A model generated the notes under the pieces. That model made no database searches and was not told the DNA's origin. It saw nothing but the letters and a program-made list of their open reading frames with translations. The position numbers and the translations under genes were made by a program. This document shows positions 1 to 49,341 of a stretch of DNA of 49,341 nt, piece after piece. The first letter of the stretch is position 1, and each line of letters begins with the position of its first letter. Location: NCBI GenBank assembly GCA_021776435.1, contig JAJFFW010000074.1, forward strand, positions 1 through 49,341. The letters run 5' to 3'. Source of the DNA: Parvularculaceae bacterium (GTDB lineage: Bacteria > Pseudomonadota > Alphaproteobacteria > Caulobacterales > Parvularculaceae).

Positions 1-505
1 GCGCTGCGACGGCTGCGGATGAACCACCCGAAGACCCGCCCGGCGTCAGTTTGGTTTCATCGCCCGTGCGCCGCCATGGATTGACGACAGGCCCGTAAAA
101 GCTCGTCTCATTGGACGAGCCCATGGCGAATTCATCCATATTCAGTTTGCCGAGCATCACCGCCCCGTCGCGCCACAGATTGGCGGTGACGGTTGATTCA
201 TATTTCGGTTTAAACCCATCGAGGATATGTGAGCCCGCCGTCGTCAATACGTCTTCCGTACAGAAAAGATCCTTGATGCCGAGCGGCACGCCTTCAAGCG
301 GTCCGCCCTCGCCTTTAGCCAGTTTCGCGTCGGACGCATCGGCCATGGCGCGCGCCTTGTCGGCGGTCTGCGTGATGAAGGCATTCAGCGCACCCGCGCT
401 TTCGATGCGCGTGAGGTAAGCGTCGGTCGCTTCGCGCGAAGAGACATTTTTCGCTTTCAGGGCGTCGCGCAGTTCGGTGAGGGAGAGATCAGCGGGACTG
501 GTCAT
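1..505 (-). CDS. gatA: Asp-tRNA(Asn)/Glu-tRNA(Gln) amidotransferase subunit A, 5' part
   Basis: This is the amidase subunit of the GatCAB complex, which converts mischarged Glu-tRNA(Gln) or Asp-tRNA(Asn) to the amidated form in the cytoplasm. Only the first 168 or so codons are present; the gene runs off the left edge (family length is near 490). The translation holds the amidase-signature start: a G-I-K-D catalytic lysine region, the [10 protein letters not shown] segment, and at the very edge P-G-G-S-S-G-G-S-S, which carries the catalytic serines. The ATG at 505 lies 6 bases after the gatC stop, so the two form an operon. Identification is secure. Confidence 0.96.
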
Positions 506-511
506 GATCGG

Positions 512-811
512 TTACTCCACCACCTTCGGAACAACAAAGAAGTGATCTTCCGTCTTCGGCGCATTCGCGACGATGGCGTCTGATTTTCCACCTCCCGTAT
601 CACCCTCGACGACCTCGTCGTCGCGAAGGGGAAGCGCGGCGTCGACTGTTGACGCCATTGCCTCCACGCCCTCAACGTCGACTTCGTTCAATTGCTCGAT
701 CCAGCCCAGAATGCCTGACAGCTCTTTTGCGAGGGGCTCAAGCCGCTCTTCAGGCTCTGCAATGCGCGCCAAATGCGCGACCTTGCGCACGATATCTTTG
801 TTAATCGCCAT
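512..811 (-). CDS. gatC: Asp-tRNA(Asn)/Glu-tRNA(Gln) amidotransferase subunit C
   Basis: This is the small GatC subunit that wraps around and stabilises GatA in the GatCAB amidotransferase. The protein is 99 residues, normal for the family, with the N-terminal pattern I-x-x-x-V-x-x-[IV]-A-x-L-A-R and the typical C-terminal A-P-x-x-E-D-H-F-F-V-V-P-K-V-V-E ending. A GAGAG-type ribosome binding site lies a few bases before the ATG. It is followed 6 bases later by gatA, and it follows the HExxH protein gene by about 33 bases, so all three may be co-transcribed. Confidence 0.96.
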   Translation of the reverse strand: MAINKDIVRKVAHLARIAEPEERLEPLAKELSGILGWIEQLNEVDVEGVEAMASTVDAALPLRDDEVVEGDTGGGKSDAIVANAPKTEDHFFVVPKVVE

Positions 812-844
812 GGAAATCTCTCATTCGAATGGAACGAAGGCCTA

Positions 845-2245
845 TCAACGCGCTTTCGCGGGCGCAAGGGGTGCGTTATCCCTTGACGCCGCCGACAGAT
901 CGAACAGCTTGTCGATTTCCACCTCAGGGCGCGCATGGGGCGTCTCGACAAAATAGCGAAGCTGACGGGAAAATTCCTGGTCCCCGGCCCGTATCGCCAC
1001 GAAATCATATAAATCATCGGCAGTGTAGCCCTCACCGTCACTCACTTGGATGATAAAAGCCCTCCAGAAACTGGCGGTGCTCTCCCGTTGCGCGCCAGCG
1101 AGCGCCTGGCTGATGACCTGGCCACAAGCATAGAGCGCACGATAATCCCCCCGCTGTTGGGCGCCCGCAAGCGACCCTTTTTTGAGCTCTATCGCGCATT
1201 CGTCATGCGCAGCGTCTAAATTCGTCTCATAGTCTTGTGCGTTCCACAGCCCGAGTGTGAGCATCGCCTGTGCGGCGATCGCATCGGCGGCGCCTTCATG
1301 AATCCAGGGGGCTTCTTCATCCGCGCGCGGGTGCGCCCTTGCCTGCCAGAGATGCACCGCCTCATGAATGGTCGAGAGACGGAAAATATCCACCGCCTTC
1401 TTTGAAGACTCGAGCCAGCTCGCACCTTCGAGTGTGATTTGGAACTGGCCGGGTAACGCATCGCCGGAATAGCTCAACCGCCCTTCCTGATCATAGCCAC
1501 TCACGGTCAGGAAAAGGTTCGGTTTTGTCTCAAGCGAGAACCCAAAAACAGTGGCGAGATGAGAAAATGCCAGCGGCGTTAATCGATCAAACTCGTCGAT
1601 GATCCATGGGGGCGCCGTCGGGTCAACGACCGCCATAACATCACTTGTCTCTACCGGCTCCAGCGACCCCATATAGACAAATGCCGGATGCGCCGTGGGG
1701 CTGCGCCAATTTTCCAGACGCGCCGCATGGTCGCCAAAGGCTACGACTTCGCCCCGCTCGCGCGGCGTGAAATCAAATGTCACATTCGCGCGGCCGCCAT
1801 TTTCTGTCATCGGCGAGAAATGACCTGTATAAATCATCACTCCGCCCTCTCCATATTCGGATAAGGGTTGGTATTCCTTCTTCAGACGAACTAAATGTGG
1901 CGAGGCGATCAATGAAACCTCATTGAACTTTCGTCCGTCGATCCGCTCAATGGAGTCACCGTTATCGGTCGCGACAATGCGAAACCCACCCCCTTCAAAC
2001 CGCCAGCCCACTTCGCGGTATTGACCCGCAAGGGCTCCAAAATTGAGCCAGCGGATCGCTTTCTTCGTGCGATAAACGACGCGGACTTGCCGGTGTTCAA
2101 GTTGCTCGATTGAGACCCGGACATCGCCCCGCGAAGGTTCGCGGTTCTTGTCCAGGGCCAAACCCGCCAAGGCCAAACCCGCCAATGCCAATAGCACGAC
2201 GCCAACGATCGCCCCGAGGATTCGTACCTTTCGATTTGTCAGCAA
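845..2245 (-). CDS. membrane-anchored HExxH (gluzincin-like) protein of unknown function
   Basis: The protein is about 466 residues with one N-terminal hydrophobic segment (an Ala/Leu/Val-rich stretch within the first 30 residues) and a large domain that should lie outside the cytoplasm. Around residues 294-298 it has H-E-A-V-H, followed by W-I-H-E-G-A-A-D, which matches the HExxH + downstream Glu arrangement of gluzincin (peptidase MA-like) metalloproteases. Substrate unknown. The longest open frame begins at an ATG at 2314, overlapping the divergent ruvX start, and another ATG is at 2293. I prefer the TTG at 2245 because an AGGAAA ribosome binding site sits 6-7 bases before it and it puts the membrane segment at the N-terminus. 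Its stop is 33 bases before gatC. The metallopeptidase role is inferred from the motif only. Confidence 0.75.
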   Translation of the reverse strand: MLTNRKVRILGAIVGVVLLALAGLALAGLALDKNREPSRGDVRVSIEQLEHRQVRVVYRTKKAIRWLNFGALAGQYREVGWRFEGGGFRIVATDNGDSIERIDGRKFNEVSLIASPHLVRLKKEYQPLSEYGEGGVMIYTGHFSPMTENGGRANVTFDFTPRERGEVVAFGDHAARLENWRSPTAHPAFVYMGSLEPVETSDVMAVVDPTAPPWIIDEFDRLTPLAFSHLATVFGFSLETKPNLFLTVSGYDQEGRLSYSGDALPGQFQITLEGASWLESSKKAVDIFRLSTIHEAVHLWQARAHPRADEEAPWIHEGAADAIAAQAMLTLGLWNAQDYETNLDAAHDECAIELKKGSLAGAQQRGDYRALYACGQVISQALAGAQRESTASFWRAFIIQVSDGEGYTADDLYDFVAIRAGDQEFSRQLRYFVETPHARPEVEIDKLFDLSAASRDNAPLAPAKAR

Positions 2246-2307
2246 AGTGTGCTTTCCTTCTTCAGGGCGTTTGCCCCGAGCTTGACGACACATGATAGAC
2301 TGGCGCG

Positions 2308-2769
2308 ATGTCAACTCTATTTGAAAAAGACACCGAACCGTTTGGCGTGTCCGGCGCGCTGCTGGGGCTTGACCTCGGCGACAAGACCATCGGCGTCGCG
2401 GTCTGCGATCCGGACCGCCGGGTCGCGACCCCGGTTGAAACCATCCGCCGAAAGAAATTCACGCCCGATGCGGAGCGCCTCAAATTGCTCGCCGAAGAAC
2501 GTGGGTGTGTCGGCCTGATATTCGGACTTCCGCTTAATATGGACGGAACCGAGGGACCGCGTGTACAGTCAACGCGTGCTTTTGCTCGTAATCTCAAACG
2601 GATTCTCCAACTTCCGATTGCCTTTTGGGATGAGCGGTTATCCACGGTGGCAATGGAACGCGATCTGATTGCCCTCGACACAAGCCGGGCAAAGCGGGCA
2701 GAAAAGATCGATGAGATGGCGGCAACTTTTATCCTGCAAGGCGCCATCGACAGAATCAGGGGGCTTTGA
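2308..2769 (+). CDS. ruvX: RuvX/YqgF Holliday-junction-resolvase-like nuclease
   Basis: This is an RNase H-fold nuclease of the YqgF family, implicated in 16S rRNA 5'-end maturation and proposed as an alternative Holliday junction resolvase. The protein is 153 residues. It has the expected acidic sites: G-L-D-L-G-D-K-T-I-G near the start, F-G-L-P-L-N-M-D-G-T in the middle, W-D-E-R-L-S-T at about residues 110-116, and K-I-D-E-M-A-A near the end. In many alphaproteobacteria ruvX sits directly next to pyrB; here about 5.5 kb of other genes separates them. The start is divergent from the HExxH gene. A small membrane protein gene follows after 3 bases. Confidence 0.95.
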   Translation: MSTLFEKDTEPFGVSGALLGLDLGDKTIGVAVCDPDRRVATPVETIRRKKFTPDAERLKLLAEERGCVGLIFGLPLNMDGTEGPRVQSTRAFARNLKRILQLPIAFWDERLSTVAMERDLIALDTSRAKRAEKIDEMAATFILQGAIDRIRGL

Positions 2770-2772
2770 GCC

Positions 2773-3135
2773 ATGAAACCACGCATACTTCGTCATCTTA
2801 TTATTGGCTTGCTTATTCTCACCGGCATTTTTCACTTCGCGGTGGCGCTGCTCGGCCAGGCGCCGGGAATGGCTTTGCCTTTGACCGTTTTTGGCGTGCT
2901 CTATACGGGATTAAGTTTTTTTGTGCGTCGTGATGTCAATGATGGTTCGAAAAATCACAGCCGTAACGCCATCATCGCAACGATCATTGTCTGCGCGACC
3001 GGCCTGGCGCTGGGCATGAACAATTATCTCGCAAATGGCGGGCCGCTGGCGCTGCCCATCATGTTTGCCATAGACGTTGTGATTATCGCGGCGGGCGCCA
3101 TGTGGCTGATGAAGACGAAGAAGAAGAAAGCCTGA
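2773..3135 (+). CDS. small multi-pass membrane protein, unknown function
   Basis: This 120-residue protein is not recognised as a named family. It appears to have four hydrophobic helices (roughly residues 8-28, 33-52, 66-86 and 93-113) and a very basic C-terminus (K-T-K-K-K-K-A), which by the positive-inside rule puts the tail in the cytoplasm. The ATG lies 3 bases after the ruvX stop and is preceded by a G-rich ribosome binding stretch at the end of ruvX, so it is very probably co-transcribed with ruvX. No catalytic motif is visible. Confidence 0.75.
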   Translation: MKPRILRHLIIGLLILTGIFHFAVALLGQAPGMALPLTVFGVLYTGLSFFVRRDVNDGSKNHSRNAIIATIIVCATGLALGMNNYLANGGPLALPIMFAIDVVIIAAGAMWLMKTKKKKA

Positions 3136-3271
3136 CGCCTATTTCCGGTCATGTCTCAGTTTGAAGATCGACCTTCTGCTCACACGCCCTTTCGAGCCAT
3201 TGGCAGAGGAACCTGGCGCCGGACGATTATCGCCAAAAGGCGACGTGGGGCCGTTCAAATCGAATGTCGGG

Positions 3272-3337
3272 TTACGGCTGCTTGTCCGCCGTCCAGTTCT
3301 GCGCTTTGACCTGTTCGGTGCTGCGGCGGAGGATCAT
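3272..3337 (-). pseudogene. N-terminal remnant of a tandem copy of the upstream DUF6090-like gene
   Basis: The ATG at 3337 overlaps the stop of the upstream gene as ATGA, a normal coupled-gene junction. The 21 codons read M-I-L-R-R-S-T-E-Q-V-K-A-Q-N-W-T-A and then leave the family and stop. Apart from a few substitutions these first 17 residues match the N-terminus of the full-length protein at 3334-4101 (M-L-L-R-R-I-T-E-H-V-K-A-Q-N-W-T-A). After that point no membrane helix or later homology is seen, so a second tandem copy seems to have been cut off by deletion. A short coupled leader peptide is possible but less likely. Confidence 0.7.
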
Positions 3338-4101
3338 TGTTGCTGTTCTCCGCTGTCTACCGCTTCTGCGTTGTCCGCTTGTTCCGGGACAAAGGCGGTG
3401 CCGCGACTCGCAGCCACGGTCTCACCAAGCGAGCGGATCAATTCTGACTGGCGGCGCACGATATTGCCCAGATAGGCGCGATAGCGATGCCTATTATCGG
3501 TAAAGTCGTTCAGAAACTGTGTATTGGAGGCCATCTCGTCAAACGCGCAGACTGACTCTTCCCATATCGACAGATTAAGCTGGACCAGATCAGGAAAGTT
3601 GCGCGCCAGCAATTGTCGGTCGATCTGAACATCCGTCCGCAACTGCGTCATATCTGTATTTACACCATCAAAGGAGAGGATTGCGGTACGGAGTGCATCG
3701 TCACGGATCAGCACGATGCGGCCCGTGGAAATCAACTCTTTAATTGTAGGTGGATAGAAAATAGTATTGGCGAAAATATGCGATCGCACCAGCGCCGCGC
3801 AATGCGCACCGGAAAGGGAATCCTCTCCGACACCCGTCTCAAAATAATCTTTCACCTCCTCTAACAGCACATCAATATTGCGCGTGTCGTCAAACCCTGC
3901 GTCGGCCTGCGGTGACATGTCAGCAAGCTCATGTTGGAGCCGTGCCAGATACTGCGCTTCGGTTTCGCGGTCGCTCAGCACTAGGTTCCAGTTCGAGACC
4001 TGAAGGCCGATGAAGACGCCGACCACGACAATGACAAAGTCGAGCGCGACAGCTGTCCAGTTCTGGGCTTTGACGTGTTCAGTGATGCGGCGAAGAAGCA
4101 C
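3334..4101 (-). CDS. DUF6090-like single-pass membrane protein
   Basis: The protein is 255 residues with a short cytoplasmic N-terminus, one transmembrane helix at about residues 19-37 (V-V-V-G-V-F-I-G-L-Q-V-S-N-W-N at its end), and a helical extracytoplasmic domain. The helix ending in a G-x-x-x-x-L-Q-V-[SN]-N-W-N pattern resembles the DUF6090 family of uncharacterised membrane proteins, where tandem paralogues occur. The upstream region is AT-rich and probably carries its promoter. Immediately downstream, coupled by an ATGA overlap, lies the truncated second copy. Function unknown; the family assignment rests on the N-terminal pattern. Confidence 0.75.
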   Translation of the reverse strand: MLLRRITEHVKAQNWTAVALDFVIVVVGVFIGLQVSNWNLVLSDRETEAQYLARLQHELADMSPQADAGFDDTRNIDVLLEEVKDYFETGVGEDSLSGAHCAALVRSHIFANTIFYPPTIKELISTGRIVLIRDDALRTAILSFDGVNTDMTQLRTDVQIDRQLLARNFPDLVQLNLSIWEESVCAFDEMASNTQFLNDFTDNRHRYRAYLGNIVRRQSELIRSLGETVAASRGTAFVPEQADNAEAVDSGEQQQ

Positions 4102-4447
4102 GAGTATCCCCCACTATTATCATTTTCATGCTTATAGGATTGTTTGAATGGCTTTTATAGAGCCAATAATTGTCGTTCATTATGGGTGGCCCGACTGGCG
4201 CATAAGGGCCGATAGCGTTGAAAAAGTCCGGGATTTTGGCGACGAACAGTGATTCCTTTGTTGTTGAAGTGGGACGGAAGGATTGCTGCGATGATGGGAC
4301 GTTTAGACATAAGGCGTTATAGCCGTGAATACCTCGTTTGGGCCTAATTCTAGGCACAAGCTTTTGCGGAAGGCTGAAAGGCTAACTCTGGGCAAGCAGA
4401 ACTACTGGGCTTGTAGAGTTATTAAAGTTGGCGCTTTTTGCCACTTG
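4102..4447. other. gene-free stretch between the DUF6090-like gene and the racemase gene
   Basis: No convincing coding sequence. The part next to 4102 is AT-rich and is the likely promoter region of the minus-strand DUF6090-like gene. A short inverted repeat, GCCTA-ATTC-TAGGC at 4342-4355, lies downstream of the racemase stop and could be part of its 3' end, but it has no T-run. Confidence 0.5.
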
Positions 4448-5524
4448 CTACTGTTCCTCGTCTGTGGGTTCAAAACCCGGCTGACAAAGGGGCGACGTCA
4501 TCGTGCGGAGTAAAGCGCTGTAGTTGATCTGAAATTTAATTTCATCGCCTACTGAAACATGAACACGGCCTGTATCCAAGATGAGATGGTCGCTACTAGC
4601 CCCGATGATTTCGATTCCAGGCGGCGGGGCGAGGCCAGAAGGATCGGTGTCCTGGCGCCCTATGGCGAGGATGGCTTGCGAAATAGGTCCGCGATCTGCG
4701 GTATCCAACGTCTCGCCAAAGGCATTTTGGGCGACCTCTCCCCATGGCAGCGATGGTTTTGCCTTAAATTCAATCACCTCGGCGATGAGAGTAACAGAGT
4801 CGGTATAAAGCCCTTCAATTGGCTGGCGGTGCAGAGCCTCACAGCCGAACAAAATTGATTCACCCAAACGAAGATTATTGATCCGCCCAGTGTCCACCCC
4901 GCTGAGCGCCCAATTAAGATTCGCAGAATTACCGCCGGAGACAATATCGGTGATCGGGCCGAATTTTGCGTCAATTGAATCGGCGAGTCTCGACAGCGCC
5001 GCCATGTTTGTCGTGTCCGGAGAAATGCCGTTAAGGCATCCCAGGTTCGCGCCAATTCCTTTGAATACAATATTTGGGAGGCATCGTGTCGCCTCCACAG
5101 TCTCCAGCATGTCTGCGAGCATGATCCCTTCGCGAAGGTCTCCCAATTCAACCATGAGCACGACGCCGTGAATCGTCTTTGCTTTTTGTGCGGCGGATGA
5201 AAGCTCGGCGATAATTTCAAGCTCGGTGTTGAAACTCACATCAGCATGCTTGATGACGCGGTCCGCCTGACTGAGCATCGGGGTGCGGATCAGGGTCATC
5301 GTAGACGGCACGCTTGCAAGGCGCATCCGCTCAAGATTTTCAATGTGAGAATCGCCAAGCCCGCTTACGCCCGCTCGAAGCAATGCCGAGGCGATTTTGG
5401 GTTCTCCGAGAGTTGCTTTCGTAACGCCCGTAACGCTAATGCCGGACCGCGCCAGTCGCCTGACCAGTGTGCGTGCGTTGTGTTCAATTTTGCCGAGGTC
5501 GATCTCCAGCCTCGGCGCGGTCAC
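4448..5524 (-). CDS. PLP-dependent amino-acid racemase (alanine/ornithine racemase family)
   Basis: This is a fold-III, PLP-dependent racemase of the group annotated as alanine/ornithine racemase family. The protein is 358 residues. The N-terminal barrel starts with L-E-I-D-L-x-K-I-x-x-N-A, and the PLP lysine is very likely Lys36 in V-T-G-V-T-K-A. Later segments G-[IV]-G-A-N-L-G-C, S-G-G-N-S-A-N-L and R-L-G-E-S-I-L-F-G are typical of this group. Substrate cannot be read from sequence. Its start overlaps the DUF1611 gene stop by 4 bases (ATGA), so the two proteins are almost certainly made together and probably act on the same amino acid. Confidence 0.88.
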   Translation of the reverse strand: MTAPRLEIDLGKIEHNARTLVRRLARSGISVTGVTKATLGEPKIASALLRAGVSGLGDSHIENLERMRLASVPSTMTLIRTPMLSQADRVIKHADVSFNTELEIIAELSSAAQKAKTIHGVVLMVELGDLREGIMLADMLETVEATRCLPNIVFKGIGANLGCLNGISPDTTNMAALSRLADSIDAKFGPITDIVSGGNSANLNWALSGVDTGRINNLRLGESILFGCEALHRQPIEGLYTDSVTLIAEVIEFKAKPSLPWGEVAQNAFGETLDTADRGPISQAILAIGRQDTDPSGLAPPPGIEIIGASSDHLILDTGRVHVSVGDEIKFQINYSALLRTMTSPLCQPGFEPTDEEQ

Positions 5525-6720
5525 TGGATGGTTGCGATCAATTTCCGCTCCAGCTCCGGAAATGCCGAAAGAACCATCTGCACAAGACGTTCGGGAGATT
5601 TAGTCAGCGCATCGGTAACCGGGATGTCGAGTTCAGCCTCATAATGCTTGATGGCGTTGTCTACATCATCTTCCGTCATATTTTCATGGTTGATCGTCAG
5701 CCCAATGACCTCCGTATCGCTAAAAATCTGGATGAGATTGATCTCACTGGCTGGCGTCGGCATAGCCATCTGATCGAAATCAATCCTATGAGCGCGTCGC
5801 GGCGCATGCTGTAAAATGACGCCCTGCGGACGGCTGCCCCTCAGGATGAACGACGAGGTCGAGTATGCAGGGTGACTTAACGAGCCCTGCCCTTCGACAA
5901 TGATAATATCCGGGTCTTCTTCTTCGAATGCTTCAAGAACAGCAGCTTCCATTTCACCAGAGCAGAATTGCGACGGGACCGCATCAAGTGCAACGCCATA
6001 TCGGGCGCCCTGAATCAAGCCTGTCTGTCCCGTGCCGACCAAAACAGCTTTTATACCGCAATCATTGAGGGCGGAGGTCAGGATCGTGGCCGTGGTGCGC
6101 TTTCCGATCGCACAATCGGTGCCGAACACCGCGATGCGCGGACACGTGACATCAGAGATGCGATCGCTGAATAGGTGAAGGTCTTTCTTATCGCGCGGCC
6201 TGCGAACATCGATGATTTTCACATTGTTCGCAGCGCTCGCGGCCGCAAACTCCGGGTCCTCGTTCAGGAACTCATGCAGGCCATTCACGATGCTCATCCC
6301 GCGGTCGATAGCTTCGAGCACAATAGACCGTTCGCGCATCGATAACATGCCGCTCGATGGCGCAATTCCGAAGATGAAATAATCTGGAACAACGCCTGCA
6401 TGCGTCAATGCGTCGGCAAGATTACGAACAATTGGAATTGCGTTCGGTTCTTCATCCAACACAAAGCCCGAATCCTGGCCGGCTTTTTCACTGTCAATAA
6501 CCGAAAGGATTAGATACTTCTCAGAATGGCGAACAAGCCCGTTAGCGGTCTTACCGTCAATGGCGCCAAAGTTTGCTTCGCAATAAATAGTGGCCGTGGG
6601 GTTTAATTTCGATCGAATGTGCGAGTTTACTTGCATGTAAATCGCGATATCTTCAAGTCGGATATTGTCCGGTTGAATCTTCAAAGCTGGTGATGGTGTG
6701 GCAAGGTTTACAATGGTCAT
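5521..6720 (-). CDS. DUF1611 family protein (DgcN-like, P-loop)
   Basis: This 399-residue protein has the two-part architecture of the DUF1611 family: an N-terminal Rossmann-like part and a C-terminal P-loop part with G-T-D-C-A-I-G-K-R-T-T-A (about residue 195), followed by G-T-G-Q-T-G and I-V-E-G-Q-G-S-L-S-H-P-A-Y-S. Some family members have been described as DgcN, which acts on D-glutamate in marine proteobacteria; whether this protein has that activity is inference. A ribosome binding site AAGGAA precedes the ATG. It is the first gene of a two-gene operon with the PLP racemase. In the DgcN system the partner is an enolase-superfamily epimerase (DgcA), not a PLP enzyme, so the pairing here differs. 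Confidence 0.85.
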   Translation of the reverse strand: MTIVNLATPSPALKIQPDNIRLEDIAIYMQVNSHIRSKLNPTATIYCEANFGAIDGKTANGLVRHSEKYLILSVIDSEKAGQDSGFVLDEEPNAIPIVRNLADALTHAGVVPDYFIFGIAPSSGMLSMRERSIVLEAIDRGMSIVNGLHEFLNEDPEFAAASAANNVKIIDVRRPRDKKDLHLFSDRISDVTCPRIAVFGTDCAIGKRTTATILTSALNDCGIKAVLVGTGQTGLIQGARYGVALDAVPSQFCSGEMEAAVLEAFEEEDPDIIIVEGQGSLSHPAYSTSSFILRGSRPQGVILQHAPRRAHRIDFDQMAMPTPASEINLIQIFSDTEVIGLTINHENMTEDDVDNAIKHYEAELDIPVTDALTKSPERLVQMVLSAFPELERKLIATIQ

Positions 6721-6817
6721 TCAAATTCCTTTGATTTCAAGCAATATGGACGCCTTCAGAAACACCACCACTCCCACTTGAATAATGAAGGGAACATAAA
6801 CCAGGAGGCAAAGTCTC

Positions 6818-7006
6818 TTAGCTTATAGAATTCTGGCGCCGCGCTTGAGCAATCGCGTCTTTTAAATCCGTATAACGATATTTTCCGCAATAGAAGTAAT
6901 CGGCCGGCGTTCCCGTGATGCCGTATTTCACCATTTCCCGGTGTCTTCGGAATTCATTGTTGAATGAGCGTGGTCTCGGTCTTCGCCCGTCATGTTGTGT
7001 CCTCAA
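6818..7006 (-). CDS. small hypothetical protein
   Basis: An open frame of up to 62 codons. Its second half (Y-G-I-T-G-T-P-A-D-Y-F, then K-Y-R-Y-T-D-L-K-D-A-I-A-Q-A) has balanced, protein-like composition and resembles short conserved alphaproteobacterial hypothetical proteins that end in a [RK]-Y-T-x-L-x-D-A-x-A-Q-A segment. The longest form would start at a TTG (7006). An in-frame ATG at 6934 would give only 38 residues. No strong ribosome binding site was seen for either. Function unknown. Confidence 0.45.
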   Translation of the reverse strand: MRTQHDGRRPRPRSFNNEFRRHREMVKYGITGTPADYFYCGKYRYTDLKDAIAQARRQNSIS

Positions 7007-7059
7007 TGTTCCAGCACAGTAAATCTTCAGCCTAGCCGTTTTAGGCCTCGAAACCGGCG

Positions 7060-7296
7060 TTACGCCTCTCGCTCGAACGCCGGTAATTTCTTTCTCTTTG
7101 CTGCTTTGGTCTTTTTGTCCGGCTTTGCTGCTTCGGCAGCGCGGTCTTCGGCTTCTTTTGCGAGGCGCAATTCTTTTAACCTTTCCGTCTTCTCTAGCGT
7201 CGCTTTACGGGCTTTTTCAGCATCGGATACCGCCGCCTTTTTTTCCATTTCACGAAAAAACTTACTAGAAGGCTGCGTATTCGTTGGCTTCACCAT
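7060..7296 (-). CDS. small basic, highly charged helical protein
   Basis: The 78-residue protein is rich in Lys, Glu and Ala (E-M-E-K-K-A-A-V-S-D-A-E-K-A-R-K and similar) with a Lys/Arg-rich tail (P-D-K-K-T-K-A-A-K-R-K-K). It should form one long amphipathic or coiled helix and may bind nucleic acid or stay unstructured at the end. A ribosome binding site GGGG lies 4-5 bases before the ATG. It lies in a cluster of very small minus-strand genes. Low-complexity composition makes family assignment unsafe. Confidence 0.5.
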   Translation of the reverse strand: MVKPTNTQPSSKFFREMEKKAAVSDAEKARKATLEKTERLKELRLAKEAEDRAAEAAKPDKKTKAAKRKKLPAFEREA

Positions 7297-7554
7297 ATTA
7301 CCCCTTTCAACTTTCCTCTTTAGACCTGAGTCACAAGCCCAACGAAGCCCGATGTTTAGATTTCAACACATAGATTTCCGCTGCGGCGTAAGGGCCGGCA
7401 AACCTCGTGATAAATGTGGACGGAAATCGCACAGTCATATTCCTTTATTTATCTCGACTTTTATGCACAAAACCTCCGTCGTTTCGCCGGAAGGCGAAAT
7501 GCCCGGATAATTGATTCCCATCTAAATAATCAGCAGACGGAAACGACGAACGGA

Positions 7555-7725
7555 TTAACTCTTAACGTCTTCGTTTTTTTTGAGCTCGGCTTTGGAAAGC
7601 GGCCCTATCACCTTTGAGGTATCTTCTGTGGCAGCCGATTTTGGCGCGACCGTCGCAGCGGCGTCATTCGCAGGTGTATTTGCGTTGGCGGGTTAGTCTT
7701 TTGACTTCTCTCTAAATCTAATCAT
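7555..7725 (-). pseudogene. small gene with an in-frame TAA at codon 11
   Basis: From an ATG at 7725 the frame reads M-I-R-F-R-E-K-S-K-D, then TAA at 7693-7695, then stays open for 45 more codons (P-A-N-A-N-T-P-A-N-D-A-A-A-T-V-A-A-P-K-S..., ending K-K-N-E-D-V-K-S) to a TAA at 7555. The downstream part is Ala/Thr/Lys-rich like a real small disordered protein. A single CAA-to-TAA change would explain the stop. An AGGA motif lies upstream at somewhat long spacing. It could be a recently dead gene or only chance; low complexity limits certainty. Confidence 0.4.
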
Positions 7726-8268
7726 GTATGGTTTATTCCTGAAATAAGGCTCTTCGACGTGACGGTCGTCACGCCGAGCGTAATTCAAATTGCTGCTAAT
7801 CCTCGCTCATATGGGCCAGCAACAACGTCAATTTTTCGCAAGAATATCAAAACAGCGTGCAATCAATGCGCGATAGCATTTGCAATGCCTCGTCTCCCGA
7901 ACATAGGGATGTTTGAGCGGATTTCAACCTAAGGCGAAGCTATATTGTTCCGAGGTCGGTTTTGAACCGCCTTTGCTGCCTATGCCGCTGTTTCATGTTG
8001 GGGGCTCAAACGAACAGGAATACATACGTCCGCCTCCGATGCCGTTCCTGCCGTCGAAGAATAACTTCATAAATGGCTTTCTTGGAGATCTATCTGCCGT
8101 TCAGATTCGCGTAAGGGATGACTGAAATGGGCCAAACCCGGTCTTGCCGTTCCTCCTCACCCAAAGGCAGGATCAACCCAAACCAGCCCTCGGCTTTCGG
8201 ACTAAAACACGACCGGCTTCGTCCACCGGTTGCCGATCGGGCGCGATATCTTTAAAGCCTTGGCTTTG
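7726..8268. other. gene-free stretch upstream of pyrB
   Basis: About 540 bases without a convincing gene. An open frame at 7913-8125 has no good ribosome binding site and unremarkable content, so I do not call it. A short inverted repeat CGTGAC-GGTC-GTCACG lies near 7759. The right end should hold the pyrB promoter, but I cannot point to clear -35/-10 boxes. Confidence 0.4.
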
Positions 8269-9228
8269 ATGACAGACATTCAACGCCCCTCGCCGCCTGA
8301 AGGCGGTTTCATCGCGCGCCGGCTGATCTCTATTGATGATCTCAGTGACAGCGATATCGAATATATTCTCAATCTTACGCAATTTTACAGTGGCTACCTG
8401 AAGCACCGAAAGCCCCCGCCCCCTCGCCTCGCAGGGAAAACTCAGATCAATCTTTTCTTCGAAGATTCAACGCGCACGAATCTCTCGTTTGAACTCGCGG
8501 GGAAGAAACTCGGCGCTGACGTCATCAATGTGCCGGTCTCGGCCTCCTCCGTCCATAAAGGTGAAAGCCTTATCGATACAGCGCAGACATTAGCGGCGAT
8601 GGGCGCCGATGCGCTGATCGTGCGCTCGAAGGAGCCAGGCATACATCGAGCGCTCGATCCCCTCTCAGGCTGCATAATCATCAATGCCGGCGACGGCGCC
8701 AATGAACATCCAACGCAAGCCCTCCTCGATGCGGCGACCATACGATCAACCTTCGGTCAGATTAGCGGATTGACGATCGCAACCTGCGGCGACATCAAAC
8801 ATTCGCGCGTCGCGGGGTCTGGCGCCCGGCTTTTGACCAGGCTCGGCGCGAAGGTTCGGTTCGTCGGGCCAGTGCATCTAATGCCGCTAACTGACGAGTT
8901 CCCGGATATCGCGCGCGCTGATACATTGAGAGAAGGACTAAAAGACGCCGATGTGGTCATGGGGCTGCGCATGCAGTTCGAACGCATGGGCGCGAATACA
9001 CCTTCTGCTGCTAAAGGATATTATGAAGAATTCGGTCTCACCCATGAGACCCTAAAACTCGCCAAGCCTGACGCCAAAATCATGCACCCCGGACCGATAA
9101 ACCGGGGCGTCGAAATCGAAGGCGCGCTTGCCGACGATCCAAAACGCTCATTAATCTTGCACCAGGTCTTTTACGGCGTCGCGACACGTATGGCGTGTCT
9201 GGATGCGCTACTCACCTCGGAGGGATAA
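8269..9228 (+). CDS. pyrB: aspartate carbamoyltransferase catalytic subunit
   Basis: The enzyme joins carbamoyl phosphate and aspartate, the committed step of pyrimidine synthesis. From the ATG at 8269 it is 319 residues, the usual length. The carbamoyl-phosphate motif F-F-E-D-S-T-R-T-N-L-S-F-E is complete, as are H-P-T-Q-A-L-L-D and the late M-H-P-G-P-I-N-R-G-V-E. A longer form from 8230 is possible but adds residues not typical of the family. In related genomes pyrB is followed by pyrC; here the next gene (1 base later) is a reductase, and no pyrC is in the window. Confidence 0.95.
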   Translation: MTDIQRPSPPEGGFIARRLISIDDLSDSDIEYILNLTQFYSGYLKHRKPPPPRLAGKTQINLFFEDSTRTNLSFELAGKKLGADVINVPVSASSVHKGESLIDTAQTLAAMGADALIVRSKEPGIHRALDPLSGCIIINAGDGANEHPTQALLDAATIRSTFGQISGLTIATCGDIKHSRVAGSGARLLTRLGAKVRFVGPVHLMPLTDEFPDIARADTLREGLKDADVVMGLRMQFERMGANTPSAAKGYYEEFGLTHETLKLAKPDAKIMHPGPINRGVEIEGALADDPKRSLILHQVFYGVATRMACLDALLTSEG

Positions 9229-9229
9229 T

Positions 9230-10255
9230 ATGACAAGCAATACAGTCCTGGTCAGCGGCGCTACCGGATTTGTCGGGCTGCATACGGTGATCCAACTCTT
9301 GCAGGCAGGCCACGTGGTGCGTGGCACATTGCGTTCACCCGGTCGCGAAGCGGAAGTCCGCGACAGCGTCGCGCGCCATGTTAACGCCGGCGACCGGCTG
9401 TCGCTGCATCGTTGCGACCTCACAATCGATACGGGGTGGAGCGAAGCCGTGGCGGGTTGTGACTATGTCCTTCATGTCGCCTCGCCTTTTATTATTGGCA
9501 CGCCCAAGCATGAAGACGAGCTGATCATTCCTGCGCGCGACGGCGCTCTGCGGGTCTTGCGCGCGGCGGCCGGCGCGGGTGTCAAACGAACAGTCATGAC
9601 CTCTTCAGTGGCGGCAATTTCGGCTGGTCATGGGCGCGACACACCGCATATTTTCAATGAGAGCGATTGGTCGGTAATCGACAGCCCGGAAATCGGCGCC
9701 TATGAAAAATCGAAGACCATTGCAGAACGCGCCGCCTGGGATTTTGTAAAAACTGACGACTCGGGAATGGAGCTGGCGGTCATCAATCCAGGCGCCGTGC
9801 TCGGACCAATCCTGAATGCGGACGCCGGTACATCAGGCGAACTCATCCGTCAGCTCATGGCGCGCGCCATGCCCGCATGCCCAAAGATCGGATTTTCCTG
9901 CGTTGATGTTCGCGACGTCGCCAGCGCGCACCTCGCCGCCATGACGCCTCCCGAAGCCGCCGGCAAGCGGTTCATTTGCGCCATAGAATTCACCTGGATG
10001 AGTGAAATTGCGAAGATTCTTGCCGAACGCTTTGGTAAAGACGGATACAAAATTCCGACCGGGGAATTGCCAAACTGGATTCCGCGACTCATGCAGCATT
10101 TCAATCCGGTATTGAAACAGATCGTTCCCGGTCTTGGGAAGCGGCGAGATTATGACAATTCACAAATCAAAAATCTACTCGGCTGGAAACCACGCTCGCT
10201 GAAGGAAATGTCAATTTCCATGGCGGAGAGCATGATCGAGTTCGGCGTCGTTTAG
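9230..10255 (+). CDS. NAD(P)-dependent epimerase/aldehyde reductase (extended SDR, DFR-like)
   Basis: The protein is 341 residues of the extended short-chain dehydrogenase family close to dihydroflavonol-4-reductase-like aldehyde reductases. Visible features: the nucleotide motif G-A-T-G-F-V-G near the N-terminus, H-V-A-S-P-F at about residue 80, T-S-S-V-A-A-I (active-site Ser region) and the catalytic Y-x-x-x-K as Y-E-K-S-K. Substrate unknown. A GGAGGG ribosome binding site at the pyrB stop precedes the ATG at 9230; the two genes are one base apart. It occupies the place where pyrC is often found. Confidence 0.88.
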   Translation: MTSNTVLVSGATGFVGLHTVIQLLQAGHVVRGTLRSPGREAEVRDSVARHVNAGDRLSLHRCDLTIDTGWSEAVAGCDYVLHVASPFIIGTPKHEDELIIPARDGALRVLRAAAGAGVKRTVMTSSVAAISAGHGRDTPHIFNESDWSVIDSPEIGAYEKSKTIAERAAWDFVKTDDSGMELAVINPGAVLGPILNADAGTSGELIRQLMARAMPACPKIGFSCVDVRDVASAHLAAMTPPEAAGKRFICAIEFTWMSEIAKILAERFGKDGYKIPTGELPNWIPRLMQHFNPVLKQIVPGLGKRRDYDNSQIKNLLGWKPRSLKEMSISMAESMIEFGVV

Positions 10256-10297
10256 GAGCGATTGATGACAAAATTCGAGTACTAATATAGATTTATT

Positions 10298-10313
10298 CCT
10301 AACTATATTTAGG
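10298..10313. promoter_or_regulatory. short inverted repeat before the BRCT gene
   Basis: CCTAA-CTATAT-TTAGG lies in an AT-rich leader just before the AGGAGA ribosome binding site of the BRCT gene and partly overlaps it. It could be an operator or a small RNA hairpin that affects translation. It may also be chance in an AT-rich stretch. Confidence 0.3.
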
Positions 10314-10324
10314 AGATCTATACC

Positions 10325-10930
10325 ATGAACGATGAACTTTATAACAAATTTGGAAACGAGCGAATCAGTGATAGGCAAGTCGATGAGTTAATTGGTCTTG
10401 CAAAAGGAATCGCCGCTGACGGATTAATCAACACTAAAGAAGTTGAATTCCTCCAGAAATGGCTCGGCGCCAATCTACATATAACCCACCATCCGATGAT
10501 TCATACTTTATTTGGTCGTGTGACTGAAGTTCTGGAAGACGGAATAGTCGATGAGGATGAGAAAACGGAATTGTTAGATACACTAAACGCATTATCTAGC
10601 CGTGATTTTGAGCTAGGTGAAGCTATGAAAGCTACAACCCTGCCTTTGTGTGATCCCGCACCCGAATTATCCTTTCTAAACAAGCGATACGCATTTACTG
10701 GCACATTTTTGTTCGGAAAAAGAAAAGCATGCGAAACCTCTGTACATGCGCGCGGTGGGGAAACAGGTGCAATAACAAAAAAAACCAATGTGCTTGTAAT
10801 CGGCACTTACGCTACTGACTCCTGGAAACACTCTTCGTTTGGTAAAAAAATTCTCAAAGCATGCGAGTATCGCGATAATGGCATACCAATAAGTATTGTT
10901 TCCGAAGAGCATTGGGTAAAATTTTTGTAA
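10325..10930 (+). CDS. BRCT-domain protein with TerB-like helical N-terminus
   Basis: The protein is 201 residues. Residues 1-110 are helical and acidic with two similar A-D-G-x-I-N / E-D-G-I-V-D-E-D-E segments like TerB-type or calcium-loop-like repeats. Residues 120-201 form a BRCT domain like the end of NAD-dependent DNA ligase: Y-A-F-T-G-T-F, then [12 protein letters not shown], then [10 protein letters not shown] and a final [13 protein letters not shown] domains bind DNA or phosphoproteins. A clear AGGAGA site 8 bases upstream supports the ATG. The gene is clearly more AT-rich than its neighbours, suggesting transfer. Its stop overlaps the plsY start by 1 base. Confidence 0.85.
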
Positions 10931-11511
10931 TGATAATGTACTTCCTCCCCCTTATCCTAGGCTACCTTCTCGGCTCCATCCCGTTTGGTCTTGTGCTGAC
11001 GAAAATGGCGGGGCTCGGCGACATTCGCACCATCGGCTCCGGTAATATCGGTGCGACGAATGTTCTACGCACTGGCCGGAAAGACCTCGCAGCCGCCACG
11101 CTCCTGCTCGACGGCGGCAAAGGGGCGATCGCCGTTGGCGTCGCTGTATTGCTCGGATGGAGACCGGAGATCGCGGGAGCCGCGGCTTTCCTTGGTCATC
11201 TCTTTCCAGTCTGGCTCAAATTTAAAGGCGGCAAGGGCGTCGCGACTTTCATCGGCGTTCTGCTCGCAATTCATCTCGTCGCTGGATTATTTGCTTGCGC
11301 CACCTGGTTGGCGAGCGCAGCGGTCACACGGTATTCGTCACTTTCGGCGCTTCTTGCCGCCTCGGCCGCTCCTCTCATAATGTTTGCTGTGGGCAAGCCC
11401 TTCGCCGCCGGCGCGGTTTTATTCATGACCGCCCTCGTCATTATCCGGCACGCGTCCAACATCCTTCGCTTATTTGCTGGAGCCGAACCTAAAATCGGCC
11501 AGAAGTCATAA
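10930..11511 (+). CDS. plsY: glycerol-3-phosphate acyltransferase PlsY
   Basis: This membrane enzyme transfers the acyl group from acyl-phosphate to glycerol-3-phosphate, the first acylation of phospholipid synthesis. The protein is 193 residues with several transmembrane helices. All conserved loops are visible: G-S-I-P-F-G near the start, [17 protein letters not shown], and [18 protein letters not shown]. The start is taken as the ATG at 10930, which overlaps the BRCT gene stop as TAATG; another ATG two codons later is equally possible. Confidence 0.95.
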
Positions 11512-11576
11512 TTTACAAAAGCTTGCTCGTTCGATGCGACACGACTTATGGTTGCGCGAACGATGAGGCAGAGACT

Positions 11577-12707
11577 ATGCGCGTGCTAGACGAAAGCGAA
11601 CGGCTCGACTGGTTACAACTGGTTCGTACTGAGACTATTGGACCCATCACTTTTCGCCGGCTACTCGCACGCTATGGCTCAGCACGCGCCGCATTAGATG
11701 CTCTCCCTTCGATCAACCGCTCAATGGGCCGTAAAACACTTTTACGGCCGCCCGATCGCGACAGCATAGAAGAAGAAATGAGTCGCGCCCATTCAATCGG
11801 GGCCCGTTTCATAGCGGCAGGGGAACCAGATTACCCTGAACCCCTCGCTGCTTTACCTGATAGACCGCCGCTGATTTCTATTCGCGGGCATGCTGCTCTT
11901 TTTGACAAACCAGCAGTCGCCATCATTGGCGCACGCAATGCATCTGGTGTCGGACGAAAGATCGCACGGACTTTGGCCACAGATTTGGGCGCCGCCGGCG
12001 TGGTTGTCTCATCAGGACTTGCGCGCGGCATTGATGGCGTTGCTCACGCCGCCTCGTTAGACACAGGAACCATCGCAGTTGTCGCCGGCGGTGTGGACGT
12101 TGTTTACCCGCCTGAACATGACACATTGATGGCGCAAATTGCCGAACAAGGTCTCATTCTTTCTGAGCGCTTGATCGGGTATCAACCAACCGCACGGGAT
12201 TTTCCACGTCGCAATCGACTGATCTCCGGTATTTCGCGCGGAGTGGTGGTCGTTGAAGCGGCGGCAAAATCGGGCACTCTCATCACAGCGCGATTTGCTC
12301 TCGAGCAAGGCCGAGACGTGTTTGCCGTCCCCGGTTCGCCTTTGGACCCGAGATGCCAGGGCGCCAACCGCTTGATTCGGGACGGCGCGGCTCTCGTAGA
12401 ACGCGCTGAAGATATTCTTGACGCCCTCGCCGCGCAGACCCGCCATGTCTACGAACCCGATTATCCGAATCTTTTTGACTGGGATGAATCGCGCAGCGAC
12501 GACTCTTCGAAAGGGAGTGATCACGCGATCATTGACCTGCGCGCGCGAATTTTCGAATTGCTGAGCTATACGCCCTTGCATCGCGACGAGATTTTCAAGG
12601 ATCTCGACGCCCCCGCCGGCTATCTCGCCGACGCCTTACTCGATCTAGTGCTATCGGGAGAGGCCGAAGAGCAGCCGGGTGGGAGATTTTCACGCACAAC
12701 AGATTAG
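11577..12707 (+). CDS. dprA: DNA-processing protein DprA
   Basis: DprA binds incoming single-stranded DNA and loads RecA during natural transformation. From the ATG at 11577 the protein is 376 residues. It has an N-terminal helical part, the Rossmann-like core (V-A-I-I-G-A-R-N-A-S-G, S-S-G-L-A-R-G-I-D-G-V-A-H, F-P-R-R-N-R-L-I-S-G-[IL]-S, K-S-G-T-L-I-T-A, V-P-G-S-P-L-D-P-R-C-Q-G-A-N) and a C-terminal winged-helix (L-L-S-Y-T-P-L-H-R-D-E-I...). The frame is open back to 11523, but 11577 fits the family. It lies between plsY and topA, the usual alphaproteobacterial place. Confidence 0.95.
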   Translation: MRVLDESERLDWLQLVRTETIGPITFRRLLARYGSARAALDALPSINRSMGRKTLLRPPDRDSIEEEMSRAHSIGARFIAAGEPDYPEPLAALPDRPPLISIRGHAALFDKPAVAIIGARNASGVGRKIARTLATDLGAAGVVVSSGLARGIDGVAHAASLDTGTIAVVAGGVDVVYPPEHDTLMAQIAEQGLILSERLIGYQPTARDFPRRNRLISGISRGVVVVEAAAKSGTLITARFALEQGRDVFAVPGSPLDPRCQGANRLIRDGAALVERAEDILDALAAQTRHVYEPDYPNLFDWDESRSDDSSKGSDHAIIDLRARIFELLSYTPLHRDEIFKDLDAPAGYLADALLDLVLSGEAEEQPGGRFSRTTD

Positions 12708-12724
12708 CACCCCCGAAAGAACGC

Positions 12725-12952
12725 TCAGCCCTTGATATCTTGCGCCCTCGATCGGGCCTCTTCATACGCACGGCGTAATAAATTACTCAGTTGATCCAAT
12801 CCGCACGCGTTGGCGAGGGTCTCCATCTCACGTATCATTTCTTCGATATATGCGGCGGTTTGCGCACCATTCGCGTGCTTGGTGTGCGCTGCCGAGATGC
12901 ACTCACCGATATCATCGATATGTTTAGGCGATTTTTTTCTTGAGGCTGACAT
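12725..12952 (-). CDS. small hypothetical helical protein
   Basis: The 75-residue protein is convergent with dprA. It is predicted helical, with a basic N-terminus (S-R-K-K-S-P-K-H) and a pattern I-E-E-M-I-R-E-M-E-T-L-A ... L-S-N-L-L-R-R-A-Y-E-E-A-R typical of small cytoplasmic regulators or adaptors. A GGAGAG ribosome binding site lies 5 bases before the ATG, which supports it being expressed. No known domain was recognised. Confidence 0.65.
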   Translation of the reverse strand: MSASRKKSPKHIDDIGECISAAHTKHANGAQTAAYIEEMIREMETLANACGLDQLSNLLRRAYEEARSRAQDIKG

Positions 12953-13145
12953 TCATTCTCTCCGAATCAACGGGAATCAATATTGCTTGAAGATTAGTAC
13001 CACAACTTATGGTAGTGTCATAATCCGTTACTGTATCACAAGTTGCATTCTCCACAGAGAGCCCGGTTGACAGACCCCCCACACCCAACGCACCTTCCCG
13101 CGCCAATAATCAAGCGCGAAGCGTTCGCTGAGGTTTTTCCCTTAT

Positions 13146-15773
13146 ATGCAAGTTGTCATCGTTGAATCGCCCTCCAAGGCAAAGACCATAAACAAATATC
13201 TTGGCTCCGACTTCAAGGTGCTGGCCTCATACGGCCATATCCGTGACCTGCCCTCTAAGGATGGTTCTGTTCAACCGGATCAGGATTTTGCGATGACGTG
13301 GGAACTCGACTCGGGTTCGCGAAAACGCGTCAACGAGATTGCCGCCGCTGTAAAAGGCGCCGAGCGATTGATATTAGCAACTGACCCTGATCGCGAAGGC
13401 GAAGCGATTTCGTGGCATTTGCTTGAGGTCCTCGCTCAGAAAAAAGTTCTGAAAGACGTCAAAGTCGATCGGGTTGCCTTCAACGCCATCACCAAGACAG
13501 CTGTTTTAGAGGCCATGTCGCATCCGCGCGCGATTGATCAGGACCTTGTCGATGCATACCTCGCCCGACGCGCCCTCGACTATCTGGTCGGCTTTACCCT
13601 TTCACCGGTGCTTTGGCGAAAATTGCCGGGCTCACGTTCAGCCGGCCGGGTGCAGTCTGTTGCATTGAGACTGATTTGCGAGCGCGAACTCGACATCGAA
13701 AAATTCATCGCGGAAGAATACTGGACCGTCGCAGCAAATGCCTGCTCCGGGGCCAATCCGCCATTTGAAGCGCGCCTCGTTTCTTTGAATGGTGAAAAGC
13801 TTAAAAAATTCTCGCTCACGACCCAAGATGACGCAATGGCGGCGAAACACGCCGTTGAAGCAGCACAATTTACAGTCGGCGCGGTTGAGGCCAAGCCGGC
13901 AAAACGAAATCCACCACCTCCGTTCACCACCTCCACTCTCCAGCAGGAAGCCTCTCGTAAACTCGGCTTCAACGCCGCGCGCACCATGCGCACCGCACAA
14001 CGCCTTTATGAAGGTGTCGATATTGGCGGAGAGACCACCGGGCTGATCACCTATATGCGGACCGACGGCGTCGATATGGCGCCAGAAGCCGTACACGATG
14101 CACGCGCGGCGATTGGGTCCGCGTTTGGCGGTGATTATGTCCCGCCAAGTCCTCGCTTTTATAAAACAAAAGCCAAGAACGCCCAGGAAGCGCACGAATG
14201 TATCCGCCCAACCTCATTCTCGCGTCTGCCATCCAAGTTGCGCGGACTCGATGACGACCAATATCGACTTTATGAACTGATCTGGAAACGCACCATGGCG
14301 TCGCAGATGGAAAGTGCACGGCTCGAAAACACAGTAATTGACATTCTGTCAACGGATCGAAAGACGGGCCTTCGAGCAACAGGGTCGGTCATTCTTTTTG
14401 ACGGCTTCCTCAAGCTCTATGAAGAGGGACGCGACGACACTGAAAACGAGAAAGGATCGGGCGTGTTACCGAAGCTTTCTGTTGGCGCTATGGCGGATAT
14501 TTCCGACGTCGCCGCCGATCAACACTTCACACAACCGCCGCCGCGTTTTTCAGAAGCAAGTCTCGTAAAGAAGCTCGAAGAGCTCGGCATCGGCCGGCCT
14601 TCGACCTACGCCTCGATCCTGTCGGTTCTGCGAGACCGCGGCTATGTGGAGATGGACAAGAACCGCTTCGTGCCGGATTCGAAGGGCCGCATCGTCACCG
14701 CTTTTCTTGAGAACTTTTTTGGCAAATATGTGGAGTACGATTTCACGGCCGATTTGGAAGGCGCCCTCGATCAGATTTCAGCAGGCGAAGCTGATTGGAA
14801 ATCGTTTCTGCACGATTTCTGGAAAGAGTTTCACGCGGTTGTTGAGGACACAGCCGAACTTCGCATCACCGACGTGCTTGAAGCGCTCAATGTGGCGCTT
14901 GGGCCCCATATTTTCCCGCCCAAGGACGACGGAGGCGACCCCCGCGGTTGCCCTTCCTGCGATGACGGACGCCTTTCCCTCAAGACCGGGAAGTTTGGCG
15001 CCTTTATCGGTTGCTCTAATTATCCGGACTGCAATTTCACGCGTCAGCTCTCCACCAGTGGGAATGAGAATGGCGACGCCGATAGCGGTGATCGTGTTTT
15101 GGGCGTGCATCCTGACAACGGGCTCGAAGTCAGCCTGCGGGTCGGGCGATTTGGTCCCTATTTTCAACTCGGCGAACAGGAAAAGGGATCAAAAGAAAAA
15201 CCCAAGCGCGCGAGCGTGCCGAAAGGCTGGAACATTGACGATGTTGATCTCGAACGGGCCTTGATGTTGCTCGCGCTGCCGCGCGAGATCGGCGCGCACC
15301 CGGAAGATGGTGAACCCATAATCGCCGCTATTGGTCGCTTTGGGCCTTATGTGAAGCATGGCAAAATCTATGCAAACCTTCCATCGGTCGAAGAGGTTTT
15401 CGAGGTTGGTATTAACCGCGCTGTGACACTCATCGCGGAAAAGTTCGCCAACCCGCGTGGTCGCCAGGCGGCGAAACCGTTACGTGAATTGGGCGCCCAC
15501 CCTACTTCCGGCGACCCCGTAAACGTCTTTGACGGTCGTTATGGGCCTTACGTTAAACACCAGAAAATTAATGCGACATTGCCTCAGGGAATCGACCCGC
15601 AGGGTGTCACACTGGAAGAAGCGCTTGTACTGATCGCCGCTAAGGAAAAGAAAAAGCCCGCCAAGAAAAAGGCCACAAAGAAGAAAGCGACGAAGAAAAA
15701 AACGACTAAAAAGGCGACAAAGAAAGCAACGAAAAAGACCGCAAAAAAGGCCGTAAAAAAAGCAGCGAACTAA
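13146..15773 (+). CDS. topA: DNA topoisomerase I (type IA)
   Basis: The enzyme relaxes negative supercoils. The protein is 875 residues. The Toprim domain is at the N-terminus (V-I-V-E-S-P-S-K-A-K-T-I and A-T-D-P-D-R-E-G-E-A-I-S-W-H), and the active-site tyrosine is Tyr303 in G-L-I-T-Y-M-R-T-D-G. A zinc-ribbon-type C-P-x-C...C-x-x-Y-P-x-C module follows at about residues 600-630. Three C-terminal repeats with G-R-[FY]-G-P-Y-[FV] come next, and the tail is a long Lys/Ala/Thr-rich stretch (K-K-A-T-K-K...) that should bind DNA nonspecifically. A GAGG motif lies about 13 bases before the ATG. Confidence 0.97.
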   Translation: MQVVIVESPSKAKTINKYLGSDFKVLASYGHIRDLPSKDGSVQPDQDFAMTWELDSGSRKRVNEIAAAVKGAERLILATDPDREGEAISWHLLEVLAQKKVLKDVKVDRVAFNAITKTAVLEAMSHPRAIDQDLVDAYLARRALDYLVGFTLSPVLWRKLPGSRSAGRVQSVALRLICERELDIEKFIAEEYWTVAANACSGANPPFEARLVSLNGEKLKKFSLTTQDDAMAAKHAVEAAQFTVGAVEAKPAKRNPPPPFTTSTLQQEASRKLGFNAARTMRTAQRLYEGVDIGGETTGLITYMRTDGVDMAPEAVHDARAAIGSAFGGDYVPPSPRFYKTKAKNAQEAHECIRPTSFSRLPSKLRGLDDDQYRLYELIWKRTMASQMESARLENTVIDILSTDRKTGLRATGSVILFDGFLKLYEEGRDDTENEKGSGVLPKLSVGAMADISDVAADQHFTQPPPRFSEASLVKKLEELGIGRPSTYASILSVLRDRGYVEMDKNRFVPDSKGRIVTAFLENFFGKYVEYDFTADLEGALDQISAGEADWKSFLHDFWKEFHAVVEDTAELRITDVLEALNVALGPHIFPPKDDGGDPRGCPSCDDGRLSLKTGKFGAFIGCSNYPDCNFTRQLSTSGNENGDADSGDRVLGVHPDNGLEVSLRVGRFGPYFQLGEQEKGSKEKPKRASVPKGWNIDDVDLERALMLLALPREIGAHPEDGEPIIAAIGRFGPYVKHGKIYANLPSVEEVFEVGINRAVTLIAEKFANPRGRQAAKPLRELGAHPTSGDPVNVFDGRYGPYVKHQKINATLPQGIDPQGVTLEEALVLIAAKEKKKPAKKKATKKKATKKKTTKKATKKATKKTAKKAVKKAAN

Positions 15774-15819
15774 CACCACTCCTGCGCCTGTTTTACATTG
15801 TCAGGATAGCATCAAACCG

Positions 15820-16158
15820 TTAATCGGCCAACGGCTGGTCGAATTTCAACCCCGCCTCATATCTGTCTTTCCAAACGACCGACGCAGCTACGTATTCAGT
15901 TGATCCAGGTGGTTGCAGCATAACTCTATCGGTCAATTTCTCAGCGCCTTGCAGCGATATTTTGATGCCCGATGCGCTAAAATTACTCATAATGCAACCG
16001 AGCTGTTCGCCGTGTGCTAAAATGACAAACCCAAATTGAAAGGATGGAGACCGCGGCGAACGAGGCGAACGAGGCGAACTTCTCTCAGCCGGTCGGTCAA
16101 ACAAATAACCGACTTCTACACACCGCTTATTGGCTATGGAATGAATTTTCGATCGCAT
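15820..16158 (-). CDS. PilZ-like domain protein
   Basis: The protein is 112 residues. The second half (G-C-I-M-S-N-F-S-A-S-G-I-K-I, then V-A-A-S-V-V-W-K-D-R-Y-E-A-G-L-K-F) has the beta-barrel pattern of short alphaproteobacterial PilZ domains, which often bind c-di-GMP; the N-x-S-x-S/x-G motif is present in part. Residues about 30-40 hold an odd tandem S-P-R-S-P-R-S-P-R repeat coded by repeated 9-base units. I choose the ATG at 16158 because AGGTG lies 6 bases upstream; a GTG three codons earlier is possible. It is convergent with topA. Confidence 0.65.
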   Translation of the reverse strand: MRSKIHSIANKRCVEVGYLFDRPAERSSPRSPRSPRSPSFQFGFVILAHGEQLGCIMSNFSASGIKISLQGAEKLTDRVMLQPPGSTEYVAASVVWKDRYEAGLKFDQPLAD

Positions 16159-16465
16159 TGGGAGCACCTAAACACATTTTTAGCTCCCCGCTAGAAAATG
16201 ACCCTGATGGAAGAGTCTTACTATTTGGTTGATACTGAAACCATATTCTGTTGTTCAGTGACATTCTTTTTCACACCCGCAATCGCACGTTGATCTCAAC
16301 TCTTGAGATTCGTAAAAGCAGCAAAAGACAACCGTTCTGTTTCTTCGTTTTTTCAGAAATTGGTTATCAGCGTGAGGGAATGACCGCCCCTCAAGCCTCA
16401 TCAAAATCAATTTTCATATGCGAATGCCGCTTTTAGAGACCACTTCGAGCGTTTAAACGTAACCC
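16159..16465. other. intergenic region between the PilZ and VWA genes
   Basis: About 300 bases between divergent genes. No gene with a credible ribosome binding site was seen. It is AT-rich compared with its neighbours and should carry promoters for both genes, but no clear box pair is visible. Confidence 0.4.
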
Positions 16466-17641
16466 ATGTTTACAAAGTTCTTCCATGAGCTGAAGTCAGC
16501 CGACCTTCCGGTCTCTTTGCGCGAGTATCTAACGCTCATTGAAGCCATGGATGCCGACCTGGCGAACCGACGGATCGAAGACTTCTATTACCTTTCGCGC
16601 GCCACCCTCGTCAAAGACGAGCGCAACCTCGATAAGTTCGACCGTATTTTTGGCCATGTTTTCAAAGGGCTTGAAACTGTCGGGGAAGACCTCGCCGGTG
16701 AAATTCCTGAAGACTGGCTAAAGCTTATGACAGAGCGTTACTTCACTGATGAAGAAAAACGCGAAATCGAAGCGCTTGGCGGTTGGGACAAACTTATGGA
16801 GGCGCTTAAAAAACGTCTCGACGAGCAAAAAAAACGTCATCAGGGCGGGTCGAAGTGGATTGGAACCGGGGGGACCTCCCCCTTCGGATCCGGTGGTTAT
16901 AATCCGGAAGGTATACGCATTGGCGATGAAGGCCGACGCCAGGGGCGCGCTGTCAAAGTCTGGGAAAAACGCGAATACAAAAATCTCGACGATCAAGTCG
17001 AACTCGGGACGCGCAACATAAAAGTCGCATTACGCCGGTTGCGCCGCTTCGCGCGCAAAGGGGCGCCTGATGAATTTGATCTCGACAGCACGATTGACGC
17101 CACTGCGCGCGCCGGTTTTCTCGATATCAAAATGCGGCCAGAACGGCGCAACGCCATCAAGGTGTTATTATTTTTTGATGCTGGCGGATCAATGGATCCT
17201 TACATTCGTGTCTGCGAAGAACTGTTTTCCGCGGCGCGCGCCGAATTCAAACACATGGAATATTTCTATTTCCACAACTGCCTATATGATTATGTATGGA
17301 AAGATAATAATCGTCGCTGGACGGATAAAATCCCGACCTGGGAGGTTCTTCACACTTATCCGCAAGATTACAAAATAATTTTTATCGGCGACGCCTCGAT
17401 GAGCCCTTATGAGATCACCGTGCCGGGTGGATCGGTGGAATATTTCAACGAGGAAGCGGGCGCCGTATGGTTTAAACGTCTGTTGGATGTCTATGAAAGA
17501 GCTGTCTGGCTTAACCCAATTCAGGAAAATAGCTGGCAGTATGTCGCATCGCTCCAACTTGTCAGAAACCTCTTTGGTGAACGTATGTACCCGCTCACGC
17601 TTTCCGGAATCGACAAGGCCATGAGCGAATTAAAACGGTAA
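16466..17641 (+). CDS. VWA domain protein (CoxE-like)
   Basis: The protein is 391 residues. The N-terminal half is helical with the pattern F-F-x-E-L-K-x-A-x-[LV]-P-V-S-L-R-E-Y-L seen in CoxE-like proteins. A Gly-rich linker follows (G-T-G-G-T-S-P-F-G-S-G-G-Y), and residues about 230-380 form a von Willebrand A domain. The metal site reads D-A-G-G-S-M at residue 238, where D-x-S-x-S is classical, so the first Ser is replaced by Gly. Later come Y-F-Y-F-H-N and I-G-D-A-S-M-S-P-Y-E. Such proteins usually work with a MoxR-type AAA+ ATPase; none is in this window. A strong hairpin with a T-run lies just downstream. Confidence 0.88.
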   Translation: MFTKFFHELKSADLPVSLREYLTLIEAMDADLANRRIEDFYYLSRATLVKDERNLDKFDRIFGHVFKGLETVGEDLAGEIPEDWLKLMTERYFTDEEKREIEALGGWDKLMEALKKRLDEQKKRHQGGSKWIGTGGTSPFGSGGYNPEGIRIGDEGRRQGRAVKVWEKREYKNLDDQVELGTRNIKVALRRLRRFARKGAPDEFDLDSTIDATARAGFLDIKMRPERRNAIKVLLFFDAGGSMDPYIRVCEELFSAARAEFKHMEYFYFHNCLYDYVWKDNNRRWTDKIPTWEVLHTYPQDYKIIFIGDASMSPYEITVPGGSVEYFNEEAGAVWFKRLLDVYERAVWLNPIQENSWQYVASLQLVRNLFGERMYPLTLSGIDKAMSELKR

Positions 17642-17660
17642 TTGTCTACGGTATATTCGG

Positions 17661-17712
17661 CTAGCGCCATTCCGGTTTCAACTGAATCAGGAATAGCGCT
17701 AGAGTCTTTTTT
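17661..17712 (+). terminator. Rho-independent-type terminator after the VWA gene
   Basis: Arms at 17661-17673 and 17690-17702 pair over 13 bases with one mismatch (CTAGCGCCATTCC / GGAATAGCGCTAG), followed shortly by a run of six T at 17707-17712. It begins 20 bases after the VWA stop. Its right part overlaps the extragenic palindromic repeat described next, so terminator and repeat may be one element. Confidence 0.6.
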
Positions 17713-17767
17713 GCGCGTTTCCTTAATCGGAAAACCGCGAACCACTTTTCCTCGGAAACGCTCTAGC
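17698..17767. repeat. extragenic palindromic repeat (GCTAGAG...CTCTAGC)
   Basis: An about 70-base element with perfect outer arms GCTAGAG (17698-17704) and CTCTAGC (17761-17767). It holds the T-run and an AAAACCG...ACCACTTTTCC core. This layout is like a common alphaproteobacterial intergenic repeat. Only one copy is in this window, so its repeat status rests on resemblance. Confidence 0.5.
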
Positions 17768-17857
17768 AGAGTAAGAACCGTGACGACTACCCCGCTATCA
17801 CACAACTTAAGATTACTGTGTGGACGCAGATTGGAAGCCTCTGGCCTATAGGTTGCT

Positions 17858-18229
17858 TCATTTCAACGAGGGGCGTTCCCGTAGATGTCTCACCTCCCCA
17901 ACAAGGGCTGAAATATAACCCCTCAACGTATTCAATAACGCCTCGCGGGCCGCAGGGTCACGATGATCGGGACCGACAAGCGTCTCCGCTTTTTCACACA
18001 AATCACCCACAGTCCATGCGCCGATTCCGCGCGATGCTCCCTTAAGGGCATGCGCCGCGTCAATCCACTCTTCATCAGCTTGGTGCGGATCGAGAAGCCG
18101 CAGCCATTTATCGACCTGCTTTTCAAAGATCGTCAGAATTTCATCCCGTAATTCATCATCACCCGCGACATATTTCTCGAGATGATCCAGGTCGATTAAA
18201 GAGACATTCAGCACGGCCCGCCACTCCAC
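17858..18229 (-). CDS. Hpt (histidine phosphotransfer) domain protein
   Basis: A stand-alone Hpt domain of 123 residues that relays phosphoryl groups between two-component proteins. The phosphorylated histidine is very likely His60 in A-A-H-A-L-K-G-A-S-R-G-I-G, followed by D-L-C-E-K-A-E-T-L, the usual Hpt helix pattern. The frame starts at a GTG (18229); a GTG at codon 6 (18214) is an alternative because no strong ribosome binding site separates them. No response regulator or hybrid kinase is adjacent, so the partner is unknown. Confidence 0.85.
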   Translation of the reverse strand: MEWRAVLNVSLIDLDHLEKYVAGDDELRDEILTIFEKQVDKWLRLLDPHQADEEWIDAAHALKGASRGIGAWTVGDLCEKAETLVGPDHRDPAAREALLNTLRGYISALVGEVRHLRERPSLK

Positions 18230-18319
18230 TGTAAATCACCCTAAACTCAAACTTACGCGCCTCCTGCTTCGAGAATGTTAAAATTCTTGCGGCTAAGATC
18301 ACCAAACCGTTAACGAAGA

Positions 18320-18350
18320 AATGCCGCCCCTTCACAAAAGGAGCGGCATT
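18320..18350 (-). terminator. hairpin between the acidic membrane protein gene and the Hpt gene
   Basis: Arms at 18320-18330 and 18340-18350 pair over 11 bases with one mismatch (AATGCCGCCCC / GGAGCGGCATT) and a 9-base loop. Read on the minus strand a T-rich stretch follows. It begins about 47 bases beyond the stop of the minus-strand gene ending at 18397, so it probably ends that transcript before the Hpt gene. Confidence 0.6.
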
Positions 18351-18396
18351 GAAAGACTGGCCGAAGCCCACAGCGAACAGCCAAATGTAATTTTCG

Positions 18397-18906
18397 TTAC
18401 TTAGGTTCACCCTTTTCGGCGGTCTCTTCTATAACTTCAGCTTCAGCTTCGGCTTCTTCGGCTGCAGCTCCAATTTTACCCATAATATTTTCTTCAGCAT
18501 CCGTGGCTTCTTCAACGGCAGCGTCAACGGTTTCTTCAACGACAGCCTCCGCATCCTCAACTACTTCGGCGCCGGCGCTCTTCACTTCTTCAACTACGTC
18601 CGTTGCAGGCAAATCAAGTTCATCTGCAGCATCACTGGTTGCCTCAACAACATCCGACACTGAACCGGCCGTATCAGCGGCTTCTACTTCCAGCGCTTCA
18701 CCCTCAACAGTCGTTTCGAATGTTGCATCGCCAGCCGCGTCCATGACATCATCGACAGCGCCCGACGCCGCAGAATCTTCAACTGCATCGGTTGCCATTT
18801 CTTCTGTCGCTATTGCATTTTCTTCCGTGGTCGTACCGCCCATTAATCTCATAAGTCCAATAATGACCGCCAAAGCCACGGTTATAACGAGAAGGATTCT
18901 CAACAT
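18397..18906 (-). CDS. membrane-anchored acidic Ala/Glu/Val-rich protein
   Basis: From the ATG at 18906 (ribosome binding site AGGGGA just upstream) the protein is 169 residues. Residues 2-21 form one hydrophobic helix (L-L-V-I-T-V-A-L-A-V-I-I-G-L), followed by a long, strongly acidic low-complexity region made of Ala, Glu, Asp, Val and Thr with imperfect V-V-E-[ED]-x-x-[DS]-A units. It probably stays helical or disordered outside the cytoplasm, or forms an acidic brush at the membrane. Function unknown. Composition bias means homology searches will mislead. Confidence 0.75.
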   Translation of the reverse strand: MLRILLVITVALAVIIGLMRLMGGTTTEENAIATEEMATDAVEDSAASGAVDDVMDAAGDATFETTVEGEALEVEAADTAGSVSDVVEATSDAADELDLPATDVVEEVKSAGAEVVEDAEAVVEETVDAAVEEATDAEENIMGKIGAAAEEAEAEAEVIEETAEKGEPK

Positions 18907-19036
18907 GATGTCCCCTTCCTTTCCCTTTGCTTGATGATTGCCGCCGACGTCCCCGGCCATCGCCTACCACGATGTAACCCTGTTACGACAAACGCATTGT
19001 GATAGCGGTTTTCAGAAATATGGTAAACAGCTATTT

Positions 19037-19050
19037 ATAGGAATTCCTAT
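19037..19050. promoter_or_regulatory. perfect 14-base palindrome upstream of the HerA fragment
   Basis: ATAGGAATTCCTAT is perfectly self-complementary and lies about 105 bases before the ATG of the truncated HerA gene, in a gene-free stretch of about 250 bases (18907-19154). It could be an operator for a dimeric regulator of either flanking gene. No second copy was noticed. Confidence 0.3.
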
Positions 19051-19154
19051 CATCGAGCGCCCCGGAAAAACGAGGATTTTATGCATTTAGGCGATTGTAC
19101 GCACGCTGAGCCCCCCACGAGCGCCAAAACTGCGCTTTTCGGAGGAGCAGCAAA

Positions 19155-19976
19155 ATGACCGAAAACTCAGTTTTTATTGGCAAAAGCGCGAAGCCCGAAT
19201 CCCTTGATCTGAAATATGCGAACCGTCACGGTCTGGTCGCCGGCGCTACCGGCACAGGAAAAACAGTCACATTGCAGATCCTCACTGAAGGGTTTTCCCA
19301 AGCTGGCGTCCCGGTTTTCCTAGCCGATGTAAAAGGTGATCTCGCTGGGCTCTCCCGACCAGGCGTATTCAAGGATTTTCTTCTGCAACGGGCCCAGACC
19401 GTCGGCCTCAGCCCCTATGAACCAAAAGCCTTCCCGGTTGTTTTTTGGGACCTATACGGTCGACAAGGGCGCCCCATTCGCACGACAGTCATGGAGATGG
19501 GCCCTCTTCTTCTGGCCCGCCTGCTTGGCCTCAACGAAACACAAGAAGGCGTCCTGACTTTGGCTTTCCGGCGTGGCGATGACGAAGGTTTGCTTTTGTT
19601 GGAGTTGGAAGATCTTCGCGCACTTCTCGTCAATGTGGCCGAACGCGCGAGCGAACTATCGGGTGAATATGGCCATGTATCAAAAGCATCTGTCGGCGCC
19701 ATACAACGTAGGCTTCTGACCCTCGAGGAGCAGGGTGCGGAGGAATTTTTCGGCGAACCGGCACTCGATCTAAACAACCTTTTACGAACCGACGATGATG
19801 GCATGGGCATTGTCAACATTTTCGCCGCTGACAAGCTTATGCAATCTCCTAAGCTCTACTCCACTTTTCTTCTCTGGTTGTTATCGGAATTGTTCGAAGA
19901 ACTCCCGGAAGTGGGTGATGCGCGGTATCCTTGGTTCGTTCAGGCGACGATGATGTCACTCCAAAAATGGTCATGA
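19155..19976 (+). pseudogene. 3'-truncated HerA/YjgR-type (DUF853) ATPase
   Basis: The N-terminal half of a DUF853 (YjgR) HerA-like ATPase. Walker A is at residues 30-37 (G-A-T-G-T-G-K-T), followed by V-F-L-A-D-V-K-G-D-L-A-G-L and the family body up to F-E-E-L-P-E-V-G-D at about residue 255. The full-length family is near 500 residues and continues from this point into a Walker B segment (F-F-F-D-E-A-H-L-L-F). Here the frame instead reads 18 unrelated residues and stops at 19976, inside the start of the CPBP gene. The Walker B and C-terminal half are absent, so ATPase activity is unlikely. Junction near 19920. A GGAGGAGCAG ribosome binding site precedes the ATG. Confidence 0.85.
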
Positions 19977-20587
19977 TCAGCGGCAAGTGGCGCGCCATCT
20001 CAAATGAAAATCGTCGGTTCGCAATCCTTATGGGGAGCATGGCGGCGACGATACTGGTAGCGTTCGGTCTTGGCGCACTCTTAAGAACGCCGCCATTAGC
20101 GCAATTGACATTCTCAGTAGCCGGCGCTTTTTATGGCGTCGCCGCCACCCTTCCGCTTCTCGGGTTCCTTGTGTGGTTTTCAAAAACCCGGTTGAGAGTG
20201 TTTGTTGATTTTCGTCAATCTCAGATCGAATTATTCGCGAATATCGGCATTTCATTCACACCCCTTAGGATCGTTTTATTAGCGACCGGCGCAGGAATAA
20301 GTGAAGAATTTCTTTTTCGCGGCGTTCTTCAATCTGCAATTGATCCCTTATGGGCCGCGATCATCGTTCCCAATATTTTGTTTGGAATGCTGCATGCGCG
20401 CACACTCCTTTACGCCGTCACCGCCGGTTTGGTGGGCATTTATTTGGCTGTCGCTTTTGCGCTGACCGGCAATCTGTTGGCGCCCGTCTTAACACATATA
20501 CTCTACGACCTGGTCGCACTCGAATATACGCGCCGCGCCATAATTAAATATCTCAGCTCTCAACCTTATCCTAATAAACGCGGTTAA
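19967..20587 (+). CDS. CPBP family intramembrane metalloprotease
   Basis: A multi-pass membrane protein of about 206 residues of the CPBP (CAAX protease and bacteriocin-processing, Abi) family. The three metal motifs are present: E-E-F-L-F-R-G, F-G-M-L-H-A and H-I-L-Y-D-L-V-A-L. Start is uncertain: TTG at 19931, ATG at 19967 or ATG at 19973; all overlap or touch the end of the truncated HerA frame and none has a good ribosome binding site, consistent with its original upstream region having been lost. It is convergent with the PAS-like gene (4-base overlap of the stops). Confidence 0.85.
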   Translation: MVMISGKWRAISNENRRFAILMGSMAATILVAFGLGALLRTPPLAQLTFSVAGAFYGVAATLPLLGFLVWFSKTRLRVFVDFRQSQIELFANIGISFTPLRIVLLATGAGISEEFLFRGVLQSAIDPLWAAIIVPNILFGMLHARTLLYAVTAGLVGIYLAVAFALTGNLLAPVLTHILYDLVALEYTRRAIIKYLSSQPYPNKRG

Positions 20588-21045
20588 ACGAACCGGCCAT
20601 TTGCTGCGCCAAATATATGGCTGACGGTTTCTCCGTCGTCCGCTAACGGTAGAATGACACTGCGAAGAAGAACGCGCCGTCCATCGTATAGCGTTACGTC
20701 TTCGTCGGAAAATATGGGCGCCCGGTCCAACACCACTTCTTCCATCTGGCGGGTCGCTTTTTCTAATAGTGTCATTTCGCATTCACGAGCGCCTGAAAGA
20801 AAAACATTGGAGTAATGCGACAGCTGATCGCCAAGGAAGATGAAATACGGAAACCCCCGACTTCGGCGCCAATCCACCGCATAACACCAGGCCCAATCGT
20901 CACCGAGATCGGTCGCCTGCATCGATCGCCAATCCGGAAGCGGGCCCCGTATTAAACTGGCCCAAACCTCGTAAACCCTTCGCGTCTGGCGACGTTCATG
21001 GATACGCTCTTGCGTGGAAGATCTTTCGAGAACGCTTGCCCGCAT
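20584..21045 (-). CDS. PAS-like domain protein
   Basis: From the ATG at 21045 (GAGGAG site 6 bases upstream) the protein is 153 residues. After a basic N-terminus, V-Y-E-V-W-x-x-L-I-R-G-x-L-P-D-W opens a domain resembling the PAS_5 group of alphaproteobacterial proteins, with D-D-W-A-W-C-Y-A-V-D-W-R-R-S-R and the final strand V-L-L-R-S-V-I-L-P-L-A-D-D-G-E-T-V-S-H-I-F-G-A-A. Ligand and partner unknown. A longer frame to 21096 exists but lacks a ribosome binding site. Confidence 0.65.
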   Translation of the reverse strand: MRASVLERSSTQERIHERRQTRRVYEVWASLIRGPLPDWRSMQATDLGDDWAWCYAVDWRRSRGFPYFIFLGDQLSHYSNVFLSGARECEMTLLEKATRQMEEVVLDRAPIFSDEDVTLYDGRRVLLRSVILPLADDGETVSHIFGAANGRFV

Positions 21046-21242
21046 TATGCTCTCTCCTCTCGATCCTGGCATCTGGGAACGAGACAATCGTGTCACACCC
21101 GCATGAACACAAAATTTGGGCTTTGAGGGGCATTTGAGAAAAATCCTCTCGAATTGCGTGAAAACCTACGTCATACGAGGGGTGACGGGCTTATCGACGC
21201 GCCCTATAAGGTCTGAAATCCATCTTGGCGTGAGGTATTTTA

Positions 21243-21323
21243 ATGTCCGGCTTATTCATGATTCTCGGTTTTTTTGTGTTTTTGGGGGCTCTGAACATCA
21301 TTGAAAAAGGGCGTATAGACTGA
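21243..21323 (+). CDS. 26-residue single-helix membrane microprotein
   Basis: A tiny gene with a very good GAGGT ribosome binding site at 21232-21236, 6 bases before the ATG. The product is M-S-G-L-F-M-I-L-G-F-F-V-F-L-G-A-L-N-I-I-E-K-G-R-I-D: one hydrophobic helix followed by a polar, charged end. The L-G-A-L-N-[IL]-I-E-x-G-R-[ILV]-D ending looks like short alphaproteobacterial membrane peptides that are seldom annotated. It lies 115 bases before the cation exchanger gene and might be co-transcribed. Role unknown. Confidence 0.6.
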   Translation: MSGLFMILGFFVFLGALNIIEKGRID

Positions 21324-21360
21324 CACCGCATTCTCGCTGGCTCTTGATCCGGCGCAAATG

Positions 21361-21437
21361 AGGCGCAAGTACCATCCCAGCGCCGTGACCCGCTGCAACT
21401 GTAAGCGAAGAACGGCGAAACTCGATACCGGAGCGCC
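21361..21437 (+). other. leader before the cation exchanger with a cobalamin-riboswitch-like ACTGTAAGC motif
   Basis: The leader contains CCGTGACCCGCTGCAACTGTAAGCG at about 21383-21407 in part, which resembles the end of a B12 riboswitch core (CCCCGCAACTGTAAGCGG). The upstream G-G-G-A-A and GCCACTG parts expected of a full cobalamin riboswitch are not found, so this may be a degenerate or chance match. Confidence 0.25.
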
Positions 21438-22421
21438 ATGACCATCGACGTCGTCGCAGACATCTCCTTTACCATCCTCGGTCTCGCCCTCTTATTATTT
21501 GCGGGCGACCTGCTGGTGCGCGGCGCCGTTGCGCTTGCCGCCGCTCTAAAAATACCGACGCTTGTCATCGGCCTGACGATCGTCGCCTTCGGGACATCGG
21601 CCCCCGAGATGGTCGTCTCAATCCAAGCCGTCCTCTCGGGAAACGCAGGAATCGCGATCGGCAACATCATCGGCTCCAACATCGCCAATATATTCCTGGT
21701 GCTGGGAATTCCTGCGATCATTTATCCCATCTCTGCGCATGTAAAAGGTCTGCGCCGCCACGGTGTCGTCATGGCTGTCTCAACCGTCGTTTTCGCAATG
21801 ATCGCTTATAGTTCCGGGGTGCTGGATCGCCCCGTCGGAGCGGCGCTTTTCGCCGGCATCATTCTTTATATTGCCTATATGTTCGTGCGGGCATTGCGGG
21901 GCGCGGATGACGAACCCGTCCTCGACGAAGTCGAGGATTACGCGCAATTAACAGGGGTCTCGCTCAAGACTGTAGTTTTCATCGTCATTGGCCTCATGGG
22001 CTTACCGTTAGGGGCGCATCTCCTGGTGACACACGGCTCAGCGCTTGCCGCTAACCTTGGGGTCCGTGAGGAAGTGATTGGTTTGACAATCGTAGCATTC
22101 GGCACCTCCCTACCTGAACTCGCCACGGTGTTGTCGGCAGCCTTTCATCGCAAGTCCGATGTTGCGATCGGCAATGTCGTCGGATCTAATATTTTTAATA
22201 TCCTGGCGGTCGGCGGCGCAGCTGGCTTAACAGGCACAGTGTATTTCAAACCCACGACATTGGAGATCGATATTCCCGTGATGATCGTGGCGGCGGCTGT
22301 GTTATTTTACTTCATCCTCTCGCGTCGCGACATTGGCCGCGTAATGGGGCTGGTGATGACGGCCACCTATTTGGGCTTCATTATCGCATTGATGTTTTTT
22401 GGAGAAGGGGCCCCCCATTGA
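21438..22421 (+). CDS. CaCA family calcium/sodium antiporter (YrbG-like)
   Basis: A membrane exchanger of 327 residues with two inverted alpha-repeats, each carrying the family signature: G-L-T-I-V-A-F-G-T-S-A-P-E with G-N-I-I-G-S-N-I-A-N in the first half, and G-L-T-I-V-A-F-G-T-S-L-P-E with G-N-V-V-G-S-N-I-F-N in the second. It should have about ten helices. The stop overlaps the TTG start of the pteridine reductase (TTGA), so the two are coupled. The ion pair is inferred from the family. Confidence 0.93.
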   Translation: MTIDVVADISFTILGLALLLFAGDLLVRGAVALAAALKIPTLVIGLTIVAFGTSAPEMVVSIQAVLSGNAGIAIGNIIGSNIANIFLVLGIPAIIYPISAHVKGLRRHGVVMAVSTVVFAMIAYSSGVLDRPVGAALFAGIILYIAYMFVRALRGADDEPVLDEVEDYAQLTGVSLKTVVFIVIGLMGLPLGAHLLVTHGSALAANLGVREEVIGLTIVAFGTSLPELATVLSAAFHRKSDVAIGNVVGSNIFNILAVGGAAGLTGTVYFKPTTLEIDIPVMIVAAAVLFYFILSRRDIGRVMGLVMTATYLGFIIALMFFGEGAPH

Positions 22422-23191
22422 ACCCGAAAGACGCCAGGGCCGGTACAGCTCTGGTCACAGGAGCCGGCAAACGTCTGGGCCGCGCCATGGCGCTCGCTCT
22501 GGCTGATCACGGATATGATGTCGCCGTCCATTACCAGTCTTCGGCAAGCGACGCACAAGAGGTGGCGCAACGCATCCGGGAGAAAGGTCGGCGCGCTGCT
22601 CTGGTTCAGGCTGACCTGTCTCGTGAAGACGAAACTGCGGGATTGATCAACGCAGCGACCGCAGCTCTCGGCCCCCTTACCGCCCTGGTCAATTCAGCCT
22701 CCCTCTTCGAAGCGGACGATATCCAATCCATGACCCGCGCCAGCTGGGATAAGCATATCGACGCGAACCTTCGGGCCCCGGCAAAACTCTCTCAGGACTT
22801 CGCCGATCAGGCGATGCCGGGTGTCGACAGCTTGATCATCAATATTATTGACCAGCGCGTTTGGAAACTGACGCCGCAATTTCTCTCTTACACGATCTCA
22901 AAAGCGGGATTGCTGACACTGACCAAAACCCTCGCTCAAGCGCTGGGCCCGAAAGGCGTGCGAGTCAACGCGATTGGACCCGGCCCGACACTTCGCAATG
23001 CCCGCCAATCCGATGAGGATTGGCGCAGACAAAACGAGGCGACCATTCTTGGACGCGGTGCAACGCCGGATGACATTGTCGGCGCGTTGATTTATCTACT
23101 CAGCGCTCACGCCGTTACCGGCCAGATGATTGCCGTCGATGGCGGCCAGCACCTGGCTTGGCAAACCCCCGACGTATTAGTGAACGAATAG
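22418..23191 (+). CDS. pteridine reductase-type SDR (PTR1/FolM-like)
   Basis: A short-chain dehydrogenase of 257 residues. The NADPH motif T-G-A-G-K-R-L-G-R-A and later V-H-Y-Q-S-S-A are those of pteridine reductase PTR1 and FolM rather than of ordinary SDRs. The usual catalytic Ser is replaced by Asp (I-I-D-Q-R) as in PTR1, with Y-T-I-S-K giving the Tyr/Lys pair. It should reduce dihydrobiopterin-, dihydromonapterin- or dihydrofolate-like pterins. Start is a TTG at 22418 overlapping the exchanger stop, with GGAGAAGGGG just upstream. The next gene, 3 bases away, is folB, which fits pterin metabolism. Confidence 0.85.
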   Translation: MNPKDARAGTALVTGAGKRLGRAMALALADHGYDVAVHYQSSASDAQEVAQRIREKGRRAALVQADLSREDETAGLINAATAALGPLTALVNSASLFEADDIQSMTRASWDKHIDANLRAPAKLSQDFADQAMPGVDSLIINIIDQRVWKLTPQFLSYTISKAGLLTLTKTLAQALGPKGVRVNAIGPGPTLRNARQSDEDWRRQNEATILGRGATPDDIVGALIYLLSAHAVTGQMIAVDGGQHLAWQTPDVLVNE

Positions 23192-23194
23192 ATC

Positions 23195-23605
23195 ATGACC
23201 CACAGACAATCGAGCGAAGTCACGCCCCTTCCCCGCACCACGAGCGCGCCCCAACGTAAGGTGTTTTTGAAGGGGCTGGTCATCGACGCCTATATCGGCG
23301 CGTATGACTATGAGCAGAACGCGCCCCAACCATTGCGCATTGATCTCGAAATCAGTGTTGTCGAACCCACAAACCCCGCCTCAGATCGGCTGGAGGACGT
23401 GGTCTGCTACAACAAGCTCATGCAAGGCATAAAAGCAATCATTGCTGAAGGGCATATCAAGCTGATTGAGACGCTTGCGGAGCGTATCGCCGACCTCGCT
23501 TTATCGCATCACATGGTGTTGTCTGTTTCGGTCCGTATCGAAAAACCGGGCGCAATGGAGGAAGCAGAATGTGCAGGCGTTGAAGTGATACGGGTCAAAA
23601 ACTGA
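23195..23605 (+). CDS. folB: dihydroneopterin aldolase family protein
   Basis: FolB makes 6-hydroxymethyl-dihydropterin for folate synthesis. The protein is 136 residues. Its core matches the family: V-F-L-K-G-L-V-I-D-A-Y-I-G-A-Y-D-Y-E-Q, then L-R-I-D-L-E-I, then L-I-E-T-L-A-E-R-I-A-D, and the late R-I-E-K-P-G-A-M with the catalytic lysine region. The first 25 residues are variable. Its place directly after a pteridine reductase suggests a shared pterin pathway; epimerase or oxidase activity on neopterin is possible. Confidence 0.88.
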   Translation: MTHRQSSEVTPLPRTTSAPQRKVFLKGLVIDAYIGAYDYEQNAPQPLRIDLEISVVEPTNPASDRLEDVVCYNKLMQGIKAIIAEGHIKLIETLAERIADLALSHHMVLSVSVRIEKPGAMEEAECAGVEVIRVKN

Positions 23606-23619
23606 TAATGAATAATCGT

Positions 23620-24132
23620 TCAACTGTCGGCGTCAAAAACAGCTTCCTGATCCAAAGGTTCAGGACGAAATTCACGCGCTGTCACGAAGACCGTTCTGAC
23701 GACACCACCCAGCCCCACAAAAATCAAAATCCAGCCTATAAGGACTAAAACCGCAAAGACTGCGCCGGAGCCCCCCTGTTGCAAGACCGAGATCGAGGGT
23801 TTGTCGGGTTTGGTGAAGACGGTTACGGTCTGCCCGACGGTGTAGTTGGGCATGTCCATGCCCGAGAAGCGAGCTGTAAAAAAGCGTATCCGCCGTGATT
23901 GATAGTTATGTCCATCCACAAAATAAGCGTAACGGATAGCGGCCTTAGGGTGATCGCCGTCAATATCTTGGCCCAAGACAACGCCATCGGTCGACGGCCA
24001 TGTCAGGCTAGCGTGGGCGCGCCCAAAGTCCTTCACGGCGAAGTTCACGAGGACGGCGCCCATGATAGCGAACGCTATGAAAACGCTCAAAACAACTGAA
24101 ATTTCCGTTTTTTTTCCGAGTCGCGGTTCCAT
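23620..24132 (-). CDS. DUF3592 membrane protein
   Basis: The protein is about 170 residues with an N-terminal helix (residues ~10-32), a beta-rich outer domain and a C-terminal helix (~129-152). The domain carries the DUF3592 pattern: T-W-P-S-T-D-G-V-V, then [17 protein letters not shown], and [13 protein letters not shown]. Function is unknown. Start taken at the ATG 24132; another ATG four codons earlier is possible. It is convergent with folB and divergent from uvrC. Confidence 0.85.
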
Positions 24133-24188
24133 TCGGCCCAGCACTTCGCAATTTGTTTGGCGAATCCTATGGTGAGGACAATGAACGC

Positions 24189-26132
24189 ATGGTTAAAAGT
24201 CAATCTATGGAGAGAGCGCCCCCGCTATCTGACGATCTGGTGACCGCCCGCGAAGGCGGCGCTGCATTGATCGCTGATTATGTGAAACGCCTACCGGAAA
24301 AGCCGGGCGTCTATCGGATGATCGGCGAGAAAGGCGATATTCTTTATGTGGGCAAAGCCAAAAGCCTGAAGCGTCGCGTTTCAAGTTACGCTCAGGCCAG
24401 CGGCCACTCAAACCGGATCCTGCGCATGATCTTTGAGACACGCGCCATGGAATTCATCGTAACAGAATCCGAAATCGAAGCGCTTTTGCTTGAAGCCAAT
24501 CTGATTAAACAGCTTAAGCCGCGCTACAATGTTATCCTTCGCGACGATAAATCCTTTCCTTTCATCCTGATCGCTGGTGATCATGCGATACCCCAAATCC
24601 TAAAACACCGCGGTGCGCGCAAACGCCCTGGAGACTATTTTGGCCCGTTCGCCTCCGGGGGCGCGGTCAATCGCACATTGAATACATTACAAAAGGCTTT
24701 CTTGGTACGGAGTTGCAATGACAGTGTTTACGAATCCCGCACCAGACCATGCCTTCTTCATCAAATCAAACGGTGCTCGGCGCCATGCGTTGGGTTGATA
24801 AGCGAAAAGGATTACGCGGGACTCATCGCGGACGCATCGGTGTTTCTGAAAGGAAAAAACAACACGATCCAGGCGACATTATCGGATCAAATGGAACGAG
24901 CAGCAAAGGAACTAGACTTTGAGGGGGCCGCCATTCTGCGAGATCGCATACGCGCTTTGAGCTATGTACAGGCCAGCCAAAACATAAATTCCGGTGCGGT
25001 TTTTGACGCCGATATTTTTGCCGTTCATTCTGATAGCGGACAAAGTTGTGTTCAAGTATTCTTCTTCCGTGGAGGGCAGAATTGGGGCAATCACGCATAT
25101 TTTCCAAGACATGACAAAGAAGACGAGACAGCGGTAATTCTCGATGCGTTCATCGCACAATTTTATGACACACGAGAGGCGCCGCCGAATATCCTCGTGA
25201 GCACCCTCCCTCTGCAAACGGCACTTTTGACGGAGGCTCTCAGTTTGCGCGCCGGACGACGGGTTGCTATCAGCTCGCCTTCGCGGGGTGAAAAGCGAAA
25301 AGTGGTCGATGCAGCACTCATGAACGCGCGCGAAGCGCTGAGCCGGCGACAATCCGAGTCGGCTAGCCAGATCCGAAATTTGAAAGCTCTGGGTGAAGCC
25401 CTGCACCTGAATGGACCCCCTGAGCGCATCGAGGTCTATGACAATTCCCATATTCAAGGGTCGAACGCGGTCGGTGCGATGATCGTCGCCGGCCCTGAAG
25501 GCTTTACGAAAAATCAATATCGAAAATTCAACATCAAAACCGAGGCGCTCACCCCTGGAGACGATTATGGCATGATGCGCGAAGTCTTAACCCGTCGGCT
25601 TGCGCGGCTTGTCAAAGAAGATCCCGACCTTGTTGTCTGGCCAGATCTGATCCTTCTGGATGGCGGCGCAGGCCAGCTTTCCACTGCGATAGAGGTGATG
25701 CGCGAGCAAGGCGTCGAAGTCGGCGCCAACGGTATCGCCATCGCGGCTGTCGCAAAAGGACGGCGCGAAGACGATATGGGACGCAAAACCGCTGACCGCA
25801 CAGCAGGCGCCATCGGCGAGCAAATCTTCTTGCCCGGCCAGGCGGCTTTCACTTTGGAGCCCCGTGACCCCGCATTATATTTTATCCAACGCCTTCGCGA
25901 TGAGGCGCACCGTTTCGCGATTGGCGCGCATCGTGCAAAACGCAAGAAGGCCATCGTCACAAACCCGCTTGACGCCATCCCGGGTGTCGGAGGGAAGCGT
26001 AAACGCGCGCTCTTAAATCACTTCGGATCCGCGAAGGCCGTCTCCGGCGCCAAGACGCAAGACCTTGCCGCGGTCAATGGTGTCTCAAATGCGCTCGCGC
26101 ATAGAATCTATGACCATTTTCACGGAGATTGA
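24189..26132 (+). CDS. uvrC: excinuclease ABC subunit C
   Basis: UvrC makes both incisions in nucleotide excision repair. From the ATG at 24189 it is 647 residues. Domains in order: GIY-YIG nuclease (P-G-V-Y-R-M...[13 protein letters not shown]), UVR motif ([20 protein letters not shown]), RNase H-like endonuclease ([11 protein letters not shown] and [11 protein letters not shown]), and C-terminal helix-hairpin-helix ([13 protein letters not shown]). The frame is open upstream to a TTG at 24153; GAGGA lies about 10 bases before the chosen ATG. Confidence 0.96.
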
Positions 26133-26466
26133 AGAGATTGAAAAGCGATCACCGATCACTGGGATTACCGATTCATGACGTACGAAAATAGTCTTTCCCT
26201 CAATTACAATCTTGAAAACCCCAAACTCATCCGCTCCCAATATTCCATTCATACGGAGTATTTGGGATGTCTCGTTGTAAGAAACGGCAGGAAATCCGCG
26301 CTTTAACGGCGCCCATTTGTTCTCCTCAGCGAAACCCGGCCCGTGAGAGGGTCAAGAGATCGCTGGGTTGCGGCCCAAAATTCGCCGCACTTGTTAGGCT
26401 TGATGCGATTTCAACGTGAGCACATGCAAGACTGCACCTGCCACGAATATCAGTCTCTAAGCGAGT
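26133..26466. other. gene-free stretch between uvrC and the RnfD-like gene
   Basis: About 330 bases. An open frame overlapping the RnfD-like gene in another phase has no credible start or composition. The region probably holds the promoter for the RnfD-like/DUF2330 operon; no clear motif was seen. Confidence 0.4.
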
Positions 26467-27360
26467 ATGGAGCGGATGTTCAAGGACCCGCGCATCTTTC
26501 AGATCCTCGCCCTTTCCGGGCTGTTGGCCTTTGGTTGGGGCATCCGGGCGTTCGAAATATCGCCATTGCATGTGGCGGCCGTAGTCGCAACGGCGCTTAT
26601 CGTTCAGTCGCTAGGGTCGCTTCTGAACGCAGTTCGTTTTGACATGAAAAGCCCGCTCATCACCGCGCTCTCGATCAGCCTCCTATTGCGCGCGGACGTC
26701 CTATGGCCGCTCGCCGCCGCCGCCGCCATTGCGATCGGTTCAAAATTCACATTGAGGCTTCATGGCAAGCATATTTTTAATCCCGCAAATATCGGCATCG
26801 TGGCGATGGTGCTGGTCACAGACGCCGCATGGACCACGCCGGGTCAATGGGGAACAGTCCTTTGGCTGGCCGCGATACTCGTCAGCGCTGGATTCTTCGT
26901 GACCTATAGAGCCGCCAGATTAGATGTACCGGTCATTTTTCTCGGAATTTACGCCGTACTGCTCTTCACCCGCGCTCTTTGGCTTGGAGACCCCCTCGCT
27001 ATTCCGCTCTTACAACTCGAAAACGGCGCGCTCATTCTGTTTGCGTTTTTCATGATATCCGACCCAAAAACCACCCCCGATGGACCGAAAGCCAGAGCGG
27101 TTTTCGCTGGCGCAATCGCGGTGCTCGCCTATATCCTGATCTATGAATTCTATATTGCGGATGGGCTTTTTTACGCACTCGCCATTATGACCGTCATTCG
27201 ACCAATTGTTGAGATGCTTGATCCGGCGCCGACGTATAAATGGGGCGATGCAGTGGCGGCGCCCGGTTGGATACAATCCTTCGTCAACGCCAGTCGCCGA
27301 TTGCATAAGCGCACCCCCTCGCCAACGCCCGATACATCCTTGGAAGGAAAATCTCGATGA
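26467..27360 (+). CDS. orphan RnfD/NqrB-like membrane protein
   Basis: The protein is 297 residues with about nine or ten helices. It matches the RnfD/NqrB family in the stretch S-K-F-T-L-R-L-H-G-K-H-I-F-N-P-A-N-I-G and the D-P-K-T-T-P-D-G loop. Unlike RnfD/NqrB of respiratory complexes I see no S-G-A-T flavinylation motif, and no other Rnf or Nqr subunit is nearby. It overlaps the DUF2330 gene by 4 bases (ATGA). The pair also recurs in other bacteria to my knowledge, so they probably form one membrane unit, but its chemistry is unknown. Confidence 0.82.
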   Translation: MERMFKDPRIFQILALSGLLAFGWGIRAFEISPLHVAAVVATALIVQSLGSLLNAVRFDMKSPLITALSISLLLRADVLWPLAAAAAIAIGSKFTLRLHGKHIFNPANIGIVAMVLVTDAAWTTPGQWGTVLWLAAILVSAGFFVTYRAARLDVPVIFLGIYAVLLFTRALWLGDPLAIPLLQLENGALILFAFFMISDPKTTPDGPKARAVFAGAIAVLAYILIYEFYIADGLFYALAIMTVIRPIVEMLDPAPTYKWGDAVAAPGWIQSFVNASRRLHKRTPSPTPDTSLEGKSR

Positions 27361-28730
27361 AACGAACATTCCTCGCCGCCGCATCCGTCCTCGCCGCCCT
27401 TACCGTCACCGGCGGGGCGATTGCTTTTTGCGGTTTTTATGTCGCGAAAGCGGACACCAGTATTTTCAATAAAGCCTCCAAAGTCGCCATCGTGCGAGAC
27501 GAAGACCGCACGGTCATCACCATGGCCAACGACTTTGAAGGCGAATTGAAAGAATTCGCCATCGTCGTTCCGGTGCCCGTCGTGCTGGAAGAGGAGCAGA
27601 TCCACGTCACGGAAAACGCCATCCTCGACCACCTGGACGCCTATACGGCGCCGCGCCTCGTTGAATATTTCGATGAAGACCCCTGCATTCAGTATGACCG
27701 GATGGAAATGGTTATGGCGGCGCCCGCCATGCAAGATGACGCCGGCGCCATAAAAAAGAGCGCCGACAGTCTCGGTGTCACCATCGAAGCGCAATACACT
27801 GTCGGGGAGTATGACATTCTCATTCTTTCGGCCGAACAGTCTGACGGCCTCACAACATGGTTGATCGAAAACGGTTATAAAATACCCGACGGCGCGGAAA
27901 AAACACTCGCAAGCTACATCAAGCAGGGCACGAAATTCTTCGTCGCAAAGGTCAATCTCGACGAGCAGGCGCAAACCGGGCTGTCTTATCTGCGGCCATT
28001 GCAAATCGCTTTTGAATCCCCAAAATTCATGTTGCCAATCCGGCTTGGCACCCTGAACGCCAACGGCAAACAGGAGCTTTTCGTTTTCACGCTGACCCGC
28101 AAAGGCCGTGTCGAAACAACCAATTACAGGACAGTCAAACTCCCAACAAATATGGACGTGCCGCTTTATGTCAAAGACGATTTCGGCGCCTTCTACAAGG
28201 CGATGTTTGAAACCTCCGTACAAAAAGAGAATGAAAACGCCGTCTTCCTTGAATACGCCTGGGACATGAGCTGGTGCGACCCATGCGCCGCCGATCCTTT
28301 AACTGATGACGAACTTCAAGAACTCGGCGTCTACTGGGTCAATTCCATGAATACAGATGCGCAACGTCCCTCACGCCGCCCAACACCGCAGGGCCGTGAC
28401 GTTTTTGTATCGCGATTGCATGTGAGTTATGATGCAAAGCATTTTCCTGAAGACCTCATGTTCAAAGAAACCGGCGATCGGTCCAATTTTCAGGGGCGAT
28501 ATGTAATGCGTCACCCATACACCGGTGAGGCAGAATGCGAAGCGGCGGCAGATTATCGTTCGACCTTGCCCAAACGTTATGAGCAGGAAGCGCAATCGCT
28601 CGCCAATCTTACCGGCTGGGACATTCAGGAAATCCGAGACCGGATGAACACCGAGGGTCAACCGTTTGAGGAACCGAAGAAAGAGCCCTGGTGGAAGCGT
28701 CTCTGGGGCAATGATACGAAGAAAGGCTGA
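27357..28730 (+). CDS. DUF2330 family exported protein
   Basis: The protein is 457 residues with an N-terminal signal segment followed by F-C-G-F-Y-V-A-K-A-D, the hallmark start of DUF2330. Conserved parts follow: V-A-I-V-R-D-E-D-R-T-V-I-T-M-A-N-D-F and F-A-I-V-V-P-V-P. Cysteines after the signal are few and conserved-looking: the C-G-F site, D-P-C, and W-C-D-P-C at about residues 305-309. A tryptophan- and lysine-rich tail ends it. It should act outside the cytoplasm beside the RnfD-like protein to which it is coupled. A redox or ligand-binding role for the cysteines is only a suggestion. Confidence 0.85.
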   Translation: MKRTFLAAASVLAALTVTGGAIAFCGFYVAKADTSIFNKASKVAIVRDEDRTVITMANDFEGELKEFAIVVPVPVVLEEEQIHVTENAILDHLDAYTAPRLVEYFDEDPCIQYDRMEMVMAAPAMQDDAGAIKKSADSLGVTIEAQYTVGEYDILILSAEQSDGLTTWLIENGYKIPDGAEKTLASYIKQGTKFFVAKVNLDEQAQTGLSYLRPLQIAFESPKFMLPIRLGTLNANGKQELFVFTLTRKGRVETTNYRTVKLPTNMDVPLYVKDDFGAFYKAMFETSVQKENENAVFLEYAWDMSWCDPCAADPLTDDELQELGVYWVNSMNTDAQRPSRRPTPQGRDVFVSRLHVSYDAKHFPEDLMFKETGDRSNFQGRYVMRHPYTGEAECEAAADYRSTLPKRYEQEAQSLANLTGWDIQEIRDRMNTEGQPFEEPKKEPWWKRLWGNDTKKG

Positions 28731-28773
28731 TCAAGCGCTGGCGCCAGTGGTCAAACGCAATTAAGACGGCCCC

Positions 28774-29337
28774 ATGGCCAATTTCATCACGCTTTCGCGC
28801 ATTGCGCTCATAATTCCATTTATCGCTGCTTTCCTGTCGGATACATCGTGGGGAATGACGGCTGCGTTGGTTATCTTCGCTCTCGCCAGTGTAACGGATT
28901 TTCTGGACGGGTGGGTCGCGCGTGCTCGCGGCGAGGTCTCAGCGCTTGGAGCAGCCCTTGATCCGTTAGCCGATAAGCTGCTCGTGGCGGCGGCGCTTCT
29001 TTTGCTCGTGCACGATGATGTCATTAAAGGTTTTGGGGTGATAGCGGCTCTTATTATTCTGCTGAGAGAAGTCGCCTTGATGGGGTTTCGCGAAGCGATG
29101 GTGCAATTCGGCGGCGTATTACCTGTGACGTCTCTCGCGAAATGGAAAACCACCGCGCAACTGATCGCCATCGCCGCGCTGATTGCTGCTGCTTCGGACG
29201 GCCTCATTGGTGAAGCCGCGCTGGCGCCGGCCAACGGGTTATTGTGGCTGGCGGCTTTTCTTACCTTTTGGACTGGCGCAGACTATGCCTGGTCAGCCGC
29301 ACAATATCTGCGCAAACGAGACAAAAGTGATTGTTAG
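28774..29337 (+). CDS. pgsA: CDP-alcohol phosphatidyltransferase (PgsA-like)
   Basis: This membrane enzyme joins CDP-diacylglycerol and glycerol-3-phosphate to make phosphatidylglycerol phosphate. The protein is 187 residues. The family motif D-x2-D-G-x2-A-R-x8-G-x3-D-x3-D is complete: D-F-L-D-G-W-V-A-R-A-R ... G-A-A-L-D-P-L-A-D-K. The N-terminus N-x-I-T-L-S-R is also typical. It ends 5 bases before the response regulator gene. Choice of PgsA over other CDP-alcohol transferases rests on overall pattern. Confidence 0.9.
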   Translation: MANFITLSRIALIIPFIAAFLSDTSWGMTAALVIFALASVTDFLDGWVARARGEVSALGAALDPLADKLLVAAALLLLVHDDVIKGFGVIAALIILLREVALMGFREAMVQFGGVLPVTSLAKWKTTAQLIAIAALIAAASDGLIGEAALAPANGLLWLAAFLTFWTGADYAWSAAQYLRKRDKSDC

Positions 29338-29342
29338 ACCTG

Positions 29343-30044
29343 ATGACTAAAAAACGCATAGAGATTGACGAGAACGCCCCCCACATCCTCGTGGTCGATG
29401 ATGACGACCGCATTCGCACACTTCTTAAGCGTTATCTCACCGATAACGGCTTTCGCACCAGCGTCGCCGAAGATGCCGCTGAAGCCAGAAAACTCATCGC
29501 CGTGTTCGACTTCGATTTAATGATCCTCGACGTCATGATGCCTGGAGAAACTGGCTTCGAGTTCACACAAAAAGTACGCGCCGCTTCCAATATTCCGATC
29601 ATGTTGCTGACAGCCCGAGGTCTCCCCGAAGATAGAATTCATGGCCTTGAGCGGGGCGCGGATGACTATCTACAAAAGCCATTTGAACCGCGCGAATTGT
29701 TGTTAAGGGCCGCGACCCTTATCCGACGCGCACAACCCTTCATGAAAGAACGCCAGGAACTCAAATTTGGTGACTGCATTTTTACTCCTGGAAGAGGTGA
29801 GTTGCGCCGGGCTGGCGACCTGATCAAACTCACGTCGAGCGAGCTCGCGCTGCTACGCGCACTCGCCCAAAAGCCTGGCGAAGCCATATCCCGTGAAGCC
29901 CTCGCTGAGAAGGCCTCTGCATCCATGGAGCGCTCTGTCGATGTCCAGGTCACACGATTACGCAAAAAACTTGAGGACGATCCGCGCACACCCATTTATC
30001 TTCAGACTGTTCGTGGCGTAGGCTACGCACTCTTACCCGATTAG
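29343..30044 (+). CDS. OmpR/PetR-type response regulator
   Basis: The protein is 233 residues. The receiver domain has the acidic pair V-D-D-D-D, the phosphoacceptor Asp in L-M-I-L-D-V-M-M-P, T-A-R and the K of Y-L-Q-K-P-F. The C-terminal winged helix ends S-V-D-V-Q-V-T-R-L-R-K-K-L-E-D-D-P and T-V-R-G-V-G-Y. The ATG at 29343 sits 5 bases after the pgsA stop. The kinase starts 10 bases downstream, so they form one operon. The pair resembles alphaproteobacterial PetR/PetP (OmpR/EnvZ-like); the target genes are not known here. Confidence 0.93.
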   Translation: MTKKRIEIDENAPHILVVDDDDRIRTLLKRYLTDNGFRTSVAEDAAEARKLIAVFDFDLMILDVMMPGETGFEFTQKVRAASNIPIMLLTARGLPEDRIHGLERGADDYLQKPFEPRELLLRAATLIRRAQPFMKERQELKFGDCIFTPGRGELRRAGDLIKLTSSELALLRALAQKPGEAISREALAEKASASMERSVDVQVTRLRKKLEDDPRTPIYLQTVRGVGYALLPD

Positions 30045-30054
30045 GGCGGCGGTT

Positions 30055-31365
30055 ATGCTGGAACCGCACCTTCCAAGAAGCCTTTATGCACGAGCGCTAT
30101 TGATCGTCATTTTACCGATCTTTATTATGCAGTCCGTCATTACCTATGTCTTTTTTGATCGTCATTGGGACTTGGTTTCGGCAAACCTTACCGCCAATGT
30201 CGCCGGTCAGATTGCTCTGATTACAAGACTTTATGAAGAATCTCCAGAAAGTCTAAGACGTACTGAGATCGAAGAAATGGCTCTTTCCGAGCTCGATTTA
30301 AGCGTACGATATGATGTTCAAAAAACTATTCCGATTAAAGATAAGCTATCGTTCTTCAACGTCTATAACTCAACATTTGATCGGAAGCTCGATGAGAGCT
30401 TGAGCAATCCTTATTGGTTCAATACTTCCAGTTGGCCTGCTTATATTGAAGTCCGGGTGCAAATCGACGATGGACACCTGGTTTTTCTCGCTTATCGAGA
30501 CAGAGTGTTCGCGACAACGGGTCCAATTTTTGTCTCCTGGTTAATCGGCGCAACCCTGCTCCTGGGATGGATTGCTGTGATATTTCTTCGCAATCAGGTT
30601 CGATCTATTCTTAGGTTAGCGGCGGCGGCCGAAAGCTTCGGGCGCGGTCACGATATGCCTGATTTTCGCCCCTCCGGAGCGACAGAAGTCCGGGAAGCCG
30701 GCCATGCTTTTATCGCCATGCGCGAACGCATCAAGCGTTACCTGCACCAACGAACATCAATGCTCGCCGCCGTAAGTCATGACCTTCGAACGCCGCTGAC
30801 GCGCATCAAGCTCGCGCTCGCAATGCAACAAGATGATCCGGAGATAATAGCGTTACGCGCCGATGTCCTCGAAATGGAACGGATGGTTACGGAGTATCTC
30901 GACTTTGCTCGAGATCAATCCTCAGACGAAGATCCAGACATGGTCGAGATCGATGATCTATTGCGCGAGATTGTCATTGAAACCAAGCGTGCGGGAGGCG
31001 AAACCACATTAACTTGTGAGGAAAATCTCATCATCGCAGCGCGCAGGCCGACCCTAAAACGCGCGGTTAACAATCTTGTCGCCAACGGCCTGAAATATGC
31101 CGACCACATCTGGATTACAGCACGCCGGCGCGACGCGAATATCGAAATTATCGTTGACGACAACGGACCCGGCATTTCTCCCGATCAGTACGAAGAAGTT
31201 TTCAAACCGTTTACCCGCCTTGATGCAGCACGCAATCTGAATGAAACTGGCGTCGGGTTAGGCCTTGCGCTGGTGCGTGATGTCGCTCGCAGTCACGGTG
31301 GAGATGTTACGCTGGCGCGGGCCCCGCAAGGGGGCTTAAGGGCGGTCCTGGTGATCCCGGATTAG
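30055..31365 (+). CDS. sensor histidine kinase partnered with the upstream regulator (PetP/EnvZ-like)
   Basis: The protein is 436 residues: a first helix (~residues 13-31), an extracytoplasmic sensor region, a second helix (~160-180), HAMP, HisKA with the phosphorylated His in A-V-S-H-D-L-R-T-P-L-T-R-I, and a GHKL ATPase with N-N-L-V-A-N-G-L-K-Y-A, D-D-N-G-P-G-I and G-V-G-L-G-L-A-L-V. The N-terminus L-P-R-S-L-Y-A-R-A-L-L-I is typical of alphaproteobacterial OmpR-partner kinases. Stimulus unknown. Confidence 0.93.
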   Translation: MLEPHLPRSLYARALLIVILPIFIMQSVITYVFFDRHWDLVSANLTANVAGQIALITRLYEESPESLRRTEIEEMALSELDLSVRYDVQKTIPIKDKLSFFNVYNSTFDRKLDESLSNPYWFNTSSWPAYIEVRVQIDDGHLVFLAYRDRVFATTGPIFVSWLIGATLLLGWIAVIFLRNQVRSILRLAAAAESFGRGHDMPDFRPSGATEVREAGHAFIAMRERIKRYLHQRTSMLAAVSHDLRTPLTRIKLALAMQQDDPEIIALRADVLEMERMVTEYLDFARDQSSDEDPDMVEIDDLLREIVIETKRAGGETTLTCEENLIIAARRPTLKRAVNNLVANGLKYADHIWITARRRDANIEIIVDDNGPGISPDQYEEVFKPFTRLDAARNLNETGVGLGLALVRDVARSHGGDVTLARAPQGGLRAVLVIPD

Positions 31366-31546
31366 AGCGCGGAGCAACAAGTGTGCGACATCTTTCGCTT
31401 TCATAGGCGCGACCACCTTAAATTAGATCAAAATGGGTAAGGCGCATCAATCGTATTTTGCTCCAGGTTGATCCGTCCTTCACGATGTGCGCAAACCCGA
31501 ACCCATCATCGCCTGATAAGCGCCATCGCCTTGGTTTAAAAGCCCA

Positions 31547-32362
31547 TTAATCCGACAATTCACGGGCGCGGAGCGCCGCAGCCTGGGCGGCTTTTTTCAT
31601 CAATGAGCGGAGCGCTTCATCGTCGCCATCCAGAACCTCCAACGCCGCTTGTGTCGTGCCTTTCGGTGAAGTGACCGCTTTACGGATGTCTTCAACGCTG
31701 CGCATATCATTCGCGAGTTGCGCCCCCGCCCCAATAGCCGTGGAACGGGCAAGACGCTTCGCTGTTTCCCACTCAAGACCGAGATCCACTCCTGCCGATG
31801 CAAGCGCTTCCACCATTAAATAGAAATAGGCGGGGCCGCTGCCAGAAATTGCGGTTACGAAATCGATCTGCTCTTCCCTCTCAACCCAGATCGCATCGCC
31901 GCTCGCTTGCATCAAAATTTCAGCGCATGTTCTGTCCTTATCGCTGACGCCATCGCCCGCAAACATGCCCGTCATCCCGGCGCCGATTGCAACAGGCAGG
32001 TTCGGCATTGCACGGATAATGCGTCCTGGTCGGTTCAGCGTTTTCGCGATTGACAAGACAGTTTGCCCAGCCATGATGGAAACAACCACCGCACCTTCAA
32101 TAAAAGATGCGTAAGCGGGCAAAACCTGAATGGCCATCTGTGGTTTAATAGCGAGCAGAGCAAGCTGAGGCTTTGACGCCGCCTTCAGGTCATTCAAAAC
32201 AAGTCCGTACCGAGAGCACAACGTCGTTATTTCATCGCTCACCGCCGGATCGAAAACACTCGAACGCTCTGCATCGATTACATCGCCATCAAGCCACCCG
32301 CGCAAAAGGGCGCCGCCCATCGCGCCGGCGCCAATCAGGACAATTGAAACTTTTTCCGCCAT
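31547..32362 (-). CDS. proC: pyrroline-5-carboxylate reductase
   Basis: This is the last enzyme of proline synthesis, reducing pyrroline-5-carboxylate with NAD(P)H. The protein is 271 residues. The nucleotide motif I-G-A-G-A-M-G-G-A-L is at the N-terminus; I-R-A-M-P-N-L-P-V-A-I-G-A-G, the substrate loop A-I-S-G-S-G-P-A-Y-F, and the final V-T-S-P-K-G-T-T-Q-A-A-L are family hallmarks. Downstream of the ybjN-like gene's opposite end and convergent with the kinase gene. Confidence 0.95.
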   Translation of the reverse strand: MAEKVSIVLIGAGAMGGALLRGWLDGDVIDAERSSVFDPAVSDEITTLCSRYGLVLNDLKAASKPQLALLAIKPQMAIQVLPAYASFIEGAVVVSIMAGQTVLSIAKTLNRPGRIIRAMPNLPVAIGAGMTGMFAGDGVSDKDRTCAEILMQASGDAIWVEREEQIDFVTAISGSGPAYFYLMVEALASAGVDLGLEWETAKRLARSTAIGAGAQLANDMRSVEDIRKAVTSPKGTTQAALEVLDGDDEALRSLMKKAAQAAALRARELSD

Positions 32363-32472
32363 CAGATCGCTCTATAGCAAAATGCGTTCAATGCGAAACA
32401 TACATTTGCGAATGACCTTCGCTGGCCGCGCCTTGTGACGCAAAACCGTTGCACAATTCTTTGCGCGACGCT

Positions 32473-32976
32473 CTATGCGTTCCCGACCGTTTCAAACAGA
32501 GAGGCGCGTAGCGCTTCGTCGGGTGTTTTTCCGGCCCAGATCAAATAGTTGAATGCTGGGTAAAAACGATCCACGGCTTCGTTCGCACCGCGAATAAGAC
32601 CTTCTGCTTGCTTCTTATCAAGAGCATGGCTCTCCGAGAGCACCGACGCATTACGATAAACGACAGCGCGATCATCGGTCCAAACTTCAAAATGACCAAT
32701 CCAGAGGCGTTCATTGACCATCGCCGTCAATCTGCTGACATCGGTGATACGATTTGGCGGCGCTTTAAGTTCAAGCGAGGCGCCCAATTGCAACGTCGAA
32801 AGTTCAGGCCGCCACGTAAACCACAGCCCAAGATCGCGCCACACTCCCGGCAACATGATATGAAGTTCGCTATGTCCTACGCGCTCAGAATCCATTTCAA
32901 GCCCAGCAGCGACGGCTTCAACTGAATCGAGTGGGTCAATGGCGTGCGTTGGTGTTTTTAAAAGCTCAATCGACAT
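32473..32976 (-). CDS. YbjN domain protein
   Basis: From the ATG at 32976 (CGGAG site upstream) the protein is 167 residues. It starts S-I-E-L-L-K-T-P-T-H-A-I-D-P-L-D-S-V-E and keeps the alphaproteobacterial YbjN pattern E-L-H-I-M-L-P-G-x-W-R-D-L-G-L-W-F-T-W-R, and later Y-P-A-F-N-Y-L-I-W-A-G-K-T-P-x-E-A-L. YbjN proteins are chaperone-like; exact role unknown. It lies between ubiK and proC on the same strand, in the order usual for this class. Confidence 0.88.
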   Translation of the reverse strand: MSIELLKTPTHAIDPLDSVEAVAAGLEMDSERVGHSELHIMLPGVWRDLGLWFTWRPELSTLQLGASLELKAPPNRITDVSRLTAMVNERLWIGHFEVWTDDRAVVYRNASVLSESHALDKKQAEGLIRGANEAVDRFYPAFNYLIWAGKTPDEALRASLFETVGNA

Positions 32977-33047
32977 GGGCTCTATCTCCGATGGATTGCA
33001 ACAACGATGTCGCGCCGAGTCGGAGGAGCTCGCAATGATTCGATCCG

Positions 33048-33299
33048 TCAAGTTTTCCCGAGTCTGGCCTCAATCGCAGCAATATGAGCCTTCAGACGCT
33101 CATTTTCTTCGCGAGCCAATCGGGCCATATCACGCACCGCCTCGAATTCCTCACGTGTGACGAAGTCCATATCAGCGACCAGCCGTTGCATCTGGCTGCG
33201 AAAAACAGTCTCGGCCTCGCGCCGCACCCCGTCCGCCGCGCCAGCGGCTTCGCCCATCATTTTCGCCAGCTCATCAAAAAAGGCATTTTGGGTCTGCAT
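33048..33299 (-). CDS. ubiK: ubiquinone biosynthesis accessory factor UbiK (YqiC/BMFP)
   Basis: A small coiled-coil protein of 83 residues that helps assemble the ubiquinone biosynthesis complex, possibly by contacting membrane lipid. It begins M-Q-T-Q-N-A-F-F-D-E-L-A-K-M-M, has the E-A-V-R-D-M-A-x-x-A-R-x-E-N-E-R-L region and ends I-A-A-I-E-A-R-L. I use the ATG at 33299 because this start fits the family; an upstream ATG at 33335 adds a basic stretch not seen in it. Confidence 0.88.
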   Translation of the reverse strand: MQTQNAFFDELAKMMGEAAGAADGVRREAETVFRSQMQRLVADMDFVTREEFEAVRDMARLAREENERLKAHIAAIEARLGKT

Positions 33300-33441
33300 G
33301 GTTGTTCCCTTTCGTCCCTTATTATGGCGCCTCAACGCAAAGGGCGACAGAGGCGATTAACCGCGCTATACAGACGCACGAAAACCCGTATCGATAACCA
33401 AGCACGCCATTGCGCGCGGTGCTCAATGTTGATTAGACCGC

Positions 33442-34341
33442 ATGAGCTTGCCCTACCCAAATATTGATCCAATTGCATTTCATATCGGTCCCCTGCCGAT
33501 TCGGTGGTATTCGCTAGGCTATATCGCCGGACTGGCGGCTGGATGGTGGTATCTTACCCGCCTTATCAAGAATGCGGGGCTCTGGTCAAAAAAAAGCGGC
33601 CCGCCGATATCGCGCGAACAACTCGATGATGTTCTTTTCTGGGTGGCGCTCGGCGTCATTGCGGGTGGACGTCTAGGTTATCTTTTCTTCTACGAACCAA
33701 CCATACTCATCGCACCTTGGCAAAGTGTCGGCGCCATGATGAATGATGGCGTCTTAAAAACCCTTTTCGGCTGGGTCCACTTCCCGCCCGCACTCATGCT
33801 TTGGCATGGGGGTATGTCTTTTCATGGTGGCCTGATCGGGGTCACTTTTGCCGGATTTTTCTATGCACGCGCCAACAGATTAAATGCGCTCAGCATCGGC
33901 GATTTATTCGCATGCGCCGCACCCATTGGCATTTTCCTTGTCCGTATCGCCAATTTCATTAATGGCGAACTCTACGGACGCACGACAGATGTATCCTGGG
34001 CGATGGTGTTTCCGGGTGACCCGCTGCAGCTGCCGCGCCACCCGAGCCAGCTATACGAAGCCGCCCTTGAAGGGCTGCTTTTGTTTATCGTGATCCGATT
34101 GGCGAGCCACTTCTTCGGATTTTTGAAACGCCCCGGCGCATCGATCGGATTGTTTCTTTCCGGTTATGCGATTTCACGAATCATCATCGAAAATTTCCGC
34201 CAACCGGACGCGCATCTGCCTGATTTTCCATTCGGCCTGACCATGGGCATGATGCTGTCGATACCGATGCTGGCGCTCGGCGTCTGGCTGATCTGGCGCA
34301 CCCGTAGCGGATCTCGCTCAAAAGGAGCGAAGGCTTCATGA
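33442..34341 (+). CDS. lgt: prolipoprotein diacylglyceryl transferase
   Basis: Lgt attaches diacylglycerol to lipobox cysteines, the first step of lipoprotein maturation, in the inner membrane. The protein is 299 residues with seven or so helices. Motifs: I-D-P-I-A-F near the start, G-G-R-L-G-Y-L-F-F-Y, W-H-G-G-M-S-F-H-G-G-L-I-G, and R-I-A-N-F-I-N-G-E-L-Y-G. The stop overlaps the methyltransferase start (ATGA), so this is the first of three coupled genes. Confidence 0.95.
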   Translation: MSLPYPNIDPIAFHIGPLPIRWYSLGYIAGLAAGWWYLTRLIKNAGLWSKKSGPPISREQLDDVLFWVALGVIAGGRLGYLFFYEPTILIAPWQSVGAMMNDGVLKTLFGWVHFPPALMLWHGGMSFHGGLIGVTFAGFFYARANRLNALSIGDLFACAAPIGIFLVRIANFINGELYGRTTDVSWAMVFPGDPLQLPRHPSQLYEAALEGLLLFIVIRLASHFFGFLKRPGASIGLFLSGYAISRIIIENFRQPDAHLPDFPFGLTMGMMLSIPMLALGVWLIWRTRSGSRSKGAKAS

Positions 34342-35456
34342 CGTCGCCCGCCGTCAACGCTGAAATTACGCCGCTTCAAGAACGCCTGATTGATTTAATC
34401 AAGACCAACGGCCCGATCTCTATCGCAGATTATATGACTGACGCCTTAGGCCATCCCCATGAGGGATATTACATGTCGTCGTCACCGGTCGGCGCGGAAG
34501 GCGATTTCATAACGGCGCCTGAGATCAGCCAGATTTTCGGAGAGCTGATCGGGTTGTGGCTTGTTCAATCCTGGACAGATATGGGGTCGCCGCCCGCATT
34601 CAATCTCGTTGAAATCGGACCCGGCCGCGGCGCATTAATGGCCGATATCTTGCGCGCCGCACGGCTTCGGCCAGAATTTGTGAACGCCGCAACTATATGG
34701 CTGGTGGAAACAAGCGGCCGGCTGCGTCATGAACAACAACGCCGCCTGCGGACCGAGTCCGCTGCTATTCAGTGGGCGGATGCGTTTTCTGATGTCGCGC
34801 CCGGTCCGACTCTGCTCGTCGCAAACGAGTTATTCGACTGCCTGCCGATCCGTCAGTTCATACGCACCAAGACAAGTTGGCGGGAGCGACTGGTGGGATT
34901 GGCGGATGACGACCAGGCCCTCGCCTTTACGATCGACAAAACACCGGCGCACCCAAGCCTGATTCTGCCGAGCGTAGAGGAGACCACCGCAGGCGATATC
35001 TTTGAAATCTGCGAGGGCGGACAAGCCCTCACCACCGAGATCGCCCAATATCTTATCGAAAATTCCGGACGAGCCTTGATTATTGATTATGGCCACCTCG
35101 CCTCAGGGTTCGGCGACACATTGCAGGCTGTACGCGATCACGCTTACTGGCCGCCACTGTCATCACCCGGTCGCGCTGACATCACGGCGCATATCGACTT
35201 TGAAGCCCTGGGAAGGGCGGCGTTCGAAGCCGGCGCGGCGGTCTATGGACCGATCACCCAAGGCGCCTTCCTGGAACGGCTCGGCCTGTCACTGCGCGTT
35301 GAGAGACTCTGCAAAACGATCTCCCCTGCCGAAGCCCATGAGATAAAACAAAGCGCGCATCGCATATCGGCGCCGTCGCAAATGGGTGAAATTTTTAAAG
35401 CGTTCTGTTTGTCTTCTCCTGACCTGCCCGCGCCTGCGGGCTTTGAAGGCGAATGA
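34338..35456 (+). CDS. class I SAM methyltransferase (COG1565, MidA/NDUFAF7-like)
   Basis: The protein is 372 residues. It starts L-I-K-T-N-G-P-I-S-I-A-D-Y-M and has H-P-x-x-G-Y-Y, G-D-F-I-T-A-P-E-I-S-Q-[IV]-F-G-E, the SAM motif L-V-E-I-G-P-G-R-G-A-L-M-A-D, and V-A-N-E-L-F-D-C-L-P-I-R. Mitochondrial relatives (NDUFAF7) methylate an arginine of complex I subunit NDUFS2; a similar role here is an inference. Coupled on both sides by 4-base overlaps to lgt and pgeF. Confidence 0.92.
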   Translation: MTSPAVNAEITPLQERLIDLIKTNGPISIADYMTDALGHPHEGYYMSSSPVGAEGDFITAPEISQIFGELIGLWLVQSWTDMGSPPAFNLVEIGPGRGALMADILRAARLRPEFVNAATIWLVETSGRLRHEQQRRLRTESAAIQWADAFSDVAPGPTLLVANELFDCLPIRQFIRTKTSWRERLVGLADDDQALAFTIDKTPAHPSLILPSVEETTAGDIFEICEGGQALTTEIAQYLIENSGRALIIDYGHLASGFGDTLQAVRDHAYWPPLSSPGRADITAHIDFEALGRAAFEAGAAVYGPITQGAFLERLGLSLRVERLCKTISPAEAHEIKQSAHRISAPSQMGEIFKAFCLSSPDLPAPAGFEGE

Positions 35457-36253
35457 ATCCGCCGCCCTTCATCAAAGGCGCGCGGCTTGAAGCGGCCGGG
35501 GCGATTCATGGATTTTTCTCGCGCGCCGGCGGGGTCTCGAAAGGTGTTTACGCCTCGCTCAACACAGGCCCGGGCTCAGGAGATGACCCGGTTTGCGTTG
35601 AAGAAAACCGGCACCGTTGCGCGCTCGCTCTCGGATTAGCACCAAGCCGGTTGGTAACGCTTCATCAGGTGCATTCTGCGGATGTGGTGTGTGTTCGCGA
35701 ACCTTGGATGGCTCCGCCACCGGAAGCCGATGCGATGGTGACAAACGAACCTGGCCTCGCCCTCGGCATTCTCACTGCGGACTGCATGCCATTTCTCTTT
35801 TATGATGTACGAGCTGGCGTCATCGGCGCAGCGCACGCCGGTTGGCGCGGCGCGCTCTCGGGCGTCCTCGAAGCGACGATCGCAGCGATGGTCGAACTGG
35901 GTGCGACGCCCAAACGAATCATTGCAACCCTCGGCCCATGTTTGCGCCAGCCAAATTTCGAAGTCGGCATGGATCTGGTCGATACCTTTATGGAATGTTT
36001 TCCACAGTCAAACCGCTTTTTTTCGATGGCCCCTCAACCCGACAAACGGTTGTTCGACCTCGCCGGCTTTGGCTTTTGGCGGCTTCACGAACAGGGGCTG
36101 GCGATATTCGATGACGCTGAGATGTGCACTCTCGCCCAGCCAGCCGATTATTTCAGCTATCGCGCGACTCGCCGGGCGGGTGACAAGGACTATGGTCGCA
36201 ACCTTTCGGCGATCGCATTGCAGTCAGCAGAAAAGAGTCATCAGGTCTCTTGA
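35453..36253 (+). CDS. pgeF: peptidoglycan editing factor (purine nucleoside phosphorylase fold)
   Basis: A member of the YfiH/PgeF (laccase-domain) family, a copper- or zinc-linked fold; some members act on purine nucleosides, PgeF limits wrong amino acids in peptidoglycan. The protein is 266 residues. Motifs visible: H-G-F-F-S-R-x-G-G-V-S, L-H-Q-V-H-S-A-D-V-V, T-A-D-C-M-P-F-L-F-Y-D, and A-A-H-A-G-W-R-G, which carry the metal-binding His and Cys. It overlaps the methyltransferase gene by 4 bases. Confidence 0.93.
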   Translation: MNPPPFIKGARLEAAGAIHGFFSRAGGVSKGVYASLNTGPGSGDDPVCVEENRHRCALALGLAPSRLVTLHQVHSADVVCVREPWMAPPPEADAMVTNEPGLALGILTADCMPFLFYDVRAGVIGAAHAGWRGALSGVLEATIAAMVELGATPKRIIATLGPCLRQPNFEVGMDLVDTFMECFPQSNRFFSMAPQPDKRLFDLAGFGFWRLHEQGLAIFDDAEMCTLAQPADYFSYRATRRAGDKDYGRNLSAIALQSAEKSHQVS

Positions 36254-36315
36254 TTAGCGGTTAGGAAACCGTCATGAAATCGCGCGGGGAATGAACGCGA
36301 CATAAGAGGGGACCC

Positions 36316-37260
36316 ATGAAACTCATCGCAGGCAATTCCAACCGCCGCCTCAGCGAAAACATCAGCAAACGACTATCGACTGATCTCGCCGCTGCCGACA
36401 TCCGCACCTTCAAGGATGGCGAAGTTTTCGTGGAGATTCAGGAGAATGTTCGCGGCGAAGACGTCTTTGTCATCCAGTCGACATCTAATCCGGCAAATGG
36501 CAATTTGATGGAGTTATTGATCATGATCGACGCGCTGTCGCGCGCGTCGGCAAGCCGTATCACAGCTGTCATTCCCTATTTCGGCTATGCCCGCCAGGAT
36601 CGCAAAGCCGGGCCGCGCACGCCGATCTCAGCCAAGCTCGTCGCCAATCTGATCACCACCGCTGGCGCAGACCGCGTTTTGACCGTCGACCTGCATGCCG
36701 GGCAAATTCAGGGATTTTTCGATATCCCAACGGACAATCTCTTCGCCGTTAAGGAATTCGAACGGCGCATCCGTGAGATCCATAATGGCAACATCGAAAA
36801 CGTCATGATCGTTTCGCCGGATGTGGGCGGGGTGGTTCGCGCGCGCGCCTTGTCAAAACGGCTGGATAACCGATCTCTTGCTATTGTGGACAAACGCCGC
36901 GAACGCGCTGGCGTTTCCGAAGTCATGAACATCATTGGCGACGTCGAGGATCATCACTGCGTCATGTTCGACGACATCGCCGATTCCGGCGGCACGCTGT
37001 GTAACGCCGCGACGGCGCTGATGAGACAGGGCGCGAAGAGCGTGTCGGCCTATGTCACGCACGGCGTCTTGTCCGGCGACGCGGCCGAGCGCATCACCGC
37101 TTCCGACCACCTCTCGCGGCTCGTCATCACCGATTCGATCCAGACGACGCCAGAGATCGACGCTTGCAGCAAAATTGAAACCGTCACGATCTCGGGCCTT
37201 TTGGCGGAAGCGATCCGCCGCATCGCCAATGAAGAATCGGTGTCGAGCCTGTTTGATTAG
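36316..37260 (+). CDS. prs: ribose-phosphate pyrophosphokinase
   Basis: Makes PRPP from ribose-5-phosphate and ATP for nucleotide, His and Trp synthesis. The protein is 314 residues, usual length. Features: G-N-S-N-R at the start, F[19 protein letters not shown], [30 protein letters not shown], and the PRPP loop [10 protein letters not shown]. An AGAGGGG site precedes the ATG. A hairpin terminator follows. Confidence 0.96.
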
Positions 37261-37285
37261 GGTTTGATTCAAAATGAATTGAACC
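37261..37285 (+). terminator. hairpin just after prs
   Basis: GGTTTGATTC and GAATTGAACC pair over 10 bases in RNA with two G-U pairs and a 5-base loop, starting at the prs stop. The T-run after it is weak, so termination may be partial. Confidence 0.45.
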
Positions 37286-37316
37286 CTTTCAATAATTTAG
37301 CAGTCCTCTCATCGTC

Positions 37317-37488
37317 ATGCTCGGATTTATTCCGAGCATCTCAAGCCACCCGCACAGCCGCCTGAGATCGTCGGAACAAGTCCGACGACGACGGATGTTG
37401 AACGTCGACGATGATAAATAGCGACTCAAAGCCTTCATCCTTCGTGACTCTCGGCCGGATCAAGTCCGGGCTCGCCCTCAGGATGAAG
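37317..37488. repeat. cluster of three extragenic palindromes
   Basis: Three perfect hairpins in a row between prs and mmsB: 37317-37339 (ATGCTCGGA...TCCGAGCAT), 37368-37388 (TCGTCGGA...TCCGACGA), and an outer pair 37433-37441/37480-37488 (CTTCATCCT...AGGATGAAG) that encloses CCGGA...TCCGG. They look like extragenic palindromic repeats common in Alphaproteobacteria and may also serve as convergent terminators. Confidence 0.6.
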
Positions 37489-37512
37489 AGACAGTGTTTT
37501 CGGGATACACCC

Positions 37513-38403
37513 CTACAAATCCCCATTGATCAATTTCATCACGCCGGAAAAGTCGAGATCGTCTTTGCCGGCGGATTCCATCAGCGCATAGAGCGCTTCC
37601 GCCTGGGCGCCGAGCGGCGTCGCCGCTTTGGCGGCGTGCGCGGCTTCCTGCGCCAGGCGCAGATCTTTCAACATCATGGCCGCAGAAAAGCCGGGCTTAT
37701 AGTGGTTATTGGCGGGCGATGCGGGCACGGGGCCAGGAGCCGGACAATAGCTCGTCATCGACCAGCATTGGCCAGACGCGGTCGAGGAAATATCGAAAAA
37801 CGTCTGGGCATCAAGGCCGAGTTTTTCGGCCAGGTTAAACGCCTCGCTGACGCCAATCATCGAAATGCCGAGCAGCATGTTGTTGGCGATCTTTGCGACC
37901 TGGCCATTGCCCGCAGCGCCAGCATGAAAAATGTTCTTACCCATGGCCTCGAGCACCGGCTTGGCGCGCGCGAATGCGTCCGCCTCGCCGCCGGCCATGA
38001 ACGTCAGCGTGCCTGCAGTCGCCGCCGCAACACCGCCCGACACCGGCGCGTCAACCATTTGAAAGCCCTTCTCAGCCGCCGCCTTAATGACCGCGCGGGC
38101 TGACTCCACATCAATAGTTGAGCTGTCGATCAACAGCGCCCCTGGCTTGGCATTGGCGATCACGCCGTAATCTTCGGTATATACGGAGCGAACATGCGCC
38201 CCCGCGGGCAGCATGGTGACAACGACGTCAGCGTCTTTGACTGCATTAGCGACCGTCTCGCCGCGCTTGCAACCAGCCTCAACAGCGCGGTCGATCGCGC
38301 TGATGGAAAGGTCGGTGGCGGTGACATCATAGCTCGCCTTCGCAAGGTTCGCCGCCATGGGCCCGCCCATATTTCCAAGGCCGATAAATCCGATGTTGGT
38401 CAT
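37513..38403 (-). CDS. mmsB: 3-hydroxyisobutyrate dehydrogenase
   Basis: Oxidises 3-hydroxyisobutyrate to methylmalonate semialdehyde in valine catabolism. From the ATG at 38403 (AGGAG site upstream) it is 296 residues. Motifs: I-G-F-I-G-L-G-N-M-G-G-P-M-A-x-N-L (NAD and substrate), D-A-P-V-S-G-G-V, and the catalytic Lys in G-N-G-Q-V-A-K-I-A-N-N. It is 30 bases after the GIY-YIG gene. Other valine pathway genes lie upstream on the same strand. Confidence 0.94.
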   Translation of the reverse strand: MTNIGFIGLGNMGGPMAANLAKASYDVTATDLSISAIDRAVEAGCKRGETVANAVKDADVVVTMLPAGAHVRSVYTEDYGVIANAKPGALLIDSSTIDVESARAVIKAAAEKGFQMVDAPVSGGVAAATAGTLTFMAGGEADAFARAKPVLEAMGKNIFHAGAAGNGQVAKIANNMLLGISMIGVSEAFNLAEKLGLDAQTFFDISSTASGQCWSMTSYCPAPGPVPASPANNHYKPGFSAAMMLKDLRLAQEAAHAAKAATPLGAQAEALYALMESAGKDDLDFSGVMKLINGDL

Positions 38404-38433
38404 TTGGTTTTCTCCTGATCCCTTCAATCCCGC

Positions 38434-38718
38434 CTAATACGCAGGTAATTCCCTCCACGTAGGATTAGACGCTTCGATCAATTCGTTCTTCCAGGTCCGT
38501 TTCCACCGTTTCAAGCGCTTTTCTCGATCTATAGCATCATTTACGTCTTCGAATAGTTCGAAATAAACGAGCTTCGTTAATTGATACTTCGCCGCAAACT
38601 TGCTCGCCGTCCCCTGGATATGCGCGGATATTCTATTTTGTAAATTACTCGTGACGCCGACGTAAAGAACGGTGTTATGCTTATTCGTCAGTATATAAAC
38701 ATAATATTGTTTCGACAC
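38434..38718 (-). CDS. GIY-YIG nuclease superfamily protein (URI type)
   Basis: A stand-alone 94-residue GIY-YIG domain: Y-Y-V-Y-I-L-T-N followed by L-Y-V-G-V-T-S-N-L, R-I-x-x-H, Y-F-E-x-F-E-D-V-x-D-A-I-x-R-E-K-R-L-K-R-W-K-R. Such single-domain proteins are common in bacteria and have no settled role. It is inserted between the hydrolase and mmsB, immediately beside extragenic palindromes, and is more AT-rich than its flanks, which suggests it arrived separately. Confidence 0.9.
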   Translation of the reverse strand: MSKQYYVYILTNKHNTVLYVGVTSNLQNRISAHIQGTASKFAAKYQLTKLVYFELFEDVNDAIDREKRLKRWKRTWKNELIEASNPTWRELPAY

Positions 38719-38723
38719 GATAA

Positions 38724-38830
38724 AGATCCCGGCTCTGCGCTATGCTCCGGCCGGGATGACAGTCTCGATTTTGTCATTCATAATTTCAACTGTGTCATCC
38801 CGGAATTTGCAGAGCAAATATCCGGGATCT
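38724..38830. repeat. two inverted copies of a GATCCCGG...CCGGGATGAC element
   Basis: 38724-38761 reads AGATCCCGG...CCGGGATGACA; 38793-38830 is the same kind of element in the opposite direction (TGTCATCCCGG...CCGGGATCT). They are separated by about 30 bases and related to elements at 48876-49090. They lie between the GIY-YIG and hydrolase genes. Confidence 0.65.
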
Positions 38831-38867
38831 CCTGTTTAAAAACAATAGTCGATGGGGGCGTCTCTCA

Positions 38868-39926
38868 TCACGCCAACACCAACTCCGCATCGCCAAGGTC
38901 TTCAAAATAATGGGCGATGGCGGCGGCGTCGACTTCAGCCAATGTTGCAGGCGCCCATTGGGGATTGCGATCTTTGTCGAGGATTTGAGCACGCACACCC
39001 TCGAAGAAATCATGGCCTTGCATGATGCGGCTGACAATGCGGAATTCCATTTTCATGTTGCCGTCGAAATCCAGCTCGTGACCACGTTTCATCTGCTCGA
39101 AGGTTAGCCGCAACGAGGTCGGCGACATTCGCGACAGAGTTTTGAGCGTGGCCGCCGCAAATTCGCTCTCGTCCTCTGCTAACGCCGCCATTAGCGCATC
39201 AAGCGTGTTATGCCCCTGAAACAGGCGTGCGATGTCGCCGCGCAAATCGTTGACCGGCGCGTGTCCGGAATCGCCCGCATAAACATCCAACACGGTTTCG
39301 ATGTCGACATAGGCCTGATCGCCCAATGGCGTTTTCAAAAGGGCCGCTTCCAGCTCGCTATATTTATCCGCAGACGCATAATGGGTGGCGATGCCCGCCG
39401 CCATACAGTCCGCCGCCTTGGCGCGCGCGCCAGTCAGCCCATAATAAAGCCCCAGCCCGTCATGAAGGCGCGGCATGAAATGCCCCCCGCCGACATCGGG
39501 GAAAAGGCCTATGCCCGTTTCCGGCATCGCAAACAATGTCGCATCGCCCACAACACGAAAATCACCGTGCACGGAAATACCAACGCCGCCGCCCATATTA
39601 ATGCCATCGATCAACGCCACATAAGGCTTGGGATAATGATAGATCAGCGCGTTATTGGAATATTCCTCGCGGAAAAATTCCGCAGCGTATCCCGCATCTT
39701 CCTTCGCGGCATCGTGCAACCAGCGAATGTCACCGCCGGCGCAAAAGGCGCGTTCGCCCGCCCCTTTGACCAACACAGCTTTCACGCCATCGTCGCCCGC
39801 CCACGCCGTTAATTGCGCGCGCATCGCTTTGACCATGTCCCAGGTCAGCGCGTTCAGGGCGTTTTCGCGATTAAGCGTGACAACGCCCCAGTCGCCGGTG
39901 TGTTCAAAGAGGATATCGGTGGTCAT
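38868..39926 (-). CDS. 3-hydroxyisobutyryl-CoA hydrolase
   Basis: Crotonase-fold hydrolase that releases 3-hydroxyisobutyrate in valine breakdown. The protein is 352 residues. It matches HIBCH in F-C-A-G-G-D-I-R, F-F-R-E-E-Y, K-P-Y-V-A-L-I-D-G-I-N-M-G-G-G-V-G-[IL]-S-V-H-G, F-R-V, and A-M-P-E-T-G-I-G-L-F-P-D-V-G-G-G, which carries the catalytic acidic residues. Its start overlaps the small membrane protein gene by 4 bases, so it is coupled to it. Confidence 0.93.
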   Translation of the reverse strand: MTTDILFEHTGDWGVVTLNRENALNALTWDMVKAMRAQLTAWAGDDGVKAVLVKGAGERAFCAGGDIRWLHDAAKEDAGYAAEFFREEYSNNALIYHYPKPYVALIDGINMGGGVGISVHGDFRVVGDATLFAMPETGIGLFPDVGGGHFMPRLHDGLGLYYGLTGARAKAADCMAAGIATHYASADKYSELEAALLKTPLGDQAYVDIETVLDVYAGDSGHAPVNDLRGDIARLFQGHNTLDALMAALAEDESEFAAATLKTLSRMSPTSLRLTFEQMKRGHELDFDGNMKMEFRIVSRIMQGHDFFEGVRAQILDKDRNPQWAPATLAEVDAAAIAHYFEDLGDAELVLA

Positions 39927-40184
39927 TTAGTCGGTTTTCCTTTAAAAAATACAATCACGCCGAATACAACAATTAGCACACCAAAATAAAACATCATCGA
40001 AATACCAGGAATTTCTGGGCCCATCAGATAGCGAAAGAAATATTCATTATATGTGATCTTACCATTTGCGATTGCCTCTCTCTCGACACTGCTTGAAAGC
40101 GTAAAATTAGTCGCATAAATCGCATAAGCTATGCTTACAGTCCCTACAATCCACAAAAAAAATAGATGCCAGAATTCTTATCAT
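39923..40184 (-). pseudogene. small two-helix membrane protein with an apparent poly-T frameshift
   Basis: The open frame from a TTG at 40156 gives 77 residues with two hydrophobic segments (V-G-T-V-S-I-A-Y-A-I-Y and M-M-F-Y-F-G-V-L-I-V-V-F-G-V-I-V-F-F). A better start, ATG at 40184, opens M-I-R-I-L-A-S-I-F in another phase. The phases meet at a run of eight T on the coding strand (40155-40162). Removing one T would give an 86-residue protein with a complete N-terminal helix. This may be a sequencing error, a real frameshift or a slippage site. It is AT-rich, coupled to the hydrolase and lies 22 bases after the dehydrogenase gene. Confidence 0.6.
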
Positions 40185-40206
40185 AATTAGTTCCAAATAA
40201 TTCTTT

Positions 40207-41355
40207 TTAAGCCTGATATTCCTTCAACAGATCCCGCGCGACGATCACCCTCATGATTTCATTCGTACCTTCAAGTATCTGATGCACGCGCACATCGCGC
40301 AGCATGCGCTCCAGCGGGTAATCTTTTAAATATCCGTACCCACCATGGATCTGCAAAGCATCGTTGACAATGTTAAAGCCGACATCAGTAACGAAGCGCT
40401 TGGCCATGGCGCAAAACCGTGTCGCGTCCGGCGTTTTATTGTCAAGCTTCCACGCCGCCTGATAGAGCATCACCCGCGCCGCTTCGAGTTCCGTCGCCAT
40501 GTCCGCCAGTTTGAATTGCAGCGCCTGCTGCTGGTTGAGGCGTTTACCGAACGCCTTGCGCTCGTTCGAATAATCAAGGGCTGCTTTAAGCGCGGCGCCC
40601 GCTGTGCCAAGCGAACAGGCGGCAATGTTCAGGCGCCCGCCATCAAGCCCCATCATCGCGAACTTAAAGCCCTCGCCTTCTTCACCAACGCGATTGGCGA
40701 CAGGAATGCGGCAATCCTCGAAATTCACGATGGCGGTGGGTTGCGAATTCCAGCCCATCTTGCGTTCATTGGCGCCAAACGAAAGGCCAGGCGTACCGTT
40801 TTCAACCAGTACGGTGGAAATCCCTTTCGGTCCCTCGCCGCCGGTGCGCACCATGACCACGTAAAGGTCGGAAACCCCGGCGCCGGAGATAAATGCTTTC
40901 GATCCGTTCAGTACATAGTCATCGCCGTCGCGCACCGCCTTGGTCGTAAGCGCCGCCGCGTCGGAGCCCGATCCCGGCTCGGTCAGGCAATAACTTGCAA
41001 TCATCTCCATCGAGGTCAGTTTGAGGCAATAGTTCTGGCGCAACTCTTCCGTACCAAACCGATCAATCATCCAGCAGCACATATTGTGGATAGAAAGATA
41101 CGCCGCCGTTGAGGTGCACCCGCCTGACAGCGCTTCGAAGATCAGCGCCGCATCGAGCCGCCCAAGGCCCGACCCGCCGACATCGTCGCGCGTATAAATA
41201 CCTGCAAGGCCAAGCTCTGCCGTCTTGCGAATAACATCGACAGGAAAATGTTTCTTTTCGTCCCATTCGGCCGCATGGGGCGCCAGCTCATCTTCAGCGA
41301 AACGGCGCGCCATATCCTGAATGGCGAGTTGTTCTTCCGATAATGCGAAGTCCAT
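40207..41355 (-). CDS. acyl-CoA dehydrogenase, isobutyryl-CoA type
   Basis: FAD enzyme that introduces the 2,3 double bond in isobutyryl-CoA or a similar branched acyl-CoA. From the ATG at 41355 (GAGGTGG site upstream) it is 382 residues. Motifs: [13 protein letters not shown], the M-G-W-N-S-Q-P-T-A segment, and the catalytic Glu in [10 protein letters not shown]. Position with HIBCH and mmsB makes the isobutyryl-CoA assignment (ACAD8-like) likely; short-branched substrates are not excluded. Confidence 0.92.
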
Positions 41356-41392
41356 AGTCCACCTCTTTCGCGGCGTTGATCGACAACGATGC

Positions 41393-42586
41393 TTACAGCA
41401 CTTCCTCCAACGCAAAAACCAAACGGTCAATATCTGCGGGAGAATTATAATAATGCGGCGAAACGCGGATCGCCCATCCAGCCTCGCGCAGATCATCATC
41501 CATCGGGGCCCATGCGTGGGGGGTGTAGTTGGTGTTGACGCCCGCTTTCAATAAAACATTGTGGAGATGTTCCCCGTCACCGCTCGTGGCGTGGACCGGG
41601 ATGATGGGCCCGAGCGGCTCCCCCTGGTCGATCACGCGCCAGCCGTCAAGGTCTGCAATGCGCCCGCGGATATGCCGGTTCAGTTCACCGAGGCGGCGTT
41701 CGATCCGGTCAAGCCCGATATCCAGCGCATATCGCGCCGCCGCCCCAAAACCGAGCAGAACCGCATATGAGAATTCCCAATCTTCAAATCGTCTTACGGA
41801 TTCCACTGGCTGGTATTCGGTTTCATTCAGCAACACCGCACCGCGTAAGTCGAGAAATAACGGCTCCAAGCCCATTTCCAGCGCATGGTCGGAAACGTAC
41901 AGCACGCCTGCGCCGCGCGGTCCGCGAATGAACTTGCGTGATGTGGCGCTGAAAAAATCGCAGCCTATCGCTTCAACATCGATCGGCATCTGTCCCAAGG
42001 ACTGGCATCCATCGACGAGATAAAGCGTATCATGGCGCCGGCACAGCGCGCCGATACCGGCAACGTCTTCGATGAAGCCGCTCGACGTATTCATATGCAC
42101 CGCGACAACCAGTCTGGGTTTGCGCAGTTTTATCAGGGCATCGAGCGCGTCCAGGTCGGCGCCGCCGGCGGCGCGCTGTGGAGCGCGTAGGATTTCAAGT
42201 CCCAATCGGCGCGCCAGAGAGATGAGCTGGATTTGATTGGAAGCGTATTCGCTCCAGGCGGCGAGAATGACATCGCCTTTTTCAAAAGGAATCGACGACA
42301 ACGCTCTTGCATAAGCGTCCGTCGCGTTGGCGGTGAGCGCGATGTTCTCGGGCGGCGCACCAATAACAGCGCCAACGCTGCAATAGACTTCGTCAATGGC
42401 GGCGGCCTGATCGCGTGCGGCTTCGTAACCGCCAATTTCCGCCTCAAGATCGAGATGCGCTTTGACCGCTTCAATCACTGGTTTAGGCATCAACGCCGCG
42501 CCAGCGTTATTGAAATACGCCGCCTTTTCAGCACCGGGCGTTTGCGCGCGAAGACGTAACCAATCATCGCTCATTTCAAGAGTCAT
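41393..42586 (-). CDS. class V aminotransferase / cysteine desulfurase-like protein
   Basis: A PLP fold-I enzyme of 397 residues from the ATG at 42586. A[11 protein letters not shown] is the typical N-terminus. The PLP Asp lies in L-V-D-G-C-Q-S-L-G and the Schiff-base Lys in [13 protein letters not shown], as in the isopenicillin-N-epimerase and NifS-related group. No nearby sulfur-transfer partner; substrate unknown. It lies 37 bases before the acyl-CoA dehydrogenase gene and is probably in the same transcript. Confidence 0.88.
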
Positions 42587-42629
42587 GGTGGCCGTCCTGA
42601 GAGGTTTTCCCGCGCCCAATCGCAACCGG

Positions 42630-43301
42630 TTAGGATCCGATTTTATTTTTTTCCTCGTGCGCGTGTTCGTCTTCTTCAATGCAGTGTTCGACATCGGGAA
42701 TCGGATGATCGAATTCCTTCGACAGCGGCGTCATCGGCCCTTCATGTTTACGGACATGATTAAGCCAGCGAATGACAATATAAATAGCAAGCGCCACAAC
42801 CGCGATGACCGGCAGCCAGATCTTCGCGTTTTCACCAGCGACAGCACCGATCCAATGAAAAAGGCCGAACATGACTACGGCGTAAAGCAGTGCGGTCGCG
42901 GATAACGTCAGTATATATTTGCCGTAATGCACTTTGAAAAATCCGCAGGCGATATAGGTGGGAATGCGCGTGCCCGGAACGAACCGCGCCGTAGACATGG
43001 TCTGGACGAATTCCTGTCTGATGAGATCGCCCGCAATTGATACGCCCGGCTTTTCCGCAAATTTGTGCGCCCATTGATGATGCCGGGCGAGTCGGCCAAG
43101 CCAGTATTTCCAGGCGTCACTTCCAATGAGTCCGATGAGAAACACCGCGAATATGGCCGAAGTCGGCGCCACACCAGCGAGCGATACCGTCGCCGCCGCA
43201 ATCACCGCCGCATCCTCTTGAATGAACGGTAGTACGAAAATACTGGCGTAGAGCACCCAACCGCTAAGGGCGCCTATCGCCTCCGCATCAATGCCAAACA
43301 C
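42630..43301 (-). CDS. DedA family (VTT domain) membrane protein, copy 1
   Basis: A multi-pass membrane protein of 223 residues of the DedA family, linked to lipid scrambling and membrane integrity. Key motifs: F-x-E-D/Q-E-D-A-A-V-I at the start, G-x-x-x-G-D-A/S-D-A-W-K-Y-W-L-G-R, and A-R-F-V-P-G-T-R-I-P-T-Y-I-A-C-G. The tail is His/Glu-rich (H-C-I-E-E-D-E-H-A-H-E-E), which may bind metal. It begins at a GTG 17 bases after the stop of its paralogue. Confidence 0.88.
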   Translation of the reverse strand: MFGIDAEAIGALSGWVLYASIFVLPFIQEDAAVIAAATVSLAGVAPTSAIFAVFLIGLIGSDAWKYWLGRLARHHQWAHKFAEKPGVSIAGDLIRQEFVQTMSTARFVPGTRIPTYIACGFFKVHYGKYILTLSATALLYAVVMFGLFHWIGAVAGENAKIWLPVIAVVALAIYIVIRWLNHVRKHEGPMTPLSKEFDHPIPDVEHCIEEDEHAHEEKNKIGS

Positions 43302-43318
43302 AAAAAACCCTCAATGCT

Positions 43319-43900
43319 TTATTGCGGTTGCGGCCGAAATTTATTCAGCACCAACCGGCCCCCCATTAACAACGCGAACATGCCAAGTGCAATAACGGGA
43401 AGCCAAATTTTCGCAGCTTCGCCCGCCACAGCACCGGCGGCGTGAAAAAGTCCGAAAATTATGCCCACATAGACGATCGCCGTCCCCACAATCCATAGCG
43501 TAAATTTGACCCAGGGCGCCTGAAAATAGCCAGCGCCAATATAAAGCGCCATTCGGGTTCCGGGAATAAATCGAGCCGTGATCATCGCCATTTTAAATTT
43601 TTCATGAACCAGCTGTTGCGCCTTTTCCACCGCTGGGGTCTGGGCATATTTCATGGCCCAGGGGTGGCTACGGGCTATTTGGCCAAGCCAATATTTCCCG
43701 ACATCGCTAAAACTGAGCCCGAGGACAATGAAAAAGAAAATGACGGCGACATTGGCGACACCGCTTAAAGAGATCGACGCAGCGCCGAGTACGGCCGCAT
43801 CTGCCTGAATAAACGGCACAATCAATAGACAGAGATAAACACCCCACAAGTTTTGCGAGACGACAGTATGCAACTGGGTGGCGAGTTCGCTTTCAACCAA
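43319..43900 (-). CDS. DedA family (VTT domain) membrane protein, copy 2
   Basis: A 193-residue paralogue of the next gene. Shared motifs: P-F-I-Q-A-D-A-A-V-L, S-D-V-G-K-Y-W-L-G-Q, A-R-F-I-P-G-T-R-M-A-L-Y-I-G-A-G, and V-A-G-E-A-A-K-I-W-L-P-V-I-A. It starts at a TTG with a perfect AGGAG site 7 bases upstream, and lacks the His-rich tail of copy 1. The two copies probably act together or as a redundant pair. Confidence 0.88.
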   Translation of the reverse strand: MVESELATQLHTVVSQNLWGVYLCLLIVPFIQADAAVLGAASISLSGVANVAVIFFFIVLGLSFSDVGKYWLGQIARSHPWAMKYAQTPAVEKAQQLVHEKFKMAMITARFIPGTRMALYIGAGYFQAPWVKFTLWIVGTAIVYVGIIFGLFHAAGAVAGEAAKIWLPVIALGMFALLMGGRLVLNKFRPQPQ

Positions 43901-44246
43901 GGCGGGACTCCTGTTTTATTCTCCAGGCAGCAAGATCAACCGATGATCGACCCAACGGATGCGTGCGCCCTGAAGGGGGCACGGTATTCGCGTTTCCCTC
44001 ATAAGGCGCCTGAAACCTGCCGCCCTTTCGGGACCGACCCGGCTCGTGAACCATTCACAAGCGAGATCGGGCGCTCATGAATAGCAGGAAACACGAAGAA
44101 TAAATCTCAATTGATGGTGAAGCTGCGTGATCGCCCGCACCCTATCATGTTGAAAACCCGCTTTTATTGCTTTCTGGGGCTAAATCCGACACATTTACTC
44201 GGTGAGTGTCTATCGGAGTATTTTTACGAAAAAAATGGGGGGCTCC
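43901..44246. other. divergent promoter region between DedA and the TPR-like gene
   Basis: About 340 bases with no gene. It should hold promoters for both directions. The part near 43970-44080 is GC-rich and could fold, but I could not match it to a known riboswitch. Confidence 0.4.
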
Positions 44247-45725
44247 ATGAAGTCAGTCGTATTCGCCGCAGTTGCGGTTGCGTGTAGCTTTGTACCTGCT
44301 GCATCGGCACTCAGTCAGGACAATCCCTTCGCAGCCAATCCAGCGGAGAACCCCTTCGCTACTGCGCAAGCTGACCGCTATGCCGGGGTTTTCCAGTCTG
44401 ACGCGGTGCAATTGACGTTGGAAAAGGCCGCCATCGGATTCACAGGCGAGCTTTATTATGTCGCCACCAACACCACCTATCCGCTGACGGCGTCACACGC
44501 CGACGGAAACATCTCCGGGGTCTTTGTCGCGGGCGGCGCCAATTTTCCCTTCACTTTCACCCTTAAAGACGATGGATCGGGGGGGCTGTTTGAAACCGAA
44601 GGCTATAGCGGCACATTGGCGCGCGCCGGTGGAAATTCTGGATCGACTAAAAACATAAAACCGGTTGGTAAAGCAGAAGCCGTACTGAACGAAGCGTTGG
44701 AAATCGCTAAAACCGTGGCGCCCGACAAAAAGGGACAAGCCTTAAGCTCGATCATTGGGATGATGGCGGCATTTGGTGATATTGACGGCGCAAAGGCGCT
44801 CTTAAACACAATACCGGGCGGTGATATTTTTCGTAATTACGCCATTAATGGCATCGCCAGCGCGCAATTGAAGCAAGGCGATTTCAACGGCGCGATGGCG
44901 ACGGCTAATACGATGACAAACCCGGCGCTGCGTAAGCGCTTTGATGGAGAAATTATCAGCTATCATATCACCAATGGTGATGCAGCGCAGGGACTCTCTC
45001 TTGCCCGCAACACTGCCGGCGCCTCAGATCGTGTAGATTCATTAATGGCAGCAGCCAGTGCTTTTCGCGGTTTAGAGGATGAACCTCAAGCCAGAGCTGT
45101 CACTGAGGAAGCCAAAGCGGTCGCTCTGTCGATTAGCGACGAGACAGCCCGTAACAGCGCAGTATTTACGGTCGGTTTTCACTACGTTTTTGCTGGCGAT
45201 ACGTCCGCCGCACTTGAACTGGCGAATACACTTCCTCGCGACATTATGAAAATGACACTGCTTGCAACGATCGGCAAAGCGAACATTCAAGCGGGTGACC
45301 AAGCCGGAGCCAGAGCGATTGCCGAGGGCATGCTAAAGGATATCAAAAAAATAAAATCCAAATTTGCCAGACCCGGCGCCTATACGCAGGTCGCCAGCAT
45401 TTATGTTGGTTTAAATGACATTGCCAATTTGACCAAAGTACAAATGAAATACGACGGAACCCTTACCGCCTGGTACACGGCAGTCGCCTTTGCGCGAATT
45501 GAATTCAAGCAATTCGATGCTGTGCAGTCCCTGATTCGATCTACGGTGCTCGGAACAAATTCCGCTATCGTTCAACAATCACTGGACTTTGCGATTGCCA
45601 ACGATCAGGCGCAACGCGGCGATTTTGACGGCGCACTCGCGACCGCAAGGAGTATCGTTGACCCGCTCACCAGAATATCGGCGCTGACTATTATCGGCAG
45701 CACGATGCACGGTCAAAAACAATGA
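44247..45725 (+). CDS. exported helical-repeat (TPR-like) protein
   Basis: From the ATG at 44247 (a GGGGGG site upstream) the protein is 492 residues. It has a signal peptide ending near A-S-A-L-S, then a duplicated N-P-F-A-A-N-P-A-E-N-P-F-A-T segment, a beta-rich domain (~residues 40-125), and from residue 140 on a long run of helical repeats, each carrying a [GA]-D-x-x-[GA]-A-x-x-x-A-x-x-[IL] core typical of TPR-like solenoids. Probably periplasmic. Function unknown. A 20-codon frame overlaps its stop (ATGA at 45722) but is not called. Confidence 0.8.
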   Translation: MKSVVFAAVAVACSFVPAASALSQDNPFAANPAENPFATAQADRYAGVFQSDAVQLTLEKAAIGFTGELYYVATNTTYPLTASHADGNISGVFVAGGANFPFTFTLKDDGSGGLFETEGYSGTLARAGGNSGSTKNIKPVGKAEAVLNEALEIAKTVAPDKKGQALSSIIGMMAAFGDIDGAKALLNTIPGGDIFRNYAINGIASAQLKQGDFNGAMATANTMTNPALRKRFDGEIISYHITNGDAAQGLSLARNTAGASDRVDSLMAAASAFRGLEDEPQARAVTEEAKAVALSISDETARNSAVFTVGFHYVFAGDTSAALELANTLPRDIMKMTLLATIGKANIQAGDQAGARAIAEGMLKDIKKIKSKFARPGAYTQVASIYVGLNDIANLTKVQMKYDGTLTAWYTAVAFARIEFKQFDAVQSLIRSTVLGTNSAIVQQSLDFAIANDQAQRGDFDGALATARSIVDPLTRISALTIIGSTMHGQKQ

Positions 45726-45780
45726 ATCAGACCGTGGAGTTGAGTGATATCGAATCGAATATGGCTGAGCACGCCGACGC

Positions 45781-46791
45781 TTAATTGCCGCCGCTCATCA
45801 TCACTTCACTGAAGATTTCGAGCAATTGGCGTCTGTCAGAGCGAAAACTTTCCGAGCGCGCCTTCAAATCATTGATTGCCGCGACAAGATCTGTCTGGGT
45901 CTGACCAGCGACTTCGTACCGTAATTTATCGGCGGTTCGCGTCAGTCGCTCCAATGCATTTTCCGCGTTCTTGTCAAGTTGCCCACATTCCAGTGAGGCA
46001 GTGAGTTTGTCATCTGCGCTATGCTCGCGTTCGCGGTAACACTGGAGCCCGGTTTTCGCTGGCAGCGTCCATGCGGCCATCTGTTTGATGTGATAGCCCG
46101 CCCACCTGGCGTAGAGTTGCTCAAGCGCCTGACCTGCCGCTGAATGCCCCCGACGTTCAGCGAACGACAGGGCGTCAACTCCGGCCTGATAGTCTTTTCC
46201 CTCAGTTCCAAAAACCATCGCAACGCCTTCCATATAGGAAAGCGCGACTTTCTCCGCATCATTCGGATCGCTTCGGTAGCCCCATCCGATGATAATTCGT
46301 GCTTTGTCTGCATCGACCTCGGCCAATAAAGGCAAGTTCAAAATATATTCGCTGAGATAAAGTGCAGAGCCTGTCCACCCATCTTTGGCGGCGTCGCGCA
46401 TGAATTGGATTGCATCGATCTCAGCTTGATCCTCTGAGCCGGGGCCGCGCGAACGTTTGAACAGGCATAAGGCGTGTCCATGCATGGACGGCGGATAGCC
46501 GAGCATAGCGCCTTGTTTGTACCATCCACAGGCGCGGGCATTGTCAACGGCGTGATCAGGATATCCGTTGTCTTCAAGCCACCCCATATTGTGCATGGCG
46601 GTGGCGTCGCCTTCATCGGCTTTTGCCTTGAGGGGGGCGAATGAAGCACGATCACCGGCCTTAACTGCATCGCCAAGCTGGTTTGAAATGGCTCTTGCGT
46701 CTGTCCATTTTGGATCCAACTTGTTGGCGTTGGCTGTTGCCGTAGCGCAAAGCAGGAACGCGAGTGCGACGAAAACAGATGATTTGAACAT
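45781..46791 (-). CDS. exported Sel1-like repeat protein
   Basis: The protein is 336 residues with a signal peptide (V-F-V-A-L-A-F-L-L-C-A-T-A-T-A-N-A). After it come Sel1-type repeats: A-x-x-G-D-A-x-A-M-H-N-M-G-W-L, A-C-G-W-Y-K-Q-G-A-M-L-G-Y-P-P-S-M, and A-A-K-D-G-W-T-G-S-A-L-Y-L. Such proteins usually scaffold other proteins. It lies tail to tail with the TPR-like gene, whose product may work in the same compartment. Function unknown. Confidence 0.82.
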   Translation of the reverse strand: MFKSSVFVALAFLLCATATANANKLDPKWTDARAISNQLGDAVKAGDRASFAPLKAKADEGDATAMHNMGWLEDNGYPDHAVDNARACGWYKQGAMLGYPPSMHGHALCLFKRSRGPGSEDQAEIDAIQFMRDAAKDGWTGSALYLSEYILNLPLLAEVDADKARIIIGWGYRSDPNDAEKVALSYMEGVAMVFGTEGKDYQAGVDALSFAERRGHSAAGQALEQLYARWAGYHIKQMAAWTLPAKTGLQCYREREHSADDKLTASLECGQLDKNAENALERLTRTADKLRYEVAGQTQTDLVAAINDLKARSESFRSDRRQLLEIFSEVMMSGGN

Positions 46792-46868
46792 AACCGTGCG
46801 CCTTTCGTTAAACGGTTACGAGGCTATAGCAAAATAGCAATAAATACGAATAAGGATAAAACCAACAT

Positions 46869-48365
46869 TTACCCCATCGTCGGAATCACAAACTCGGAGC
46901 CCTGAACGTCTTCGGGCCAGCGCTGGGTGATGGTTTTGACCTTGGTCCAGAATTTGACGCCCTCAGGTCCGTGCTGATTGGTGTCGCCAAAGCCCGAACG
47001 CTTCCAGCCGCCGAATGTGTGATAAGCGACCGGCACGGGGATCGGCACATTGATGCCGACCATGCCGACATTGACCTGTTTCGCAAATTCGCGCGCTGCA
47101 GCGCCATTGCGCGTAAAGATCGCGACCCCATTGCCATATTGATGGTTGGAGGGCAGTGCGACCGCCTCTTCAAAATTCTCTGCACGTACGATCTGCAATA
47201 CCGGGCCGAAAATTTCCTCGTCATAGGATTTGTGGCCGGGCTTTGCGCGATCAAGTAACGTGCCGCCCATGAAAAACCCGTTCTCAAACCCTTGCAGCGA
47301 GAAGTCACGGCCATCGACCAGCAAGTCCTGCCCCTCATCGATCGCCATCTGGATATAATTCGCAACACGGTCACGGTGTGCGGCGGTGACGAGCGGGCCA
47401 AGATCACTGTCTTCCGAGAGCGAAGGACCGATCCGCAGGCTTTCCACTTTCGGCTTCAGCATGGAGATCAATTGATCCGCCGTGCCTTCGCCGACCGGCA
47501 CCGCGACCGGCGTCGCCATGCAGCGTTCGCCCGCCGATCCGTAAGCCGAACCAATCAACTGATTAACGACACTTTCCATATCCGCATCAGGCAGCACGAT
47601 CATGTGGTTTTTGGCGCCGCCAAAGCATTGCACGCGCTTTCCGTTCGCCGCGCCGTTGGAATAGATATAATGCGCGATGTCTGACGAGCCCACGAAAGAA
47701 ACCGCCTTGACGCGGTGATCTTCGAGGATCGCATCGACCGCTTCTTTATCGCCATTGACGACGTTCAGCACGCCTTCGGGCGCGCCCGCTTCCATCATCA
47801 GTTCTGCCAGGCGAAGCGGCACTGACGGGTCTTTTTCAGACGGCTTGTTGATGAAGGTATTACCGCAGGCAATCGCAACACCAAACATCCACATCGGGAT
47901 CATCGCCGGAAAGTTAAACGGTGTAATGCCAGCAACAACGCCGAGCGGCTGACGCATGGAATAGACATCGATGCCCGGCCCGGCGGCTTCGGTGTACTCC
48001 CCTTTTTGAAGATGCGGGATGCCGCAGGCGAATTCGATAACGTCTAATCCGCGGATCACGTCGCCGCGCGCATCAGGAAGAATCTTTCCGTGCTCTGACG
48101 ACAACATTTTCGCCAGATTTTCCATGTCTTTTTCAACGAGTTCCTTGAATTTGAACATCACTCGCGCGCGCTTTTGCGGATTGGTCGCCGCCCATGCGGG
48201 GAAAGCTTTATCGGCGGCGCTGATGGCTCGATCCATTTCATCACGGCTGGCGAGCGCTACTCTTGACTGCACCTCACCCGTGGTTGGATTGAAGACATCA
48301 TGCATGCGGCCTGATTCTCCGCTGACATTATCGCCATTGATGAAGTGGCCATGTTCGGTGGTCAT
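46869..48365 (-). CDS. mmsA: methylmalonate-semialdehyde dehydrogenase (CoA-acylating)
   Basis: Converts methylmalonate semialdehyde to propionyl-CoA, the last step of valine catabolism. From the ATG at 48365 (GAGGAAAA site upstream) it is 498 residues. The aldehyde-dehydrogenase core includes I-T-P-F-N-F-P-A-M-I-P-M-W-M, F-V-G-S-S-D-I-A, and the catalytic Cys in S-A-G-E-R-C-M-A. The C-terminus F-W-T-K-V-K-T-I-T-Q-R-W-P is typical of MmsA. The gene stands about 8.5 kb from mmsB on the same strand. Confidence 0.95.
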   Translation of the reverse strand: MTTEHGHFINGDNVSGESGRMHDVFNPTTGEVQSRVALASRDEMDRAISAADKAFPAWAATNPQKRARVMFKFKELVEKDMENLAKMLSSEHGKILPDARGDVIRGLDVIEFACGIPHLQKGEYTEAAGPGIDVYSMRQPLGVVAGITPFNFPAMIPMWMFGVAIACGNTFINKPSEKDPSVPLRLAELMMEAGAPEGVLNVVNGDKEAVDAILEDHRVKAVSFVGSSDIAHYIYSNGAANGKRVQCFGGAKNHMIVLPDADMESVVNQLIGSAYGSAGERCMATPVAVPVGEGTADQLISMLKPKVESLRIGPSLSEDSDLGPLVTAAHRDRVANYIQMAIDEGQDLLVDGRDFSLQGFENGFFMGGTLLDRAKPGHKSYDEEIFGPVLQIVRAENFEEAVALPSNHQYGNGVAIFTRNGAAAREFAKQVNVGMVGINVPIPVPVAYHTFGGWKRSGFGDTNQHGPEGVKFWTKVKTITQRWPEDVQGSEFVIPTMG

Positions 48366-48524
48366 GAGATTTTCCTCGCCTCGCCATTGAAGTGTCACTG
48401 GGCGCGAACCACAGGGCTGCACGCCATTCGAGGGCGAAACTAGCCCCCGGCCGCAACGACGTAAAGGCGTGCGGGCGTCTACTCAAAAAGGCGCACTCAC
48501 GCGCCCAATCCGGCGTCATCAGCC

Positions 48525-48588
48525 CTCATTCTGAGGCGCCCGGTCCCCGTGCTTCGAGGCTCGGCTGCGCCTCGCACCTCAGCATGAG
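48525..48588. repeat. extragenic palindrome (CTCATTCTGAGG...CCTCAGCATGAG)
   Basis: Outer arms at 48525-48536 and 48577-48588 match with one mismatch and enclose an inner hairpin CGAGGC...GCCTCG. It belongs to a type of palindrome common between genes in Alphaproteobacteria. Confidence 0.6.
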
Positions 48589-48875
48589 GGAGCCGGGCCT
48601 CGAAGGATGAACGCAAACACCGAACCCGCCGCTCCGGCCAACCGTGTTCACAATGTCAAAGAGCAATCATCGCGACAGTCGCAAAAACGAACCGCAGAAC
48701 GGCGCGCAGCACGACAAATCACGCAAATAATAATCGCCCTTGGAGGGTGTGGGATAAGTTTTTTGAAAAACCGGCCCGCACCCAGGCATCACAAGGCGCG
48801 GCGCTGTCGGATAAGTTTTGCGAACAAGGCACCCGGCGGGGCGGCGCGCCCCGTCCCGCGCGCAAAGAGAGAACC

Positions 48876-49090
48876 GTCATCCCGGATCTGCGCAGCAACA
48901 TTATATGTTGCCCAATAATTTGCGCGCCTTCGCGCGCGGGAGCGTCCGGGATAACGAACTCTCTACTGTCATTCCGGACACGGGCCTTGCCCGTGATCCG
49001 GAATCCATGCCGCATTCGCCAATCCGGGCGCAGGCAGAAAGGACCGCGGAATGGATTCCGGGTTCGACCTGGCGGTCGCCCCGGAATGAC
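48876..49090. repeat. two adjacent CATCCCGG/CATTCCGG-type palindromic elements
   Basis: The first, 48876-48955, opens GTCATCCCGG and ends CCGGGATAAC. The second has perfect arms GTCATTCCGG (48968-48977) and CCGGAATGAC (49081-49090), and perfect inner arms CCGGAATCCAT (48998-49008) and ATGGATTCCGG (49051-49061). They are related to the elements at 38724-38830. Confidence 0.65.
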
Positions 49091-49158
49091 AGAAAAGTCC
49101 TATTATTCCTCCCTTTCCGGCGGGAGGAGAGATGACGCCTTGTCGATCACCGCCGCGA

Positions 49159-49341
49159 TCAGGCCGCGGCGTAGAGCGTCTCGCCGCCCTTCGCCATTTC
49201 ACGGAAGGATTCGGGTGGATTGAACCGGGCGCCGTATCTCTGCGCGAGGCTTTCCGCTTTCCGCACAAATGTTTCCAGCCCGATGGTGTCGATGTGGCTC
49301 ATCGGCCCGCCGGTCCAGGGCGCAAAGCCCCAGCCGAAAAT
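49159..49341 (-). CDS. FadJ-like 3-hydroxyacyl-CoA dehydrogenase, C-terminal end
   Basis: Only the last 60 codons are in the window; the gene runs off the right edge. The translation I-F-G-W-G-F-A-P-W-T-G-G-P, then F-N-P-P-E-S-F-R-E-M-A and G-E-T-L-Y-A-A-A, is the usual C-terminus of the multifunctional beta-oxidation 3-hydroxyacyl-CoA dehydrogenase/enoyl-CoA hydratase (FadJ/FadB type). If it has the hydratase domain it could supply the missing hydration step of valine breakdown, but that part is not seen. Confidence 0.88.
   Translation of the reverse strand: MFGWGFAPWTGGPMSHIDTIGLETFVRKAESLAQRYGARFNPPESFREMAKGGETLYAAA

Follow-up and report, generated by a model that had tools for sequence, protein, structure and literature searches.

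A conserved gene pair of a DUF1611 protein and a PLP racemase, possibly a mobile cassette for racemisation followed by N-modification

What does a DUF1611 protein do when the gene translated after it encodes a PLP racemase? To our knowledge, the only DUF1611 route known is DgcN–DgcA. Two papers present DgcN as a gene of D-glutamate use (PMC12363236, PMC10845958), and the former describes the route as one that racemises acidic D-amino acids and their amides irreversibly. The window, by which we mean the whole stretch of DNA that was analysed (49,341 nucleotides), contains a DUF1611 gene with a different neighbour. The following features frame the question:

5521-6720, minus strand: DUF1611 gene, 399 aa, ATG start
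4448-5524, minus strand: PLP racemase gene of the Orr group, 358 aa, GTG start
5521..5524, minus strand: overlap of the DUF1611 stop codon (TGA) with the racemase start codon (GTG), read from the bases as GTGA
6818..7006, minus strand: small ORF, about 62 aa with an uncertain start, lying between DUF1611 and the small basic protein
7060..7296, minus strand: small basic protein of 78 aa upstream of the pair, start codon chosen by eye
3136..8229, no strand: interval that contains the insert, with pyrB on one side and the ruvX and 120-aa genes on the other

Both open reading frames were found on the minus strand where the original prediction had placed them. It had also described a four-base overlap with the sequence ATGA; the overlap is there, and its bases are GTGA. 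Such an overlap is likely to couple the translation of the two genes. Stretches similar to the small basic protein occur 5′ of the pair in two relatives (66% over 98 in L016 and 42% over 78 in L017), as do stretches similar to the small ORF. The same insert holds a 255-aa ORF (window 3334-4101) without a Pfam or NCBIfam match.

We scanned one genome per species, which gave 142 stretches and 125 relatives, and kept the best 80 of the 125; these lean to close relatives, with DUF1611 proteins 64–81% identical to that of the window. In 73 of the 80 loci, the racemase gene lies directly 3′ of DUF1611 and on its strand (68 of these racemases align over at least 300 residues and 5 are cut by a contig end). 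Counting epimerase or racemase neighbours also yields 73 of 80, for a different set that misses L016 (34 aa, contig end) and includes a remnant in L066. Among the exceptions, L055 and L066 have what by eye are decayed racemase stretches (24 bits in L066), L089 has an Alr-type racemase directly downstream instead, and four actinobacterial loci (L077, L084, L085 and L087) have DUF1611 with no racemase detected. Scored for 67 of the 73 pairs, with start codons picked by rule, the overlap is 4 bases in 50 pairs (ATGA, GTGA or TTGA) and 1 base in 11. Distances between DUF1611 proteins and between racemases are correlated (r = 0.72 over 63 loci; best of 1,000 permutations, 0.32).

The window alone does not exclude a chance adjacency of two unrelated genes, but the 73 of 80 loci, the conserved overlap and the correlated distances rule this out, leaving it a negligible probability. 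The DUF1611 protein and the PLP racemase are a real, conserved two-gene unit, and the neighbourhood check that the original prediction called for thereby came out in its favour. No known, named operon that would account for the pair turned up in openly licensed PMC papers, nor did any description there of DUF1611 together with the racemase. An apparent natural fusion of the two (a 716-aa ORF in L068) was rejected, its coordinates being those of the racemase frame read back over DUF1611.

The unit is spread over several phyla. Phylum labels on 74 tree rows comprise 34 Pseudomonadota, 14 Actinomycetota, 11 Verrucomicrobiota, 9 Planctomycetota, 3 Acidobacteriota and one each of Omnitrophota, Gemmatimonadota and Myxococcota. 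The titles of 72 of the 80 loci are labelled MAG, so single taxon labels may be wrong; isolates among the loci include Persicirhabdus sediminis, Denitromonas ohlonensis, Maritalea myrionectae and Oricola nitratireducens.

None of the 80 racemase-kind loci has an enolase-type epimerase within 400 bp of DUF1611, whereas DgcN-type loci, drawn from relatives and from the phylum, have one in 36 of 39 cases and a racemase in 0 of 39. Three sub-cut-off matches (L012–L014) were left out of these 39, and 19 further places without a locus of their own were not used (G046 and G037 are in the set otherwise, as are G050 and the window). The predicted pairing with a PLP racemase in place of the usual epimerase therefore holds: the partner belongs to the ornithine-racemase group and is not of the enolase type. 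In a quick, midpoint-rooted tree of 128 DUF1611 rows, 81 racemase-linked rows and 7 rows without a racemase fall on one side and 34 DgcN-type rows on the opposite one; a haloarchaeal DUF1611 encoded between two dipeptide epimerases branches nearest to the racemase-linked side, and L130, L131 and the phage rows sit on long branches. Seven near-copies or cut rows were dropped from the tree (L010, L016, L064, L085, L087, L117 and L121), two of them without a racemase. Viewed by eye, the tree seemed to mix organisms strongly, an impression that was not upheld: phylum labels change 12 times over the 74 rows (least possible, 7; shuffled mean, 37), and phyla mostly cluster. As far as this quick tree shows, transfer between phyla appears to have happened, and to have been limited or old rather than rampant.

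The protein itself is a full member of its family. Both DUF1611 domains (PF07755 and PF17396) exceed their gathering scores in the window protein (DUF1611_C, 231.8 bits; DUF1611_N, 93.4 bits), and the predicted model (mean pLDDT 82.9) has a low-confidence N-terminus (residues 1-37), a Rossmann-like N-terminal domain and a P-loop C-terminal domain. Its nearest folds are the DUF1611 proteins Ava_3511 (2obn, Z 36.2) and TM0796 (2g0t, Z 35.2), followed by DgcN (7xrj, Z 32.6). By sequence, too, TM0796 and Ava_3511 are the solved structures closest to it (158.7 and 126.6 bits, respectively), with 31–32% identity over the structural alignment. The protein shares with DgcN the DUF1611 fold, an intact P-loop (here GTDCAIGKRTT at 200-210) and 39 residues fixed in both groups, which include the P-loop and the TGQT and EGQG motifs. 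It differs from DgcN in its PLP-racemase partner, in its separate tree group, in falling below the 480-bit cut-off of the DgcN profile NF041892 (window, 165.8; L015, 173.6; L092, 163.5) and at 14 positions that are fixed to different residues in the two groups. The simplest reading of the shared and differing residues is that the reaction core has been kept and the substrate pocket may have changed. Neither window protein matches the PADLOC anti-phage defence profiles, and a role in such defence was rejected.

The fold also bears on what the DUF1611 enzyme does. It might be an ATP-using enzyme with a P-loop like those of BioD and MinD that ligates or carboxylates a D-amino acid and is not an acetyltransferase: after DUF1611 proteins and DgcN, the best structural matches listed are P-loop ATPases (ApbC, MinD and dethiobiotin synthetase, Z 12.8–14.7), and the Walker A motif is intact in 38 of 38 aligned rows. 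Yet DgcN, the nearest characterised relative, has the same P-loop and core residues and is named an N-acetyltransferase in both the 7xrj title and NCBIfam, and we regard ATP-dependent ligation or carboxylation as unlikely.

The racemase is close to, and distinct from, described groups. It matches Ala_racemase_N (75.6 bits) with no Pfam match to Ala_racemase_C. Its match to the ornithine racemase (Orr) profile NF040742 spans nearly the full length and stays below the 480-bit cut-off (window, 348; L015, 347.3; L092, 384.2). The predicted PLP lysine is K36, and an annotated Ilyobacter Orr has the same residue at 19 of 23 printed positions (K36, E132, N160, C163, G197-S200, R219, E249, E252, K256, P257, G289, D292, D312, H313 and Y335). 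The protein thus resembles Orr in its PLP lysine and most Orr-group residues, and differs in its sub-cut-off score, in four positions (126, 205, 214 and 222) and in gene partner and context. With Alr it shares the overall fold (6g59_B, E 2.2e-22, 18% identity) and the PLP lysine; it differs in scoring 23.8 bits against the Alr profile TIGR00492 (cut-off, 168 bits) and in the absence of Ala_racemase_C. The structures listed as nearest to its predicted model (pLDDT 93.6) are alanine racemases and D-threonine or beta-hydroxyaspartate aldolases, at 14–19% identity. Eight genomes that carry the pair were checked; every one encodes an Alr of its own that exceeds the cut-off, which rules out that the racemase of the pair is the housekeeping alanine racemase, and every one has a single DUF1611 gene.

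D-amino acids take part in wall remodelling, and the racemase could supply them for cell-wall editing or for release, with DUF1611 as a side activity or a regulator. The Alr-type racemase that takes the usual one's place in L089 fits this idea. However, the usual racemase has no signal peptide by eye, and DUF1611 persists where the racemase has decayed or was not detected, so it does not look secondary; we consider a cell-wall role very improbable.

How, then, might the two enzymes work together? The substrate of DgcA is an N-acetylated product, and PLP racemases work through an aldimine made with the free alpha-amine of an amino acid. Because it needs this free amine, the racemase could not copy the step of DgcA on an N-acetylated substrate, and racemisation would therefore precede N-modification. 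The original prediction suggested that the stereochemical step may fall to the racemase; as a simple stand-in for DgcA this enzyme fails, and the order of steps must differ. We propose that the racemase converts a free amino acid back and forth between L and D, and that the DUF1611 enzyme goes on to modify one of the two isomers at its amino group, in the simplest case by N-acetylating the D form, as reported for DgcN. N-modification would pull the reversible racemisation towards an N-acyl-D-amino acid, giving a route from L-X through D-X to N-modified D-X (or its mirror image) that ends in a modified amino acid and not in L-X. The product may serve adaptation to stress, a role that we propose because some plasmid copies sit in clusters of stress genes.

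Taken as a whole, this reading (a mobile, translationally coupled cassette that racemises and then N-modifies, with an N-acyl-D-amino acid as its product, perhaps for stress) is our tentative preference, at a confidence somewhat short of even; its step order, acetyl transfer, substrate and role are all inferred. A more specific version, in which an undescribed N-acyl-D-amino acid such as N-acetyl-D-ornithine or -lysine acts as a stress solute or protectant and its genes spread through plasmids and stress islands, seems to us quite unlikely; if true, two genes would suffice to turn common amino acids into a protective metabolite, and the cassette would travel on such elements. Among specific products, one of this stress-linked kind is nevertheless our first guess, at low confidence. 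The unit differs from DgcN–DgcA in its partner, a chemically different one throughout this group of DUF1611 proteins, and so most likely in its chemistry: with such a partner the steps must follow another order, and what they yield is then most likely another product. As the cassette consists of only two genes and is conserved, the identity of its product is a well-defined question that can be put to the test quickly.

The pair might instead be catabolic, bringing D-amino acids, free or released from peptides by a peptidase where one is present, into metabolism, with DUF1611 N-acylating an intermediate. This would suit the description of DgcN as a gene of D-glutamate use in PMC12363236 and PMC10845958, and 6 of the 80 loci have an M81 (MlrC-like) metallopeptidase near the pair; of these six, one is only a 182-residue match and two are the search queries themselves. 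The metallopeptidases are alike across groups (77% in L024 and 68% in L039), and the gene is directly 3′ of the racemase in L053 and L024. Against 1 of 40 control regions (a match at 29% identity), however, the enrichment is not significant (p = 0.42), and no family of transporters or peptidases is shared by the surroundings of most loci. Moreover, the conversion of D into L would need nothing beyond the racemase, and spending acyl-CoA on it would be wasteful. We hold the catabolic role to be doubtful, though deserving of serious weight.

A neighbour scan of 263 of 276 selected ORFs (5 longer than 1,200 aa and 8 apparently spurious ones were excluded) offered no candidate for a third obligate gene, no family among the matches listed having more than five members in either half. 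The top families listed are M81 (5), Band_7 (4), a hydrolase-fold group (4) and ABC2 membrane proteins (4). Orphan ORFs behind the pair in L053, L024 and L068 have no relatives among the 80 loci.

Returning to the racemise-then-modify cassette, a first piece of evidence for its mobility comes from the locus itself. We compared 10 ruvX–pyrB regions out of 34 other genomes of the family with a pyrB match. The two genes keep the same order in all 10, and DUF1611 and the racemase are absent between them in every case, in line with the predicted insertion at this site. The gap between ruvX and pyrB is 0.4–1.3 kb in eight relatives, about 3.4 and 6.7 kb in the other two, and 5.46 kb in the window. 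A DUF1611 of the window's kind occurs in 2 of the 37 genomes of the family that were searched, the window's own and G020, in which the pair and pyrB sit on different contigs (the G020 locus, L009, is the same contig as L015 and adds no further case). Deviant base composition of the coding genes of the insert was rejected on the GC contents of DUF1611 (51.5%) and the racemase (54.7%), set against 54.0% for the window; the stretch 6721-8229 has 48.4%.

Plasmids carry the pair as well. Eight have a DUF1611 of the window's kind (55–62% identity), and the racemase adjoins it in seven; on the V. coralliilyticus plasmid, DUF1611 stands without a detected racemase. The insert, the patchy presence, the carriage on plasmids and the different site in G020 speak for a cassette able to move between genomes.

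Stress genes lie near five of the eight plasmid copies: GroESL and two Hsp20 genes in V. europaeus, NhaA and HflKC in both V. parahaemolyticus and Ruegeria conchae, GroESL in Phaeobacter porticola, and HflKC 66 bases behind DUF1611 in V. coralliilyticus. None were seen near the copies of V. cyclitrophicus, V. lentus and Aliiroseovarius (within 6-kb flanks for the first and last). The plasmid HflK near DUF1611 is of a distinct type, found on 17 plasmids at 60% identity or above; in a set of 21 genomes, made up of that of the window and those of its relatives, 17 have HflK copies that are 31–39% identical to it. Among the matches listed, 3 of the 17 HflK plasmids carry a window-kind DUF1611 and 3 (Roseibium) carry partial racemases. 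The cluster of Roseovarius indicus resembles that of P. porticola, with HflKC occupying the place of the pair.

Off plasmids, the association fades. HflKC or GroES/GroEL occurs near 5 of the 80 genome loci and 0 of 40 DgcN-type control regions (p = 0.17), and neither Hsp20 nor NhaA has a match near the 80. The controls were from Pseudomonadota; all 40 contain DUF1611, 38 have the epimerase within 1.5 kb and none has a racemase match. A Cys-rich protein is encoded near 7 of the 80 loci and near none of the controls (p = 0.09). All markers together give 12 of 80 against 0 of 40 (p = 0.008), for a set pooled after the fact, in which the stress markers had been picked after the plasmids were seen and the Cys-rich protein had first been seen in the test loci. 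These 12 loci comprise 5 with HflKC or GroES/GroEL and 7 with the Cys-rich protein (three overlap), and 3 with only a weak small-protein match. The link of the pair to stress is suggestive only, and weak off plasmids. As in the transmissible locus of stress tolerance (tLST), clusters of chaperone, protease-modulator and antiporter genes surround some plasmid copies; the gene content of tLST differs from that of the clusters bearing DUF1611 and the racemase, and only a minority of pairs is known to sit in such clusters.

The Cys-rich protein has a repeat structure, and examples are placed as follows:

L139:17099-17863: Cys-rich repeat protein
L015:8917-9705: Cys-rich repeat protein
L033, L050, L065 and L075: further copies

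It accompanies the pair in 7 of 80 loci and on 3 of the 8 plasmids, and is carried by 28 plasmids overall, including those of Rhizobium and Ensifer. Both copies examined for domains have an EGF-like Pfam match over the cut-off, and a signal sequence is apparent by eye. The protein is also present in L015, L016 and, at a contig edge, L017; the insert of the window contains no matching stretch. Marine and other plasmids (L164, L165, L167 and L150) carry varying sets of GroESL, HflKC, NhaA and Crp/Fnr genes, mixed with transglutaminase-like, desaturase and cold-shock genes, and these clusters may be stress-tolerance islands.

Some copies of DUF1611 have no detected racemase partner. In seven similar viral contigs (L143–L149), an NhaA gene lies just upstream of a DUF1611 (51–52% to that of the window) with no racemase detected; in one of them (L146:5029-17085), a P22-like portal, a UmuDC-type pair and Zorya II genes surround the orphan. 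As DUF1611 is present with no detected racemase in the four actinobacterial loci, in V. coralliilyticus and in these seven viral contigs, it can act without the racemase. More distant relatives are found in 34 records of Erwinia and Dickeya phages (26–28% among the matches listed). Two phage genes (L141:4899-5975 and L142:5001-6056) are annotated as hypothetical, and neither stretch contains a racemase match near them. A Vibrio nigripulchritudo plasmid encodes a DUF1611 (L130:5893-7062, 39%) that has lost the P-loop motif kept in nine other printed rows and has EGHG in place of EGQG; from these changes, it may be a non-enzymatic relative.

In three verrucomicrobial loci, a related gene lies 3′ of the pair (L046:12195-12857, L055:11598-12359 and L058:11601-12248). 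In L055 it follows DUF1611 with racemase remnants, and the copy in L058 matches 2OG-Fe(II) oxygenases.
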